Of a stretch of 49,196 nucleotides of DNA, positions 1 to 49,196 are shown one piece after another. Position numbers and translations under genes: made by a program. Within the stretch, counting starts at the first letter, position 1, and every line of letters starts with the position of its first letter. Source of the stretch: a virus; IMG/VR virus record IMGVR_UViG_3300021185_002976, positions 1 to 49,196 of that record. The stretch is one strand, 5' to 3'. The notes under the pieces were generated by a model. The model did not search any database, had not been told where the DNA came from, and was given only the letters and a program-made list of their open reading frames with translations.

Positions 1-165
1 ACAAGACGAGGTTGGGATTTAGACCATGTTAGGCCATTGTTGGAACAAAAAGGATTAAAGGAAGATGAGTTAGATTGGACATATTATGGTTTGGATAATA
101 TGCAAACGTTATGTCGTCCTTGTCATAGAGAGAAAACAAATATAGATATAAAGAAAAGGAAATAA
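1..165 (+). CDS. HNH endonuclease, C-terminal fragment (5' truncated by window edge)
   Basis: The frame is open from base 1 to a TAA at 163-165. The 54 visible residues contain LDHVRPL followed about 30 residues later by LDNMQTLCRPCHREKTN. That is the second half of an HNH/ββα-metal nuclease: the D-H pair, the conserved Asn, and a CxxCH zinc knuckle before the final His. Such nucleases act as homing or packaging-associated DNA endonucleases in phages; which one applies here cannot be told without the N-terminus. The gene ends 1 bp before the next ATG, so the two are probably co-transcribed. Confidence 0.75.
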   Translation, partial: TRRGWDLDHVRPLLEQKGLKEDELDWTYYGLDNMQTLCRPCHREKTNIDIKKRK

Positions 166-166
166 A

Positions 167-400
167 ATGGAACCAGTAAATTTAACATGGTTTTACTTTC
201 ATTGTGTTTTAGCACTTATAATAATAGTCAAAGACCACAATGGAACATTAGAAGAATCATTAGATAATTTTGAAAAGAAGGTAGGGTTATATACATATGT
301 GGATACATCAGAAGAAGAAGTTGATGTACCATATTATATACCACCAAGAAGTGAAGTAGATTCAACTTGGATATTACCAGATTCACTAAGGAGAAATTAA
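167..400 (+). CDS. Small protein with one hydrophobic segment, unknown function
   Basis: A 77-aa protein starting one base after the upstream stop. Residues about 7-21 (TWFYFHCVLALIIIV) form one probable membrane segment or uncleaved signal anchor. An acidic soluble tail with a Tyr/Pro-rich stretch (VDVPYYIPPRSEVD) follows. No family was recognised. Its TAA overlaps the ATG of the next gene by one base, indicating translational coupling. Confidence 0.5.
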   Translation: MEPVNLTWFYFHCVLALIIIVKDHNGTLEESLDNFEKKVGLYTYVDTSEEEVDVPYYIPPRSEVDSTWILPDSLRRN

Positions 401-621
401 TGAAAGAGATACAAAAGAATAGTCGAGAGATCATTCGTATATCAGAATCAGAATATCAAGGTAATAAATTTATCGATTGTCGTATATTCTATGATGACAA
501 CGGAGAATGGCGACCAACCAAGAAAGGTATATCATTTAGTCATAAGATAGCTAAAGAAGTAGTAGAAGGAATCTTACAGACTATGGAAGAATCTGATTGG
601 AATGAGTTTAAAACTAATTAA
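400..621 (+). CDS. PC4/YdbC-like single-stranded DNA-binding protein
   Basis: A 73-aa protein starting at the ATG at 400, which has GGAG 7 bases upstream and overlaps the preceding TAA. An earlier in-frame ATG at 367 lies inside the previous gene and is less likely. The pattern I-R-I-S-x-S-E-Y-x-G-x-x-F-I-D-x-R-I-F-Y, then GEWRPTKKGISF and a C-terminal helix, is the PC4 (transcriptional coactivator p15) fold found in small bacterial and phage proteins. Such proteins dimerise and bind ssDNA or melted DNA without sequence specificity. A role in phage replication or transcription is inferred from the family. Confidence 0.7.
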   Translation: MKEIQKNSREIIRISESEYQGNKFIDCRIFYDDNGEWRPTKKGISFSHKIAKEVVEGILQTMEESDWNEFKTN

Positions 622-622
622 C

Positions 623-632
623 ATATATTTAT
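623..632 (+). promoter_or_regulatory. ATATATTTAT box, candidate late promoter for the Fe-S gene
   Basis: The sequence ATATATTTAT lies directly before the ATG at 637. The same (A/G)ATATTTAT(A/T) box sits upstream of many operons here (7576, 8588, 31298, 33836, 44252, 47209, 48011). If it acts like a -10 element for the gp55-type sigma factor, transcription would begin almost at the ATG, giving a leaderless mRNA. No Shine-Dalgarno sequence is visible. This is inference from recurrence only. Confidence 0.4.
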
Positions 633-636
633 TATT

Positions 637-1023
637 ATGGACGCAAGAGAACAATTAGAACAGATGAGTAGTAGTGATATTCAATCATATAATATGAATG
701 AGTATGACGATGTAAAACTTACAGAAAAGGCCGCTGAACACTTACTGAGCATAGACCATCCCGTAATAGAGATGAGTGCCAAAGGTGGTGGATGTAGTGG
801 TATGACTTATGAGATGAAACCACTACCAAGTAGTTTTATAAAAAGTAAAACTGATAAGGTATTTGAAAGTTATGGAGTAAAGGTTATAGTACCATTTTCA
901 AGTTATGTTTATATGACAGGATTAGTAATTGATTATAAGGATGATTTATTAAATGGTGGTTTTAAGTTTGACAATCCACAGGCAGAACGCTCGTGTGGAT
1001 GTGGAACATCTTTTTCCGTATAA
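637..1023 (+). CDS. A-type Fe-S cluster carrier (IscA/HesB-like)
   Basis: A 128-aa protein with the HesB/IscA fold. Its N-terminal extension of about 25 residues is followed by KLTEKAAEHLL. The three cluster-ligand cysteines are C53 in GGGCSGM and C120/C122 in SCGCGTSFSV, matching the family C-x(n)-C-G-C pattern. A-type carriers bind and deliver [2Fe-2S] or [4Fe-4S] clusters to apo-proteins in the cytoplasm. HesB/IscA-like genes are known from T4-like marine phages. No Shine-Dalgarno sequence precedes the ATG; an ATATTTAT box abuts it. A partner Fe-S protein is not visible in the window. Confidence 0.85.
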   Translation: MDAREQLEQMSSSDIQSYNMNEYDDVKLTEKAAEHLLSIDHPVIEMSAKGGGCSGMTYEMKPLPSSFIKSKTDKVFESYGVKVIVPFSSYVYMTGLVIDYKDDLLNGGFKFDNPQAERSCGCGTSFSV

Positions 1024-1032
1024 GGAGTAACA

Positions 1033-1608
1033 ATGTCACAAAAAGGTAAACAAGGAATCAATCCTTGGCTGGGAAAGACGATACCCAAAGATAGGATAGT
1101 TCGTGCTATAGAAGAAAGTGAAAGCATGGCCAAGGCGGCTCAATCACTCCACACATCCTACAACACATTTAAAAAGTATGCAAAAAAATATGATGTATGG
1201 AAACCATTACCAAGTAATGCTGGAATAAGTAGGGCCCGTAAGGTTACTTGGAGTGGAAATAAACCTTTGGATGTAGAGATAAGTTTTCAGAAAGAATTGA
1301 TTAAGGAATTTATACTTCCACAAAGATGTAGTTGTTGTGGTGAATCAAGACAAAGAAAAACAGATTTACTCACACCATTAATTGTACATTTTATTAATGG
1401 AGATACACACGATAGAAATCCATCCAATTTAAGATTTTTTTGTTATAATTGTTATTTCTTAGAGAATCCTAACAAACACAGAACCATCAATAAAGATATC
1501 GGTAGAACATTTGAAGAACAACAAGAGATATCAGAAGATGGTATAACTGGTGATGATTTGGCTAAAGAGTTAGGTGAATCGTTAGCAGATTTATTTGGTA
1601 AAAACTGA
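1033..1608 (+). CDS. HTH plus zinc-binding HNH-like protein
   Basis: A 191-aa protein with AAGGAG ahead of the ATG. Residues about 18-50 (IVRAIEESESMAKAAQSLHTSYNTFKKYAKKY) look like a helix-turn-helix of the type that reads 'MAKAAQSLHTSYNTFKK'. Residues about 98-140 hold two zinc knuckles (CSCCGE and CYNCYF) flanking LIVHFINGDTHDRNPSNLRFF, an HNH-like core in which VHFINGD replaces the usual DHI. The arrangement suits a phage homing-type nuclease or a DNA-binding regulator. The acidic C-terminus (DDLAKELGESLADLF) is of unknown role. It overlaps the next ATG. Confidence 0.6.
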   Translation: MSQKGKQGINPWLGKTIPKDRIVRAIEESESMAKAAQSLHTSYNTFKKYAKKYDVWKPLPSNAGISRARKVTWSGNKPLDVEISFQKELIKEFILPQRCSCCGESRQRKTDLLTPLIVHFINGDTHDRNPSNLRFFCYNCYFLENPNKHRTINKDIGRTFEEQQEISEDGITGDDLAKELGESLADLFGKN

Positions 1609-1952
1609 TGAGTAAGTTATGGGCGGCACTTATAATATCTTTCTTCGGACATATCCTTGCGTGGTTTCATATGCAAGGTCAATTTAAATATGAATGGGCA
1701 AAAAGTATATGGTGGGTTATATTAGGTGGAGTACCAATTAGTATTGCATTCTATTATGGTACAAGGTGGTATTATGAATACTTTCAAAATTATTGGTATG
1801 TTAGACCGATTGGATTTGGTATGGCAACTTTAGTATTCACTATAATGACTTGGTTAATGTTACATGAAGTTCCCGATACGAGAACCATAATAACTATGTT
1901 TCTTTCCGTTATTATTATTGTAATTCAATTATCACACCTTTTTGTTAAATAA
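1608..1952 (+). CDS. Integral membrane protein with four predicted helices
   Basis: A 114-aa, very hydrophobic protein with four probable membrane spans (about residues 5-20, 34-50, 68-86 and 92-111), rich in Trp and Tyr near the interfaces. It starts at the ATG overlapping the upstream TGA. No catalytic motif is present and no family was recognised with certainty. Phage roles such as holin-like or inner-membrane remodelling activity are possible, but nothing in the sequence supports one over another. Confidence 0.6.
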   Translation: MSKLWAALIISFFGHILAWFHMQGQFKYEWAKSIWWVILGGVPISIAFYYGTRWYYEYFQNYWYVRPIGFGMATLVFTIMTWLMLHEVPDTRTIITMFLSVIIIVIQLSHLFVK

Positions 1953-1960
1953 TAAGATAT

Positions 1961-1968
1961 ATATTTAA
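1961..1968 (+). promoter_or_regulatory. ATATTTAA box, candidate late promoter
   Basis: The box ATATTTAA lies within ATATATATTTAATATG, directly before the ATG at 1970 and without a Shine-Dalgarno sequence. It resembles the ATATTTAT family in this window, with A for T at the last position. A leaderless transcript is implied if it is a promoter. Confidence 0.3.
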
Positions 1969-1969
1969 T

Positions 1970-2221
1970 ATGAAGAATTCAAAAGAATATGGTATAATGA
2001 AAAGAACTGCCGATGGGGAATTGGTAGTCAGAGATCATTTTCCTGAAGATGTTAAGGTAGCAGTTACTGCATTCTTAGCGGCAGGTAAGATGATGGTAGA
2101 TGAAGGACTTGATTATTTACCAAGTGATTATTTGGTTAATTTATTAGAAACTCTATCTAAGTATCCAGAGTACAACAATTTAACTATGGACTTGTATAGG
2201 GCATACGACAAGGAGATTTAA
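1970..2221 (+). CDS. Small acidic protein, unknown function
   Basis: An 83-aa soluble, acidic, mostly helical protein (HFPEDVKVAVTAFLAAGKMMVDEGLDYLPSDYLVNLLETLSKYPEYNN). No family was recognised. The ATG has no ribosome binding site but follows an ATATTTAA box. An internal ATG (about codon 7, MKRTADGE) is an alternative start. It ends immediately before the next ATG. Confidence 0.5.
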   Translation: MKNSKEYGIMKRTADGELVVRDHFPEDVKVAVTAFLAAGKMMVDEGLDYLPSDYLVNLLETLSKYPEYNNLTMDLYRAYDKEI

Positions 2222-2518
2222 ATGGCCGTAAAAGAAGTTAAAACATTAGTATTGAAACGAGTTCCACCTGGTGACCAATGGGCAGATATCGAAGATTCTA
2301 CAGCAGGAGTATTCCCAAGTTTAACAGATGGATTAGAACATTCGTTTCAGAAATCAGGTGGTAAGAACACAGAGTTCCATTTGAGTGCGTTTAAAGGTGA
2401 GATATATGCTGTTCATAAAGAAGAAGAACCAGATGCACCACCACCACCAAAACCAAGATATTCCATGTATGGCGAAGAAGCCGATGTACAACCAAGTATG
2501 TGGAAGAAAGGAGAATAA
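2222..2518 (+). CDS. Small protein with proline-rich segment, unknown function
   Basis: A 98-aa protein abutting the genes on both sides (ATG directly after the upstream TAA), so part of one transcription unit. Residues 1-65 look like a compact α/β domain. A proline run (EEPDAPPPPKPRYSMYGEE) follows at about 69-88. No signal peptide or catalytic motif is visible and no family was recognised. Confidence 0.5.
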   Translation: MAVKEVKTLVLKRVPPGDQWADIEDSTAGVFPSLTDGLEHSFQKSGGKNTEFHLSAFKGEIYAVHKEEEPDAPPPPKPRYSMYGEEADVQPSMWKKGE

Positions 2519-3070
2519 ATGAATAAAAATATAGGATTTATATTATCAGTTATATTTGGTGTTGTATGTTTCAGTGCTGGAACATATTACAGTTGGATTA
2601 AAATAGAAGATAGGTATGTAGAATATACTAAGAAGTGGGATAAGATAAACTCGGATGTTGAACAATTTGTAGAAGTTTCAAACCCAAAGACGATTCAATT
2701 TTATGTCGCAGAACTAAGAAAGATTCTTGATGACATGACAAGGTTGAGTAAGATAATTGAGAAGGGACAAGAGATTGATGAAGCTATCGATAAAATACTT
2801 GAAGGTATAGTACAACTTGAAAGTCAATGGGATATTACACTTAGTAATGATATTAAGATGAAAGAAACTATTGAGGTTGTAAATGACCACATTAAGGATG
2901 TTGATATTCGTGCTAAATCTCAGATACAAAATGTTATTGATAATGAAATCAAAGATATCGATACAAGAATAGATAAACAATTCGAACAGATTAGTAAAGA
3001 CTTAAAGGAAATAAAAGATATTATTAATCAAATTGAAAATTCTAAAGTTGGTAAAAAAATATTTAAATGA
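2519..3070 (+). CDS. Membrane-anchored coiled-coil protein
   Basis: A 183-aa protein with AAGGAG before the ATG. Residues about 5-24 form a single transmembrane anchor (IGFILSVIFGVVCFSAGTYYSW). The rest is a long, highly charged helix (KIIEKGQEIDEAIDKILEGIVQ... to the C-terminus), probably coiled coil. This architecture suits a spacer or scaffold at the inner membrane. Its stop overlaps the next ATG by 4 bases. No homolog family was recognised. Confidence 0.55.
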   Translation: MNKNIGFILSVIFGVVCFSAGTYYSWIKIEDRYVEYTKKWDKINSDVEQFVEVSNPKTIQFYVAELRKILDDMTRLSKIIEKGQEIDEAIDKILEGIVQLESQWDITLSNDIKMKETIEVVNDHIKDVDIRAKSQIQNVIDNEIKDIDTRIDKQFEQISKDLKEIKDIINQIENSKVGKKIFK

Positions 3071-3303
3071 AAGATGATGTAATATATAATAAACACGATA
3101 ATCAGGTTATGGTAAAAACTGATGGTGATTTAATTTATATCATATGTCATAGAGAAGAACAACAAGATAATGTGGTCAAGAGAATGACTACTGATAATTG
3201 TCTTTTAGAATCTTACGAAGAATGGGATGAGGATGATGATAAGAAATGGATACTAACATTCAGAGTATTAGACAACTATGAAGTTACACCAAATTTAAAT
3301 TAG
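3067..3303 (+). CDS. Small acidic protein, unknown function
   Basis: A 78-aa protein beginning 4 bases inside the preceding stop region, so translationally coupled to it. It is predicted to be β-rich and strongly acidic (ESYEEWDEDDDKKWILTFRVLDN). No signal peptide and no recognised family. It is followed 9 bases later by the selenoprotein start. Confidence 0.5.
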   Translation: MKDDVIYNKHDNQVMVKTDGDLIYIICHREEQQDNVVKRMTTDNCLLESYEEWDEDDDKKWILTFRVLDNYEVTPNLN

Positions 3304-3312
3304 GAGATTAGA

Positions 3313-3576
3313 ATGAAAATAACAATTGAATATTGTATGCAATGAAACTACGAACCAAGAGCTCTCAGTTTGAGAGATGATTTAATGGATGAGTTTCTTA
3401 CTGATTTTGATTCGTTTGAAATAAACTTAGTCGAATCAAGTGATGGTGTATTTGAAGTAATGGTTAATGATCATCTACAAGTATTTTCAAAGAAACAATT
3501 AAATAGATTTCCTAATAGTTCATATGAGATTATAAAGACTATTAAAGATGCTATAGATGAGAGGAGATTAGGTTAG
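3313..3576 (+). CDS. SelW-like (Rdx family) selenoprotein with in-frame TGA
   Basis: An 87-residue reading frame is recovered if TGA at 3343-3345 is read as selenocysteine. It starts at ATG 3313 behind a clear AGGAG (3302-3306). The N-terminus MKITIEYCMQU gives a CxxU motif at residues 8-11 on the first β-strand, exactly where SelW/SelT/SelH (Rdx) proteins carry CxxU or CxxC. Downstream NYEPRALSLRDDLMDEF, then GVFEVMVNDHLQVFSKKQLNRFP and a final helix YEIIKTIKDAI, follow the SelW pattern (YxPR...L...F; G.FEV...g.L..SK). Family members are thioredoxin-like thiol oxidoreductases. A hairpin with a G-first apical loop lies 16-31 nt after the TGA (see the SECIS entry). Without recoding only a 10-residue peptide is made, despite the good ribosome binding site. 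Alternative: a start at TTG 3370 or ATG 3385, which would lose the redox motif and has no ribosome binding site. Confidence 0.8.
3355..3388 (+). promoter_or_regulatory. Candidate bacterial SECIS element
   Basis: Inside the coding region just downstream of the TGA, bases 3362-3367 (CTCTCA) pair perfectly with 3371-3376 (TGAGAG), closing a 3-nt loop GTT at 3368-3370. Weak outer pairing (CCA 3355-3357 with TGG 3386-3388) may extend it. Bacterial SECIS elements need a stem-loop 16-37 nt past the UGA with a G in the first two loop positions; here the loop begins 22 nt after the UGA and its first base is G. Binding by host SelB is inferred. Confidence 0.6.
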
Positions 3577-3654
3577 TCGGTTTCCCCTATATACTAACTG
3601 TCTCCCAAAGGGTAATTATACCATATATAAGTAGATAAAAGCACAAAAAAAGAC

Positions 3655-3683
3655 TTGACTTTTATTATTTTTTTTCGTAAGAT
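3655..3683 (+). promoter_or_regulatory. σ70-type promoter, TTGACT-17-TAAGAT
   Basis: The -35 is TTGACT at 3655-3660, then a 17-bp T-rich spacer and -10 TAAGAT at 3678-3683, within the repeated context CGTAAGATCAAG. It heads the 3708 gene with a leader of about 18 nt. The 78-bp stretch between the selenoprotein stop and the promoter holds TTAGT/ACTAA and CCC/GGG complementary bits but no clear terminator. Confidence 0.8.
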
Positions 3684-3707
3684 CAAGTGAATAAAAAATA
3701 GGTTATT

Positions 3708-4106
3708 ATGAAAAACAAAAAATGGATACTTCCATTATTATTTGTATCGAGTTTACTCGGACAGATAGATATTAAACCAATGAAAGGTTATGGTGTTAAA
3801 GGTGGTGTTGGTGGTTATAGTGTTAGGGTAAGTCCTACGAGACAAACTCTAATTAAATTAGAAGGTACGATACCCGAAAAGAAAGGTTATCATAGAGTTA
3901 CTTGGAAAACCAAAAAAACTTTTTATTGGAGTAATGGAATAGCAACAGATGTGTATCCTGCTGTTAATCCAGCAAGTTACTCTAAAAATGGTAAAGTCTA
4001 TACTATGGTAGGATTGATGCCAGAAATGATTGGTAAGACAATCAAGATTGTTGCTACATACGGAAAGGATTCCGACACAATCACATTAAAAATTAAAGAA
4101 CGATAA
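3708..4106 (+). CDS. Secreted protein, paralogue of the lipoprotein at 15305
   Basis: A 132-aa protein with an N-terminal signal peptide (KNKK, hydrophobic core WILPLLFVSSLLG, likely cleavage before or after Q19). The mature part is predicted β-sandwich: residues about 47-75 (LIKLEGTIPEKKGYHRVTWK...YWSNG) and a C-terminal block VNPASYSKNGKVYTM...MIGKTIKI...DTITLKI. The same block occurs in the 15305 lipoprotein (INPASYSNSDGEVNTM...MIGDTMTI...DSIKIVL), so the two are paralogues. An Ig-like fold and periplasmic or surface location are inferred; function is unknown. It has its own promoter and directly abuts the HNH gene. Confidence 0.65.
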   Translation: MKNKKWILPLLFVSSLLGQIDIKPMKGYGVKGGVGGYSVRVSPTRQTLIKLEGTIPEKKGYHRVTWKTKKTFYWSNGIATDVYPAVNPASYSKNGKVYTMVGLMPEMIGKTIKIVATYGKDSDTITLKIKER

Positions 4107-4823
4107 ATGTCAAGACGAGAGAAAAAAAATAAAACAAATATCGTAGGTAAGAAAAAAGTTCCCTATGATGTGATTATTCTCAAGGGTGGAGTAGAACATA
4201 AATATTGTAGGGTATGTACAAAACTTCTATTACTTACTGATTTCCACAAACATAAACAAGTTAAGAATTCTTGGAAAAGTGGTCATCAATTTGAATGTAA
4301 GAGTTGTAAGAATACAAAAATAAATCCGTTATTAAATCCATTAAGAACATCAGACCAGATGAGAGAATCTTCCGAAGGTTCAAGGTTAAGAGGAATTGTT
4401 ATTCCAAAGGGTAAGATGGATAGTAATGTTATTTTTGAAAAGTTTGAAAATAAATGTTTTAATTGTGATAAACATTTAAACATAAAGAAAAAAGGAACAT
4501 ACGAAATAGACCACACATTACCACATTCATTATGGTGGGGATATTCAACAGAAGATGCTACCTTGTTGTGTTATCATTGTAATCAAGAAAAAACAAATAA
4601 GTGGCCAAGTGAATACTATACAGAAGAACAACTGAAAAGATTAAGTGAATTAACAGGTTGGGATTTTGATTTACTAAGTGGGAAACCAACAATGTGTAAA
4701 GAGAATGTCGATAGATTTCTTAACAACCGAGATGACTTTGAAACGACTTGGGTAAAGAGAAGTAGTGGTAAAAAGTTTTTAATAAAAGAAACAAAGAAAC
4801 TTAAAAGTTTCGGATTTATTTAA
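4107..4823 (+). CDS. HNH endonuclease with double zinc finger
   Basis: A 238-aa protein. Residues about 33-70 carry a CxxC...CxxC zinc ribbon (CRVCTKLL...CKSCKN). Residues about 115-160 form the HNH core: CFNCDKHL, then YEIDHTLPHSLWWG (D-H catalytic pair), the TEDATLLCYHCNQEKTNKWP segment and its CxxC. This is a complete ββα-metal nuclease of the kind common in T4-like phages, either free-standing homing or with a DNA-processing role. The gene starts 1 bp after the 3708 gene and shares its promoter. No evidence shows that it interrupts another gene. Confidence 0.8.
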   Translation: MSRREKKNKTNIVGKKKVPYDVIILKGGVEHKYCRVCTKLLLLTDFHKHKQVKNSWKSGHQFECKSCKNTKINPLLNPLRTSDQMRESSEGSRLRGIVIPKGKMDSNVIFEKFENKCFNCDKHLNIKKKGTYEIDHTLPHSLWWGYSTEDATLLCYHCNQEKTNKWPSEYYTEEQLKRLSELTGWDFDLLSGKPTMCKENVDRFLNNRDDFETTWVKRSSGKKFLIKETKKLKSFGFI

Positions 4824-4839
4824 TAGCAAAATAAGTGTG

Positions 4840-4869
4840 TTGTTTTTAAAAAATAGATATACTTATATA
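4840..4869 (+). promoter_or_regulatory. Candidate promoter, TTGTTT-18-TATATA, upstream of the GHKL ATPase
   Basis: TAGCAAAATAAGTGTGTTGTTTT (4824-4846 region) is nearly repeated before the hsp20 gene (6657-6679), and a shorter version occurs at 30117. Reading TTGTTT (4840-4845) as -35 and TATATA (4864-4869) as -10 gives an 18-bp spacer. The leader to the ATG at 4995 is about 120 nt and could be structured; no terminator is seen in this 170-bp gap. Confidence 0.45.
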
Positions 4870-4994
4870 CAACATTGATTAACTAATGGAAATCGTTCAG
4901 AGTGAATGGTTTTGAAAAATGAATTTCATCCTAATAGAAAATCAATACTTAACGAATTAGATTAATAAAATTTGATTCAAAAAGGAGAAGTCAT

Positions 4995-6653
4995 ATGGCT
5001 GAACAAGCACAGCATCGCTTTGATCTAAGTGGTGATATATTAAAACAAATAGAAAAAGATAAAGAATATATTTATGATTCTACACCTAGCGTAGCAATCA
5101 TTAATGTATTGGGTTGTCTTGGTTATACTTTAGAAGAATCTTCAAGTGATATAGTTGATAATTCAGAAGATGCCGAATCAGATAATGTATGGGTAAAAGT
5201 AGGAACGATTAATGGTTCTCAGTATATTGATATTGCAGACGATGGGTATGGGATGAACGCACAAACTCTATGTTCTTCTATGGTAATGGCTGGTACACCA
5301 GAGTTGGGTAAAAAAGATACTGGTAGTTTAGGTAAGTTCCATATGGGTTTAAATACATCAGTATTATCTCGTGGAGGATACGCAGAAATATATTCAAAGG
5401 AAGTCGGTGGTCGTCTATTGAAAACAATCTTTTCAAAAGATGAAATACTTAAAACTGGTAGTTTTGAAATGAGAGTTATAAGCCCAACACAAGATGAAAT
5501 AGATTATTTTAATGAATCAACTAAATCTTCTGAAAGTGGAACATTAGTAAGGATTATTGGAAAGGAAGTTTTGAACTCAGCCCCAAAGGTGGCTAAGGCT
5601 AAGTTAGTAAAGGCCTTTAGTAGAAAGTTCCGTAGATATTTAATGGCTGGTAAAAATATGTATGTTAATAATATTAAAGTACCACCACACGATCCGATGT
5701 ATTATTCTATCCCACTTGAATATCAAGGTAAAAAGCACCAATCAGAAATAATTGGAACGCTTGAATTTAATAACATAGAGTATACTGATAAGGATGGTAA
5801 TCTAAAAAAAGATGGTCGTATAGTTTACACTGCGTACTCCGTATACAATCCCGGTGATAAGTCATTTGCTAGAAGTGAAAAACTAAATGTTACCAATCAA
5901 GGTATTTATGTAATGAGAAACGATAGAGAGATTATGGCAGGAACATTTTTAGATTTACCAAAGGTAACAAAAAATCCTGGTTATAATTACTTTCGAGCCG
6001 AACTTGAATTTGGTGAAGAACTCGATGAATTATTTCAACTCAATATACAAAAAACCAATATCATTATAGATCAAGGAATAAAAGACAAGCTTGTTAAACA
6101 AGTTAAGTCAGATATTAAATTTGTTGATGGTTTAGCTGTAAAGGCAAAAGAATCTAAAATTCAAAAGAATCCTAAAGACATTGAAAAGCTTCATAAATCT
6201 TTACAAGACCATGTGAATAGAAAAGGTAAGTTATTACCAAGAAATAAAAGAAAGAAAACTACTACAACAACAAAAAGACCAATTCCTGATCCTAATAGAA
6301 TAATTAAAAAACGGAAACAAAAGACATATAAACATTTTGTTATCACAACTGATGATACAATGGGAAGTAGAGATGCCGCCCATATTGGTAGATTAATTGA
6401 CGATAGTAAGGATTTGATTGAACTAACATTCAATACTAACCACAAACAATGGCAACATCTATTATTACTCGATGAAGCATCTAAAAACTATTATTACCTT
6501 GAATTATATGCCTTGTACAAAGTAAGATTTGATTACTTGGTAGATGAGCATGGTGAAATAGATTATGATTTAATTGGTATGATGGACAATGTAATGGGAA
6601 TGACGACAGACACATTGTTAGATGGAACTAAAAAACCAAATCTAGCAGCTTAA
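4995..6653 (+). CDS. GHKL (Hsp90/MORC/MutL-type) ATPase
   Basis: A 552-aa protein with AAGGAG before the ATG. The Bergerat ATP-binding fold is complete: the N-box around residues 48-60 (EESSSDIVDNSEDA, with N56 as the Mg/ATP ligand), the G1 box DDGYGM at 82-87, and the lid/G2 GSLGKFHMGLNTS at 110-122. Residues about 200-380 resemble the following transducer-like S5 domain. A basic linker at about 410-445 (RNKRKKTTTTTKRP...IIKKRKQK) leads to a C-terminal domain of unknown type. GHKL ATPases use ATP-driven dimer clamping; in MORC and Hsp90 they act on DNA or clients. Its promoter region matches that of hsp20, so a chaperone-like or counter-defence role is conceivable but unproven. Confidence 0.75.
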   Translation: MAEQAQHRFDLSGDILKQIEKDKEYIYDSTPSVAIINVLGCLGYTLEESSSDIVDNSEDAESDNVWVKVGTINGSQYIDIADDGYGMNAQTLCSSMVMAGTPELGKKDTGSLGKFHMGLNTSVLSRGGYAEIYSKEVGGRLLKTIFSKDEILKTGSFEMRVISPTQDEIDYFNESTKSSESGTLVRIIGKEVLNSAPKVAKAKLVKAFSRKFRRYLMAGKNMYVNNIKVPPHDPMYYSIPLEYQGKKHQSEIIGTLEFNNIEYTDKDGNLKKDGRIVYTAYSVYNPGDKSFARSEKLNVTNQGIYVMRNDREIMAGTFLDLPKVTKNPGYNYFRAELEFGEELDELFQLNIQKTNIIIDQGIKDKLVKQVKSDIKFVDGLAVKAKESKIQKNPKDIEKLHKSLQDHVNRKGKLLPRNKRKKTTTTTKRPIPDPNRIIKKRKQKTYKHFVITTDDTMGSRDAAHIGRLIDDSKDLIELTFNTNHKQWQHLLLLDEASKNYYYLELYALYKVRFDYLVDEHGEIDYDLIGMMDNVMGMTTDTLLDGTKKPNLAA

Positions 6654-6672
6654 ATTTAGCAAAATAAATGTG

Positions 6673-6701
6673 ATGTTTTACTAAAGTAGATGATATATAT
6701 T
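6673..6701 (+). promoter_or_regulatory. Candidate promoter, ATGTTT-17-TATATT, upstream of hsp20
   Basis: TAGCAAAATAAATGTGATGTTTT repeats the element before the GHKL gene with two substitutions. ATGTTT (6673-6678) and TATATT (6696-6701) are spaced 17 bp. The leader of about 105 nt contains an inverted pair GAATATC/GATATTC (roughly 6748-6780), so a structured 5' UTR is possible. Heat control is speculation. Confidence 0.45.
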
Positions 6702-6813
6702 ACATATGAAAGTATTCGATGCTCAAATGAGGTCGATATCATAAACGAATATCAAGGTTCAAACGAAGTTGATATTCACCAAGTTGACTAACAAGTAACA
6801 AAGGAGAACAATA

Positions 6814-7287
6814 ATGACTAAAGTTCTATTTAAGCACAATCTTCCCTTTTTCGATAGGGATGACTTTTTAACACCATTCGATAAAATGTTTGACAATCTC
6901 GTGGAAACACAATTTCCAGAAGTTGTAAAACAAGTTGGAGTGAAACCATATCAAGGTTCAGCTTATCCAAAGGTTAATGTATATGAATACGATGACAAGA
7001 TTGGAATAGTAGCCGAGATACCTGGTTTGAATAAGAAACAACTTCAAGTAGATGTTGAAGAAGGTATATTAACTATCTCAGGTGATAAACATAACACCTT
7101 TGAAGATGATGGAGCAAAAGTACTCCGTAAAGAGTTAAAACAATCTTCATTCAAGAGGTCTTTCGAATTAGGTGAACAATTAGATGGAGATGATATCTCA
7201 GCTAATTTTAAAGATGGAGTTTTATCGGTAACTATTCCCAAGAAGGAACCAGTAATACCGAAGAAACATTCTGTAAAAATCTCGTAA
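6814..7287 (+). CDS. Small heat-shock protein, Hsp20/α-crystallin family
   Basis: A 157-aa protein with AAGGAG before the ATG. The α-crystallin domain spans about residues 50-145: YPKVNVYEYDDKIGIVAEIPGL, VEEGILTISGDK, then the diagnostic FKDGVLSVTIPK (A-x-x-x-n-G-V-L motif). The N-terminal arm (LPFFDRDDFLTPFDKMFDNL) is typical of sHsps. These ATP-independent holdases keep unfolding proteins soluble, and Hsp20 genes are frequent in T4-like marine phages, where they probably assist virion protein folding. It is followed by a strong terminator. Confidence 0.92.
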   Translation: MTKVLFKHNLPFFDRDDFLTPFDKMFDNLVETQFPEVVKQVGVKPYQGSAYPKVNVYEYDDKIGIVAEIPGLNKKQLQVDVEEGILTISGDKHNTFEDDGAKVLRKELKQSSFKRSFELGEQLDGDDISANFKDGVLSVTIPKKEPVIPKKHSVKIS

Positions 7288-7298
7288 ATAAATAATTA

Positions 7299-7367
7299 AA
7301 AGGGTTCTACCGTATTTTTAGTTTCCACTATATCAAAACTTAAAAAGACAACCGAACCCTTTTTTTT
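7299..7367 (+). terminator. Intrinsic terminator after hsp20 (long-stem)
   Basis: AAAAGGGTTC (7299-7308) pairs with GAACCCTTTT (7354-7363), 10 bp, followed by further T residues. The 45-nt interior also pairs imperfectly (TTTTTAGTTT with AAACTTAAAAA), so the whole element is one long hairpin. Confidence 0.8.
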
Positions 7368-7372
7368 ATGCA

Positions 7373-7567
7373 ATGAGTAAATTCAACCGATTAATTAGAT
7401 TAAATAATATTGTATACGAGTGCTTAGGTGTTATGTCAGTAGAAAGTTCCTTAGAAAAGGGTACAGACTATTGGAAAAAGTGTTGGGGTGCTGATTATGT
7501 ACTGAGAAATGGTAATGATTATTATTATTGTAGACTTGTAATTGATGCGGAATTTGAAGATATTTAA
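7373..7567 (+). CDS. Small protein, unknown function
   Basis: A 64-aa protein beginning just after the hsp20 terminator. The ATG has no clear Shine-Dalgarno sequence. The protein is soluble, aromatic-rich and possibly β-stranded (WGADYVLRNGNDYYYCRLVIDAEFEDI). No family was recognised. Its promoter is not obvious, so this call rests on coding-like composition and tight packing. Confidence 0.45.
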   Translation: MSKFNRLIRLNNIVYECLGVMSVESSLEKGTDYWKKCWGADYVLRNGNDYYYCRLVIDAEFEDI

Positions 7568-7575
7568 AAAAATAC

Positions 7576-7586
7576 CTATTTATATG
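7576..7586 (+). promoter_or_regulatory. CTATTTATATG box, candidate late promoter
   Basis: A member of the ATATTTAT-like box family, 20 bases before the 7606 ATG. An independent GGAG Shine-Dalgarno sequence lies between the box and the gene. Confidence 0.35.
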
Positions 7587-7605
7587 TATGTAGGAGATAT
7601 AGTAT

Positions 7606-7818
7606 ATGTCAGATAAAAGATATTTTGAGGATTTAATCCGTAAAATGAAAGAGTTACGAGTTAGTGGTAGTGGAGAAATTATCGTAAATGATGATGACTC
7701 TATAAAATTTGTAGATACACAGGTACCATTTACACATAACGATTTCGCTAAATTAAGTAGTGAACAAAAAGAGGCGTTATTTATCTGGTTAAATAAGGAT
7801 AATATACCACAAGCATAG
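7606..7818 (+). CDS. Small acidic protein, unknown function
   Basis: A 70-aa protein with GGAG upstream of the ATG. It has a charged N-terminal helix, a short β segment (SGEIIVNDDDSIKFVDTQVPF) and a C-terminal helix. No family was recognised. Its TAG overlaps the GTG start of the J-domain gene, indicating coupled translation. Confidence 0.5.
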   Translation: MSDKRYFEDLIRKMKELRVSGSGEIIVNDDDSIKFVDTQVPFTHNDFAKLSSEQKEALFIWLNKDNIPQA

Positions 7819-8390
7819 TGAATGAGAAATTATTAAAATTACAACATAAAAAATTAGAACAACAAGTACTTTATTTACGAACAGAACTCGAAGAAACGCA
7901 GTGGATATTTCAAGATTGTTTAAAAGATTTTGATATTGAATTTAGAAAGTATTTTAAAGAACCTAATAAAAAACAAAAAGGTGAAGTAAATAGTAATTCC
8001 CCTACATACGACATCCCAGCAACAGATGTTAATTCGGTTTTTAAAAAGATAGCTAAACATACCCATCCAGACAAACTCGGAAACCAAAACTTATCAGAAC
8101 AGGAATATGATGCCAAAGTTGATATGTATAAAGAGGCACAACAATCTGTTAAGAATAGAGATTGGTCTAAGGTGGTAGAAATAGCAAGGGAATTGGGAAT
8201 AGATATTTCAGATATCACAGGTGATGATAGTGATTATCTAAAAGAGAGTGTTGAGAAATTACAACAAAAAATAAAAGAATTAAAGATGACTTACGCATGG
8301 AAGTGGAGTCATACAAAAGATAATGAGAGAGAAGTCATGAAAGGGATGATTTTACAATCTCTCGGTTTAAGTCAAATAAAGGAGAAATAA
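7818..8390 (+). CDS. J-domain (DnaJ-like) co-chaperone
   Basis: A 190-aa protein starting at the GTG that overlaps the upstream TAG. An N-terminal coiled coil (residues about 1-50) precedes a degenerate J-domain at about 70-125: VFKKIAKHTHPDKLG with the essential HPD at 83-85, then a helix YDAKVDMYKEAQQSVKNRDW. The C-terminus is a helical tail. HPD loops stimulate Hsp70 ATPase, so the protein likely recruits host DnaK to phage clients. Similar J-domain proteins occur in T4-like cyanophages. It sits 1 bp before the histone-like gene. Confidence 0.75.
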   Translation: MNEKLLKLQHKKLEQQVLYLRTELEETQWIFQDCLKDFDIEFRKYFKEPNKKQKGEVNSNSPTYDIPATDVNSVFKKIAKHTHPDKLGNQNLSEQEYDAKVDMYKEAQQSVKNRDWSKVVEIARELGIDISDITGDDSDYLKESVEKLQQKIKELKMTYAWKWSHTKDNEREVMKGMILQSLGLSQIKEK

Positions 8391-8391
8391 A

Positions 8392-8577
8392 ATGACTACA
8401 TCAAAAGAGATACACGCAAAAATAAAAGAACTTTTTGAGGAATTTGATACGAATCATGAGGTACATGCTGAAAAAGGTAACAAAGCAGCTGGTGGTAGAG
8501 CAAGAAAAGCTATCGGTGAGGTAAAGAAATTGGTTACTTTATATAGACAAGCTTCAGTATCAGAATCAAAGAAATAA
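8392..8577 (+). CDS. Histone H1-like (Hc1-type) DNA-binding protein
   Basis: A 61-aa protein with AAGGAG before the ATG. It reads as an Hc1-family domain: KEIHAKIKELFEEFDTNHEVHAEKGNKAAG, then GRARKAIGEVKKLVTLYRQASVSESKK. The GNKAAGxRARKAxGExKKLVxxYRxASV signature is characteristic of bacterial H1-like proteins, which compact DNA. In a phage it could coat phage or host DNA. The length is normal for the short bacterial members. Confidence 0.75.
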   Translation: MTTSKEIHAKIKELFEEFDTNHEVHAEKGNKAAGGRARKAIGEVKKLVTLYRQASVSESKK

Positions 8578-8587
8578 GAGTATATAT

Positions 8588-8598
8588 AATATTTATAG
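8588..8598 (+). promoter_or_regulatory. AATATTTATAG box, candidate late promoter
   Basis: AATATTTATAG lies 10 bases before the 8608 ATG and matches the boxes at 33836, 44252 and 47209. It partly overlaps the GAGG Shine-Dalgarno region. Confidence 0.4.
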
Positions 8599-8607
8599 AG
8601 GTATAAT

Positions 8608-8799
8608 ATGTTACGAAAGGACACGATAGAAGATAAGCTCGGCCAACTACAATTAACCATTGATAGGTTGAGGTCAAGTTTGGTAGTACCACAAGATCCA
8701 GGTGATATTGGTACACCGATACAGACCGTAGTTAGAGTATTAGAGCAGGTTCAAAATCAGATTGACCAAATAGTTAATCTGATAGAGTTAGAAGATTAA
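8608..8799 (+). CDS. Small coiled-coil protein, unknown function
   Basis: A 63-aa protein, likely two helices (DTIEDKLGQLQLTIDRLRSSL and IQTVVRVLEQVQNQIDQIVNLIELED) joined by a PQDPGDIGTP turn, suggesting a helical hairpin that oligomerises. GAGG precedes the ATG. No family was recognised. Confidence 0.5.
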   Translation: MLRKDTIEDKLGQLQLTIDRLRSSLVVPQDPGDIGTPIQTVVRVLEQVQNQIDQIVNLIELED

Positions 8800-8822
8800 T
8801 TAATAACTAACGGAGATAAAGT

Positions 8823-9815
8823 GTGGAAACAAAGAATAGTAGGTTTTTTCCATATTTAGTTGGATTATCCGCACTACTTGTTGCGGGAAGTGCAGCTTTT
8901 TATTCAGTATTCGGTTTAAGTAAGTTATTTAGTGGAGCTACAATGGCAGTTATTATAATGGCTGGTTCATTGGAGTTTGCTAAATTAGTTAGTGCATCAT
9001 TCCTATATAGGTATTGGGATGAGATAAATCGATTTATGAAAACTTATTTAATTATAGGAGTGGTAACTCTTGTGATGATAACGAGTGCTGGTATCTTTGG
9101 ATTCTTATCCAATGCCTATCAAGGTGCTACGGTTTCATTCGAAAAAGAATCTACCGCCCTATTATATAAGGAAGATAGGTTAGACCAATTATCAGACGAT
9201 AAGAAATTCTTAAAGGAAGAATTAGAGGCTGCTGTTGCAGAACTACCCGATAACTATCGTACTGCCAAAAGAAAACTCAGAGAAGAATATCAACCAAAAA
9301 TAAATGATATCAATATTACTATGATGACACTTAAACAAGAGATTGGTGATTTAAAGATAGCACTTGTTGAAACGGGTGTTGATGTAGGACCTGCAATTTA
9401 TCTCGCACGAGTATTCGACACGGATGTTGATTCAATCGTTAAGTATTTTATCTTTATGTTAATTGCTGTTTTCGATCCTCTTGCTGTAGTTTTAGTTATA
9501 AGTTATAACCTAACGCTACAGGTTAGGATAAGAGATGACGAGAATCAGGGCCCTGTGTCTGGGAAAAACGGAAAAACGGAAAAACAGAAAAAGAAACCAA
9601 AACGACTTGGACTATATAAAGAAGGTAAGAGTGTAATTGAGAAAGTTGTCAAGGAAACTTTTAAACCTGATAGTAAAATAGAAAAAAAGCATAAAGAGGT
9701 TATAGAAGAAGAACCAAGAGGTGGAATATTTGTACCTGAAAAAACGGTAAATACATCTGATATAGGTAAAGGTGGTATAGTAAATTCCGAATATGTACCA
9801 AAGAATAAAATATAA
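8823..9815 (+). CDS. Multi-pass membrane protein with cytoplasmic coiled coil
   Basis: A 330-aa protein starting at GTG 8823 behind CGGAG. Three membrane spans lie at about residues 10-32, 38-60 and 75-95. A coiled-coil region (about 105-180, KEDRLDQLSDDKKFLKEELEAAV...) follows, with a fourth span at about 200-226 (YFIFMLIAVFDPLAVVLVISYNL). The C-terminus is basic and low-complexity (NGKTEKQKKKPKR) and probably cytoplasmic. Similar membrane proteins are common in T4-like marine phages, but no function is known to me. It precedes the receptor gene without an obvious terminator. Confidence 0.6.
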   Translation: METKNSRFFPYLVGLSALLVAGSAAFYSVFGLSKLFSGATMAVIIMAGSLEFAKLVSASFLYRYWDEINRFMKTYLIIGVVTLVMITSAGIFGFLSNAYQGATVSFEKESTALLYKEDRLDQLSDDKKFLKEELEAAVAELPDNYRTAKRKLREEYQPKINDINITMMTLKQEIGDLKIALVETGVDVGPAIYLARVFDTDVDSIVKYFIFMLIAVFDPLAVVLVISYNLTLQVRIRDDENQGPVSGKNGKTEKQKKKPKRLGLYKEGKSVIEKVVKETFKPDSKIEKKHKEVIEEEPRGGIFVPEKTVNTSDIGKGGIVNSEYVPKNKI

Positions 9816-9915
9816 GTGAATTATAGCAATAAAGTTATGTATTCCAAAGGTTATTTAAATACTTATCAATGGAGATTTTCTTCATTAAACATTTCACATA
9901 CAATAAAACCAGCGG

Positions 9916-9949
9916 ACAGGCAGCTGACACACCTGTGAAAAAATGTGTC
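9916..9949 (+). promoter_or_regulatory. Predicted H-type pseudoknot in the TonB receptor leader
   Basis: Two stems interleave: ACAGG (9916-9920) with CCTGT (9932-9936), and GACACA (9926-9931) with TGTGTC (9944-9949). The junction loop is CAGCT and the other loop is GAAAAAA. It ends 11 nt before the GAGGAG ribosome binding site. This compact topology with an A-rich loop resembles small riboswitches such as preQ1-I, but the long second stem does not fit that consensus. No terminator or promoter was identified in 9816-9973. Confidence 0.45.
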
Positions 9950-9973
9950 TTAACCAAAAAGAGGAGAACGTTA

Positions 9974-12787
9974 ATGAATATACGTAATCTAACAATATCA
10001 TTATTGATGACAACAGGATTGTTTGCACAAACTATCGTTGGGGTTGTTAATGGTGGTAGTGAACCATTGGTTGGAGCAAATGTTGCTGTTGTAGGAACTG
10101 ATAAAGGTGGTGTAACAGATGAATCTGGTAAATACACTATCGATGTCGGAGCTGAAGGCACATACACATTAACTGCTTCATTCATTGGATATTCACCTTT
10201 AACATTGGATGTTAAGGTGGGTGATATAGTTGGAACACTCAACTTCGATTTAGAAGAAGATGTTTTAGCTATGACAGCACTTGAGGTCTTGGCTTCAAGA
10301 GCTGATGAAAAGACACCTGTCGCATACACTAATGTGGTAAAAGAAGAATTGGAATTTCGTCTTGGTAGTCAAGATGTTCCAATGGCTTTGAATACTACAC
10401 CAAGTGTTTATGCAACTCAACAAGGTGGTGGTGCGGGTGATGCTCGTATCAATGTTCGTGGGTTCAACCAACGAAATGTAGCCGTAATGATAAATGGTGT
10501 TCCCCAAAATGATATGGAGAACGGATGGGTTTATTGGTCTAATTGGGATGGAGTTGCAGATGCAGCACAATCAATTCAGATGCAAAGAGGTCTATCAGCT
10601 GTTAATCTAGCCACACCATCGATTGGTGGAACTATGAACATTATTACTGATCCTGCTCAACACGAGAAGGGCGGTAAGTTCAAACAAGAAACAGGCGCAG
10701 GTGGTTTTCTAAAAACTACTCTTAATTACAATAGTGGTTTGATTGGAGAAAAACTCGCGTTAAGTGGTACAATAGTACGAAAAACAGGTGATGGACTCAT
10801 CGACAAAACATGGACAGACGCTTGGGCATATTATTTTGGTGCGAGTTATCAAGCTAATAAAGATAACCGATTTGAATTATACGCTATCGGAGCTCCACAA
10901 CGCCATGGTCAAAATCTATACAAACAGAATATCGGTGCTTATGACGCTGAATTTGCTGCGAGTATAGATGGATATGATGAAACAGCACTTGGAGAAGATG
11001 GTTCGTTCAAAGATGTTGGTCGATTCTTTAATCAGAATTGGTCACCTATTAGTTCAGACTATAAAGGAAAGCAATATTGGTATATGTATGGTGATAAAAC
11101 ATCGGACAGATACAATCCTAACTTCCTAAATGAAAGAGAAAACTTCTTTCATAAACCATTGGTTAATCTTAACCATTTCCTAAATATAAATGAAAAACTT
11201 CGTCTTTCATCTGTAGCTTATTGGAGTGGTGGATCTGGTGGTGGTACTGGTACTTATGGTAGGATTCCAACTCTCGACGCCGATGGTGTTTTAGGGGGAG
11301 AAGATTATAAGTTTTATTATGGTCGTTCTCCTTGGACAAGAGATTGGAATACATTGGTTGCATACAACTCAGGTGACGCAGACACAGTTTATGTTGATAA
11401 GAGAGTTCTACCAAGAACTCATGGTGATGGTAATAATCAATCAGTAGGTATTCTTCGTAACTCTATTAATCGTCAAAATACTCTCGGTTTAATCTCCAAA
11501 TTAAACTACGAAGTTAATGATGATTTAGAGGTTCAAGTTGGTATTGATTGGAGAACTGCTAAAATCGAACACGCTCGTGAAGTTCGTGATTTGATGGGTG
11601 GTGATTACTATATGGATTACGCAGATGATAACTACGCAGATGGTAAAAGAGTTGGTTTAGGTGATATCATTGCATACCACAATCATACTACGGTTGATTG
11701 GTTAGGTGGATTTGTTCAAGGTAATTATACTTTGGATAATTTAAACCTTTATGGTATGGGTGGTGTATCTAACATCAAGTATACTTATCAAGATCATTTT
11801 ACGGTTGAGAACGAGTTAATTGAAGCACCATCAATCACAACAATTCAAGCAAAAGGTGGAGCAGTTTACGATATAGATGATAATGTTAGTGTATTTGCTA
11901 ACGCTGGATATGTCGAAAAACCACCTATTATGGATAATGTGATTTACTTTGATGGTACGGTTGCACCAGATCCTGCTAATGAGAAATTCATTAGTTCAGA
12001 AGCTGGTGTTAATTTCAAATCTGATAAATTTGCTGTTAAGGCAAATGTATACAATACAGATTGGAAAGACCGAAACCTTACTAAATCCGTAACCACAGGA
12101 CAAGGTGATTCAGGTGATACTGATGTTATCTTCCTTAGTGGTATCCATCAAAAACATCAAGGACTTGAGATAGAAGCTTCTTCACAAGTTCATTCAATGT
12201 TTAGGATAGACGCGGCACTTAGTTTTGGTAAATGGCAGTTCAATGGAGATGCTAGTGGTAATTATCAAGAAAACGAATATGATGAACAAGGTAATGTAAG
12301 TGGTTTGAAAACAACCAAATACAATTACGCACTTGATGGATTATTCGTAGGTGATATGCCTCAAACTTCATATGTCTTGGGTGGAACTCTAACTCCTGTT
12401 AAAGGACTTAGTATTCAAGCACTCTACAATATCTATGATGATAATTATAGTGATTGGAGTCCTGATTCTCGTGAGTATGATGTTGACGCAACAGACGATG
12501 ATGGTAATTCAGTAGATGACGCAGATAGAGAACAAGTATGGATGGCACCTGGATATCAAAAAGTTGATATTCACGCTTCATATAAACTACCAACCGATTG
12601 GACTGGTGGATATGATGTGTCGTTGTCAGCACATTTGTTTAACGCTTTAGATGCTGTATTTGTACAAGATGCAGTAGATCACAGCCAATACAATAGTTAT
12701 GGTGACAAAGTTCACGCAGCACACAACGCTGAAGTATTTCTTGGAACACCAAGATACTTTAACTTAGGATTGTCTGTTAATTTCTAA
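9974..12787 (+). CDS. TonB-dependent outer-membrane receptor
   Basis: A 937-aa protein starting at ATG 9974 behind GAGGAG; the frame is open further upstream, but only this start gives a signal peptide (ISLLMTTGLFAQ, cleavage after about residue 19). Domains: a carboxypeptidase-regulatory-like β-sandwich (about 20-105), a TonB-box-like TPVAYTNV at 114-121, a plug (about 122-245, with RINVRGFNQRNVAVMINGVPQND and GGTMNIITDP), and a 22-strand-type barrel ending in SVNF with a terminal Phe. These receptors import siderophores, vitamins or glycans using TonB energy. It is intact and full length, has its own leader and terminator, and looks like an acquired host gene. Possible roles are nutrient uptake during infection or altering phage adsorption; the substrate cannot be read from the sequence. 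Confidence 0.93.
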   Translation: MNIRNLTISLLMTTGLFAQTIVGVVNGGSEPLVGANVAVVGTDKGGVTDESGKYTIDVGAEGTYTLTASFIGYSPLTLDVKVGDIVGTLNFDLEEDVLAMTALEVLASRADEKTPVAYTNVVKEELEFRLGSQDVPMALNTTPSVYATQQGGGAGDARINVRGFNQRNVAVMINGVPQNDMENGWVYWSNWDGVADAAQSIQMQRGLSAVNLATPSIGGTMNIITDPAQHEKGGKFKQETGAGGFLKTTLNYNSGLIGEKLALSGTIVRKTGDGLIDKTWTDAWAYYFGASYQANKDNRFELYAIGAPQRHGQNLYKQNIGAYDAEFAASIDGYDETALGEDGSFKDVGRFFNQNWSPISSDYKGKQYWYMYGDKTSDRYNPNFLNERENFFHKPLVNLNHFLNINEKLRLSSVAYWSGGSGGGTGTYGRIPTLDADGVLGGEDYKFYYGRSPWTRDWNTLVAYNSGDADTVYVDKRVLPRTHGDGNNQSVGILRNSINRQNTLGLISKLNYEVNDDLEVQVGIDWRTAKIEHAREVRDLMGGDYYMDYADDNYADGKRVGLGDIIAYHNHTTVDWLGGFVQGNYTLDNLNLYGMGGVSNIKYTYQDHFTVENELIEAPSITTIQAKGGAVYDIDDNVSVFANAGYVEKPPIMDNVIYFDGTVAPDPANEKFISSEAGVNFKSDKFAVKANVYNTDWKDRNLTKSVTTGQGDSGDTDVIFLSGIHQKHQGLEIEASSQVHSMFRIDAALSFGKWQFNGDASGNYQENEYDEQGNVSGLKTTKYNYALDGLFVGDMPQTSYVLGGTLTPVKGLSIQALYNIYDDNYSDWSPDSREYDVDATDDDGNSVDDADREQVWMAPGYQKVDIHASYKLPTDWTGGYDVSLSAHLFNALDAVFVQDAVDHSQYNSYGDKVHAAHNAEVFLGTPRYFNLGLSVNF

Positions 12788-12798
12788 ATAGTATAATT

Positions 12799-12826
12799 AA
12801 AGGGGGGTTTATACTCCCCTTTTTTT
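12799..12826 (+). terminator. Intrinsic terminator after the TonB receptor
   Basis: AAAGGGG (12799-12805) pairs with CCCCTTT (12816-12822) around a 10-nt loop, followed by a T-run. Confidence 0.85.
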
Positions 12827-12852
12827 GTGCCAAAAATAATTAAAAAAAAGAC

Positions 12853-12881
12853 TTGACTCGTATTGATTTATTTCGTATATT
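12853..12881 (+). promoter_or_regulatory. σ70-type promoter, TTGACT-17-TATATT
   Basis: TTGACT at 12853-12858 and TATATT at 12876-12881 are spaced 17 bp. The downstream CCAGTATAAGATA is shared with the promoter at 13445. It lies directly after the receptor terminator and starts the early-type small-gene region. Confidence 0.8.
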
Positions 12882-12907
12882 CCAGTATAAGATAAAGGGA
12901 ATAAATA

Positions 12908-13024
12908 ATGAAAACGGAAATAATAATTGAAATAGATGGTATAGTTAGAACAATGGATTTGGATGAGTATATAGAAATGGTTAGGGGTGGAAATCCACTT
13001 CATACAGTTAAAGGAGTTAAGTAA
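12908..13024 (+). CDS. Tiny protein, unknown function
   Basis: A 38-aa protein (MKTEIIIEIDGIVRTMDLDEYIEMV...GVK) with AAGGG upstream of the ATG and a leader of about 20 nt from the promoter. The TAA overlaps the next ATG. It is the first gene of a four-gene coupled set. No family was recognised. Confidence 0.55.
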   Translation: MKTEIIIEIDGIVRTMDLDEYIEMVRGGNPLHTVKGVK

Positions 13025-13347
13025 TGACAAAAACACACGAGTTTATTTTAGGAAAGTATGATTCTTCAACAAATTATGAAGGACATATATTAGATGTTGA
13101 ATATGTGGTATCAAGTGTTAGTGATGATATTAAGGTTGTAGATATGTGGAGATATTGGGATAGTAATAATCACAATCATTCAACACCTGATATGGATGAG
13201 ATGATGAAATTAGATTGGTTGAGTGAAGATTTCAAGGAGAAGATGTTTGAGGAATTAAGACATATTGAATTTGGTGATTTTGATTTGGATAAGTATTGTG
13301 AAGAAAATCCTGATTTCGATGAAGCTATGAATGGGATGTATAATTAA
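13024..13347 (+). CDS. Acidic protein, unknown function
   Basis: A 107-aa soluble, acidic protein with β-rich N-terminus and helical C-terminus (LDWLSEDFKEKMFEELRHIEFGDFDLDKYCEENPDFDEAM). Both ends overlap neighbouring genes by one base (TAATG), so translation is coupled. GGAG precedes the ATG. No family was recognised. Confidence 0.55.
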   Translation: MTKTHEFILGKYDSSTNYEGHILDVEYVVSSVSDDIKVVDMWRYWDSNNHNHSTPDMDEMMKLDWLSEDFKEKMFEELRHIEFGDFDLDKYCEENPDFDEAMNGMYN

Positions 13348-13436
13348 TGAGTTGTAATAAGTGTAAAAAAGTAAAAGCAGTTATCAAGTACAAAGATGGT
13401 AAATATTGTACTTGGTATTGTGCGAAAAAAAAGTGA
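13347..13436 (+). CDS. Micro-protein with four-cysteine zinc-knuckle pattern
   Basis: A 29-aa protein, MSCNKCKKVKAVIKYKDG followed by KYCTWYCAKKK. The CxxC...CxxxC arrangement could hold one zinc ion, as in small treble-clef or ribbon peptides. It is coupled to the previous gene by a TAATG overlap, which is the main support for it being real. Role unknown. Confidence 0.5.
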   Translation: MSCNKCKKVKAVIKYKDGKYCTWYCAKKK

Positions 13437-13444
13437 GAAAAGAC

Positions 13445-13474
13445 TTGACTTGTATTGGTTTTTCATGTTATATT
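13445..13474 (+). promoter_or_regulatory. σ70-type promoter, TTGACT-18-TATATT
   Basis: TTGACT at 13445-13450 and TATATT at 13469-13474 are spaced 18 bp; TTCCAGTATAAGATAA follows, as at 12880. It begins only 9 bases after the upstream stop. Confidence 0.75.
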
Positions 13475-13506
13475 CCAGTATAAGATAATTAAACAAAAGG
13501 AAAAGA

Positions 13507-13677
13507 ATGAGAAAAGTACACAGATTTGTTAATAGTAAACCAGTAATAATTACCGAAAAAGGTATTCAATACAAGGTTGTTGATTTGGGTGGACATAAGA
13601 TGAAGATTAGGATTAAATCAGACGAGGAAGTATCTCGTGATTCTAAACTATTTAAAGAAAGTAAGGAGAGTAAATAG
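13507..13677 (+). CDS. Small basic protein, unknown function
   Basis: A 56-aa β-rich, Lys-rich protein (RKVHRFVNSKPVIITEKGIQYKVVDLGGHKMKIRIK) with AAAGGAA upstream. The pattern is reminiscent of a small SH3/OB-like barrel, but no family was recognised. Its TAG overlaps the GTG of the next gene. Confidence 0.5.
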   Translation: MRKVHRFVNSKPVIITEKGIQYKVVDLGGHKMKIRIKSDEEVSRDSKLFKESKESK

Positions 13678-14057
13678 TGATAAAAAGGGATAAAAATAAA
13701 TTTAAAGAGAGGGTTGATATACTTCTCAAAAACATAGGTAAAGACTATGATTCTTGGACTGGAATAGAACCACTTCGTGAAATGGATGAATCATCTTTAA
13801 AGATTAAAAAAGAAAGTTCTGAGAGATTTAAAAAAGGACTTAAACTTTCGCATGGTAGGAAATACATCAAGGTTATGGAGAATAACAGAGTTTGGGGTTT
13901 CATCGCAGCTACTGATGGAATACTCAAAGGAATACCTTACAAATTTGGTGATGTATTTAAAGCAGCTTCTTGGAGAGCACCAGCAAAGCATGTTAGAGGT
14001 TCTGTATTTTTGGATAGGACAGATTGGTTTCATTGGACAGGACCGATGTACATATAA
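13677..14057 (+). CDS. Unknown 126-aa phage protein
   Basis: Starts at the GTG overlapping the upstream TAG, with AAGGAG before it. A charged helical N-terminus (about 1-60) is followed by a C-terminal domain with KYIKVMENNRVWGFIAATDG, FGDVFKAASWRAPAKHVRGSVF and WFHWTGPMYI. It is a compact, aromatic-rich, probably all-cytoplasmic protein. The last segment resembles small phage proteins of unknown function. It ends with a TAATG overlap. Confidence 0.55.
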   Translation: MIKRDKNKFKERVDILLKNIGKDYDSWTGIEPLREMDESSLKIKKESSERFKKGLKLSHGRKYIKVMENNRVWGFIAATDGILKGIPYKFGDVFKAASWRAPAKHVRGSVFLDRTDWFHWTGPMYI

Positions 14058-14281
14058 TGAGTATTATTAGAAACCCTCAACCAAGAAAGAGAGAAATAAA
14101 CCTTAATGGAACTCAAGGAAACGCTTACTTTCTTTTAGGAACAGCAAGAAATTTTGGAAAACAACTTGATTTGGATGTCGATAGTATTATCAAAGATATG
14201 GAATCAAGTGATTATGAACACCTTATCAAAGTATTCGATAAACACTTTGGTATGATTGTAGATTTAGTTTACAGGAGATAA
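14057..14281 (+). CDS. Small phage protein, unknown function
   Basis: A 74-aa protein starting at the ATG overlapping the previous TAA; an in-frame ATG at 14024 lies inside the upstream gene. The sequence NLNGTQGNAYFLLGTARNFGKQLDLDVDSIIKDMESSDYEHLIKVFDKHFG resembles a widespread family of small helical proteins in T4-like phages (G-T-Q-G-N-A-Y/F start). Function unknown. Confidence 0.6.
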   Translation: MSIIRNPQPRKREINLNGTQGNAYFLLGTARNFGKQLDLDVDSIIKDMESSDYEHLIKVFDKHFGMIVDLVYRR

Positions 14282-14282
14282 A

Positions 14283-14474
14283 ATGAAATATAAAGAAATA
14301 TTAGATAAACTTTATGAGATAGAATGTCAGTTAGATGACGCTATGAATACTCTACCAGATTATAACTCTAATGTGGATTCACAAGGTTACATAGATGGTG
14401 CTAGATGTGATTTATATCATCTAAAGGATAATGTGGAAAGAGCCATATTAAATGAAAAAAGTGAAAAAAAATAA
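14283..14474 (+). CDS. Small helical protein, unknown function
   Basis: A 63-aa, acidic, two-helix protein (YKEILDKLYEIECQLDDAMNTL and ARCDLYHLKDNVERAILNEKSEKK) with AGGAG before the ATG. It begins 1 bp after the upstream stop. No family was recognised. It ends just before a promoter. Confidence 0.5.
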   Translation: MKYKEILDKLYEIECQLDDAMNTLPDYNSNVDSQGYIDGARCDLYHLKDNVERAILNEKSEKK

Positions 14475-14483
14475 AAAAAACAC

Positions 14484-14512
14484 TTGACTTTCTCATTTAT
14501 TCTTAGTATATT
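14484..14512 (+). promoter_or_regulatory. σ70-type promoter, TTGACT-17-TATATT
   Basis: TTGACT at 14484-14489 and TATATT at 14507-14512 are spaced 17 bp. The expected start site near 14519 rules out the ATG at 14518 as the next gene's start. Confidence 0.8.
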
Positions 14513-14538
14513 CATATATGTTAAAAAAGGAAAAAACA

Positions 14539-14814
14539 ATGAACTTAAATGAATGGTTGGAAACAACTGAATTTACAACTAAAGACTTAGCACTATTACC
14601 AAGTGTGGGTTGTGTTATCAATACTAAGAATGGAGATACATTCCCAATGATGGAAGATGACTCTATTGGTTTTGATGAACCTATGAATATCATCGAGATG
14701 TATAACGATCCATTCAATAGTGAGGAATGGTTTAATTCACTACACACTTGTGATAAACCTGTTGTTAATGAAGTATTAAATAACTTACTTCCAAATGAAG
14801 TAAAGGAGATATAA
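14539..14814 (+). CDS. Small acidic protein, unknown function
   Basis: A 91-aa protein. The start chosen is ATG 14539 with AAAAGGAAA upstream; the earlier in-frame ATG at 14518 coincides with the predicted transcription start. The protein is soluble and acidic (MNLNEWLETTEFTTKDLALLPSVGCVINTKNGDTFPMMEDDSIGF). The 'GCVINTKNGDTFPMMEDDSI' stretch suggests a β-hairpin. No family was recognised. Its stop overlaps the next ATG. Confidence 0.55.
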   Translation: MNLNEWLETTEFTTKDLALLPSVGCVINTKNGDTFPMMEDDSIGFDEPMNIIEMYNDPFNSEEWFNSLHTCDKPVVNEVLNNLLPNEVKEI

Positions 14815-14984
14815 TGAGAGATTTATTCGATAAAGAATTTCAACAAGAGATGGATGATTTTTTCCATTACATAGACCACGAGGTTTTGGGAAAACCATTA
14901 CCAGAACCTGAGGTCGAGGAAGATATGACAGATGAAGAAGCAGAGTATTGGGAAATGAAAGCGGAGATACATAATGAATTATAA
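14814..14984 (+). CDS. Small acidic protein, unknown function
   Basis: A 56-aa, very acidic helical protein (MRDLFDKEFQQEMDDFFHYIDHEVLG...EEDMTDEEAEYWEMKAEI) with AAGGAG before the ATG and a TAATG overlap at its start. No family was recognised. Confidence 0.55.
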   Translation: MRDLFDKEFQQEMDDFFHYIDHEVLGKPLPEPEVEEDMTDEEAEYWEMKAEIHNEL

Positions 14985-15312
14985 TGAAACTCTATATGGG
15001 AAACAATATTTACTTGGAACTGATGTTTACGAAGATGGGAAACATAAGATATTAAATGTTCCGTTGATTGATTTAATGGATAGGAATGGTTTTATACCCG
15101 AAGGTAAGTATAATGAGATTTACAATTTATCAGTTGTGTGGTATGAGGTTAATGAAGAAATTTTTGTTGAGAGTATTTATGATACCGATAGTGGTGAAAC
15201 TTATTGGACAGATAAACCAGCTAATGAGTGGACAGATAATGATGACGAACTTTTAACAGCACTTTTAATGTATGGTAATTTACAAGAAACAATAGGAGAG
15301 AATTATGTTTAG
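14974..15312 (+). CDS. Unknown 112-aa acidic protein
   Basis: Overlaps the previous gene by 11 bases in another frame; CGGAG precedes the ATG. The protein is acidic and aromatic-rich (YNLSVVWYEVNEEIFVESIYDTDSGETYWTDKPANEWTDNDDELLTALLMYG). No membrane segment and no recognised family. It overlaps the start of the lipoprotein gene by 8 bases. Confidence 0.55.
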   Translation: MNYNETLYGKQYLLGTDVYEDGKHKILNVPLIDLMDRNGFIPEGKYNEIYNLSVVWYEVNEEIFVESIYDTDSGETYWTDKPANEWTDNDDELLTALLMYGNLQETIGENYV

Positions 15313-15862
15313 GTTTATTCCAATATTATTTTTATTTTTAATTGGTTGTGAAGATACATTGTATTTAGAACCAGTCGATGAATCTACAATTCAAGTTGAA
15401 GAGCCAAGGGTTGATGTTTATTATTTTGATAAACAACCTAATCTTAGTTTAGATGATAATGGATTTTACCATTTAGATATTGATACGACCAACTGGCAAA
15501 CCTTACATAGACTCACGGGTTTTATTTCAGATTCAGCAACATCAGGACCTGTTGTAAATTGTAGGGTGGAGTGGGAATCATCTCATTATTGGACTCTCGG
15601 AGATACATTAGGTTTTTGGATTAGACAAGGTTTAACCGATGATTTAGAATGGGTTAGTTATGATACATCTTATGTTATTGGTTTTGATGGACAAGAAGTA
15701 CCTACAATTAATCCAGCAAGTTATAGCAACTCTGATGGAGAAGTTAATACAATGATAGCACCCGTACAATCTATGATTGGAGATACTATGACTATTTGGT
15801 ATTCGTGGAGTGGTTGGTACGCTGGTGTGAATAATGATTCAATAAAAATTGTATTAGATTGA
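15305..15862 (+). CDS. Lipoprotein, paralogue of the secreted protein at 3708
   Basis: A 185-aa protein with AGGAG upstream. The N-terminus MFRFIPILFLFLIGCED holds a lipobox-like LIGC with the lipidated Cys at about residue 15, so it is likely anchored in the inner or outer membrane. The mature domain is predicted β-sandwich with W-rich strands (NCRVEWESSHYWTLGDTLGFW). Residues about 137-185 match the 3708 protein: INPASYSNSDGEVNTM...MIGDTMTIWY...DSIKIVLD. Function is unknown; surface or periplasmic action during infection, such as exclusion of competing phages, is one possibility without direct evidence. Confidence 0.65.
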   Translation: MFRFIPILFLFLIGCEDTLYLEPVDESTIQVEEPRVDVYYFDKQPNLSLDDNGFYHLDIDTTNWQTLHRLTGFISDSATSGPVVNCRVEWESSHYWTLGDTLGFWIRQGLTDDLEWVSYDTSYVIGFDGQEVPTINPASYSNSDGEVNTMIAPVQSMIGDTMTIWYSWSGWYAGVNNDSIKIVLD

Positions 15863-15871
15863 AAATAATAC

Positions 15872-15900
15872 TTGACTTTATCACTATTTATTCGTAAGAT
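15872..15900 (+). promoter_or_regulatory. σ70-type promoter, TTGACT-17-TAAGAT (leaderless)
   Basis: TTGACT at 15872-15877 and TAAGAT at 15895-15900 are spaced 17 bp, in the TTCGTAAGATCAA context. The ATG of the next gene starts 6 bases after the -10, so the mRNA would be leaderless. Confidence 0.8.
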
Positions 15901-15905
15901 CAATT

Positions 15906-16169
15906 ATGACAAATAAAGAATTACAAGATTTAATAATAAAAACATTTGATGGGATTATCATTGATGAGTATGACCGAGAGATTCATAAGATTGATGGTAA
16001 ATCATATGATATCACATTTGACAGAAGTAGAGTTGAATGGAGTTGTAGTTGTCCAGCATTTAAGTTTCGTAGACGACATAAGATTTCTAAGTGTAAACAT
16101 ATAATTGAAATACAGAATAGAAAATTTAAGACATTGGTTGAAGGCCGAGCTGGTGTCCGAGTGGTCTAA
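15906..16169 (+). CDS. SWIM zinc-finger protein
   Basis: An 87-aa protein whose central region SCSCPAFKFRRRHKISKCKHI carries the CxC-x(n)-CxH zinc ligands of the SWIM domain (C49/C51, then C-x-H), preceded by the β-strands SYDITFDRSRVEWSC. SWIM domains bind DNA or proteins and occur in recombination and chromatin-associated factors. The gene has no Shine-Dalgarno sequence and begins at the predicted transcription start. Its last 23 bases overlap the tRNA-Cys gene, so the C-terminal residues (EGRAGVRVV) are partly encoded by tRNA sequence. Confidence 0.75.
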   Translation: MTNKELQDLIIKTFDGIIIDEYDREIHKIDGKSYDITFDRSRVEWSCSCPAFKFRRRHKISKCKHIIEIQNRKFKTLVEGRAGVRVV

Positions 16170-16220
16170 GGAGATGGATTGCAAACCCATTATTCGTGAG
16201 TTCGAATCTCACCCAGCTCT
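16147..16220 (+). tRNA. tRNA-Cys (GCA)
   Basis: Full cloverleaf: acceptor GAGCTGG (16147-16153) with CCAGCTC (16213-16219), D-stem TCC/GGA, anticodon stem ATGGA/CCCAT (one A·C mismatch at the loop end) enclosing TTGCAAA with GCA at 16181-16183, and T-arm GTGAG-TTCGAAT-CTCAC. The discriminator is U (16220), the key identity base for cysteinyl-tRNA synthetase. CCA is not encoded. It overlaps the end of the SWIM gene and probably shares its promoter. Confidence 0.92.
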
Positions 16221-16242
16221 CAAAAATAATTGAAAAAAAGAC

Positions 16243-16271
16243 TTGACTTTCTCGTTTTTTCTTCGTAAGAT
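16243..16271 (+). promoter_or_regulatory. σ70-type promoter, TTGACT-17-TAAGAT
   Basis: TTGACT at 16243-16248 and TAAGAT at 16266-16271 are spaced 17 bp, followed by CAAG. It lies just after the tRNA and serves the 16303 operon, with a leader of about 24 nt carrying AAAGGGA. Confidence 0.82.
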
Positions 16272-16302
16272 CAAGTATTAATTAAATAAAGGGAAATAAC
16301 AA

Positions 16303-16548
16303 ATGAATATTAAAAATGAAATTAGAAAATTAAGTAGTCTTTCAGAGTTGAATGACTTATCATCATTTATTAGTGAGTGTAAAACTCTGTTAGGTAAATC
16401 ATCACTTGGTGTTGGTTCTAAGGTTTGGGTGGTTCAAAAAACCAAAAAAACTGAAGGTGTTGTTACCAAAATGAACATCAAGAAAGCTCTTGTTGATATG
16501 AGGGGTAGGATTTATAGTGTTCCATTTTCAATGTTGGAATTAGCATAA
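16303..16548 (+). CDS. Small protein with SH3-like C-terminal half
   Basis: An 81-aa protein. The N-terminal helices (KNEIRKLSSLSELNDLSSFISECKTLL) precede a β-rich segment LGVGSKVWVVQKTKKTEGVVTKMNIKKALVDMRGRIYSVPFSMLEL. This has the 'vGskV......GvVtKin.k.A.V......y.VP.smL' pattern of small SH3/KOW-like barrels found in T4-like phages. Nucleic-acid or protein binding is plausible. The TAATG overlap with the next gene indicates coupling. Confidence 0.6.
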   Translation: MNIKNEIRKLSSLSELNDLSSFISECKTLLGKSSLGVGSKVWVVQKTKKTEGVVTKMNIKKALVDMRGRIYSVPFSMLELA

Positions 16549-16886
16549 TGGTATTGGAAACAGCAGCTGATGTTGGTAAAGATTTGAGAAAACAAATCGT
16601 TCCACTAATGAAATCCAAAGGATTTAATTTAAGGGTAACTACCAGCAAACAAAGTTATTACCACGATGGTAATGTAAATGTTAAGATAACAAAAGTTCCT
16701 ACTAACTTTCCGGTTTGGATAGATGAGTATTCTAAGTGGAGAGTTACACCTAACGCCGAAAGATTAGTTCTAACTTTAAAAGAAAGAATTAAAAGTATAG
16801 TTGACCAACTTGATATAGATGTGTCGGTTGATTTTGATAGAAAAGTACCTTTCATAGAATATGAGGAGAATAAAAATGAAAACTAA
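16548..16886 (+). CDS. Unknown 112-aa protein
   Basis: Starts at the ATG overlapping the upstream TAA. It has an α/β look (DLRKQIVPLMKSKGFNLRVTTSKQSYYHDGNVNVKITKVPTNF, then RLVLTLKERIKSIVDQLDIDVSVDFDRKVPFIEYEE). The pattern is similar to small phage proteins of unknown function that contain a 'YFtDvnV.I' type strand. No membrane segment. The gene end overlaps the next start by 11 bases. Confidence 0.55.
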   Translation: MVLETAADVGKDLRKQIVPLMKSKGFNLRVTTSKQSYYHDGNVNVKITKVPTNFPVWIDEYSKWRVTPNAERLVLTLKERIKSIVDQLDIDVSVDFDRKVPFIEYEENKNEN

Positions 16887-17208
16887 ATCTTGGTTACTAT
16901 TAATGAGTCCCGATGAAAGGGGTGGTGGTGAAGAAATTAAAACCATATACCATAATAAATCAAGGGAAGAAATGGTAAAGATGATGACCTTGTTACAAGA
17001 TCTAAATGAACACTTGGTATTGTCTTTGGTAAGAATTAGTCCTAAATCAACTTATGATGATATAATTAGAATGGATGATTCAGAAATGTTTTTTATGGAT
17101 TCTAAACGAAATTGGAATAATGGAAAAACATATGAAGAAGTACAAGACGACATACTTGAGGAAAAGGTTATGGAGTCTTTAATAAATGGCGATATGGGAG
17201 TCGCATAA
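16876..17208 (+). CDS. Unknown 110-aa protein
   Basis: Start chosen at ATG 16876 with GAGGAG upstream; an earlier ATG at 16861 covers that ribosome binding site. The protein is acidic and helical towards the C-terminus (MMTLLQDLNEHLVLSLVRISPKSTYDDIIRMDDSEMFFMDSKRNW...YEEVQDDILEEKVMESLINGD). No family was recognised. Confidence 0.5.
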   Translation: MKTKSWLLLMSPDERGGGEEIKTIYHNKSREEMVKMMTLLQDLNEHLVLSLVRISPKSTYDDIIRMDDSEMFFMDSKRNWNNGKTYEEVQDDILEEKVMESLINGDMGVA

Positions 17209-17224
17209 ATAAAGAGAGAGTAAA

Positions 17225-17671
17225 ATGAAACAAAGTACATTTGAAAAAAATGGTGGTTACTTCATCGGTGGAGTAGCGTATATGGATTGTAAAATCACAG
17301 GTGAACCTGTAAAGAATGTCAGTACAGATTGTAAGTCTGTAATTGGTAGTAGGGCACTAACAGGATTACTTCACAAGAAGTTTCCCGAAACAAATAAACC
17401 AGCATACAAACCAACAGGACGACCAGCTGGTTGGCATTGGATGAAAGAGTTTGTAGATAAAGATGGAACGGTTTACCATATGGGTAAGGAACAACCTAAG
17501 TTAAAGGGAACTAAAAAACCTACTAAGGTTAAACCTGTAAAGAAGAAAGCTACTAAACGGAGAACTAAAGAAGAAATTCTTTTAGCCCGTGAAGTAGAAA
17601 AAAGAGCAGAACTAAAGAAAGCTGTAAAGAAACAGAAAGATTTTTTAAACCACCAATTTGGAAATAAGTAA
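17225..17671 (+). CDS. Basic-tailed protein with probable N-terminal metal or DNA-binding domain
   Basis: A 148-aa protein with AGAGAG upstream. Residues about 12-50 (YFIGGVAYMDCKITGEPVKNVSTDCKSVIGSRALTGLL) hold two Cys, 14 apart, without a full zinc set. Residues 57-85 include PTGRPAGWHWMKEFVDKDGTVYHMGKEQP. The tail is highly Lys-rich (TKPTKVKPVKKKATKRRTKEEILLAREVEKRAELKKAVKKQKDFL). Similar phage proteins with a basic tail are known in T4-like phages; nucleic-acid association is inferred. Confidence 0.55.
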   Translation: MKQSTFEKNGGYFIGGVAYMDCKITGEPVKNVSTDCKSVIGSRALTGLLHKKFPETNKPAYKPTGRPAGWHWMKEFVDKDGTVYHMGKEQPKLKGTKKPTKVKPVKKKATKRRTKEEILLAREVEKRAELKKAVKKQKDFLNHQFGNK

Positions 17672-17826
17672 TGTTTGAATCTTTAATACATTTTTTCAAA
17701 CATTTTTTAGGATTGTGTGGAGAATCACACCCAAGCGTTTTAGTAAGTGGGTTTGGACTCTTTACAATACTAGCAATTTACATTAGTGATATTATACATT
17801 ACATAAAGGATAAAATAAATGTCTAA
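17671..17826 (+). CDS. Small single-span membrane protein
   Basis: A 51-aa protein directly following the upstream TAA. An N-terminal amphipathic part (MFESLIHFFKHFLG) is followed by one clear membrane span at about 23-42 (VLVSGFGLFTILAIYISDII) and a basic tail. No family was recognised. Confidence 0.5.
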   Translation: MFESLIHFFKHFLGLCGESHPSVLVSGFGLFTILAIYISDIIHYIKDKINV

Positions 17827-17944
17827 GAAAAGTAAAGGTCAATGGAAAGACTATAAAACATTCACTCTTAGTGATGGTACTAAGTTTTTAGCTCGTGATG
17901 AGAAAGACGCTAAACTTTACAAAGAAAAAGTTGGTGACAAATAA
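17819..17944 (+). CDS. Small basic protein, unknown function
   Basis: A 41-aa protein overlapping the previous gene by 8 bases, with AAAGGA upstream of its ATG. Sequence features: MSKKSKGQWKDYKTFTLSDG then TKFLARDEKDAKLYKEKVGDK, basic with a predicted β-hairpin. Coupled by TAATG to the next gene. Confidence 0.5.
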   Translation: MSKKSKGQWKDYKTFTLSDGTKFLARDEKDAKLYKEKVGDK

Positions 17945-18042
17945 TGATAGAGTTTACCATTTTGTTTGTAGGTGTTTTAGTAATGGGTTATCTTGTAGAG
18001 AAGGAATCCAAACGAATACAGAAGAAGAATAAAAATGTTTGA
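17944..18042 (+). CDS. Micro membrane protein
   Basis: A 32-aa protein: one hydrophobic span (MIEFTILFVGVLVMGYLVEK) and a basic tail (ESKRIQKKNKNV), thus a probable single-pass membrane peptide with its C-terminus inside. The TAATG overlap with the upstream gene supports it. Confidence 0.42.
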   Translation: MIEFTILFVGVLVMGYLVEKESKRIQKKNKNV

Positions 18043-18115
18043 ATTCTTAGTGGTGTGTATTTTAATATACATAGCATATCATGTTTCAGAAAATAATAAT
18101 AAACCAAAATTCTAA
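18035..18115 (+). CDS. Micro membrane protein
   Basis: A 26-aa peptide with an N-terminal hydrophobic segment (MFEFLVVCILIYIAYHVS) and a polar tail. It overlaps the previous reading frame by 8 bases. It is short, so this call rests on its place in a row of coupled small membrane genes. Confidence 0.35.
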   Translation: MFEFLVVCILIYIAYHVSENNNKPKF

Positions 18116-18124
18116 GGAGATAGA

Positions 18125-18307
18125 ATGACAAGAAAAGAAGCACTCCAAGCTCAAAGTGAGTTTTCAATTTATGGAGTTTTTAGATTTACCGCATACTTAC
18201 TTGCTTCAATAGCAATGTATAGTGGTGAATTACAAATAGCAGGAATAGCGTTTGGGTTCGGAGCCACACTTGGTTTTGTTCGTAGATTAGCTAGGATATG
18301 GGAGTAA
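18125..18307 (+). CDS. Small two-span membrane protein
   Basis: A 60-aa protein with AAGGAG before the ATG. There are two short hydrophobic spans at about 17-34 (VFRFTAYLLASIAMYSG) and 36-53 (LQIAGIAFGFGATLGFV) and a basic end (RRLARIWE). No family was recognised. The stop lies 4 bases before the next ATG. Confidence 0.5.
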   Translation: MTRKEALQAQSEFSIYGVFRFTAYLLASIAMYSGELQIAGIAFGFGATLGFVRRLARIWE

Positions 18308-18311
18308 CAAA

Positions 18312-18542
18312 ATGAGCACACATCCAATGAAACCTATAACCAAACCAGGTGAAGGTAAGAAACGCCAAAAGTATGTTACACAGGAACGATATTTAGAAGA
18401 ACGATATGAAATTTCTCGTGGTCTAAAAGGACCCAAGAGATTAGAAAACGAATCATTCGAAGATTTTCATACTCGTAGAAAAGCAGAAAATGGTCTGTTG
18501 AAAGAATACCTTCGTGGTGTTTGGATAAAGAAAGAAGATTGA
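18312..18542 (+). CDS. Small basic protein, unknown function
   Basis: A 76-aa soluble, Lys/Arg/Glu-rich protein (PMKPITKPGEGKKRQKYVTQERYLEERYEISRGLKGPKRLENESFEDFHTRRKAENGLLKEYLRG), likely helical. No family was recognised. It ends in an ATTGA overlap with the next gene. Confidence 0.5.
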   Translation: MSTHPMKPITKPGEGKKRQKYVTQERYLEERYEISRGLKGPKRLENESFEDFHTRRKAENGLLKEYLRGVWIKKED

Positions 18543-18820
18543 CAGAGATTCATAAAAAGATAAAACATCTAAACCATACTCTGATTGTATGGGCAGAGGA
18601 TAACAAATATAAAAATAATCGTGGTGGTGATTATATCATACCACCACGAGTTGAAAATGATGTGGTTATGTCTGAGTGGAAAGATGATTTAAAGTTTGTA
18701 TCTAAGTTAGATTTTATGTTAGGTGATGGTAAGACTTTGACAAAGAAAGAACTTCAGATGTCTAATCAACTATATGAATTTTATAGTCAAATGTCTATGA
18801 AAAATTTACTAAGGAAATAA
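18539..18820 (+). CDS. Unknown 93-aa helical protein
   Basis: Start chosen at the TTG (18539) that overlaps the upstream TGA and has AAGAAG before it; a TTG at 18521 is also in frame. The protein is helical and charged (EIHKKIKHLNHTLIVWAEDNKYKNNRGGDYIIPPRVEND... KKELQMSNQLYEFYSQMSMKNLLRK). No family was recognised. Confidence 0.5.
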   Translation: MTEIHKKIKHLNHTLIVWAEDNKYKNNRGGDYIIPPRVENDVVMSEWKDDLKFVSKLDFMLGDGKTLTKKELQMSNQLYEFYSQMSMKNLLRK

Positions 18821-18925
18821 ATGTATAATATATTTTTAATACTACTTATGTTACAATGGAACTCGTGTTCTCCGATACCTGAACCTACTTACATTGATGA
18901 TGTGAATATGGAGAATTATGCGTAA
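18821..18925 (+). CDS. Putative micro-lipoprotein
   Basis: A 34-aa peptide, MYNIFLILLMLQWNSCSPIP then EPTYIDDVNMENYA. The hydrophobic start followed by WNSC resembles a lipobox with Cys at residue 16, giving an 18-19-residue mature lipopeptide. AAGGAA lies upstream and it overlaps the deformylase start by 8 bases. It may act as a small envelope lipoprotein; the lipobox is imperfect. Confidence 0.42.
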   Translation: MYNIFLILLMLQWNSCSPIPEPTYIDDVNMENYA

Positions 18926-19568
18926 AGTAATTGATTGTTTTAAAGAAGATAATCCAGTAATAAATAAAAAACTAAGAGAGGTTTCAGTTGAAGAAGGAAA
19001 CATTATTGCCACAGAATTATTTCAGATACTTAACGAAAGAAAAGACGGCATTGGGTTGGCAGCGAATCAAGTGGGAATTGATGCACAAGTGGCCGTTATC
19101 AATGTTATTGAACCTTTGGTTCTCATTAACCCAAAGATTGAAGAACAATGGGATGAAATTCCCTACTACGAAGGATGTTTGAGTTTTCCAAAACAAGGTA
19201 TTCATACTAAAAGATATAGGAATATTGTTATCAAAACCGAACAGGCAGAAAGTGGTTGGTACTTTAGTGGGGCAGAAACTACACAAGAGGCTAAAGGTAG
19301 TTGGGAACAAGACAATAAAGAACAGGATCAAGAACAAAGATTATTAGAAGCTATATGTGTTCAACACGAGATAGACCATTTAAATGGAATAACTATACAC
19401 GATAGAGAAGATAAACCAAAACCAATTATATCTAAAAAGGGATACGGAAGAAACGAAAGAGTTATGATTACCAATGGTAAAGAAACACAAGAATTAAAAT
19501 ACAAAAAAGCAAAACCACTTATAGATAGTGGAAAATGGGAAATCTACATAGGAGGCCCGATAACTTAA
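18918..19568 (+). CDS. def: Peptide deformylase
   Basis: A 216-aa protein with all three deformylase motifs: GIGLAANQVG (about 44-53), EGCLSFP (about 85-91, Cys metal ligand) and QHEIDHLNG (about 149-157, both His ligands and the catalytic Glu). It removes the formyl group from nascent peptides. Two departures from the bacterial norm are visible: an acidic, Gln-rich insertion of about 30 residues between motifs 2 and 3 (SGWYFSGAETTQEAKGSW...), and a C-terminal extension of about 55 residues (GYGRNERVMITNGKETQEL...). GGAG lies before the ATG. Phage deformylases are well known in marine myophages. Confidence 0.92.
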   Translation: MRKVIDCFKEDNPVINKKLREVSVEEGNIIATELFQILNERKDGIGLAANQVGIDAQVAVINVIEPLVLINPKIEEQWDEIPYYEGCLSFPKQGIHTKRYRNIVIKTEQAESGWYFSGAETTQEAKGSWEQDNKEQDQEQRLLEAICVQHEIDHLNGITIHDREDKPKPIISKKGYGRNERVMITNGKETQELKYKKAKPLIDSGKWEIYIGGPIT

Positions 19569-19569
19569 A

Positions 19570-19824
19570 ATGAGAAAACTAAAAATGAAAAAGAAAGTAA
19601 CAAAACCAATCAGAAGAAAATGTCATAATTGTGGGAAGATGGCAACTAATCCAGTTCAATATCATTTAGTTCCATCAATACCTTATGGTGAACCGATGCC
19701 AATATGGTCAAAGAGTGGCCCTAAAACCAAGAGGGTTGATTTGAAAGGTGATATGAAAATAACAGCCAAAAACTATTGTGATAGAGAGTGTATGGCTGAA
19801 GGTAGGTCTAAGCTCGGTGTCTAA
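19570..19824 (+). CDS. Zinc-finger-like protein
   Basis: An 84-aa basic protein with CHNCGKMA at about 18-25 and YCDRECMAEG at about 70-79, i.e. a CxxC...CxxxC zinc site. The intervening region is Pro/Lys-rich. AGGAGG lies 13 bases before the first ATG (19570); a second in-frame ATG at 19585 is an alternative. Function unknown; nucleic-acid contact is plausible. Confidence 0.55.
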   Translation: MRKLKMKKKVTKPIRRKCHNCGKMATNPVQYHLVPSIPYGEPMPIWSKSGPKTKRVDLKGDMKITAKNYCDRECMAEGRSKLGV

Positions 19825-19963
19825 AAAACCCACTAAAGAGAAACCTAAATACTCTAACGCTGGAAAGGGTGATAAGAATAGAGTATCAAATATTAACAAG
19901 TATGCTGAAAATTGGGAAAAGATTTTTGGTAAAAAGAAAGTTAAGGAGAAATCTAAGAAGTGA
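19817..19963 (+). CDS. Small basic phage protein
   Basis: A 48-aa protein, starting at GTG 19817 (overlapping the upstream gene by 8 bases). The core KPKYSNAGKGDKNRVSNINKYAENWEKIFGKKK resembles a small conserved protein of T4-like marine phages (NAGKGDxxR...Y..NYE.IFG). Function unknown. The coupled start supports the gene. Confidence 0.55.
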   Translation: MSKKPTKEKPKYSNAGKGDKNRVSNINKYAENWEKIFGKKKVKEKSKK

Positions 19964-20061
19964 TAGAATCAATGGTTATGTTAGTTTTAATGATTACATT
20001 CGGAATGATATCATTAGTAGTTATGATTTCAATAGATAAAAATGAAAAAGATAAGACATAG
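19960..20061 (+). CDS. Micro membrane protein
   Basis: A 33-aa peptide from GTG 19960 (overlapping the upstream TGA) or ATG 19972. It consists mostly of one hydrophobic span (MVMLVLMITFGMISLVVMIS) and a charged tail (IDKNEKDKT). AGGAG lies about 11 bases upstream. Confidence 0.42.
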   Translation: MIESMVMLVLMITFGMISLVVMISIDKNEKDKT

Positions 20062-20266
20062 TAAATTACCGATTACACTATCGAGTTCTGATACATTAGA
20101 TTATGAAATGTTACACGCAATACAATTAAACTTAATGTATGATGAAAACGATAGTAGAGAAGAAAATCAAGGTTGTTGGAATGCTTGGGTTGGTGAAGAT
20201 GGTAATTGGTTCAACCCGTATAAACCTAATAAAAATCAAATGGAGTTATTTAATGAAGAAGAATAA
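20042..20266 (+). CDS. Small acidic protein, unknown function
   Basis: A 74-aa protein overlapping the previous gene by 20 bases, with no clear Shine-Dalgarno sequence. The C-terminal half is acidic and Asn/Trp-rich (ENQGCWNAWVGEDGNWFNPYKPNKNQMELFNEEE). No family was recognised. The start could be later. Confidence 0.42.
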   Translation: MKKIRHSKLPITLSSSDTLDYEMLHAIQLNLMYDENDSREENQGCWNAWVGEDGNWFNPYKPNKNQMELFNEEE

Positions 20267-20405
20267 AAAGATGGAGTTATTAAAAAAGGCTGAGAAAGTA
20301 AATTATGTATTTGAGAAGATGGATAAGGAAACACAAGACGCTGTAAAAAGTCTTATTAACCATATGATGGTAGAAAAAACTAAAAAGGATAATCACATAG
20401 TTTGA
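20253..20405 (+). CDS. Small helical protein, unknown function
   Basis: A 50-aa protein; ATG 20253 has GGAG 8 bases upstream. Sequence features KKNKKMELLKKAEKVNYVFEKMDKETQDAVKSLINHMMVEK suggest two helices. Its TGA overlaps the TTG start of the next gene. Confidence 0.5.
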   Translation: MKKNKKMELLKKAEKVNYVFEKMDKETQDAVKSLINHMMVEKTKKDNHIV

Positions 20406-21586
20406 AAAAATATTTAACATATGATGATGTAAACATAGTTCCAAAGTACTCGGAGTTAAAATCTCGTGATGATGTAGATCTTACCACACGATTTACCAAG
20501 AATAGAAAACTACACATCCCAATAGTAGCCTCACCGATGGATACCGTAACTGAAGAAGATATGGCCATAGAGATGATGGAAAGGGGTGCCGTAGGTGTTA
20601 TACATAGATTTATGTCTATTAAAAAACAATCTCGTATGATGCAATCATTACATTATAAATGGGATAGTTTTTTTAATATAGGTGATGGTAAAGAAAGAAG
20701 TGCCGATAATGATTATGATGAGTGGTATAAGAAACTAAGTAATAAAAGTAAAATATCCAAATCAGATTGGGAGGATTTTAAAGATTACGGAATGTTCACA
20801 GATGATATGGCAGAAACCGATAGGATGTGGAGAAACCTACCCTTATGTGCAGCAGTTGGTGTTACAGGAGATTATTTAGAAAGAGCGAAAGAATTGGTAT
20901 TAAACGGATGTAATGTACTACTTATAGATGTAGCACACGGCCACCATAAAAATGTAGGAGACGCTATTGAAGAAATCAAGAGTAAAATATCAAACATCGA
21001 AGTCATTGCGGGAAACATTGCGACAAGAGATGGAGCAGAGTTTCTCTGTGAAAAAGGTGCTGACGGCATCAGAGTGGGAATCGGTAACGGCTCATTATGT
21101 GAAACAAGAATCAGGACTGGCGTTGGATTACCTCAGGTTAGTGTTCTTCTTGATGTGTATTCCGTTTGTGACGATTGGGATGTTCCTATTATTGCTGATG
21201 GTGGTATTCGGAATGTGGGTGATGTGGCTAAAGGACTTGGTTGCGGAGCTGACACCATCATGGTCGGTTCGTTACTTTCGGGCACCAAAGAGAGTCCAGG
21301 TCAAATAGAAAAACAAGGTGAGTGGCCTAACGAAAAATTATTTAAAAAGTACAGAGGTTCTGCATCAAGAGATTCAAAAGGAAACGATAAGAATGTTGAG
21401 GGAAATCATAAAGTGATTCCTTACAAGGGTAAAGTAAATAGAATACTTAGTGATATAGAAGATGGAATAAAAAGTTCGTGTTCCTATGTAGGGGCAAATA
21501 ATCTTGCAGAATATAGATCTTTAGTAGAATTTGTAGAAGTAACAAATGCAGGTCAAGTAGAGGCTCGACCACATTTATTAAGTTAA
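20402..21586 (+). CDS. IMP dehydrogenase/GMP reductase family enzyme (no CBS domains)
   Basis: A 394-aa TIM-barrel protein starting at TTG 20402, overlapping the upstream TGA. The N-terminus LTYDDVNIVPKYSE matches the family start. Catalytic loop GNGSLCETRIRTGVGLPQ has the nucleophile Cys at about 233; the phosphate-binding ADGGIRNVGD and IMVGSLLSGTKESPG follow, then the flap region VEGNHKVIPYKGKV and GIKSSCSYVGANNL. CBS domains are absent; a helical stretch of about 50 residues (KERSADNDYDEWYKKLSNKSK...) sits where they would be inserted. The flap lacks the IMPDH Arg-Tyr pair, so GMP reductase activity is as likely. Either enzyme would steer guanine nucleotide pools for phage DNA synthesis. 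Confidence 0.85.
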   Translation: MKKYLTYDDVNIVPKYSELKSRDDVDLTTRFTKNRKLHIPIVASPMDTVTEEDMAIEMMERGAVGVIHRFMSIKKQSRMMQSLHYKWDSFFNIGDGKERSADNDYDEWYKKLSNKSKISKSDWEDFKDYGMFTDDMAETDRMWRNLPLCAAVGVTGDYLERAKELVLNGCNVLLIDVAHGHHKNVGDAIEEIKSKISNIEVIAGNIATRDGAEFLCEKGADGIRVGIGNGSLCETRIRTGVGLPQVSVLLDVYSVCDDWDVPIIADGGIRNVGDVAKGLGCGADTIMVGSLLSGTKESPGQIEKQGEWPNEKLFKKYRGSASRDSKGNDKNVEGNHKVIPYKGKVNRILSDIEDGIKSSCSYVGANNLAEYRSLVEFVEVTNAGQVEARPHLLS

Positions 21587-21599
21587 AGGAAAATTATAA

Positions 21600-22196
21600 A
21601 TGGTATTAGATAGTTTATTAGCAGGTGTAATGTTATTCAGTTCATTCGCCGCAAGAACACCAAATGTACAACCAAATCCAGATGACTACGAGGTTAGTAT
21701 TGGGATAAATCATAATAACTTTCATTTCAATCGTCAATGGGAAAGAGAACTTGGTGAGTTCTATATAGATGATTTGTTTTGGGCCAAGTTTGATAATGGT
21801 ATTTATTTTAAACCTGAGTATATGAATAAGGAAAGTCAAGGAGTTAGATATTTGAAGATTGACTCAAGACGAAGTTGGAAAGGTTTTTCTTTTGGATTCA
21901 CAAGCCGTAATGATGATAGTGATGTGTTCAGTTCTAACTTTGTAACATTTATATCTTTTGGTGGAAGTACAAAGAAAAAGTATTGGGAAAAAGTAGATGT
22001 TGAATTTTCTTTTGATGGATACTTGCCACCAAGTGAAGAAGAAGGTAGAGATACTTTTGAGTTTGAAAATAAATTTAAAACATCATATCCACTAACAGAA
22101 AAACTTAGGTTGTATAATATAGGTGAAATATCTAAACTTCAAGGTAAACAATTTTACAAGGCTAAAATTGGATTTGAATATTTATTTAAAAAGTAA
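21600..22196 (+). CDS. Secreted, probably outer-membrane β-barrel protein
   Basis: A 198-aa protein with AAAGGA upstream. The N-terminus MVLDSLLAGVMLFSSFAARTP looks like a signal peptide with cleavage after FAA. The mature part alternates polar and aromatic residues in amphipathic strands (YEVSIGINHNNFHFNRQW, KGFSFGFTSRNDDS, KAKIGFEYLFKK), typical of a small 8-strand barrel, although the C-terminal residue is Lys. Location and barrel are inferred; function is unknown. Confidence 0.55.
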   Translation: MVLDSLLAGVMLFSSFAARTPNVQPNPDDYEVSIGINHNNFHFNRQWERELGEFYIDDLFWAKFDNGIYFKPEYMNKESQGVRYLKIDSRRSWKGFSFGFTSRNDDSDVFSSNFVTFISFGGSTKKKYWEKVDVEFSFDGYLPPSEEEGRDTFEFENKFKTSYPLTEKLRLYNIGEISKLQGKQFYKAKIGFEYLFKK

Positions 22197-22207
22197 CGGA
22201 GAAAAAA

Positions 22208-22456
22208 ATGAATAAATTTTATACTGCAGCTTTAAGTCATTGGGAATCACAGAGAGATGAGGCTTTAGCTACATTAGATTTATATTTTAATAAATCAGTA
22301 GGTATCGGAGAACACTCTAAAATATTAGATGAAATACATATATGGACTCATAAACTATCTGAGGCTACTGAAAATATAAGCTCACTTAAAACATTTTTTG
22401 ATGAATATGGTGATGTAAAAGACAACAATAAAACGAAAAAATTATTAAATGATTAA
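22208..22456 (+). CDS. Small helical protein, unknown function
   Basis: An 82-aa soluble helical protein (ALSHWESQRDEALATLDLYF...HIWTHKLSEATENISSLKTFFDEYGDV), with CGGAG before the ATG. It has the look of a four-helix or coiled-coil unit. It overlaps the next gene by 8 bases. No family was recognised. Confidence 0.5.
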   Translation: MNKFYTAALSHWESQRDEALATLDLYFNKSVGIGEHSKILDEIHIWTHKLSEATENISSLKTFFDEYGDVKDNNKTKKLLND

Positions 22457-22769
22457 AATTTTAATATCATATCTTTTGGCATTAACTATAATAGGTAGTG
22501 GGGTATTTTTATTTTGTGCCTTGGTTAGTTTACCTTTTTGGTTAATGTGGAATTGGTTAATTCCAGATATATTTGGATTACCAATCATAACTTGGTTACA
22601 GGCATTTGGTCTTTGGACTTTTATAGTATTGATAAGATCAAGTAATTTTAATTATGCTAAAACATTTAATCCCTCAAAAATTTCAGAAGATGGTACAGAA
22701 TTATCACCTTTTGGTGATAATACTTGGAATCAATGGGTTGAACAAATTAAGAAAAATTATCGTGCATAA
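22449..22769 (+). CDS. Membrane protein with two or three spans
   Basis: A 106-aa protein starting inside the previous gene's end. Spans lie at about 4-32 and 45-63 (LISYLLALTIIGSGVFLFCALVSLPFWLMWNWL; ITWLQAFGLWTFIVLI), with a soluble tail of about 40 residues. No family was recognised. Confidence 0.5.
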   Translation: MIKILISYLLALTIIGSGVFLFCALVSLPFWLMWNWLIPDIFGLPIITWLQAFGLWTFIVLIRSSNFNYAKTFNPSKISEDGTELSPFGDNTWNQWVEQIKKNYRA

Positions 22770-22811
22770 TTATATTTTTGATACTTATCTTAAATTATGG
22801 AGATGACTAAA

Positions 22812-22973
22812 ATGGACATAACTAAGATTATTCAGACATTGAGTGAGGCATTAGATGATAAAGATTGGGATTTGGTAAAAGAATTGTTAGAAGAATTAAT
22901 TTATGAAGATGATAATCCTATCCAAGAATACGAGAAGGATAAGGATGTGGATAATGAAAATTTATGGGGCTGA
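22812..22973 (+). CDS. Small acidic protein overlapping the tmRNA 5' end
   Basis: A 53-aa protein with GGAG about 9 bases before the ATG. Helical and acidic (DITKIIQTLSEALDDKDWDLVKELLEELIYEDDNPIQEYEKDKDV). The stop TGA (22971-22973) uses bases of the tmRNA acceptor stem, giving an 8-base overlap. No family was recognised; it may be co-transcribed with the tmRNA. Confidence 0.55.
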   Translation: MDITKIIQTLSEALDDKDWDLVKELLEELIYEDDNPIQEYEKDKDVDNENLWG

Positions 22974-23380
22974 CTTGGAAATCGACTGGTGTTATTCGAT
23001 ACTAAAGTGCAGCAGAGTTTGAGTAGACTCTTAAATAAGACTCAACGAAACCTAAATGGCGATACATCGCTAGACGGGTTGGACATTGATTGGCATTTAG
23101 CTAATCTTGAAATGGGATTCGACAATTTTGTTGAACCTGTTCAAAATGACCAACCATCTTACGCCTACGCGGCATAAGTTACTGAGTTGTCTAACACTCG
23201 GTCATAAAATAAGTTAGACATCAACTCCTCATGTTATGAGTATAAAAGAACATACGGAGCTATCCAAAAAAATAGTCGGTGGTTTGTAGGTAACTTCTCG
23301 GAGGGTAGTAACCTAACTAAGCTGTAAATGACTTTGTAAAGAAGGCAAACAGGACGGGAGTTCGAATCTCCCCAGCTCCA
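22966..23380 (+). ncRNA. ssrA: tmRNA (ssrA) with unusually long predicted tag
   Basis: A 415-nt tmRNA. The 5' GGGGCTG (22966-22972) pairs with CAGCTCC (23373-23379), discriminator A, no encoded CCA. The 5' region GACTTGGAAATCGACTGG and T-arm GGGAG-TTCGAAT-CTCCC fit the tRNA-like domain. PK1 is visible: AGAGT/ACTCT interleaved with TTGAGT/ACTCAA (to 23045). PK2 is ACTGAG/CTCGGT interleaved with TGTCTAAC/GTTAGACA after the tag. CTATCC/GGGTAG suggests PK4. The frame that ends before PK2 in TAA (23175-23177) closes with SYAYAA. If resumption is at GGC 23058, 13 nt after PK1, the tag is 39 residues (GDTSLDGLDID...NDQPSYAYAA), against about 10 in E. coli. tmRNA with SmpB frees stalled ribosomes and tags the nascent chain. 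SmpB is not in the window. Confidence 0.9.
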
Positions 23381-23400
23381 CAAAATTAGCAAGAAAGTAC

Positions 23401-23429
23401 TTGTAAATGGTTATAAAGGGTTGTAAGAT
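23401..23429 (+). promoter_or_regulatory. Promoter TTGTAA-17-TAAGAT (leaderless)
   Basis: TTGTAA at 23401-23406 and TAAGAT at 23424-23429 are spaced 17 bp, followed by CAA as in the other promoters. The methyltransferase ATG starts 7 bases after the -10, so the transcript would be leaderless. Confidence 0.65.
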
Positions 23430-23435
23430 CAATAT

Positions 23436-24872
23436 ATGAAAAAATACTATTATGAAAGAAGTAATCTTCTTGAGAGTGATGTGAACATCAACTTTGATGA
23501 ATTACTATACATGAATGAAGAAGAAACTTCTAAATGGATTGAAAAACTTAGAAGTTTTATTATTTCAGAATGGGATGATAAAGGTATTCCACCTACAATC
23601 GGAGCCAATACTTCAGATATAAAAAAGAACTTTAAGAAACTACGAGAGTATGATGTTCATAATAAGTTTTTGGTTCGTGATGATGATGGCAATGAAAATG
23701 TTATTAAGAATTACAATAAACATGCCAGTAGTGTTAATCAGTTCTTTCCAACTATGTTAAAGACTCGTGTTCAGAATGGTAGTATTTATGATTGGTTTAC
23801 GGATGAGTATAAAGATAAATTTCAAAAGGTTATAAAGAGAATATTAAAAAGAGATTCAATGTATAATTGGTCTAAATGTATTTTAGATGGTGAAGATATA
23901 CCAGAGAATTTCTTTATTGTCCAACATAAACATAATGCTGTAGAGAGTAAGTACAAGACTTTATCAGTTGAAGAAGTAGAGAAGTTAGATGATAAACATA
24001 AAACTAATCTACCAAAGGAGTTAGATGGTGATACATATAAATTCTTGGTTAGGGATTTTCAGTTAGGACAAAAGTTATTTCCAGCTGGTATTCAGGCATT
24101 TCGTTTAGGACTTGGACAACCAGCCGTAAACTTTCCACCATTAACCGCTAGATATTTGTATGAAAGATTTACAGACCATATTAATATCGATGAACTCGAA
24201 CCCAAACAATTAAATATTTATGATCCTTCAAGTGGTTGGGGTGGTAGAATACTTGGAGCTATGTCCTCGTTGAAAAGAATACATTATATTGGAACAGACC
24301 CGAACACCGATAACTATATTGATGAGGTGGGTATATCAAGATATGAATATGTAGCTAACTTTTTTAACAATGAGGTATTGGAAACTAATCCATTTTGGGA
24401 AGAAGAAAAAAATACATTTCACTATTTTCAAGAAGGTTCAGAACACATCGGAAACCATCCTGAATTCCAACAATATAAAGGTAAGTTGGATATGGTATTT
24501 ACATCACCACCTTATTTTGATAGGGAACAATATTCAGAAGATGAGGAACAATCATTTAAGGCATATCCTAAATATGATGATTGGAGAGATAATTTTCTCA
24601 ATCCCACATTGACCAATGCTTTTAATAGTTTACGAAAAGATAGATATTTATTATGGAACATAGCTGATATAAAAATCGGAAAAGATAAATACCATCCTCT
24701 TGAACAAGATAGTATCGATGTAATCGAAAACCTCGGTGGTGAGTATCAAGGTAAACTCAAAATGTTGATGACTTCAATGGTTGGAGTAGACCAATCAAAT
24801 GTTAAAAACTCGGTTAAAATAAATGGAACTTATTTAAAGTATGAACCAATATTCATTTTTTACAAGAAATGA
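23436..24872 (+). CDS. DNA methyltransferase (N4-cytosine/N6-adenine class, TSPPY motif)
   Basis: A 478-aa protein. The N-terminal 200 residues are of unknown type. A Rossmann methyltransferase follows: AdoMet motif I DPSSGWGGRILGA from D263, then TSPPYFDREQY at 356-366 as catalytic motif IV (the SPPY form of DPPY/NPPY). Order I to IV and the late LLWNIADI resemble the γ/β-like amino-methyltransferases. Target and function (restriction evasion, regulation or packaging) cannot be read. It is preceded by its own promoter with no Shine-Dalgarno sequence and followed by another promoter. Confidence 0.8.
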   Translation: MKKYYYERSNLLESDVNINFDELLYMNEEETSKWIEKLRSFIISEWDDKGIPPTIGANTSDIKKNFKKLREYDVHNKFLVRDDDGNENVIKNYNKHASSVNQFFPTMLKTRVQNGSIYDWFTDEYKDKFQKVIKRILKRDSMYNWSKCILDGEDIPENFFIVQHKHNAVESKYKTLSVEEVEKLDDKHKTNLPKELDGDTYKFLVRDFQLGQKLFPAGIQAFRLGLGQPAVNFPPLTARYLYERFTDHINIDELEPKQLNIYDPSSGWGGRILGAMSSLKRIHYIGTDPNTDNYIDEVGISRYEYVANFFNNEVLETNPFWEEEKNTFHYFQEGSEHIGNHPEFQQYKGKLDMVFTSPPYFDREQYSEDEEQSFKAYPKYDDWRDNFLNPTLTNAFNSLRKDRYLLWNIADIKIGKDKYHPLEQDSIDVIENLGGEYQGKLKMLMTSMVGVDQSNVKNSVKINGTYLKYEPIFIFYKK

Positions 24873-24873
24873 C

Positions 24874-24902
24874 TTGACTTTTACTGCAAATTGTCGTAAG
24901 AT
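24874..24902 (+). promoter_or_regulatory. σ70-type promoter, TTGACT-17-TAAGAT
   Basis: TTGACT at 24874-24879 and TAAGAT at 24897-24902 are spaced 17 bp, within GTCGTAAGATCAAG. It follows the methyltransferase stop directly and drives the 24929 operon. Confidence 0.82.
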
Positions 24903-24928
24903 CAAGAGTAATTCGAAAGGAAAATAGT

Positions 24929-25465
24929 ATGATAAGTACAAGAACAGCAATTGCGGGAGTTGTGTTCGTAACAATGGTTAATGGGTTTATATCCATTAAT
25001 ATGTTTAAGAATCAATCCAAATTCTACTCAAATGAAGTAGATAAATTGCTACAGAGCAATGAACAACTACATACAGAACTTCAAGAATTTTATCAGTTCG
25101 GTATTGAGGTTGATGTAACGATGTATCAACCTGTTTATCCACAAACAGATAATTCACCTGATATCACAGCTGATGGAACAAAGATTCGTATCCATAAGGC
25201 AAGTGAGTATAAGTTTGTAGCTCTATCACGAAATCTATTATCAAGATGGGGAGGCCCATTTAACTATGGAGATTTTATATACATCAAGGGAACAAAAGAT
25301 AAAGATGGAGTGTATCAAGTAAGGGATACAATGAATCCTAAATGGGTTAATGTCGTGGATATATTAGAATCTACGCATGTAAGTCCATACAAATATGAAA
25401 ATGTTCACATCTACAAGATGAATTGGACAGATAATTTAACACTATTAGAAGATAAAAAGTCATAA
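24929..25465 (+). CDS. Membrane-anchored 3D-domain (double-psi barrel) protein
   Basis: A 178-aa protein with AAAGGAAA upstream. Residues about 7-26 are a signal anchor (AIAGVVFVTMVNGFISINMF) and 32-52 a short coiled coil. From residue about 60 there is a 3D-like domain: VTMYQPVYPQTDNSPDITADGTKI, ALSRNLLSRWGGPFNYGDFIYIKG, VYQVRDTMNPKWVNVVDILE. It holds the three scattered Asp of the MltA/RlpA double-psi β-barrel. This suggests a periplasmic peptidoglycan-active role, perhaps in lysis or in remodelling during entry or exit. Enzymatic competence is uncertain. Confidence 0.7.
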   Translation: MISTRTAIAGVVFVTMVNGFISINMFKNQSKFYSNEVDKLLQSNEQLHTELQEFYQFGIEVDVTMYQPVYPQTDNSPDITADGTKIRIHKASEYKFVALSRNLLSRWGGPFNYGDFIYIKGTKDKDGVYQVRDTMNPKWVNVVDILESTHVSPYKYENVHIYKMNWTDNLTLLEDKKS

Positions 25466-25482
25466 ATAATAAAGGAGAAACA

Positions 25483-25671
25483 ATGGACAAAAAGAAAACC
25501 GAAATAAAAGTTGGTGATTGGGTTCATGTATTATTAGTAGGATTAGATTCAGGAAACGAACCTGCATATCAAATCGAAAAGATTGAGGGAGATGATTACT
25601 ATGTTGTACAGACCGAAGGTACATATCAACATAGGATGAAAACCAAAAAGAATAGATTGAAAAAGTTATAA
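25483..25671 (+). CDS. Small SH3-like protein
   Basis: A 62-aa protein with AAGGAG before the ATG. The sequence KVGDWVHVLLVGLDSGNEPAYQIEKIEGDDYYVVQTEGTYQHRMKTKKNRLKKL reads as a five-strand SH3/Tudor-like barrel with a basic tail. Protein or nucleic-acid binding is inferred. It is in the same operon as the HD protein. Confidence 0.5.
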   Translation: MDKKKTEIKVGDWVHVLLVGLDSGNEPAYQIEKIEGDDYYVVQTEGTYQHRMKTKKNRLKKL

Positions 25672-25686
25672 AATAAGAGGTTATAA

Positions 25687-26487
25687 ATGAAACAACTTAC
25701 AGAAGAACAATTACTTGGTAATTGGGAAAAGTTGTTGCAACTTGTAGAAGATACATTCGAGGGAGAACGAAAAGAGAAACTCTTGGAAATGTATAAGTTC
25801 TTTGAAGATAGAATGATAGTTGCACCAGCGAGTGGTAAAGAAGAATATCACTATTGTTATGCAGGTGGTTATGTAAATCATGTACTGCATGTTTGTGAAA
25901 CGGCATTAGAAGTATCCAAGACCTATGAAAAGGTTGGTGGGTATAAAGATTGGACAGATGAAGAACTCATCTTTTCTGCTATGCACCACGACTTAGGTAA
26001 GGTCGGAGATTTACTTGGGGAGTATTACATTCCACAAGATAATGATTGGAGAAGAAAGACTCTCGGTGAGATATTCACACACAATACAGAAATAGATAAT
26101 ATGAGAGTTACCGATAGGGCGTTGTTTTTACTGCAACACTTTGGGGTAAAGGTCAATCTAAAAGAAACTCTTGCTATCAAGGTATCTGATGGACTCTATG
26201 ACGAAGCTAACACCTACTATATGAAAGTGTTTGACGCAAGTCGTTCCTTAAAAAATCATATGCCGTACATCATACATTGGGCTGACCATATGGCTACACA
26301 AGCTGAATTTGATGAGTGGAAACGAGAAGATGAGGATAACAAAGAGGAAATGGAAAGTAGGTTAAGTAATATTAAAAATATTAGCGTCGGTAAAAAAGAA
26401 TCAAAACCTAAAACCAAACAAAAAGATAAAGTTTTAGAATCAAAACATCAAGATTTATTTGATGAATTATTTGGAGATGATAAATGA
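25687..26487 (+). CDS. HD-domain metal-dependent phosphohydrolase
   Basis: A 266-aa protein. HD motifs: H65 in GYVNHVLHVCETAL, the H100-H101-D102 triad in AMHHDLGKVGDLLGEYY, and a later D in IIHWADHMATQ. The pattern Y-C-Y-A-G-G-Y-x-N-H recalls YhaM-type HD 3'-5' exonucleases, though the N-terminal OB domain is absent. HD enzymes cleave phosphate esters of nucleotides or RNA; the substrate is unknown. The C-terminal 60 residues are low-complexity and charged. Related HD proteins occur in T4-like marine phages. Confidence 0.75.
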   Translation: MKQLTEEQLLGNWEKLLQLVEDTFEGERKEKLLEMYKFFEDRMIVAPASGKEEYHYCYAGGYVNHVLHVCETALEVSKTYEKVGGYKDWTDEELIFSAMHHDLGKVGDLLGEYYIPQDNDWRRKTLGEIFTHNTEIDNMRVTDRALFLLQHFGVKVNLKETLAIKVSDGLYDEANTYYMKVFDASRSLKNHMPYIIHWADHMATQAEFDEWKREDEDNKEEMESRLSNIKNISVGKKESKPKTKQKDKVLESKHQDLFDELFGDDK

Positions 26488-26744
26488 TAATAGAAATAGT
26501 ATTAGGATTAGTAATTCTTGTTGAATCATATGTAATATGGAATTTAATGAGAAAAACAGAACTACTTGAAACTTGGGTAGAGAACTTTACCGATAGGGTA
26601 AATAAAGTCCAACAAGAGTTAAGTGAAATAGACTCAACTGGTCATTTTGAATCAGATGACGAAGTGGGTTCTATATTCACATCAATAAAAGAAGTAATAA
26701 ACGATTTAAACAATAATACCGAACAGGAGTTAATTAGTGAGTAA
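26484..26744 (+). CDS. Single-span membrane protein, acidic tail
   Basis: An 86-aa protein overlapping the HD gene by 4 bases (ATGA). The first 18 residues are a membrane segment (MIIEIVLGLVILVESYVIW). A coiled-coil-like acidic remainder follows (ETWVENFTDRVNKVQQELSEIDSTG...). It overlaps the gp55 start by 8 bases. Role unknown. Confidence 0.5.
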   Translation: MIIEIVLGLVILVESYVIWNLMRKTELLETWVENFTDRVNKVQQELSEIDSTGHFESDDEVGSIFTSIKEVINDLNNNTEQELISE

Positions 26745-27471
26745 AGCAACTAAACCAGTAAAGAAGAAGAAAAAACCTAAAAATTATTATTTTAATCAGA
26801 CAACTGAAAATGCTATCATTCGTTACAACAAAACAGATAGTGCTAGGTTAAAGAATAAAATATATACTGAACATATTGCATATGCTTTTGATAAGTTAGC
26901 TGAGAATATTATTCATACATTTAAGTTTTATTATTTTGATGTTCCATCAGAACAAGTAAAACACGAAGTAGTTTCGTTTCTTGTTATGAATATGCACAAG
27001 TTTAAAGAAGGTAAAGGTAAGGCCTTTTCTTATTTTAGTATTGTAGCAAAGAATTATTTAATACTACATAATAATAAAAACTATAAGAATTATAAGATTC
27101 ACGATAAGATGGATGTTCTTGATTATAGTAGAAATATTCGTGAATCTCAAGATATGAAAGATGTTGCAGATTTTAATGAAGAATATGTAAATCAAATGCT
27201 AGAGTATTGGGAAGAAAATCTAACTAATATATTTAGACGACAAAAAGATATATTAGTTGCAGATTCTGTATTAGAAATGTTTAGACGAAGGGATAATATA
27301 GAAAACTTTAATAAGAAAGCTTTATATATTCTTATTCGTGAGATGACTGGTTCTAAAACTCAACACATCACTCGTATAGTTAATATTATGAAAAAATATA
27401 ATAATCAACTAACAAGAGAGTTTCAACAGACTGGTCAATTAGATACTGCTAACACAGGATCATTTTTGTAA
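26737..27471 (+). CDS. T4 gp55-like late sigma factor
   Basis: A 244-aa protein from GTG 26737. After a Lys-rich start, the block NYYFNQTTENAIIRYN, YTEHIAYAFDKLAENIIHTFKFYYFDVPSEQVKHEVVSFLVMNMHKF, KGKAFSYFSIVAKNYLILHNNKNYK is highly characteristic of gp55 of T4-like phages (region 2-like, recognising the late -10). gp55 combines with host core RNA polymerase and a sliding clamp to read late promoters. Its probable target here is the ATATTTAT box seen ahead of late genes. It lies at the end of the mid-region operon and is followed by a terminator. Confidence 0.88.
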   Translation: MSKATKPVKKKKKPKNYYFNQTTENAIIRYNKTDSARLKNKIYTEHIAYAFDKLAENIIHTFKFYYFDVPSEQVKHEVVSFLVMNMHKFKEGKGKAFSYFSIVAKNYLILHNNKNYKNYKIHDKMDVLDYSRNIRESQDMKDVADFNEEYVNQMLEYWEENLTNIFRRQKDILVADSVLEMFRRRDNIENFNKKALYILIREMTGSKTQHITRIVNIMKKYNNQLTREFQQTGQLDTANTGSFL

Positions 27472-27545
27472 CAATTTGTTATGTAGTGTTACACATTTGT
27501 GTTACGAAATGATACACTCTTAAAAAACTTCTAAAAAATAAAAGA

Positions 27546-27571
27546 CCTCATTTTTTGAATGGGGTTTTTTT
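27546..27571 (+). terminator. Intrinsic terminator after gp55
   Basis: CCTCATT (27546-27552) pairs with AATGGGG (27558-27564; one G·T pair), followed by seven T residues. In the following 150 bp I see only a run of T (27609-27626) and a σ54-like sequence (27642-27657), TGGTAT-N5-TTGTA, whose -12 position is not GC. Confidence 0.75.
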
Positions 27572-27718
27572 GTGCCCTTGTAACTTCATACATATAGACA
27601 CTTAAAATTATTTTTATTTTTTTTCTCAAAATAGGGTAGTTTGGTATAGTTCTTGTAGTATATAGGTAGAGATAGATTATTCGAATCTATTAAAACGAAA
27701 TAATAAAGGAGAACTGAA

Positions 27719-28387
27719 ATGTTCGAAACTATAAAAAAACTCGTAAAATCTTTTATGAGAAAACTCAAGAGTACTAATGGTAATTCACTAGCTGAATTCG
27801 CTGTTACTACTGCAATGATGGCAACACTTGCTACAACAGCCGCACCAAAATTTGGACAAGTTGGAGCAGGAGCTAAAGAAAAGAAAACAATGAATAACAT
27901 TGACAAAATTCTTACAGTTGCTAATAACTTTTACAACCAAACATTGTCTGAAGAAGGTAAAGGAAGATTTCCTGGACAAGAGAAGTATGATGTCGCTGTA
28001 GGTGGTGTCACTTTAGCTGAAGGAGCTTCTACTGATGAAACTCTTGAAGCTTATGTGGAAACAATACTTGACCAAAAAGTATCTTATACATCAGAGTTAG
28101 GTGAGTTCGTTTATGTATTTTCACCAGCATCAGATGATGATGACGCATTACAAGGTGATTGGATGAGTTTAGAATCATCAGTTGGTTACGATGGTAACGA
28201 TGAAATTGGTGCTCTTGACTTCAAACAAGACTTTGGTAACAATGGTATGACAAGTCCATTTCAGGATGGTTCATACGCATATTTAGTAATACCAGGAAGT
28301 GGTAGTGGTACATCCGCACAAGCTCCTGTTCTTGTAGTAATAGATACTGAGAATCCATCTAAACTACATAAAACTTTAGTACCTTAA
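27719..28387 (+). CDS. Type IV pilin-like (pseudopilin) protein
   Basis: A 222-aa protein with AAGGAG before the ATG. A basic leader (FETIKKLVKSFMRKLKST) ends in NG, and the mature part NSLAEFAVTTAMMATLATTAAPKF has the prepilin arrangement: G at -1, E at +5, then a hydrophobic helix of about 20 residues. Cleavage by the host prepilin peptidase at G-N is predicted. The globular part is acidic (DDDDALQGDWMSLE...) with a C-terminal VLVVIDTENPSK. Prepilins assemble into type IV pili or type II secretion pseudopili; why a phage carries one is discussed under findings. Confidence 0.65.
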   Translation: MFETIKKLVKSFMRKLKSTNGNSLAEFAVTTAMMATLATTAAPKFGQVGAGAKEKKTMNNIDKILTVANNFYNQTLSEEGKGRFPGQEKYDVAVGGVTLAEGASTDETLEAYVETILDQKVSYTSELGEFVYVFSPASDDDDALQGDWMSLESSVGYDGNDEIGALDFKQDFGNNGMTSPFQDGSYAYLVIPGSGSGTSAQAPVLVVIDTENPSKLHKTLVP

Positions 28388-28419
28388 TCGAAAATAAAAA
28401 AACACCGAAAGGAAAAACA

Positions 28420-28860
28420 ATGAAGAACATATTAAAAAATACATCGAAAGGTTTCACATTGATTGAACTTGTAATGGTTACAATCATATTAGGAATCTTA
28501 GCAGCTGTAGCAATTCCAAGATATCAACAAACGGTTGATAACGCAGAAGCAACAGCAGAAAAGGCATTTGTAGATATGGTATGGGCAGGAGTAGAACAAG
28601 AAGCTTCTGAAAGACTAACAGATGATGGACTTGAAGCATGGCCTTACAATCCACTAACAGTTATTGGTAGAAGCCGTAACATATCAGTTACTCTATTTGA
28701 AGGAGTACCTGATGAGGATAATGAATGGCAGTTTAGTGTAGATGCAGCTGGTGAACCAGCAATCTTTCATCATAGAAGAAATGACGAAATCTACTACTAC
28801 AAATACGATTCATTGACATTTGAGTTAGACGAAGAACCTACACTTTACACAAACGAATAA
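28420..28860 (+). CDS. Type IV pilin-like protein, canonical leader
   Basis: A 146-aa protein with AAAGGAAA upstream. The class III signal KGFTLIELVMVTIILGILAAVAIPRYQ is canonical for type IV pilins and pseudopilins, with cleavage at G-F and E at +5. Length is normal for a pilin. The soluble domain includes ATAEKAFVDMVWAGVEQEASERL and a late YYYKYDSLTFELDEEP. It lacks an obvious disulfide pair. An inverted GGGGA/TCCCC repeat follows at 28865-28888. Confidence 0.8.
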   Translation: MKNILKNTSKGFTLIELVMVTIILGILAAVAIPRYQQTVDNAEATAEKAFVDMVWAGVEQEASERLTDDGLEAWPYNPLTVIGRSRNISVTLFEGVPDEDNEWQFSVDAAGEPAIFHHRRNDEIYYYKYDSLTFELDEEPTLYTNE

Positions 28861-28910
28861 TTAATGGGGGATTTGAAAATCATTTCCCCTATTTATTATA
28901 AAGAGGTATT

Positions 28911-29354
28911 ATGAGATTTAAACTCACAAATGATATTTTAGAAATTATCTTATTTGGATCAATAATGGTTACTTTAGGGTTCGTATTTCTTAACGATGAC
29001 GAACCCATTAAAGTGCAAAGTGAACCATCAGTTGAAAATTTTGATGACTATCCATTACAAGCATGGCAAACCTTAGATAGAAAAGGTGGAGAATGTGTAA
29101 AGGTTCGTTATCGTGTAGAGAAAAATAAAACTCGTTTATATATGATAAATGCCGATGGAAAGAAAGTTCACACACAACCAATATCTTTAAGTCCACACAG
29201 AGATGGTAGGGATAGGATAGAAACATATGTTTGGAAACTCTATCGAACCGAGTGGACGGATAAGATAGCACCAGGTGAATACTTAATCATAGTGGGAACA
29301 GAGCATGATAAATCAGCATCAAGAAATCTTACTCTTGAAATCGACATAATGTAA
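28911..29354 (+). CDS. Anchored Ig-like protein
   Basis: A 147-aa protein with AGAGG before the ATG. A single N-terminal membrane anchor spans about 8-27 (ILEIILFGSIMVTLGFVFL). The rest reads as a β-sandwich (CVKVRYRVEKNKTRLYMINADGKKVHTQPISLSPHRDGRDRIETYVWKLYRTEW...GEYLIIVGTEHDK), with a FlgD-type Ig look. It is probably periplasmic and part of the pilin-linked cassette. Function unknown. Confidence 0.55.
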   Translation: MRFKLTNDILEIILFGSIMVTLGFVFLNDDEPIKVQSEPSVENFDDYPLQAWQTLDRKGGECVKVRYRVEKNKTRLYMINADGKKVHTQPISLSPHRDGRDRIETYVWKLYRTEWTDKIAPGEYLIIVGTEHDKSASRNLTLEIDIM

Positions 29355-29473
29355 TGTGGATGCCATTTGTTATAATAACATTAGGTGTTTGTTTGATTTG
29401 GGAATTAGATGAAAGACAAACAATAAAAAAATATAAGAAGAAAAAAAGAATTGAACAACAGAGAGAAAAATGA
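29354..29473 (+). CDS. Micro membrane protein
   Basis: A 39-aa protein starting at the ATG overlapping the previous TAA. It has a hydrophobic segment (MWMPFVIITLGVCLIWELD) and a very basic tail (KKYKKKKRIEQQREK). The stop overlaps the next ATG (ATGA). Coupling on both sides supports the call. Confidence 0.5.
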   Translation: MWMPFVIITLGVCLIWELDERQTIKKYKKKKRIEQQREK

Positions 29474-30102
29474 AATACTTATCAATTGTATTATCAATAA
29501 GTGTTATATATTCACAAGTAGACGAACAAGTCTTTGCAGACCAAGGCATCGAAAGAACATCTGAATTTAAACGAGGTAAAGCCTACGGACAAGATTGTGA
29601 TGATACAGAATACAGAGATTACAAAGGGTATCCTGCTTGGAAAGGTTATGGTGGATGGATATCTGAATGTGATTCAATTCGTACCGTAAATTTAGACAGA
29701 GAGTTTGCTGAAAAAGATAAAATCAGACAAAGAGAAAAGGCTATACAAGATAGTATTGATATGAAAGAAGCATTAGTAGAGATAGATAATTTAGATTTAG
29801 ATGCTATGTGGGAAAATACGGTTTGGGTTGAGATAACAGATATAGAAGATACTATATATGGAGAAGTAGAACAGATTACAGCTGTTGCTGGTGTTCGTGG
29901 AGCGGAAGCAGAGGACGAGGCATTGAATCATTTATATTATAGAAGAAGTATGAAAGGTCTTGCTCTAATAGACCTACAAAAGGCCTATGGTAAATTAAAA
30001 ATAAAAAGAGATAACTTAATTAAAACAAATCCTAAACATCCAAAGTTAGAAAAATTTGACAACCTCTTGTCACAATTACAAATTAAAATAAATAAATCAT
30101 AA
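29470..30102 (+). CDS. Secreted protein with C-terminal coiled coil
   Basis: A 210-aa protein with GAGAGA upstream. Signal peptide MKYLSIVLSISVIYSQ is likely cleaved near residue 16. The mature N-terminal part carries a two-Cys segment (GQDCDDTEYRDYKGYPAWKGYGGWISECD) that could form a disulfide. The rest is helical and charged (REFAEKDKIRQREKAIQDSIDMKEALVEIDN...). It lies between the pilins and the TonB-domain gene. No family was recognised; a periplasmic role is inferred from the signal peptide. Confidence 0.55.
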   Translation: MKYLSIVLSISVIYSQVDEQVFADQGIERTSEFKRGKAYGQDCDDTEYRDYKGYPAWKGYGGWISECDSIRTVNLDREFAEKDKIRQREKAIQDSIDMKEALVEIDNLDLDAMWENTVWVEITDIEDTIYGEVEQITAVAGVRGAEAEDEALNHLYYRRSMKGLALIDLQKAYGKLKIKRDNLIKTNPKHPKLEKFDNLLSQLQIKINKS

Positions 30103-30120
30103 ACTAACAAAAAAGTTGTG

Positions 30121-30150
30121 TTGTTTCTAAATGTTTAAGATATTTAGTAT
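30121..30150 (+). promoter_or_regulatory. Candidate promoter, TTGTTT-18-TAGTAT, and hairpin leader
   Basis: TTGTTT at 30121-30126 with TAGTAT at 30145-30150 matches the pattern before the GHKL and hsp20 genes, including the upstream GTTGTG. Directly overlapping and following it, TTGGAAG (30150-30156) pairs with CTTCCAA (30166-30172). This could be an operator or leader hairpin. Confidence 0.4.
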
Positions 30151-30208
30151 TGGAAGATGATGACACTTCCAACAAAATAGTAACTTATCATTTAAAAAGG
30201 AGACACAC

Positions 30209-30535
30209 ATGAAGCGACTAATGTGTATGTTCTTAATGGGCTTGATTTCCGCTCAAACATTAAAAACAGCACTACCACAACCAAAAGAACCTTTCGTTCT
30301 TACTTACTACGACATTAGAGAAGATATACTTTTAAAGACGCCACACGGTAAAATAACAGTAGATTTTTTTATAAATGAGAGAGGAGAAGTAGAGGATCCA
30401 GTTATCAAGGATACTTTCAATATCAACCTTAATGAAGTAGTGTTGGATAAATTAAAAGAAACATCTTATTATCCAGCAACTCAGAATGGACGACCAGTTC
30501 GAATCAAATATACATTACCAATAGTATTTAAATAA
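30209..30535 (+). CDS. Free TonB C-terminal domain protein, periplasmic
   Basis: A 108-aa protein with AAGGAG before the ATG. Residues 1-16 (MKRLMCMFLMGLISAQ) look like a signal peptide with SAQ cleavage. Residues about 46-108 are a TonB C-terminal domain: GKITVDFFINERGEVEDPVIKDTF, then LNEVVLDKLKETSYYPATQNGRPVRIKYTLPIVFK, matching the family pattern (v.F.vn..G.v......s....ld..a...l....f.PA..nGkPV......P..F). No proline-rich spacer and, if the leader is cleaved, no membrane segment to reach ExbB/ExbD. It could contact TonB boxes of outer-membrane receptors without energising them. A retained signal anchor is the alternative. Confidence 0.82.
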   Translation: MKRLMCMFLMGLISAQTLKTALPQPKEPFVLTYYDIREDILLKTPHGKITVDFFINERGEVEDPVIKDTFNINLNEVVLDKLKETSYYPATQNGRPVRIKYTLPIVFK

Positions 30536-30545
30536 CGGAGGCAAA

Positions 30546-30863
30546 ATGTTAGAATACTTTTTATTGGGAGTTTTAGCACCTATCTTTCTAAATCTTATGC
30601 ACCTATGTGTAGGAATATATGTAGTAATTCAAAGAGGAAATATGATGTCATTGGGATTTTCAGGTATGGGATTTATAACCAAAACCATAGGGATGATATT
30701 TCTCACTTGGTTAGGAATAGTTAAGCTGAATATGGATTTTCAAATCTATGTTCCGTTATTAACATTCTTTTGGTTCTTCACTCATATCGTAGAAGCCTTT
30801 GTGATTAATCATTATATGAAAGAGAACGTACCAAAATTTCTACAAGACATACAACTCAATTAG
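30546..30863 (+). CDS. Membrane protein with three or four spans
   Basis: A 105-aa protein with CGGAGG before the ATG. Hydrophobic spans occur at about 2-26, 36-58 and 66-88 (LEYFLLGVLAPIFLNLMHLCVGIYVVI; GMGFITKTIGMIFLTWLGIV; IYVPLLTFFWFFTHIVEAFVI). The form is somewhat reminiscent of AtpI/Na+-transport accessory proteins, but no motif fixes this. It is coupled to the TonB-domain gene and ends before a bidirectional terminator. Confidence 0.55.
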   Translation: MLEYFLLGVLAPIFLNLMHLCVGIYVVIQRGNMMSLGFSGMGFITKTIGMIFLTWLGIVKLNMDFQIYVPLLTFFWFFTHIVEAFVINHYMKENVPKFLQDIQLN

Positions 30864-30882
30864 TAAATAACTATTAAGCAAA

Positions 30883-30910
30883 AAAAAGGGGAACTATTGT
30901 TCCCCTTTTT
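30883..30910. terminator. Bidirectional intrinsic terminator
   Basis: AAAAAGGGGAAC (30883-30894) pairs over 12 bp with GTTCCCCTTTTT (30899-30910) around a TATT loop. A-run and T-run flank it, so it can stop transcription from both the + operon and the minus-strand gene at 30927. Confidence 0.9.
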
Positions 30911-30926
30911 CATTATCCGATAATAG

Positions 30927-31148
30927 CTATTTACGAAATAAACCCACCAACACCAATAATGCGACTAATCCAGCGAAACCGGATTCGCCGAAGTTATTTA
31001 TGATTGATGTCAGGTTACCAATAACATTTACGCCAAAGATTCCACTCCCAAACAATACTTCGCTTACAGCTCCGATTGCTATGAAAGAGGCGAGTAGTTG
31101 AGCGATATCATCTACCCAACCTTTGACTAATGTGATGACTTCCTTCAT
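30927..31148 (-). CDS. Two-span membrane protein on the minus strand
   Basis: A 73-aa protein with GGGAG seven bases before its ATG on the minus strand. An N-terminal amphipathic helix (KEVITLVKGWVDDIAQLL) precedes hydrophobic segments at about 18-34 (LASFIAIGAVSEVLFGSG) and 56-71 (SGFAGLVALLVLVGLF), ending in RK. It is the only convincing minus-strand gene in the window and shares a terminator with the convergent operon. A holin-like or membrane-channel role is plausible but not shown. The divergent gap 31149-31350 holds AT-rich sequence with TATAATTATA and an AATATTTATT box. Confidence 0.65.
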   Translation of the reverse strand: MKEVITLVKGWVDDIAQLLASFIAIGAVSEVLFGSGIFGVNVIGNLTSIINNFGESGFAGLVALLVLVGLFRK

Positions 31149-31297
31149 TAGTTATCTCCCGTTGTTTTTTCTTATCATTTAACAAAAAAGGGATATTTAA
31201 CTTCCGTTTTCTGTGTCGAATAAAATCCGACATATATAATTATAGTATATACAAATTTTTTGTTAGCAATATATATGCACCGATTTTTCAGTTAGTT

Positions 31298-31307
31298 AAT
31301 ATTTATT
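31298..31307 (+). promoter_or_regulatory. AATATTTATT box, candidate late promoter of the baseplate operon
   Basis: The box lies about 45 bases before the 31351 ATG, at the switch from the middle region to late structural genes. A second partial copy, ATATCTATT, follows at about 31319. Confidence 0.5.
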
Positions 31308-31350
31308 TATGAGTTATAATATCTATTTTTAATCAATATAAGGAAATAAA

Positions 31351-31743
31351 ATGGCACAAGATTATGAATTATTTGAGGGTAAGTCACTATCATCATTGTT
31401 CAAAGATATTTACGATAATTCCAAACACAATAAAACACAACTTGAAATATTAGTAAAAGAAGTTGCTGGATATATTAAAGATGGGGATATGGCTATTCAG
31501 TTAATTCCTATGATAAAAGAGTATTTGGAAATCAATGTAAAGAACGATGAACAACTTGTCAAACTGGCAACGGTTGTACAGAGGTTAATTGCCGCTGAAG
31601 GTAAGGGTAGTAGTGAATCCGAATTTGGTTTATCAGAGAAAGAAAAGGCTCAATTACTCACAAGTATAGATGATGTAGTGGTTGATATGCAAAAAAAATC
31701 AGATAGTCTTACACAAGATATAAAGTCAGTTAAGGATAATTAA
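31351..31743 (+). CDS. Virion-associated helical protein, unknown
   Basis: A 130-aa protein with AAGGAAA upstream. It is all helical: YELFEGKSLSSLFKDIYDNSKHNKTQLEILVKEVAGYIKDGDMAIQLIPMIKEYLEINVKNDEQLVKLATVVQRLI, then a coiled-coil tail. Similar proteins sit just ahead of baseplate genes in T4-like marine phages. Its TAATG overlap with the gp5-like gene suggests a partner or chaperone role in baseplate assembly. Confidence 0.6.
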   Translation: MAQDYELFEGKSLSSLFKDIYDNSKHNKTQLEILVKEVAGYIKDGDMAIQLIPMIKEYLEINVKNDEQLVKLATVVQRLIAAEGKGSSESEFGLSEKEKAQLLTSIDDVVVDMQKKSDSLTQDIKSVKDN

Positions 31744-33248
31744 TGTCATATTGGGGCAAAAATGAGGATGCCGGCACAGATACTAAACGAGATAACTCTG
31801 TAAGTCAAGAGAAGGCATCTGGTGGTGTTCTTACCAGTGCAGCCATTAGAGCTCTAATTAAATCTTCTGTACCTAATTTTAAAGATAATACTTTTTATGA
31901 ATTAGAAATGGCAGAAGTTATGGGGGTACTTTTAGATGAAAAAGACTTACCAGATTTAGCAGATGGAAGTGGAAAAAATTGGTCTTTGATGGGTTCTATA
32001 TCTGCTAGAATGATTAATAGTGAAAAAGATGCACCTATACAAAATACAAGTACGATAAAATCATTAAATCCATTTGAACAACAATATCCAATACGAGGAG
32101 AATATGTTGTAGTTGTAACTTATAATAAAGTTCAATTTTACATTAGTGGTATTAATATATTTAATAATCCTAATAGTAATGTTAAACCAGGTTTAAGTGG
32201 ATATAGACCTGATGAGCTTATAGAAGAAGATTTTATTTATGAAAATTTTGAAATAGATAATGAAATCAGAAGATTATTTCCGTATCAAGGGGATAGTATT
32301 TTACAAGGTAGATGGGGAAATACTATACGATTTGGAAGTAATATTGTACCAGATTCTCACGGAGATGAGGATACTAAACAAGATTCACCAAACATTCTTA
32401 TTAGGGCAGGACAACTATTCGACGCTTCAGATTTTGGTAAAAGTGGGGAAGTACAAAATTTAATAGATAGTCCAAAGAAACCTGTAAAAGAAGATATCAA
32501 CGCCGATGGTAGTTCGATATGGGTGACTACCGACCAATCAGTAAAACTTAATATTGCAACTACAAATGCAATAAGTCATAAGTATATGACTGCTAACCAT
32601 CAAGACGACCAACCACAAGAGGGTGGGAAACAAATTACACTTAATTCCGATAGGATAACCTTTAATACAAAAAAAGGAAAACTACTCGGATTCAGTAATG
32701 ATGGTATAGGATTTTCTACACAAAAAAGTTTTACGGTTGATGCAGATAATGGAGTTGCTATGAATTCGGGCGGAGGAACTTCTATGGCTATGGTTCCAGG
32801 TGGTATAAGTTTAGTCACTCCAGGAAATTCAAGACTTGATTTAGGTGGTGGTGAAACAGGTGATGCAGATAAGATTACTTTATCAAGTGAGTGTCCATCA
32901 TTTTTAATACTTGATGATAAGGCACATTTAGAATCTTGTGATGGTGCAAAAATACATCTTGATGATTGTGCCGGAATGGAAGATGACCAAGGTTCGTTTC
33001 TAAGAATAGGTGGTAAAGCACAAGGTGTGACAGGATATGTACTTGGTAGAGATGATATGGGACAACAACATCTCGTTTATGGAGAAGCATTAACTGATAT
33101 ATTAGATGAACTTATTACATCTATTTTAAATATAACGGCAATTCCAACTGGAGCAGGACCAAGTGGACCTGTAAGTGCAACACCATCACTTGCAGATTTT
33201 GAAAGTGTTCGTGCAAAACTTTGTGATTTATTAATGAAACCAGAATAA
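31743..33248 (+). CDS. Baseplate hub/central spike protein (gp5-like)
   Basis: A 501-aa protein. Residues about 105-200 show the gp5/gpV OB-fold signature: YPIRGEYVVVVTYNKVQFYISGINIF, then FPYQGDSILQGRWGNTIRFGSNI. From about 295, DRITFNTKKGKLLGFSNDGIGFSTQKSFTVDADNG and repeats such as VAMNSGGGTSMAMVPGGISLVTPGN resemble the C-terminal triple-stranded β-helix that forms the membrane-piercing spike. No lysozyme domain is seen between OB and helix, unlike T4 gp5. The last 60 residues are helical. It overlaps the next gene (TAATG). Confidence 0.8.
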   Translation: MSYWGKNEDAGTDTKRDNSVSQEKASGGVLTSAAIRALIKSSVPNFKDNTFYELEMAEVMGVLLDEKDLPDLADGSGKNWSLMGSISARMINSEKDAPIQNTSTIKSLNPFEQQYPIRGEYVVVVTYNKVQFYISGINIFNNPNSNVKPGLSGYRPDELIEEDFIYENFEIDNEIRRLFPYQGDSILQGRWGNTIRFGSNIVPDSHGDEDTKQDSPNILIRAGQLFDASDFGKSGEVQNLIDSPKKPVKEDINADGSSIWVTTDQSVKLNIATTNAISHKYMTANHQDDQPQEGGKQITLNSDRITFNTKKGKLLGFSNDGIGFSTQKSFTVDADNGVAMNSGGGTSMAMVPGGISLVTPGNSRLDLGGGETGDADKITLSSECPSFLILDDKAHLESCDGAKIHLDDCAGMEDDQGSFLRIGGKAQGVTGYVLGRDDMGQQHLVYGEALTDILDELITSILNITAIPTGAGPSGPVSATPSLADFESVRAKLCDLLMKPE

Positions 33249-33823
33249 TGGCACTTGATAAAAATACTTTAAGGGATAACTTAGTTGATAATTTTACTAC
33301 AATTAGAGATGATACTACGGGTAAGTTAACTAAACAAGATTCTGCAAATGGATTTGCAACAGCAATTGTAGATTACGCAAAAGAAGCCGAAGTTCAGATT
33401 CCAGCTCCTATATCATTATTTATAACTGCGGCCGGTCCTGATCCATCAGTAGCTGGTATGAAATTAAAAGTAAGTGGAATAGAGACTGCTAAACCAGCAC
33501 TTGTAGCTCAGATTATGTCGAGTTATACATTAATGGACCCGACTATGAATTTAATCTCATTGGGTATAGTAACTTTTACAGCATTAATGATAAATTTTAG
33601 TAATTCACTTAAAACTGTAAATGCAATAGGAACAACTATAATGGCAGTACCACCAATATTTCTACCCTCAACTAAGAAAGGTATGGATGGTGGAAGTATA
33701 GAAAATGTTTGTGATGAGATGGCAAAAGTAATACATACATCATTCTCAGCAAGTGTATTTACTGGAGTAGGAACTAATGTAACAGCCGTATCAACTGGTC
33801 CTGTTGCAGGAAAATTAGTGTAA
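33248..33823 (+). CDS. Virion structural protein, unknown
   Basis: A 191-aa protein between the gp5-like and gp25-like genes. It has an N-terminal helical part (LRDNLVDNFTTIRDDTTGKLTKQDSANGFATAIVDYAKEAEVQIPAP) and unusual hydrophobic stretches rich in Thr/Ala/Ile (NLISLGIVTFTALMINFSNSL; TTIMAVPPIFLPS). By position it is a baseplate or tail component. No family was named. Confidence 0.6.
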   Translation: MALDKNTLRDNLVDNFTTIRDDTTGKLTKQDSANGFATAIVDYAKEAEVQIPAPISLFITAAGPDPSVAGMKLKVSGIETAKPALVAQIMSSYTLMDPTMNLISLGIVTFTALMINFSNSLKTVNAIGTTIMAVPPIFLPSTKKGMDGGSIENVCDEMAKVIHTSFSASVFTGVGTNVTAVSTGPVAGKLV

Positions 33824-33835
33824 AAATAAAAACAA

Positions 33836-33845
33836 AATATTTATT
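33836..33845 (+). promoter_or_regulatory. AATATTTATT box, candidate late promoter
   Basis: An exact copy of the box at 31298 and 47209, about 22 bases before the 33867 ATG and ahead of an AAGGAG. Confidence 0.5.
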
Positions 33846-33866
33846 AGAAGAATAAAGGAGTTTATA

Positions 33867-34376
33867 ATGAAAAAACAAGAACTAATAAAGATAATCGAAC
33901 TTGTAGTTCGTAAAGAAGTGAAGAAACAGGTTAACGAGATATTTATTAACGAGAATAAGTTATCTCAAGAACCATCACTTACCGAATTAGTTTCAGAACC
34001 AATACCTAAAAAAGTACAAAAACCTAAAAAGAAGGTTCAATATACTTCAAATAAAACTTTAAATGAAGTTTTAAATGAAACGGTTGGATTAACTGGTAAA
34101 GGTAGTACACCAAATTCACAAGTAGATGAATTTGAAACTTTAGGGGGTGGAGTATTTGACCAATCAAAAATGGCTGAAATGATGGGATATGGTGGAGTAA
34201 ACTCATCCGGCAATGAAGAACAGCGAAGAAAAATAGCAGCGGTAGATTCAATCAAAAAGGCTGGTGTTAAAGTTGACCAAGTTCCAGATCATGTAACGGA
34301 TGCATTAACAAAAGATTATCGTGGTGTATTAAAGGCCATTGATAATAAAAAGAATGGAGGAGGATTCCGTCCATAA
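33867..34376 (+). CDS. Structural or scaffolding protein, unknown
   Basis: A 169-aa protein with AAGGAG before the ATG. A helical N-terminus (KKQELIKIIELVVRKEVKKQVNEIFINE) is followed by a Lys-rich linker, NKTLNEVLNETVGLTGKG, and a C-terminal part (AVDSIKKAGVKVDQVPDHVTDALTKDYRGVLKAIDNKKNGGGFRP). Proteins of this form occur near gp25 in T4-like marine phages. Assembly role inferred from context. Confidence 0.55.
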   Translation: MKKQELIKIIELVVRKEVKKQVNEIFINENKLSQEPSLTELVSEPIPKKVQKPKKKVQYTSNKTLNEVLNETVGLTGKGSTPNSQVDEFETLGGGVFDQSKMAEMMGYGGVNSSGNEEQRRKIAAVDSIKKAGVKVDQVPDHVTDALTKDYRGVLKAIDNKKNGGGFRP

Positions 34377-34388
34377 TGGAGTTAGTAA

Positions 34389-34817
34389 ATGGGTAGAGCA
34401 CGAAGTGCATTAGAATTAGATTTAGATCCAGATGTAACAATCGGTTTGGGTTTACCTATGCAACACGATGATAATAATGGATTTTTTCCAGGTACTCAAA
34501 CAACTCTTTCACAGACTGGTAGTAATATTAGAAATCTTTTATTAACCAATAAGGGTGAGAGGGTTGGACAACCAACTTTTGGTGCAGATTTAATGAAGGT
34601 TTTATTTGAACCTATGAGTGATGATTTAATTTCACAAGTTGAACAGAGTATTGGAGAATCTATGGCGCAGTGGTTACCGCATGTTACTGTAAAAAAATTA
34701 GAAGTAGAGGCAAATGATGTCAAACCAAATCAGTTAGATATAAATCTTCAATTTGCACTTGCTATGAACCCAACGGTTCATGAAACCATAACCCTAAGTT
34801 TTCTTACGGGTACATAA
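34389..34817 (+). CDS. Baseplate wedge protein, gp25-like
   Basis: A 142-aa protein with GTAAATGGG-type start after GGAGTTAGTAA. It holds the GPW/gp25 pattern: SNIRNLLLTNKGERVGQPTFGADLMKVLFEPMSDDLISQVEQSIGESMAQWLPHVTVKKLEVEAN. The N-L-L-x-T-x-x-G-E-R-x-x-x-P-x-F-G core is diagnostic. gp25 sits at the inner baseplate next to gp6 and nucleates sheath assembly. The next gene is gp6-like, as in other T4-like phages. Confidence 0.9.
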   Translation: MGRARSALELDLDPDVTIGLGLPMQHDDNNGFFPGTQTTLSQTGSNIRNLLLTNKGERVGQPTFGADLMKVLFEPMSDDLISQVEQSIGESMAQWLPHVTVKKLEVEANDVKPNQLDINLQFALAMNPTVHETITLSFLTGT

Positions 34818-34833
34818 TTAGTGGAGAAACAGA

Positions 34834-36843
34834 ATGGCAAATAGAGTCCAAAAGGATGTAAGATATTTAAACAAAGACTTTGGTGCCTTTAGAGAAAGTT
34901 TAATAGAGTTTGCAAAAACTTATTATCCAAATACATATAATGACTTTAATGAGGCATCACCTGGTATGATGTTCATAGAAATGGCATCTTATGTAGGAGA
35001 TGTCCTTTCTTACTATGTTGATAGTCAGTTTAAAGAGATGTTATTAGCATATGCCGAAGATAGAAAAACTATCTATGAAATGGCACAAGTATATGGATAT
35101 AAACCTAAAGTAACACGACCAGCATTTACAACAGCTGATGTTTTTCAGACTGTACCAGCACGAGGAACTGGTACTAATGTTAAACCAGATATGAATTACG
35201 CATTAACTATCAATGAAGGTACACAAGTTAGTGCAAATAATGGTACTACCTTTAGAACATTAGAAGATGTAAATTTTAAATTTTCAAGTTCTTTTGACCC
35301 GTTACAAATAGATGTATTTGAAGTCAACCCAACTAATAAAGTTCCGTCATTATATTTGTTAAAAAAATCAGTTAAGTTAGGAAGTGGAACTATACAATCT
35401 GAAACTTTTGATTTTAGTTCTGCAGAATCATATCCAAGAATAAAATTAGCAAAACAAAATGTAATCGAAATACTTTCTGTTACAGATAGTGATAGTAATA
35501 AATGGTATGAAGTTCCATACTTAGCACAAGATACATTATTTACAGATGTAGAAAATACAGCAGCAACTGATCCAGATTTAGTTCAATACAACGACACCGT
35601 TCCGTATCTTTTAAAATTAAAAAAGACACCAAGAAGATTTGTTACTTACATTGTACAAGATGGTTCAACTGAATTAAGATTTGGTTCAGGTATATCCGAT
35701 AGTCCAGATGAGGAAATAGTTCCAAACCCAAGTACGGTTGGTTCGAGTTTACCTGGTAGTCCAAATAAACTTGATACATTTTTTGATCCTGCAAACTTTC
35801 TTAAAACTGAAGCTTATGGTCAGGCACCAGCAAATACTACACTTACTATAAAATATGCATATGGTGGTGGTATAGAAGATAATGTAGCCGTAAATAGTAT
35901 ATCAAATATTTCCGAAGTTTCATTTACAGTAGAAGAAGATAATCTTGTAGCAAGTACATTACTAACTACCAAGAATTCAGTAGCAATTGCAAATCCATAT
36001 CCAGCTACTGGTGGTAAATCCGCAGAATCTACCGAGGAGATTAAACAAAACGCATTAGCTTATTTTCAAGCACAAGGTAGAGTTGTGACTAAAGAAGATT
36101 ATATAACACGAACATATGCTATGGGTAACAAATATGGTGCAGTTGCAAAGGCATACATTGTACAAGACGAACAATTAAATATACCAAATATGCAATTAGA
36201 AACTTCTCCAGGATCTGGATTGTTTGTAGACGAGAGAAATATAGACCAACTTAGGTCTAAAGATTTAGTTTCTTCTAAAACAAAATTAGATAATCCTATG
36301 GCATTAAATTTATATACACTCGGATATAATGAGAATAAACATTTGACTCAATTAAACACCGCAGTAAAACAGAATTTAAAAACATATTTATCTCAGTATA
36401 GATTGGTGACAGATGCAATCAATATTAAAAATGCTTGGATTATAAATATTGGAGTTAAATTTAGTTTTATAGCTAGACGAGGATTTAATAAAAATGAAAT
36501 TACTTTAAGGGCAATAGAATCAATTAAAGAATTTTTCCGAATAGATAAGTGGCAAATAAATCAACCTATTGTGGTTGCAGAATTAGCACAAATTATTTCA
36601 CAAGTGGAAGGAATAGGAGCCATTGTTCCACCAGCAGAAAACAATCCTAATAAATTACCACTATTAATTACTAATAAATTTCAAGAATCGGATGGTTATT
36701 CGGGTAACATATATGATATAAATTATGCCACAAAAGATGGTATTATTTATCCGTCATTAGATCCAAGTATTTTTGAATTAAAATATCCAAATACAGATAT
36801 CGAAGGTAGGTCGGTTGGTGATTCTGTTGGTGTGGCGTATTAA
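34834..36843 (+). CDS. Baseplate wedge protein, gp6/J-like
   Basis: A 669-aa protein with GGAG before the ATG. The N-terminus VQKDVRYLNKDFGAFRESLIEFAKTYYPNTYNDFNEASPGMMFIEMASYVGDVLSYYVDSQ is typical of gp6-type baseplate J proteins in T4-like phages. The mid part includes ESTEEIKQNALAYFQAQGRVVTKEDYITRTYAM, the J-type TKEDY motif. gp6 forms the ring that joins wedges and triggers the conformational switch. The length agrees with the family. Confidence 0.9.
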   Translation: MANRVQKDVRYLNKDFGAFRESLIEFAKTYYPNTYNDFNEASPGMMFIEMASYVGDVLSYYVDSQFKEMLLAYAEDRKTIYEMAQVYGYKPKVTRPAFTTADVFQTVPARGTGTNVKPDMNYALTINEGTQVSANNGTTFRTLEDVNFKFSSSFDPLQIDVFEVNPTNKVPSLYLLKKSVKLGSGTIQSETFDFSSAESYPRIKLAKQNVIEILSVTDSDSNKWYEVPYLAQDTLFTDVENTAATDPDLVQYNDTVPYLLKLKKTPRRFVTYIVQDGSTELRFGSGISDSPDEEIVPNPSTVGSSLPGSPNKLDTFFDPANFLKTEAYGQAPANTTLTIKYAYGGGIEDNVAVNSISNISEVSFTVEEDNLVASTLLTTKNSVAIANPYPATGGKSAESTEEIKQNALAYFQAQGRVVTKEDYITRTYAMGNKYGAVAKAYIVQDEQLNIPNMQLETSPGSGLFVDERNIDQLRSKDLVSSKTKLDNPMALNLYTLGYNENKHLTQLNTAVKQNLKTYLSQYRLVTDAINIKNAWIINIGVKFSFIARRGFNKNEITLRAIESIKEFFRIDKWQINQPIVVAELAQIISQVEGIGAIVPPAENNPNKLPLLITNKFQESDGYSGNIYDINYATKDGIIYPSLDPSIFELKYPNTDIEGRSVGDSVGVAY

Positions 36844-36856
36844 AGGGAGATAGTAA

Positions 36857-37978
36857 ATGCATTATTTTGAATTTCCAACAAAAGATACTACATTATATGA
36901 AGATAGTGGAAGTAGAAATACAGGATTAGATGAAATTCTCGAAGTTCGTAAAGATATGAATGCTGATGGCAGTGTGGTTACGGTATCGAGAGCTTTAATT
37001 AAATTTGATTTAACTTATATTTCATCATCTGTACATAGTGGTTTAATACCATCTAACGCAAAATACTATCTAAATTTATTTGATGCAAATTCATCTGAAT
37101 TGAATGTAGAACAAACATTATACGCATATCCAATTAGTCAATCTTGGACAAATGGTTCTGGAAAACATGATTCTAATCCTACTATCGAAGATGGATGTAG
37201 TTGGAAATGGAAAGATGGTGTTACTGGAAAAACTCAATGGAATGAAGTTTCACAATCGGGTGGAACTTGGTATAGTGGAAGTGGATATATTGCTTCTCAA
37301 TCATTTACTAACGAAGCTGCAGATGTAAGAATGAATGTTACAGATATTGTTAACAAGTGGATAGGTGGTAGTGGTTATGTACCAAATGAAGGTTTTATGT
37401 TAAAGCGTAGTGGAAGTATAGGTAATACTGATACAAGTCTTGATGAGGGTAATACTACAAGATTTGGAAACTTTAGTTTCTTTTCAAGAGAAACTCATAC
37501 AATTTACCCACCTAAGTTAGAAGTGGTGTGGGATGATTCTAAATGGAATACTGGATCATTAAGTCCTTTAACATCCGATAATTTAGAAGATATGGTTTTG
37601 TATATGAGAGGATTACGACCTGAATATAAAGAAAAATCAAAAGTAAAATTTAGAGTTGTTGGTCGAGAAAGATATCCTGAACGGACATATTCATCAACAA
37701 ATTTATATGAAACAGGACACAACACTGCAAAATATCTACCAAGTGGAAGTACCTATTATGAAATAAAAGATGCATATACTGAAGATGTACTTGTACCATT
37801 TGGAAGTGGTTCTGTTGTAAGTTGTGATTCTACTGGAAACTATTTTAATTTTTGGTTGAATGGATTACAAGCAGAAAGATTTTATAGAATAAATTATAAA
37901 ATTGTAAGTGGTAGTGGAACTGCCGAAGAAACTATTCAATATTTTGATGAGAAGAATTCATTTAAAGTAACGAGATAA
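36857..37978 (+). CDS. Tail/baseplate protein with DNRLRE-like β-sandwich
   Basis: A 373-aa protein with AGGGAGA upstream. Residues about 1-215 resemble a DNRLRE domain: PTKDTTLYEDSG...RALIKFDLTYISSSV, AKYYLNLFDANSSELNVEQTLYAYPISQSWTNGSG, then DVRMNVTDIVNKWIGG and FMLKRSG. The C-terminal part is another β-rich region. Such domains occur on surface and carbohydrate-binding proteins. By position after gp6 it is probably an outer baseplate or short-fibre component. Confidence 0.6.
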   Translation: MHYFEFPTKDTTLYEDSGSRNTGLDEILEVRKDMNADGSVVTVSRALIKFDLTYISSSVHSGLIPSNAKYYLNLFDANSSELNVEQTLYAYPISQSWTNGSGKHDSNPTIEDGCSWKWKDGVTGKTQWNEVSQSGGTWYSGSGYIASQSFTNEAADVRMNVTDIVNKWIGGSGYVPNEGFMLKRSGSIGNTDTSLDEGNTTRFGNFSFFSRETHTIYPPKLEVVWDDSKWNTGSLSPLTSDNLEDMVLYMRGLRPEYKEKSKVKFRVVGRERYPERTYSSTNLYETGHNTAKYLPSGSTYYEIKDAYTEDVLVPFGSGSVVSCDSTGNYFNFWLNGLQAERFYRINYKIVSGSGTAEETIQYFDEKNSFKVTR

Positions 37979-37981
37979 CAT

Positions 37982-38314
37982 ATGCCGTACACAAAAAAAG
38001 AACTAAAAGAAAACGAGTTTTGGCAAAAATTACATGAACAAGATAGAGTTGAGTATGAACACAAATTACAACAAGCTATCGATTTACAAGATGTAGTTGA
38101 AGTAGTCGATGAAAAACTTGGAAAACTTCCTTTAGAAAAAACTAAACCATTGAGAAACGATTCTGGTACTTTTTTGGCATTTGAAAATCCTGATACTGGA
38201 TTAAATTATGATAGACCAGACCAATACATTTCAGTAGAAAAATTATCACCTCAGTACCATAGTGGTGAAATAAGAGATAAAGTTTTAGATACAGAGATAA
38301 AGGAACTCGTATAA
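37982..38314 (+). CDS. Small structural-operon protein, unknown
   Basis: A 110-aa protein: helical and charged N-terminal half (TKKELKENEFWQKLHEQDRVEYEHKLQQAIDLQDVVEVVDEKLG), then a less ordered part (SGTFLAFENPDTGLNYDRPDQYISVEKL). It lies 3 bp after its neighbour and abuts the 650-aa gene. An assembly partner or linker is likely by position only. Confidence 0.5.
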   Translation: MPYTKKELKENEFWQKLHEQDRVEYEHKLQQAIDLQDVVEVVDEKLGKLPLEKTKPLRNDSGTFLAFENPDTGLNYDRPDQYISVEKLSPQYHSGEIRDKVLDTEIKELV

Positions 38315-38315
38315 T

Positions 38316-40268
38316 ATGGGCCGTAAATTAACACAACTTAGTGATAAAGATTATCAGCTTCTAAAGAAAGAAACTCCTACAATATTAGGTGAAAACGGAC
38401 AACATTTTCCTACATTTGGAAACAACATGGAAGATTATGTAAAGTTCTGTATTTACAATGTAAATGATGAGTATATTAAATCTGGTATTAGTGAAGATTT
38501 TGAAAATAGTGGAGAATCAATAAAGTTAAAACCAGGAAATGATTTACGAAAGGCTGGTTTTACTCGTGGTGATTACAAAATTAAATATTTCTTTCATAGA
38601 AGAATTGGTGGTGCTGATGAAATGGTTCTCACCAAAACTGTCGGAAGTGAATCAGGAATAATTCATAGTAGTAATCCACAGCTTACTGGTGTACCTATGG
38701 GTGAGTTTTATATAGAAGAAGATGGTAAAGTTTATATGGGTTCTAATAAACCAACCGATGGAAGTAAACCACAAGAACTTGATGTAAAAGAATATAAATA
38801 TTTTATAGATGAAATTTCTGCAGATAGAACTGAGGTAAGACTTGCAACTCAAATGATTAATTTAAAAAAATATAAAGATGAATTTTATGAATTGTCAAAT
38901 ACGGTTGGTACATATACATCTATAACAGATGATTCTGGAAAAGGATTTGGTGAAATAGCAAATAAAAATAACCCAAGATTTGAAATTAACGCCAAAGATG
39001 GAAATGATTTAGGATTTGAAAGTAAATATATCGGTGGACAAGTCCAAGTAGATAACGCCTTTATTGTCGGATATAACAATAAAACAAATACAACACAAAA
39101 TGATAATTGGTCACCAAGTGATCCTATACCAGCAGCATATATTGAAGCATATGATTTAAAAGATGCTGGTTTTCCTATGGCAGTTAGATATGTGGTAAAA
39201 GATGAACAAACAGAATTAACCTTGTTAGGACATGATTTTGTAGGTTATCAACCTATACCAAATTTAGTAACTCCTGGATTAAAATATCTTTTTGATTTTG
39301 GTTGTGGACACACAGAGATGACCGATGCACCTTTTGCTAATCATACATATGATACAATAGGAAATTATAATCCTACCGTAACCATAATGACACCTGATTT
39401 CACATCAGTTGTTGATGAGGTTTACAAAAATACAGGCATATCACAAGACGGGCCTGGATTAAGAGGTAGTAAATTAAGTGGATTTACACCGACACCTGCA
39501 GATTCAACACCAGGAACTTCAACACCAGATGTTCCGAGTATATCTGCATTAGATGGAAAGGTAATCAGGTGGGATGGTAATGCACAGAGTCAAGGAATAC
39601 CACAAAAAATCGTTGGTGAACCTGCAGCCTCAACTACAAGATGGTATATTCAAAATGGATATAGAAGGTGGATTACAAGTGATTACAATATAAGTTTGTT
39701 AAGAGAGACATTAGGATTAGATGAAGTAAATGATTTTCAATTATACACAAATTTAATTAATTCAATACCTGTAGGTCCTAATATATCAGGACTTACTTTT
39801 ACTACGGGTACACCAAATTTAACCGATACAATAACAGAGGCTGATTACGGAGTTTTAATATTACCAAGCTATGAAGAAGATGAAACCGAAGAAGAAACTG
39901 ATGATAGTGATTCCGATGATAGTTCTGAATCAAATGAAATGTACACCTTAGAACTTAACTTAGAGGCATTTTTGGGAGGAAATGTAGAACAATTACCATA
40001 TAATGATGATGATGATGATAATCAAGGTACATCGTTAGATGCAAGTTGGTTAGTAAATGGACAGCCAGTAAATTCTTACTACTCCAGTCAAATGTTTGAG
40101 GCAGGTACAAGTGTTGAGGTTCAGGTGGTTGTAGAATCATATCCACCTCAAGAATATGATTTTATAAATTGGACAACTGGTGGTCAAAATGTTAGGTACT
40201 CAAATCCAAGAACTTTTATAATGAATAATGATAAGTCCACCACAGCTCAAGTTGGGATACCATTCTAA
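38316..40268 (+). CDS. Large virion protein with PKD-like and repeat domains
   Basis: A 650-aa protein. The N-terminal ~250 residues are β-rich and conserved-looking (YVKFCIYNVNDEYIKSG...). A PKD-like unit lies at about 322-360 (FDFGCGHTEMTDAPFANHTYDTIGNYNPTVTIM). An acidic Ser/Asp/Glu linker (EEDETEEETDDSDSDDSSES) at about 525-545 precedes a C-terminal InlB-type repeat (YDFINWTTGG...FIMNNDKSTTAQV). Surface-exposed adhesion modules in a late operon suggest a tail fibre or baseplate-tip protein. It overlaps the next start by 1 base. Confidence 0.6.
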   Translation: MGRKLTQLSDKDYQLLKKETPTILGENGQHFPTFGNNMEDYVKFCIYNVNDEYIKSGISEDFENSGESIKLKPGNDLRKAGFTRGDYKIKYFFHRRIGGADEMVLTKTVGSESGIIHSSNPQLTGVPMGEFYIEEDGKVYMGSNKPTDGSKPQELDVKEYKYFIDEISADRTEVRLATQMINLKKYKDEFYELSNTVGTYTSITDDSGKGFGEIANKNNPRFEINAKDGNDLGFESKYIGGQVQVDNAFIVGYNNKTNTTQNDNWSPSDPIPAAYIEAYDLKDAGFPMAVRYVVKDEQTELTLLGHDFVGYQPIPNLVTPGLKYLFDFGCGHTEMTDAPFANHTYDTIGNYNPTVTIMTPDFTSVVDEVYKNTGISQDGPGLRGSKLSGFTPTPADSTPGTSTPDVPSISALDGKVIRWDGNAQSQGIPQKIVGEPAASTTRWYIQNGYRRWITSDYNISLLRETLGLDEVNDFQLYTNLINSIPVGPNISGLTFTTGTPNLTDTITEADYGVLILPSYEEDETEEETDDSDSDDSSESNEMYTLELNLEAFLGGNVEQLPYNDDDDDNQGTSLDASWLVNGQPVNSYYSSQMFEAGTSVEVQVVVESYPPQEYDFINWTTGGQNVRYSNPRTFIMNNDKSTTAQVGIPF

Positions 40269-43200
40269 TGAAAAATAAACGAATCATATATTGGGGTGGA
40301 ACACATCAAACTACAATTCCTCGAATGGGGGCATGTGGTGATGGAGTGGAAGTCAATCCTGCAGAGGGAGCTGGTGGAGGACCAGGAAAACCAGCAGCGT
40401 CAGCTTCAGCACCAGACGGGCCAGGATTATTTGATAAACTTAAAGGATTATTACCTGCATTAGCACTCGGAGCTTTAGCTATAGCTGCAATAGCTGGTGT
40501 GGCATTTATGTTAAAAAAGAATCGAGAGCCAGATGGTGGTCTTGATTTAGATTTTGATGCCAGTTTATCTGATGAGGAGAATTTCGCAAATCTTGGGCTT
40601 GATATACAAGGGGCAACATCTGTAGCCCGTGCAGGAAACGATGGAAAACCTGGATTTGATTCTAATGGATTATCAATCCCACCTGCATTTGTTGGACAAC
40701 AAGTAATAGATGAAGATGGTAATCTTTGGGTATATAAAGATCCACCAGGAATGTGGATTATGTTTGATGATGCAGAACCAAGATATATTAGTGATGGTGA
40801 TGAAAATTTACCAATTTATGCACCTTATGTTGCAAATATAACAGATGTTTTAAATCCTGTAACTATTACGGTTGATAAAACTTGGGCGGAAGCTTCATCA
40901 GAAATAGATAACCAAAAGAATTTTCACCCTACCCATCCATCTTGGAAAGTTTTATTTCCAAAGGATAAAGATTTATACACATATCTACAATTTGATGGAG
41001 ATAAACAAAGTTTAACAATTAATTTTTCAAAGGATACTGAAAATTATAAAGAATATCCTAACTCATTAGTTTATAAATTATATGAACCATTACCTGATGG
41101 AATAGAAAAGGGTGATTTAACATATGTGGTTAAGGAGATGGCATCACCTTATACTGAAACGGTCGAGTTGGTAGATTTTGTAGAAGAAGATATAGATGCT
41201 GTATTATTGAGAAACCCTAAGTGGGATAATGAAACTCATCAATCAAGTTATTTTAGTCCTCGTGATACTAAATTTAAAAATTATGATGAATTAGTTACGA
41301 GTGATTCTAACATAAAAGAACAGATTGAAAATGAAATTATAAGTGGTAGTTTTATGGATAGCATAGAACTTTCAGGAATAGATTATAGAAGATGGGATAA
41401 CTTTGTTCATTTTAGTTCGATTGAAGATAGACTTGTAAATTTTAAAACTAAATTACAAAAAATTGAATTATTTGAAAGTCAGAGTAAAAGTTTATTTGGT
41501 ATATCTGGCTCATTAACATATACACAAACTTCAAGTTTATCAACAAAAGTTAAAAAAATTAAAAATGAATTTACACCTTTTGAAAACTATATGTATTTTC
41601 AATCTTCATCTTATATATCAAGTTCTCTTGGAGAATTTTTTGACAATACTTGGCCAAAGAATGGTGGAAGTGGAACTAAATTAAACGCATATAGTTTATA
41701 TCCAGTTACATCATCTAAGGCAACATCTTGGTATAATGAACAAATAACATCAGCATCCCTTTTTGATAGAAATAATAGAAATAGATTATTGACTAATATA
41801 CCAGACCACATTACAAATGATAATAGAAATGTAGCGTTTCACACTTTTATTAATATGGCTGGAGAGCACTTTGATGGTATATGGTCATACATAGAACAGA
41901 TACCACAAATATATGATAGACGACAACCATTAAATGAGGGACTATCTAAAGATTTAATTTATGCAGTTGGTAGGTCATTAGGGTTTTATTTAAATGACGG
42001 ACAAGATTTAATTGAACTTCCAAAATTATATCTTGGTCAAGAGGCTACTGGTTCTGATGCTAGTGTTTTTAGCCAACATTCTTCTGTAGCACAAAAAGAT
42101 ATATCGAGAGAAATTTGGAAAAGAATGATAAACAATATGCCATTCTTTTTAAAGACAAGAGGAACTCTGAGGTCGTTTAAAGGATTAATAAGTTGTTATG
42201 GTATACCATCAACAATATTAAGAGTTAAGGAGTATGGAGGACCCGATCCAGCACCTGATGCACAGCCATCATATTTTATAGATAAAAATTTTACTAAGGC
42301 ATTAGATTTTAAAGGTGAACAATATGTATTGACAACTTGGGCAAACGATACCAATAGTGGTAGAAAACCTGATACAATAGAATTTAGATTTCGTTCTCAA
42401 GCAGCAAGTGGTTCGTTTCAAACATTATTACAGGCAGGGGCAAATCCTGGTGGATTCGCTATAGGTATAAAGGAAGATACGAACTCATCAAGTGATAATT
42501 ATGGACACGTCGCATTCAGACTTGCACATGGTTCGGATTCAAGTAAAGGTTATGCCGAACTTTCTTCATCATCACTTCCTGTTCATGACGGAGAATTTTA
42601 TTCTGTAGCATTAACTCGTGTATCTTCAAGTGGTGCACAATTAAGTGTTGATACCACATCTCAAAGAATACAATACAGATTGATGGTTAAGAAGTATGAC
42701 GAGGGTAGGAGTAAAATTTATTTAGATTCTGATGAAACTATGATTGTAAATGGTGCGGTTAGTTCATCGTGGAATGGTTCGTTTACAGGAAACGAAACTG
42801 CTTATATTGGTGGGGCACCTGATAATTCGTTTGGTAATCAGATGACTGGTTCTATGATGGAATTTCGTTATTGGAACACAGCTTTATCTGAATCTAACTT
42901 TGATAATCATGTAAGGTCACCAAAATCATTTAATGGAAATCACCCATCTGCATCTTGGACAGATTTAGTATTACGATATTCGTTTGATGATAATAAAGCA
43001 TTGAATAGTGATGGTGATATTCGTGATACAAGTGCAGACCAATCTTATATTCAGTCAGGAAGTGCACAAGGATATACATCTGGTACATTACCACATTTCC
43101 GTTCAGTTGTAGACGAAGAACAGATGAGAATTCCTAACTTAGGCCCAAATAGACGAGTATCAAATAAGATTAGATTAGAAAATAGTAAATTAGTTTATGG

Positions 43201-44230
43201 TAATTTAAGTCATAACAAACGAGTTGAATTAAGTGCATACGATACTGCAGCTTTAGATAGTAATAAGTTGGGAATTTATTTTTCACCAACTGATGTAATT
43301 AATGAAGATATTATTCGTTCTATAGCAGACTTAGATTTTGACCAATACATAGGTGATCCTCGTGACCAATATAAATTAAGATATAGACAACTCGAAGATA
43401 TAGGATTACAATATTGGCAAAAGTACTTATCACCAAATAATTTTTGGGATTATATAAGATTAATAAAATATTATGATACTTCTTTATTTGAACAACTAAG
43501 GTCATTTGTACCTGCAAGGGCCAGAGCAAATGTTGGTTTATTAATTGAACCAAATATACTTGAGAGAAAGAAAGAAGTTGTAGGTGAACCACCTAATTTT
43601 GATGATTTGTATATTGAAGGAGATGCAAACGCATTAACATATTCTTCATCAGCCGTTCCTGAAGCATATGCAGTTTCAATGTCAGGATATGCAGTTACCA
43701 TAAGTGGTTCATATCCAGTTTATCGAAGTGCGATAAGTATGTCGAGTTACATCAACCCAAGTGGTTCGTTTGATTCATACGAAGGTACAATTACAAGTTC
43801 ATTTCACGAACCATCTAAATATATCTTAACTCAGTCAATCAACTCGGATTATGGATATAAAATATATGATATCACAGTAGGTGGTCCTGCTCATGTATTT
43901 GAGGAAGCATTACAACCTACAATAACAGGTTCAAGAATATCTGAACATAATTATGAGTATAGGTTCTTCTATACATCTTCAAGAGATGCCTTAAAGGATC
44001 ACGGATATACTTTTGATTCACAGAAAAATAATTTTCATTCTTCTTCTTTTCATAGAAGTGAAATACAAAGTGTGGGATATGATAATTCATACTTTAGATT
44101 GGCATACTTAGGATGTCAGCAAACAAAATATACTACTACGGACAAAGAACCTCCAGTTTCTATAACTGTAACTTCACCAACAACATTGGTAACACAGGAA
44201 CCTGGAGAATCTAAGTTAAAAGTAAAGTAA
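40268..44230 (+). CDS. Giant virion protein with LamG-like domain
   Basis: A 1320-aa protein, the largest here. A Gly/Ala/Pro-rich start is followed by a strongly hydrophobic segment at about 62-82 (LLPALALGALAIAAIAGVAFML). The central part has a conserved helical block (SREIWKRMINNMPFFLKTRGTLRSFKGLISCYGIPSTILRVKEYGG, about 615-660). A LamG/concanavalin-like domain follows at about 670-885 (KALDFKGEQYVLTTWAND... TAYIGGAPDNSFGNQMTGSMMEFRYWNTAL). The C-terminal 400 residues include QYWQKYLSPNNFWDYIRLIKYYD. A baseplate wedge or fibre-connector role is likely; carbohydrate binding by LamG is inferred. Confidence 0.65.
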   Translation: MKNKRIIYWGGTHQTTIPRMGACGDGVEVNPAEGAGGGPGKPAASASAPDGPGLFDKLKGLLPALALGALAIAAIAGVAFMLKKNREPDGGLDLDFDASLSDEENFANLGLDIQGATSVARAGNDGKPGFDSNGLSIPPAFVGQQVIDEDGNLWVYKDPPGMWIMFDDAEPRYISDGDENLPIYAPYVANITDVLNPVTITVDKTWAEASSEIDNQKNFHPTHPSWKVLFPKDKDLYTYLQFDGDKQSLTINFSKDTENYKEYPNSLVYKLYEPLPDGIEKGDLTYVVKEMASPYTETVELVDFVEEDIDAVLLRNPKWDNETHQSSYFSPRDTKFKNYDELVTSDSNIKEQIENEIISGSFMDSIELSGIDYRRWDNFVHFSSIEDRLVNFKTKLQKIELFESQSKSLFGISGSLTYTQTSSLSTKVKKIKNEFTPFENYMYFQSSSYISSSLGEFFDNTWPKNGGSGTKLNAYSLYPVTSSKATSWYNEQITSASLFDRNNRNRLLTNIPDHITNDNRNVAFHTFINMAGEHFDGIWSYIEQIPQIYDRRQPLNEGLSKDLIYAVGRSLGFYLNDGQDLIELPKLYLGQEATGSDASVFSQHSSVAQKDISREIWKRMINNMPFFLKTRGTLRSFKGLISCYGIPSTILRVKEYGGPDPAPDAQPSYFIDKNFTKALDFKGEQYVLTTWANDTNSGRKPDTIEFRFRSQAASGSFQTLLQAGANPGGFAIGIKEDTNSSSDNYGHVAFRLAHGSDSSKGYAELSSSSLPVHDGEFYSVALTRVSSSGAQLSVDTTSQRIQYRLMVKKYDEGRSKIYLDSDETMIVNGAVSSSWNGSFTGNETAYIGGAPDNSFGNQMTGSMMEFRYWNTALSESNFDNHVRSPKSFNGNHPSASWTDLVLRYSFDDNKALNSDGDIRDTSADQSYIQSGSAQGYTSGTLPHFRSVVDEEQMRIPNLGPNRRVSNKIRLENSKLVYGNLSHNKRVELSAYDTAALDSNKLGIYFSPTDVINEDIIRSIADLDFDQYIGDPRDQYKLRYRQLEDIGLQYWQKYLSPNNFWDYIRLIKYYDTSLFEQLRSFVPARARANVGLLIEPNILERKKEVVGEPPNFDDLYIEGDANALTYSSSAVPEAYAVSMSGYAVTISGSYPVYRSAISMSSYINPSGSFDSYEGTITSSFHEPSKYILTQSINSDYGYKIYDITVGGPAHVFEEALQPTITGSRISEHNYEYRFFYTSSRDALKDHGYTFDSQKNNFHSSSFHRSEIQSVGYDNSYFRLAYLGCQQTKYTTTDKEPPVSITVTSPTTLVTQEPGESKLKVK

Positions 44231-44251
44231 AAATACGAAAAATTAGAGTTT

Positions 44252-44264
44252 GATATATTTATAG
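44252..44264 (+). promoter_or_regulatory. GATATATTTATAG box, candidate late promoter
   Basis: It lies in the 118-bp gap between the giant gene and 44349. A further AT-rich TATTTAGGAG, with the Shine-Dalgarno sequence, precedes the ATG. The leader would be about 80 nt. Confidence 0.45.
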
Positions 44265-44348
44265 TTGAGAAAGTTTTATTCACGATTATATTTAAACTCC
44301 AGTTTAAAAGAACAAAAACAATAAATTATCTTTATTTAGGAGACAAAA

Positions 44349-45020
44349 ATGGGATTTCTAAACAACACAACGATTACAATCGATGCTATTCTAACCAAAA
44401 GAGGTAGAGAATTATTAGCTAGAGGTAGAAACGAATTTAAAGTAACAAAATTCGCATTAGCAGATGATGAGGTTGATTATCGTCTATGGGATACATCGCA
44501 TCCAAACGGAACTAATTTTTATGGAGCTGTTATTGAAAACATGCCAATATTAGAACCTGTACCAGATGAAACACAAGTATTAAAATATAAACTTGTTACC
44601 TTACCAAAGGAAACTTCAAGATTACCAATACTTGATGTTTCTATTAGTTCACTAAACTTTACTTCGGGACTAGCAAGTGCAGAAATTGTTGCACCAGGAA
44701 CATTAAACTCAACAGATGCAGAACAAGGGTATACATTTATCATACACGATACATCGGTAGCTAAACTTGAAGTAAATCAAGCAGCACCAAGTCCTTCTGC
44801 ACCATTAATTCCAGTCGCTTTAAGTGGTGATGAATTAACACAGAGTCAGAATACAACTGGTTTATCAGCAAAAATATTACCACAAACATTTACTACACCT
44901 ACGAAGAAATCAACACAATTGACTATCGTGGGTAATCAGACAGGAGCAACAACTACGGTAACTGTTTCGGTCAACAAAACACAATTAGGAAGTCCGGCAT
45001 CAGCAGCGGGTTCAATCTAA
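44349..45020 (+). CDS. Virion structural protein
   Basis: A 223-aa protein with AGGAG before the ATG. The N-terminus MGFLNNTTITIDAILTKRGRELLARGRNEFKVTKFALADDEVDYRLWDTSHPNGTNFYG is a strongly conserved pattern in T4-like marine phage structural proteins. A C-terminal β-domain (KKSTQLTIVGNQTGATTTVTVSVNKTQ) is Ig-like. It heads a set with two larger proteins that share C-termini, probably fibre or baseplate components. Confidence 0.65.
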   Translation: MGFLNNTTITIDAILTKRGRELLARGRNEFKVTKFALADDEVDYRLWDTSHPNGTNFYGAVIENMPILEPVPDETQVLKYKLVTLPKETSRLPILDVSISSLNFTSGLASAEIVAPGTLNSTDAEQGYTFIIHDTSVAKLEVNQAAPSPSAPLIPVALSGDELTQSQNTTGLSAKILPQTFTTPTKKSTQLTIVGNQTGATTTVTVSVNKTQLGSPASAAGSI

Positions 45021-45042
45021 AGAATTATACAAGGAGTTAGAA

Positions 45043-46089
45043 ATGGCATTATCAGGCGCATATAAAGCATTTAATGATGATAACGATATAGTAAAAAACA
45101 TTAAAAGCGTAATCTCATCAGGAATATGGAGTACAGGAGCGAATACTTTAACGGCCTTCTATACTCAATCCGCACAAAGTTCAAGTACTGGAAAGTATTT
45201 TTACGATGTATATAAAACAGACCATACCGATACTGAAAGAGAAGTTCAGTTTTCGATAACTTATGGTCATATACACGGAAGTGGTTCTTTAGGAACTGCG
45301 GGAGCCGCGACTGGTAATAGAGCATCAGCTGCGATACACGCACAATTTGTTAATTTACTATTAGGACCTAATGTAGAAAAATTTACATATGGTGGTGATG
45401 TAACTTCAAAACATTTTTACGCATTATCTTTACGAAGAGCTCGTATGAGAGAAAAAGTAGATCCAGGAAATTGGGAACTACATTTAAGTGGTAGTGATGT
45501 AGCACTGCTACCAGGTACCGATTCACTTATTAAGTTAATTGACGATAGTGGAGCAACAACCAATCCAACCACAGGAGTTGGTGGTCGAGTATTTAATGTT
45601 GTTAGTGGTTCAATATCCACTGGAACAGCAGCTACCAATTTAGCAGCAGCATCTCAACCGGGTGGTGGATACGGATTATTCTATCCTGATTTAGGACTCA
45701 TCGTACTGAACGCTGACATACTACATGCGTCAGGTGGTATAGCAACAGTTACAGGTTCAAATACCGAAGGTGGTAATGTTAGTAAATTTTTCTCTATGAT
45801 AGAAGGTGGTGGTAAATTCCAAGCCCGTAGAGAAGAAAGAATATCATCGACACATTATTTCTGTCGAGCAGGAAACAAAGAATTTAACTTTTCTAACAAT
45901 CCAACATTCTTCACAGGTTCAACTGGTGAATTTACTCAACCTACATACTTTAAAGATCCAAAGTCGTACATTACAACCGTAGGTCTTTATAATGATTCTA
46001 ACGAACTTTTAGCAGTAGCCAAGTTGAGTAAACCCGTTCTTAAATCTTTTTCAAGGGAAGCTCTTATCAAAGTAAAGTTAGATTTCTAA
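45043..46089 (+). CDS. Virion structural protein, paralogue of 46109
   Basis: A 348-aa β-rich, Gly/Ser-rich protein with AAGGAG upstream. The C-terminus PKSYITTVGLYNDSNELLAVAKLSKPVLKSF...IKVKLDF matches the end of the next protein (APYVTTIGLYNENNELLVIGKTSRPI...FVLRFDV), so the pair arose by duplication or shares an assembly tag. The N-terminus (ALSGAYKAFNDDNDIVKNIKSVISSGIWS) is conserved in related phages. Probably a tail or fibre component. Confidence 0.65.
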   Translation: MALSGAYKAFNDDNDIVKNIKSVISSGIWSTGANTLTAFYTQSAQSSSTGKYFYDVYKTDHTDTEREVQFSITYGHIHGSGSLGTAGAATGNRASAAIHAQFVNLLLGPNVEKFTYGGDVTSKHFYALSLRRARMREKVDPGNWELHLSGSDVALLPGTDSLIKLIDDSGATTNPTTGVGGRVFNVVSGSISTGTAATNLAAASQPGGGYGLFYPDLGLIVLNADILHASGGIATVTGSNTEGGNVSKFFSMIEGGGKFQARREERISSTHYFCRAGNKEFNFSNNPTFFTGSTGEFTQPTYFKDPKSYITTVGLYNDSNELLAVAKLSKPVLKSFSREALIKVKLDF

Positions 46090-46108
46090 TAGATAAGGAG
46101 CAAAACAT

Positions 46109-47194
46109 ATGTTAGGAAATGTCCATCCGCAAGACGTTTCAGTAGAACCATTCAAAGTCCATAAACGATTTCAATTTAGGACTGCCGATACAGGTAGTGG
46201 AGTTTATGCTTTAAAAGGAGTTAGTGGAAGTTTTCATAATTTCATGACAGGTTCTGCAAATTCTCAGAGCTTTGGTGTTTATAATTCCATATCTGAAAGT
46301 ATGGACAAACCAAAATCTACTTGGTATAGCCTTGGAACATATTACGAACTACCATTATATTATAGCATTAATCATTTGTATTATGAAAAATTTAGTGGTA
46401 ATCCAAAATTACCACACATGAATGAACAACCACAACCATATCTGAGTTGGGGTCCCTCTAATAGAAACAAAATGAATAGAGAATTACACGACAGATGTTC
46501 AGTAATTTCGTTACCACAATCTTTAATCGGTGAAAGAATAAAACCTGGTTCTGTAAAAATACTTGATGATTCTAAAGATATAACTTTAGATATAAGAGAT
46601 GACGGAGATGGTAATTTATATGATTTTGCATTTAGTTCATCATATGCATCACATAGGTCAGCAAGTTTCGATACGGGTGTTGGTATAACAGCACAAGGTA
46701 GTGGTAGTGTTGTCGGTAATGTATTTTATGATACTGGAATGGTAGTAATGACAAATACAGGTTCAAGTTATGTAAATGCATTTTTAGGATCAGGTACAGA
46801 CGGATTTGAAATAGATTATAGAGCAACTCATACAATTTATCAACACGAATATACTGTAATTGCACCAGCAGGTAGATTCAGTAATTCAAAAAATATAAGT
46901 GTTACACACCAAAGGAGTGGTAGTATAACCGTAAAAGAAGGGGCAAGTCCTCACTCTCTTTTTCCACCAGGAGATAATCCATCTGCAGCCGCAGGAAGCG
47001 GTTCGTTTAATAGTTCTTATGAGGCAACTGAATTTGTAAATTCTTTTGTAACTCATTCTCAGTTTGCACCCTATGTAACAACAATAGGTCTCTACAACGA
47101 AAATAATGAACTATTGGTGATTGGAAAAACATCAAGACCTATAAGAAATGAACCAGATTTAGATATGTCATTTGTTTTACGATTTGATGTCTAA
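46109..47194 (+). CDS. Virion structural protein, paralogue of 45043
   Basis: A 361-aa protein with AAGGAGC before the ATG. It is β-rich with Ser/Gly-rich loops (SSYASHRSASFDTGVGITAQGSGSVVGNVFYDTGMVVMTNTGSSY) that suggest a β-helical or fibre-like body. The C-terminal YVTTIGLYNENNELLVIGK block is shared with the preceding protein. It is the last of the late structural set; the next operon has its own promoter box. Confidence 0.65.
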   Translation: MLGNVHPQDVSVEPFKVHKRFQFRTADTGSGVYALKGVSGSFHNFMTGSANSQSFGVYNSISESMDKPKSTWYSLGTYYELPLYYSINHLYYEKFSGNPKLPHMNEQPQPYLSWGPSNRNKMNRELHDRCSVISLPQSLIGERIKPGSVKILDDSKDITLDIRDDGDGNLYDFAFSSSYASHRSASFDTGVGITAQGSGSVVGNVFYDTGMVVMTNTGSSYVNAFLGSGTDGFEIDYRATHTIYQHEYTVIAPAGRFSNSKNISVTHQRSGSITVKEGASPHSLFPPGDNPSAAAGSGSFNSSYEATEFVNSFVTHSQFAPYVTTIGLYNENNELLVIGKTSRPIRNEPDLDMSFVLRFDV

Positions 47195-47208
47195 TTCGCC
47201 ATATATAT

Positions 47209-47218
47209 AATATTTATT
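47209..47218 (+). promoter_or_regulatory. AATATTTATT box, candidate late promoter
   Basis: The box lies within TATATATAATATTTATTATAG, about 40 bases before the 47258 ATG. Confidence 0.5.
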
Positions 47219-47229
47219 ATAGAATAAAA

Positions 47230-47244
47230 GAGACTGAAAGTCTC
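47230..47244 (+). promoter_or_regulatory. 5' UTR hairpin before the 47258 gene
   Basis: GAGACT (47230-47235) pairs with AGTCTC (47239-47244) around GAA. It ends just before AAGGAG, so it may stabilise the transcript or position the ribosome. A T-run is absent, which argues against a terminator. Confidence 0.5.
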
Positions 47245-47257
47245 AGAAAGGAGTAAT

Positions 47258-47638
47258 ATGATAGGATTACTCGAATTATTAGTAGGTATTGTATTGGGTA
47301 TTGGTATTTCAGATGCATTAGATAGTGCTAAACCAATCTACCCAAATGATTCCACTAAAGTTAGTACAGAATATTATATAATTTATCAAGATAGATATTT
47401 TGGTAGAAGATATGGATATTCTTTGTTTAATGACTATTGGTGGCACACACCAAATAATTATCATTATGGATACCGCACTCAAAGAGGAACTGATGTTCCA
47501 TTAAGAACTTGGGGTGGTACAAGTAAAGGTAGAAAAAGTGGTGAATATACCAAACCTAAAACTCGTAGAGACGGAGAGGGGGGTGGTAAAGGTCGACATC
47601 ACGGAGGTAAAGGAAATAAAGGAAGAAAGAAAAACTAA
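47258..47638 (+). CDS. Small protein with signal/anchor and Gly/Lys-rich tail
   Basis: A 126-aa protein with AAGGAG before the ATG. A hydrophobic N-terminus (LLELLVGIVLGIGISDAL) is an anchor or signal peptide. The middle is aromatic (YYIIYQDRYFGRRYGYSLFNDYWWHTPNNYHYGYR). The tail is low-complexity and basic (GEGGGKGRHHGGKGNKGRKKN), suited to binding acidic polymers such as DNA or LPS. No family was recognised. Confidence 0.5.
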   Translation: MIGLLELLVGIVLGIGISDALDSAKPIYPNDSTKVSTEYYIIYQDRYFGRRYGYSLFNDYWWHTPNNYHYGYRTQRGTDVPLRTWGGTSKGRKSGEYTKPKTRRDGEGGGKGRHHGGKGNKGRKKN

Positions 47639-47653
47639 AATAGGAGAATAATC

Positions 47654-48004
47654 GTGGACAACCAAACACAAGGTCTTGTCGAAGGGTTGATAGGACAATA
47701 TGGTTGGTTATTTATTGTGGGTGTAATAACACTCATCTTTCAAAATACCATAAGAGAGGCAGTAGATGGTTTCATGGTCTTTTTGGGTAATGATTACAAC
47801 GAAGATGATGTCGTAGAAGTTGATGGAGAACCAGGAAGAATAGTAAGAGTGAGTATGTGGAAAACCGTATTCTTTATCTATCATATAGTTGAGGGTAAAG
47901 TTGTCGGTGGTTCAAAGTTGGTAGTGGCAAATTCAAAGTTGAAAGATTTGAAAATAGAAAAACCATTAGCTAATCTTGATTTATCTAAATATTCAAAAAA
48001 ATAG
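47654..48004 (+). CDS. Miniature MscS-like membrane protein
   Basis: A 116-aa protein from GTG 47654 with AGGAG upstream. One membrane span at about 16-33 (YGWLFIVGVITLIFQNTI) is followed by an MscS-type β domain: FLGNDYNEDDVVEVDGEPGRIVRVSMWKTVFFIY then GGSKLVVANSKLKDLKIEKPL. Full MscS channels have at least three spans plus β and α/β domains; only the last helix and the β domain remain. It could form a small pore or modulate host MscS during osmotic stress or lysis. Assignment rests on the β-domain pattern. Confidence 0.6.
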   Translation: MDNQTQGLVEGLIGQYGWLFIVGVITLIFQNTIREAVDGFMVFLGNDYNEDDVVEVDGEPGRIVRVSMWKTVFFIYHIVEGKVVGGSKLVVANSKLKDLKIEKPLANLDLSKYSKK

Positions 48005-48010
48005 TATTGT

Positions 48011-48020
48011 GATATTTATA
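48011..48020 (+). promoter_or_regulatory. GATATTTATA box, candidate late promoter
   Basis: The box lies 35 bases before the 48055 ATG, with GGAG following at 48045. Confidence 0.45.
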
Positions 48021-48054
48021 ATTGTTAAGTAACGCTAGCAATATGGAGATATAA

Positions 48055-49196
48055 ATGAAAAAAATATTGATTGGTCTGTTAATTAGTGTAAATTTATTAT
48101 CAGCCGAAAATGAACTTTGGAAATTTTTTAAGTATTCGACTGCATACGCAAGTTTCAGTTTGAATGCACCAAGACACCAAGATGATAGGTTTGCTATTAT
48201 AGGTGGGTTGAGTACAGGACAATTACAAGTCGGTAGAACCGAAAGAGAATTAAAACCTGATTTTCAAACATCATTTGGATTAAGAAAAATTGGTAGATTT
48301 AATTATGAACCAAAACGAGGTGTTAAGAATGCTGGAGTTGGTGGAACTTGGTATGATGGTTCAGAATCTAATGCTAATGAAAGTGCTACATTTGGTCCTG
48401 TTCAAGGATGGGAATATCTAATTAAATGGTCAGAAGGTAGACAATGGGGTAACGAATATTTAAATCAAGAGTATTGGGTAAGATACACAAGTGATTGGTG
48501 GATGGCTAAAATAGGTTGGACGGAGTTAGGATTAGAAGAACTTGAATATGGTCAAGGTGAATTAAGATTTAAATGGACACCACCTGTTTTAGATGACAAA
48601 ATAAATTTAAGTATTGGTGTAAAACATAGACAACATCCTGTTTATGGATTTGATGCTATGGTATTGGATACGACTTGGTACAAAGGACAATGGTGGAATT
48701 TCGCAGAAGATGCCTTTGGTATTGATGATAATGCTTGGTTTACAGAAGATTATCATTTAAATGGTGACCGAGATATTCAACTATATGAAATAGATCCTGA
48801 AACTGGTGAGTTAAGACCGATTGAAGGTGGTGGTCCTTTTTGGAATGATGATGGTAGATTTGTCGGTGTTGATTGGCTGTGGAGAGATGAGAATGGTAAA
48901 ATATTTGCATATACAGATAGAGAATATTTCTTATATCACTTTCCAAGAATGTTAGAAAAGTATATTGGTGGTGTCAAACAAGAAATAGGATATCAAAGAG
49001 AAACTTCAATAGTATTGGGAGCTGATTTTTATCATTATGATGATTATTGGTGGTTACATGCTTGGGGTAATTGGTTACCTTACCACTTTGGACACGATAA
49101 ATATTCATATCATAACGGAGCACATTACCAAACTCATTTAGAAGAAGGTGGTGAACCAAATGAATTTAAATTTAAAGACGCGATGTGGCATAATTG
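48055..49196 (+). CDS. Large secreted, aromatic-rich protein (3' truncated by window)
   Basis: The frame is open from ATG 48055 to the end of the window (380 codons). GGAG precedes the ATG. Signal peptide KKILIGLLISVNLLSAE is likely cleaved near residue 17. The mature part is rich in Trp, Tyr and Gly and in amphipathic β-strand patterns (FGLRKIGRFNYEPKR, YWVRYTSDWWMAKIGWTELG, LRFKWTPPVLDDKINLSIGVKHR). This is consistent with an outer-membrane β-barrel. It is possibly a receptor-blocking or envelope protein. No family was recognised; the missing C-terminus would test for a terminal aromatic residue. Confidence 0.65.
   Translation, partial: MKKILIGLLISVNLLSAENELWKFFKYSTAYASFSLNAPRHQDDRFAIIGGLSTGQLQVGRTERELKPDFQTSFGLRKIGRFNYEPKRGVKNAGVGGTWYDGSESNANESATFGPVQGWEYLIKWSEGRQWGNEYLNQEYWVRYTSDWWMAKIGWTELGLEELEYGQGELRFKWTPPVLDDKINLSIGVKHRQHPVYGFDAMVLDTTWYKGQWWNFAEDAFGIDDNAWFTEDYHLNGDRDIQLYEIDPETGELRPIEGGGPFWNDDGRFVGVDWLWRDENGKIFAYTDREYFLYHFPRMLEKYIGGVKQEIGYQRETSIVLGADFYHYDDYWWLHAWGNWLPYHFGHDKYSYHNGAHYQTHLEEGGEPNEFKFKDAMWHN

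Follow-up and report, generated by a model that had tools for sequence, protein, structure and literature searches.

Identification of the selW-like gene and its predicted protein

Does the in-frame TGA of a short viral gene end translation, or is it read as selenocysteine (Sec)? The question is raised by positions 3313-3576 of a 49,196-nt stretch of marine viral DNA (IMG/VR record IMGVR_UViG_3300021185_002976), which as a whole is called the window. We consider it very probable that this gene specifies an Rdx/SelW-family selenoprotein of the phage and that the host reads its UGA as Sec; the insertion of Sec is inferred, without protein or selenium data. The features of the locus are as follows.

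3302..3306, + strand: AGGAG, likely ribosome-binding site (sequence)
3313..3576, + strand: selW-like gene, very probably for a selenoprotein, 87 residues with U11 (Rdx profile, predicted fold, relatives)
3343..3345, + strand: TGA, proposed selenocysteine codon (TGA at the same place in viral and cellular relatives)
3362..3376, + strand: SECIS hairpin, stem 3362-3367/3371-3376, loop GUU 3368-3370 (folding and comparison)

The frame runs from the ATG at 3313 through the TGA at 3343-3345 to the TAG at 3574-3576, and reading TGA as U gives 87 residues. The N-terminus, MKITIEYCMQUNYEPRALSLRDD, contains the CxxU motif C8-M-Q-U11 (residues 8-11). An Rdx-family protein of this length and motif, led by an AGGAG and an ATG, had been proposed in the initial annotation, with a search against Rdx/SelW profiles as a check, and the proposal held. 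The Pfam Rdx profile (PF10262) matched the reconstructed protein with 61.5 bits (cut-off 22.6, E 8.8e-17) over residues 2-78, i.e., on both flanks of the TGA. The AGGAG at 3302-3306 was located 6 nt before the ATG and overlaps the stop of the upstream gene. A PHROG search of the protein gave nothing at 0.001.

The AlphaFold2 model of the window protein (pLDDT 91, pTM 0.81) placed CxxU between a strand (2-8) and a helix (14-28). Comparison of the model with the PDB gave 22 matches at E<=0.001, and the top 21, all chains of 2fa8, 2obk, 2oka, 3dex, 2ojl, and 2p0g, showed TM values of 0.75-0.83 to the query. The same six structures were also recovered by the sequence profile. The window protein is predicted on this model to have the thioredoxin-like SelW fold and matches solved SelW-type proteins, in agreement with the profile search.

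Downstream of the UGA, the NG86 dN/dS was 0.08 between L192 and L208, 0.32 between the window and L192, and 0.42 between the window and L208. These values are rough, with dS near saturation. As judged from such substitution ratios, the frame beyond the UGA is a real protein under purifying selection.

TGA codon in viral and cellular relatives

Searching viral contigs with the window protein gave two further records, which match the window exactly over 661 nt, TGA included. A degenerate DNA pattern (EYCxxU...PRA) then matched 25 viral stretches, 18 of them SelW-like with an in-frame TGA and 7 due to chance. The 18 stretches reduced to 10 distinct sequences over 48 nt from the UGA start, nine of which showed 47-60% identity to the window protein. 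A relaxed pattern matched 87 stretches; among the 80 listed, 72 were SelW-like and 8 were chance matches (SYCHCUNY frames). This pattern brought the closest relatives of the window, L192 and L208. A second large viral group carried the signature IKYCxxUNYxPQA...GQFELF. Altogether, at least 74 viral loci with TGA were counted (the 72 relaxed-pattern loci, the window, and L005; L007, L027, and L028 were not added), with 48 distinct 48-nt stretches; of the 72, L009 and L011 are the identical records named above. The gene had been presented as a rare case; it does not stand alone, though the count comes from TGA-requiring patterns.

Both viral DNA patterns contain the TGA and are therefore blind to the frequency of viral Cys forms, and TGA retention is partly built in. 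A scan based on profiles used two patterns, one of which avoids residue 11, and found 14 loci, all on contigs already known with TGA. Cellular relatives showed TGA at residue 11 in 80/80 (the best 80 of 276), in a search where one of the two patterns does not touch the Sec residue. A comparison of homologues in related phages for Cys in place of Sec had also been suggested; divergent viral relatives carried TGA at the same place, with the reservation that the search patterns required it. Among the isolated phages of INPHARED, tblastn gave no match for the window protein or for one second-clade protein. Two viral loci, L005 (around 1350-1418) and L012 (minus strand), had no ATG near the motif; they have in common an N-terminal extension (ASTTxNIxVT) opening with TTG or GTG.

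The TGA could also mark a pseudogene or a sequencing error, since standard translation breaks the frame and the base calls are without read support. We find this explanation barely credible, because divergent phages keep the TGA, purifying selection continues after it, and three identical records contain it. Genome-wide TGA recoding was rejected as well, because TGA is the stop codon of 7 of 71 hand-chosen window genes, among them two long ones.

Hairpin downstream of the UGA

The hairpin CTCTCA-GTT-TGAGAG at 3362-3376 has a 6-bp stem starting 17 nt past the UGA, a GUU loop, and a UGA-to-loop distance of 22 nt. A 6-bp hairpin with a G-first loop had been predicted at this very distance, and it is present. 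According to PMC13188914, bacterial SECIS elements have a loop of 3-9 nt, a stem of 4-16 bp, a G within the first two loop positions, a UGA-to-loop distance of 16-37 nt, and an MFE <= -7.5 kcal/mol. The window hairpin meets the loop, stem, G-position, and distance constraints. Its energy was -6.5 kcal/mol over 40-48 nt and -10.4 to -11.6 kcal/mol over 55-70 nt from the UGA, so the limit was reached only with the longer stretches. RNA folding, also suggested as a check, agreed with most of these constraints, for energy only over 55-70 nt. In context, five pairs had probabilities of 0.91-0.92 and the sixth 0.60. Taken alone, the window hairpin was unexceptional (z -0.73; 48 of 200 shuffles fold equally well or better). 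As the single-sequence fold is unremarkable, the case for the hairpin rests on comparison.

In one fixed register, 10 viral genes formed 58/60 stem pairs, against 36.2 +/- 2.9 after synonymous recoding (largest of 2000: 47), and 7/10 passed singly at p<0.05. One stem pair is broken in L010, whose best fold is a different one, and L004 has 5 pairs. The cellular Sec genes formed 405/456 pairs (274.8 +/- 8.3 when recoded), with 42/76 passing singly. The Cys-type control of 15 genes formed 32/90 pairs (34.2 +/- 2.7 when recoded), and none passed singly. The test rows were 76 cellular (including L029), 10 viral, and 15 Cys-type, without L105, L087 (N), and duplicates. The cellular figure is the unpicked value; the 95.7% pairing in an alignment of 10 viral rows and 33 cellular rows chosen by hand, with other-loop and other-register groups excluded, is inflated.

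Pairing was also high in the 48 distinct viral 48-nt sequences: 273/288 pairs, against 153.7 +/- 7.6 after synonymous recoding (largest of 1000: 174). All six pairs were intact in 38/48 sequences. The loops were GTT (20), GTC (20), GGC (5), and GGT (3), with G first in 48/48. The relaxed search pattern itself prescribes the C in the first stem pair. Covariation in the 48 sequences was 0.678; shuffling gave 0.141, and sliding gave no more than 0.247. Further pair types (384/500) and pairs changed on both sides (494/500) were not above shuffles. For the first 10 viral sequences covariation was 0.396 versus 0.221, and further pair types (453/500) were again not above shuffles. L208 showed two compensated stem-pair differences from L192 and the window. 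Judged by comparison of these sequences, the viral hairpin is under selection, far beyond chance.

An ordinary tRNA, e.g., a phage tRNA-Cys, might instead read the UGA and give a Cys protein. The window does encode a tRNA-Cys (GCA) at 16147-16221, the sole tRNA found in it by ARAGORN, and Cys-type Rdx proteins exist. Such a reading leaves unexplained why 48/48 viral sequences have a covarying hairpin at a fixed distance whose loop begins with G. Moreover, the strict Cys pattern EYCxxCNYxPRA matched 0 stretches in viral contigs, where its Sec version matched 15. Decoding by an ordinary tRNA is in our view improbable, and Sec remains the preferred reading of the UGA.

Phage nature of the records

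The following features bear on the nature of the DNA around the gene.

637..3303, + strand: genes upstream of selW (blastp against L208 frames, homologues of 48-78% identity)
34834..36843, + strand: baseplate wedge protein, phage hallmark (43.5% identity over 99% to a Microcystis phage Mel-JY01 protein)

T4-like gp23 was found on 3/19 and 4/20 virus records, giving seven gp23-positive records with the selW gene (E below 1e-75); of the second 20 records, L220 and L221 carry only chance pattern matches. Two of the seven gp23 records, G272 and G274, have the same SelW. In L208, homologues of the genes at 637..3303 also lead up to selW, with one gene placed differently; the run there has one gene inserted, and ~400 nt before selW.

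Viral contigs with the gene might be miscalled bacterial DNA: many of them are short, IMG/VR calls are automatic, and the window, which looks like a fragment, has no gp23 capsid or Terminase_6C match. The gp23 matches on seven records, the window's own baseplate wedge protein, and viral SelW clades without sampled cellular rows inside all contradict this, and we think it very improbable. The records with the selW gene are phages.

Other features of the window were also recorded. An IMP dehydrogenase/GMP reductase-domain gene is located at 20402-21586 and a peptide deformylase gene at 18918-19568. Four exact copies of CTTGACTTT-N12-TCGTAAGATCAA occur at 3654-3686, 15871-15903, 16242-16274, and 24873-24905. 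This sigma-70-like motif with a fixed extension was found 0 times in 100 shuffles and is possibly a phage promoter.

Tree and origin of the viral SelW genes

The tree was built from 88 rows, of which 51 were viral, 32 cellular (from 80), and 5 Cys-type (from 15), leaving out 8 chance loci, the truncated L200 and L214, and near-duplicates. The window, L192, and L208 grouped with 99/99 support, inside a 14-row viral clade (94/70) beside proteobacterial rows. The 37 other viral rows formed a separate set (99/94) with long branches, which carries a long-branch warning. No sampled cellular rows fell inside the viral clades. An earlier 104-row tree placed 11 viral rows on one fork (95/77). L210 and L213 form a third small viral SelW group (IRYCVxUNYLPHATRL) with long branches.

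Since the viral rows group apart, the phage genes were not copied recently from the cellular genes sampled. There was no support for recent descent from the host's SelW, the viral rows standing apart from the Neomarinimicrobiota rows. The 88-row tree rests on short proteins with few columns, carries the long-branch warning, and is only modestly supported (94/70 for the clade with the window). With these limits, we lean towards Sec-SelW being an old phage gene, present in two or three phage-specific clades, in T4-like marine phages and others, where Sec and a covarying SECIS have persisted across deep divergence.

Host and Sec machinery

One gene of the window gave evidence on the host.

9869..12787, + strand: TonB-dependent receptor, full-length, 972 aa, host evidence (identity to Neomarinimicrobiota receptors)

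The receptor showed up to 70-71% identity, near full length, to proteins in the phylum of G019 (the L057 genome, Candidatus Neomarinimicrobiota), and its best match in the plasmid collection was 31.8% identical. No chromosomes of other phyla were included in this comparison. Of 27 virus records tested, G000-G002 carry the window's own receptor, and relatives of it occur on the SelW-bearing records G003 (74%; gp23-positive), G004 (70%), and G005 (70%). The G003 receptor gene has one internal TAA. IMPDH as a host marker was weak, with at best 49% identity over part of the protein. The likely host is Neomarinimicrobiota, an inference from sequence identity that rests mainly on one gene family. 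That a phage carries a full-length gene for a TonB-dependent receptor is a side observation; by inference, its product may alter adsorption or block superinfection.

Rdx was present in 61/120 Neomarinimicrobiota genomes, with one TGA in 62/63 places, the remaining place being a partial match. A gammaproteobacterial sample had Rdx in 12/114 genomes, of which 10 lacked a stop and 2 had one TGA. Cellular genomes with Sec-SelW had tRNA-Sec over the cut-off in 11/12 and SelB in 6/6 tested. A host lineage without SelA/SelB would have spoken against the initial annotation; the likely host phylum has Sec-type SelW, tRNA-Sec, and SelB.

Phage-encoded Sec machinery was considered and rejected, with tRNA-Sec over the cut-off on 0/19 virus records and SelB on 0/34. 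The tRNA-Sec search covered the first batch of virus records only, and many records are fragments. Weaker tRNA-Sec matches on 4/19 records (six places) were read as ordinary tRNAs by ARAGORN. With neither found in these records, we infer that the host must supply both.

Proposed mechanism

The phage would infect a bacterium, probably of the Neomarinimicrobiota. At the hairpin just past the UGA, SelB of this host would deliver the host's own Sec-tRNA(Sec) to the ribosome; there are no SelB-binding data. Decoding of the UGA as Sec would then give the 87-residue thioredoxin-like protein with its CxxU redox site. From its family, the product is expected to be a small thiol/selenol redox protein. 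For infection we infer, as the most likely role, that of a fast thiol/selenol oxidoreductase keeping targets reduced.

Significance and comparison with known systems

If this reading is true, selenoproteins extend to bacterial viruses, some phages may depend on selenium, and infection is tied to selenium and to the Sec-decoding ability of the host. It would also show that such genes escape standard gene calling and the phage families (the protein matched no PHROG). The viral set is also natural comparative material for the evolution of bacterial SECIS elements within coding sequence. Our literature search, with most subscription papers and all preprints outside its scope, found no report of a phage-encoded selenoprotein gene and no description of phage-specific SelW clades; the SelW family itself is known. 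The main texts of PMC13188914 (a 2026 review) and PMC12013277 contain no word starting with phage, virus, or viral.

Phages with tRNA-Sec genes have been reported, with no selenoprotein gene named in the portions available (PMC6145125, PMC10747093). They have in common with the window a phage link to Sec decoding; in contrast to them, the window's group has the selenoprotein gene and no tRNA-Sec over the cut-off (19 records). The poxvirus glutathione peroxidase (PMC8310308) is likewise a virus-borne selenoprotein made with host Sec machinery, which for the phage is inferred; it differs in belonging to a eukaryotic virus and another protein family and in using a eukaryotic SECIS. In the Sargasso Sea and GOS surveys, bacterial SelW-like proteins (Rdx, PF10262) were the selenoprotein family of highest abundance (PMC1088965, PMC2398784). 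The window protein resembles bacterial SelW in its Rdx domain, its CxxU motif, and a hairpin at the same register whose loop is mostly GNN, but it is phage-encoded, and the viral rows form clades of their own.
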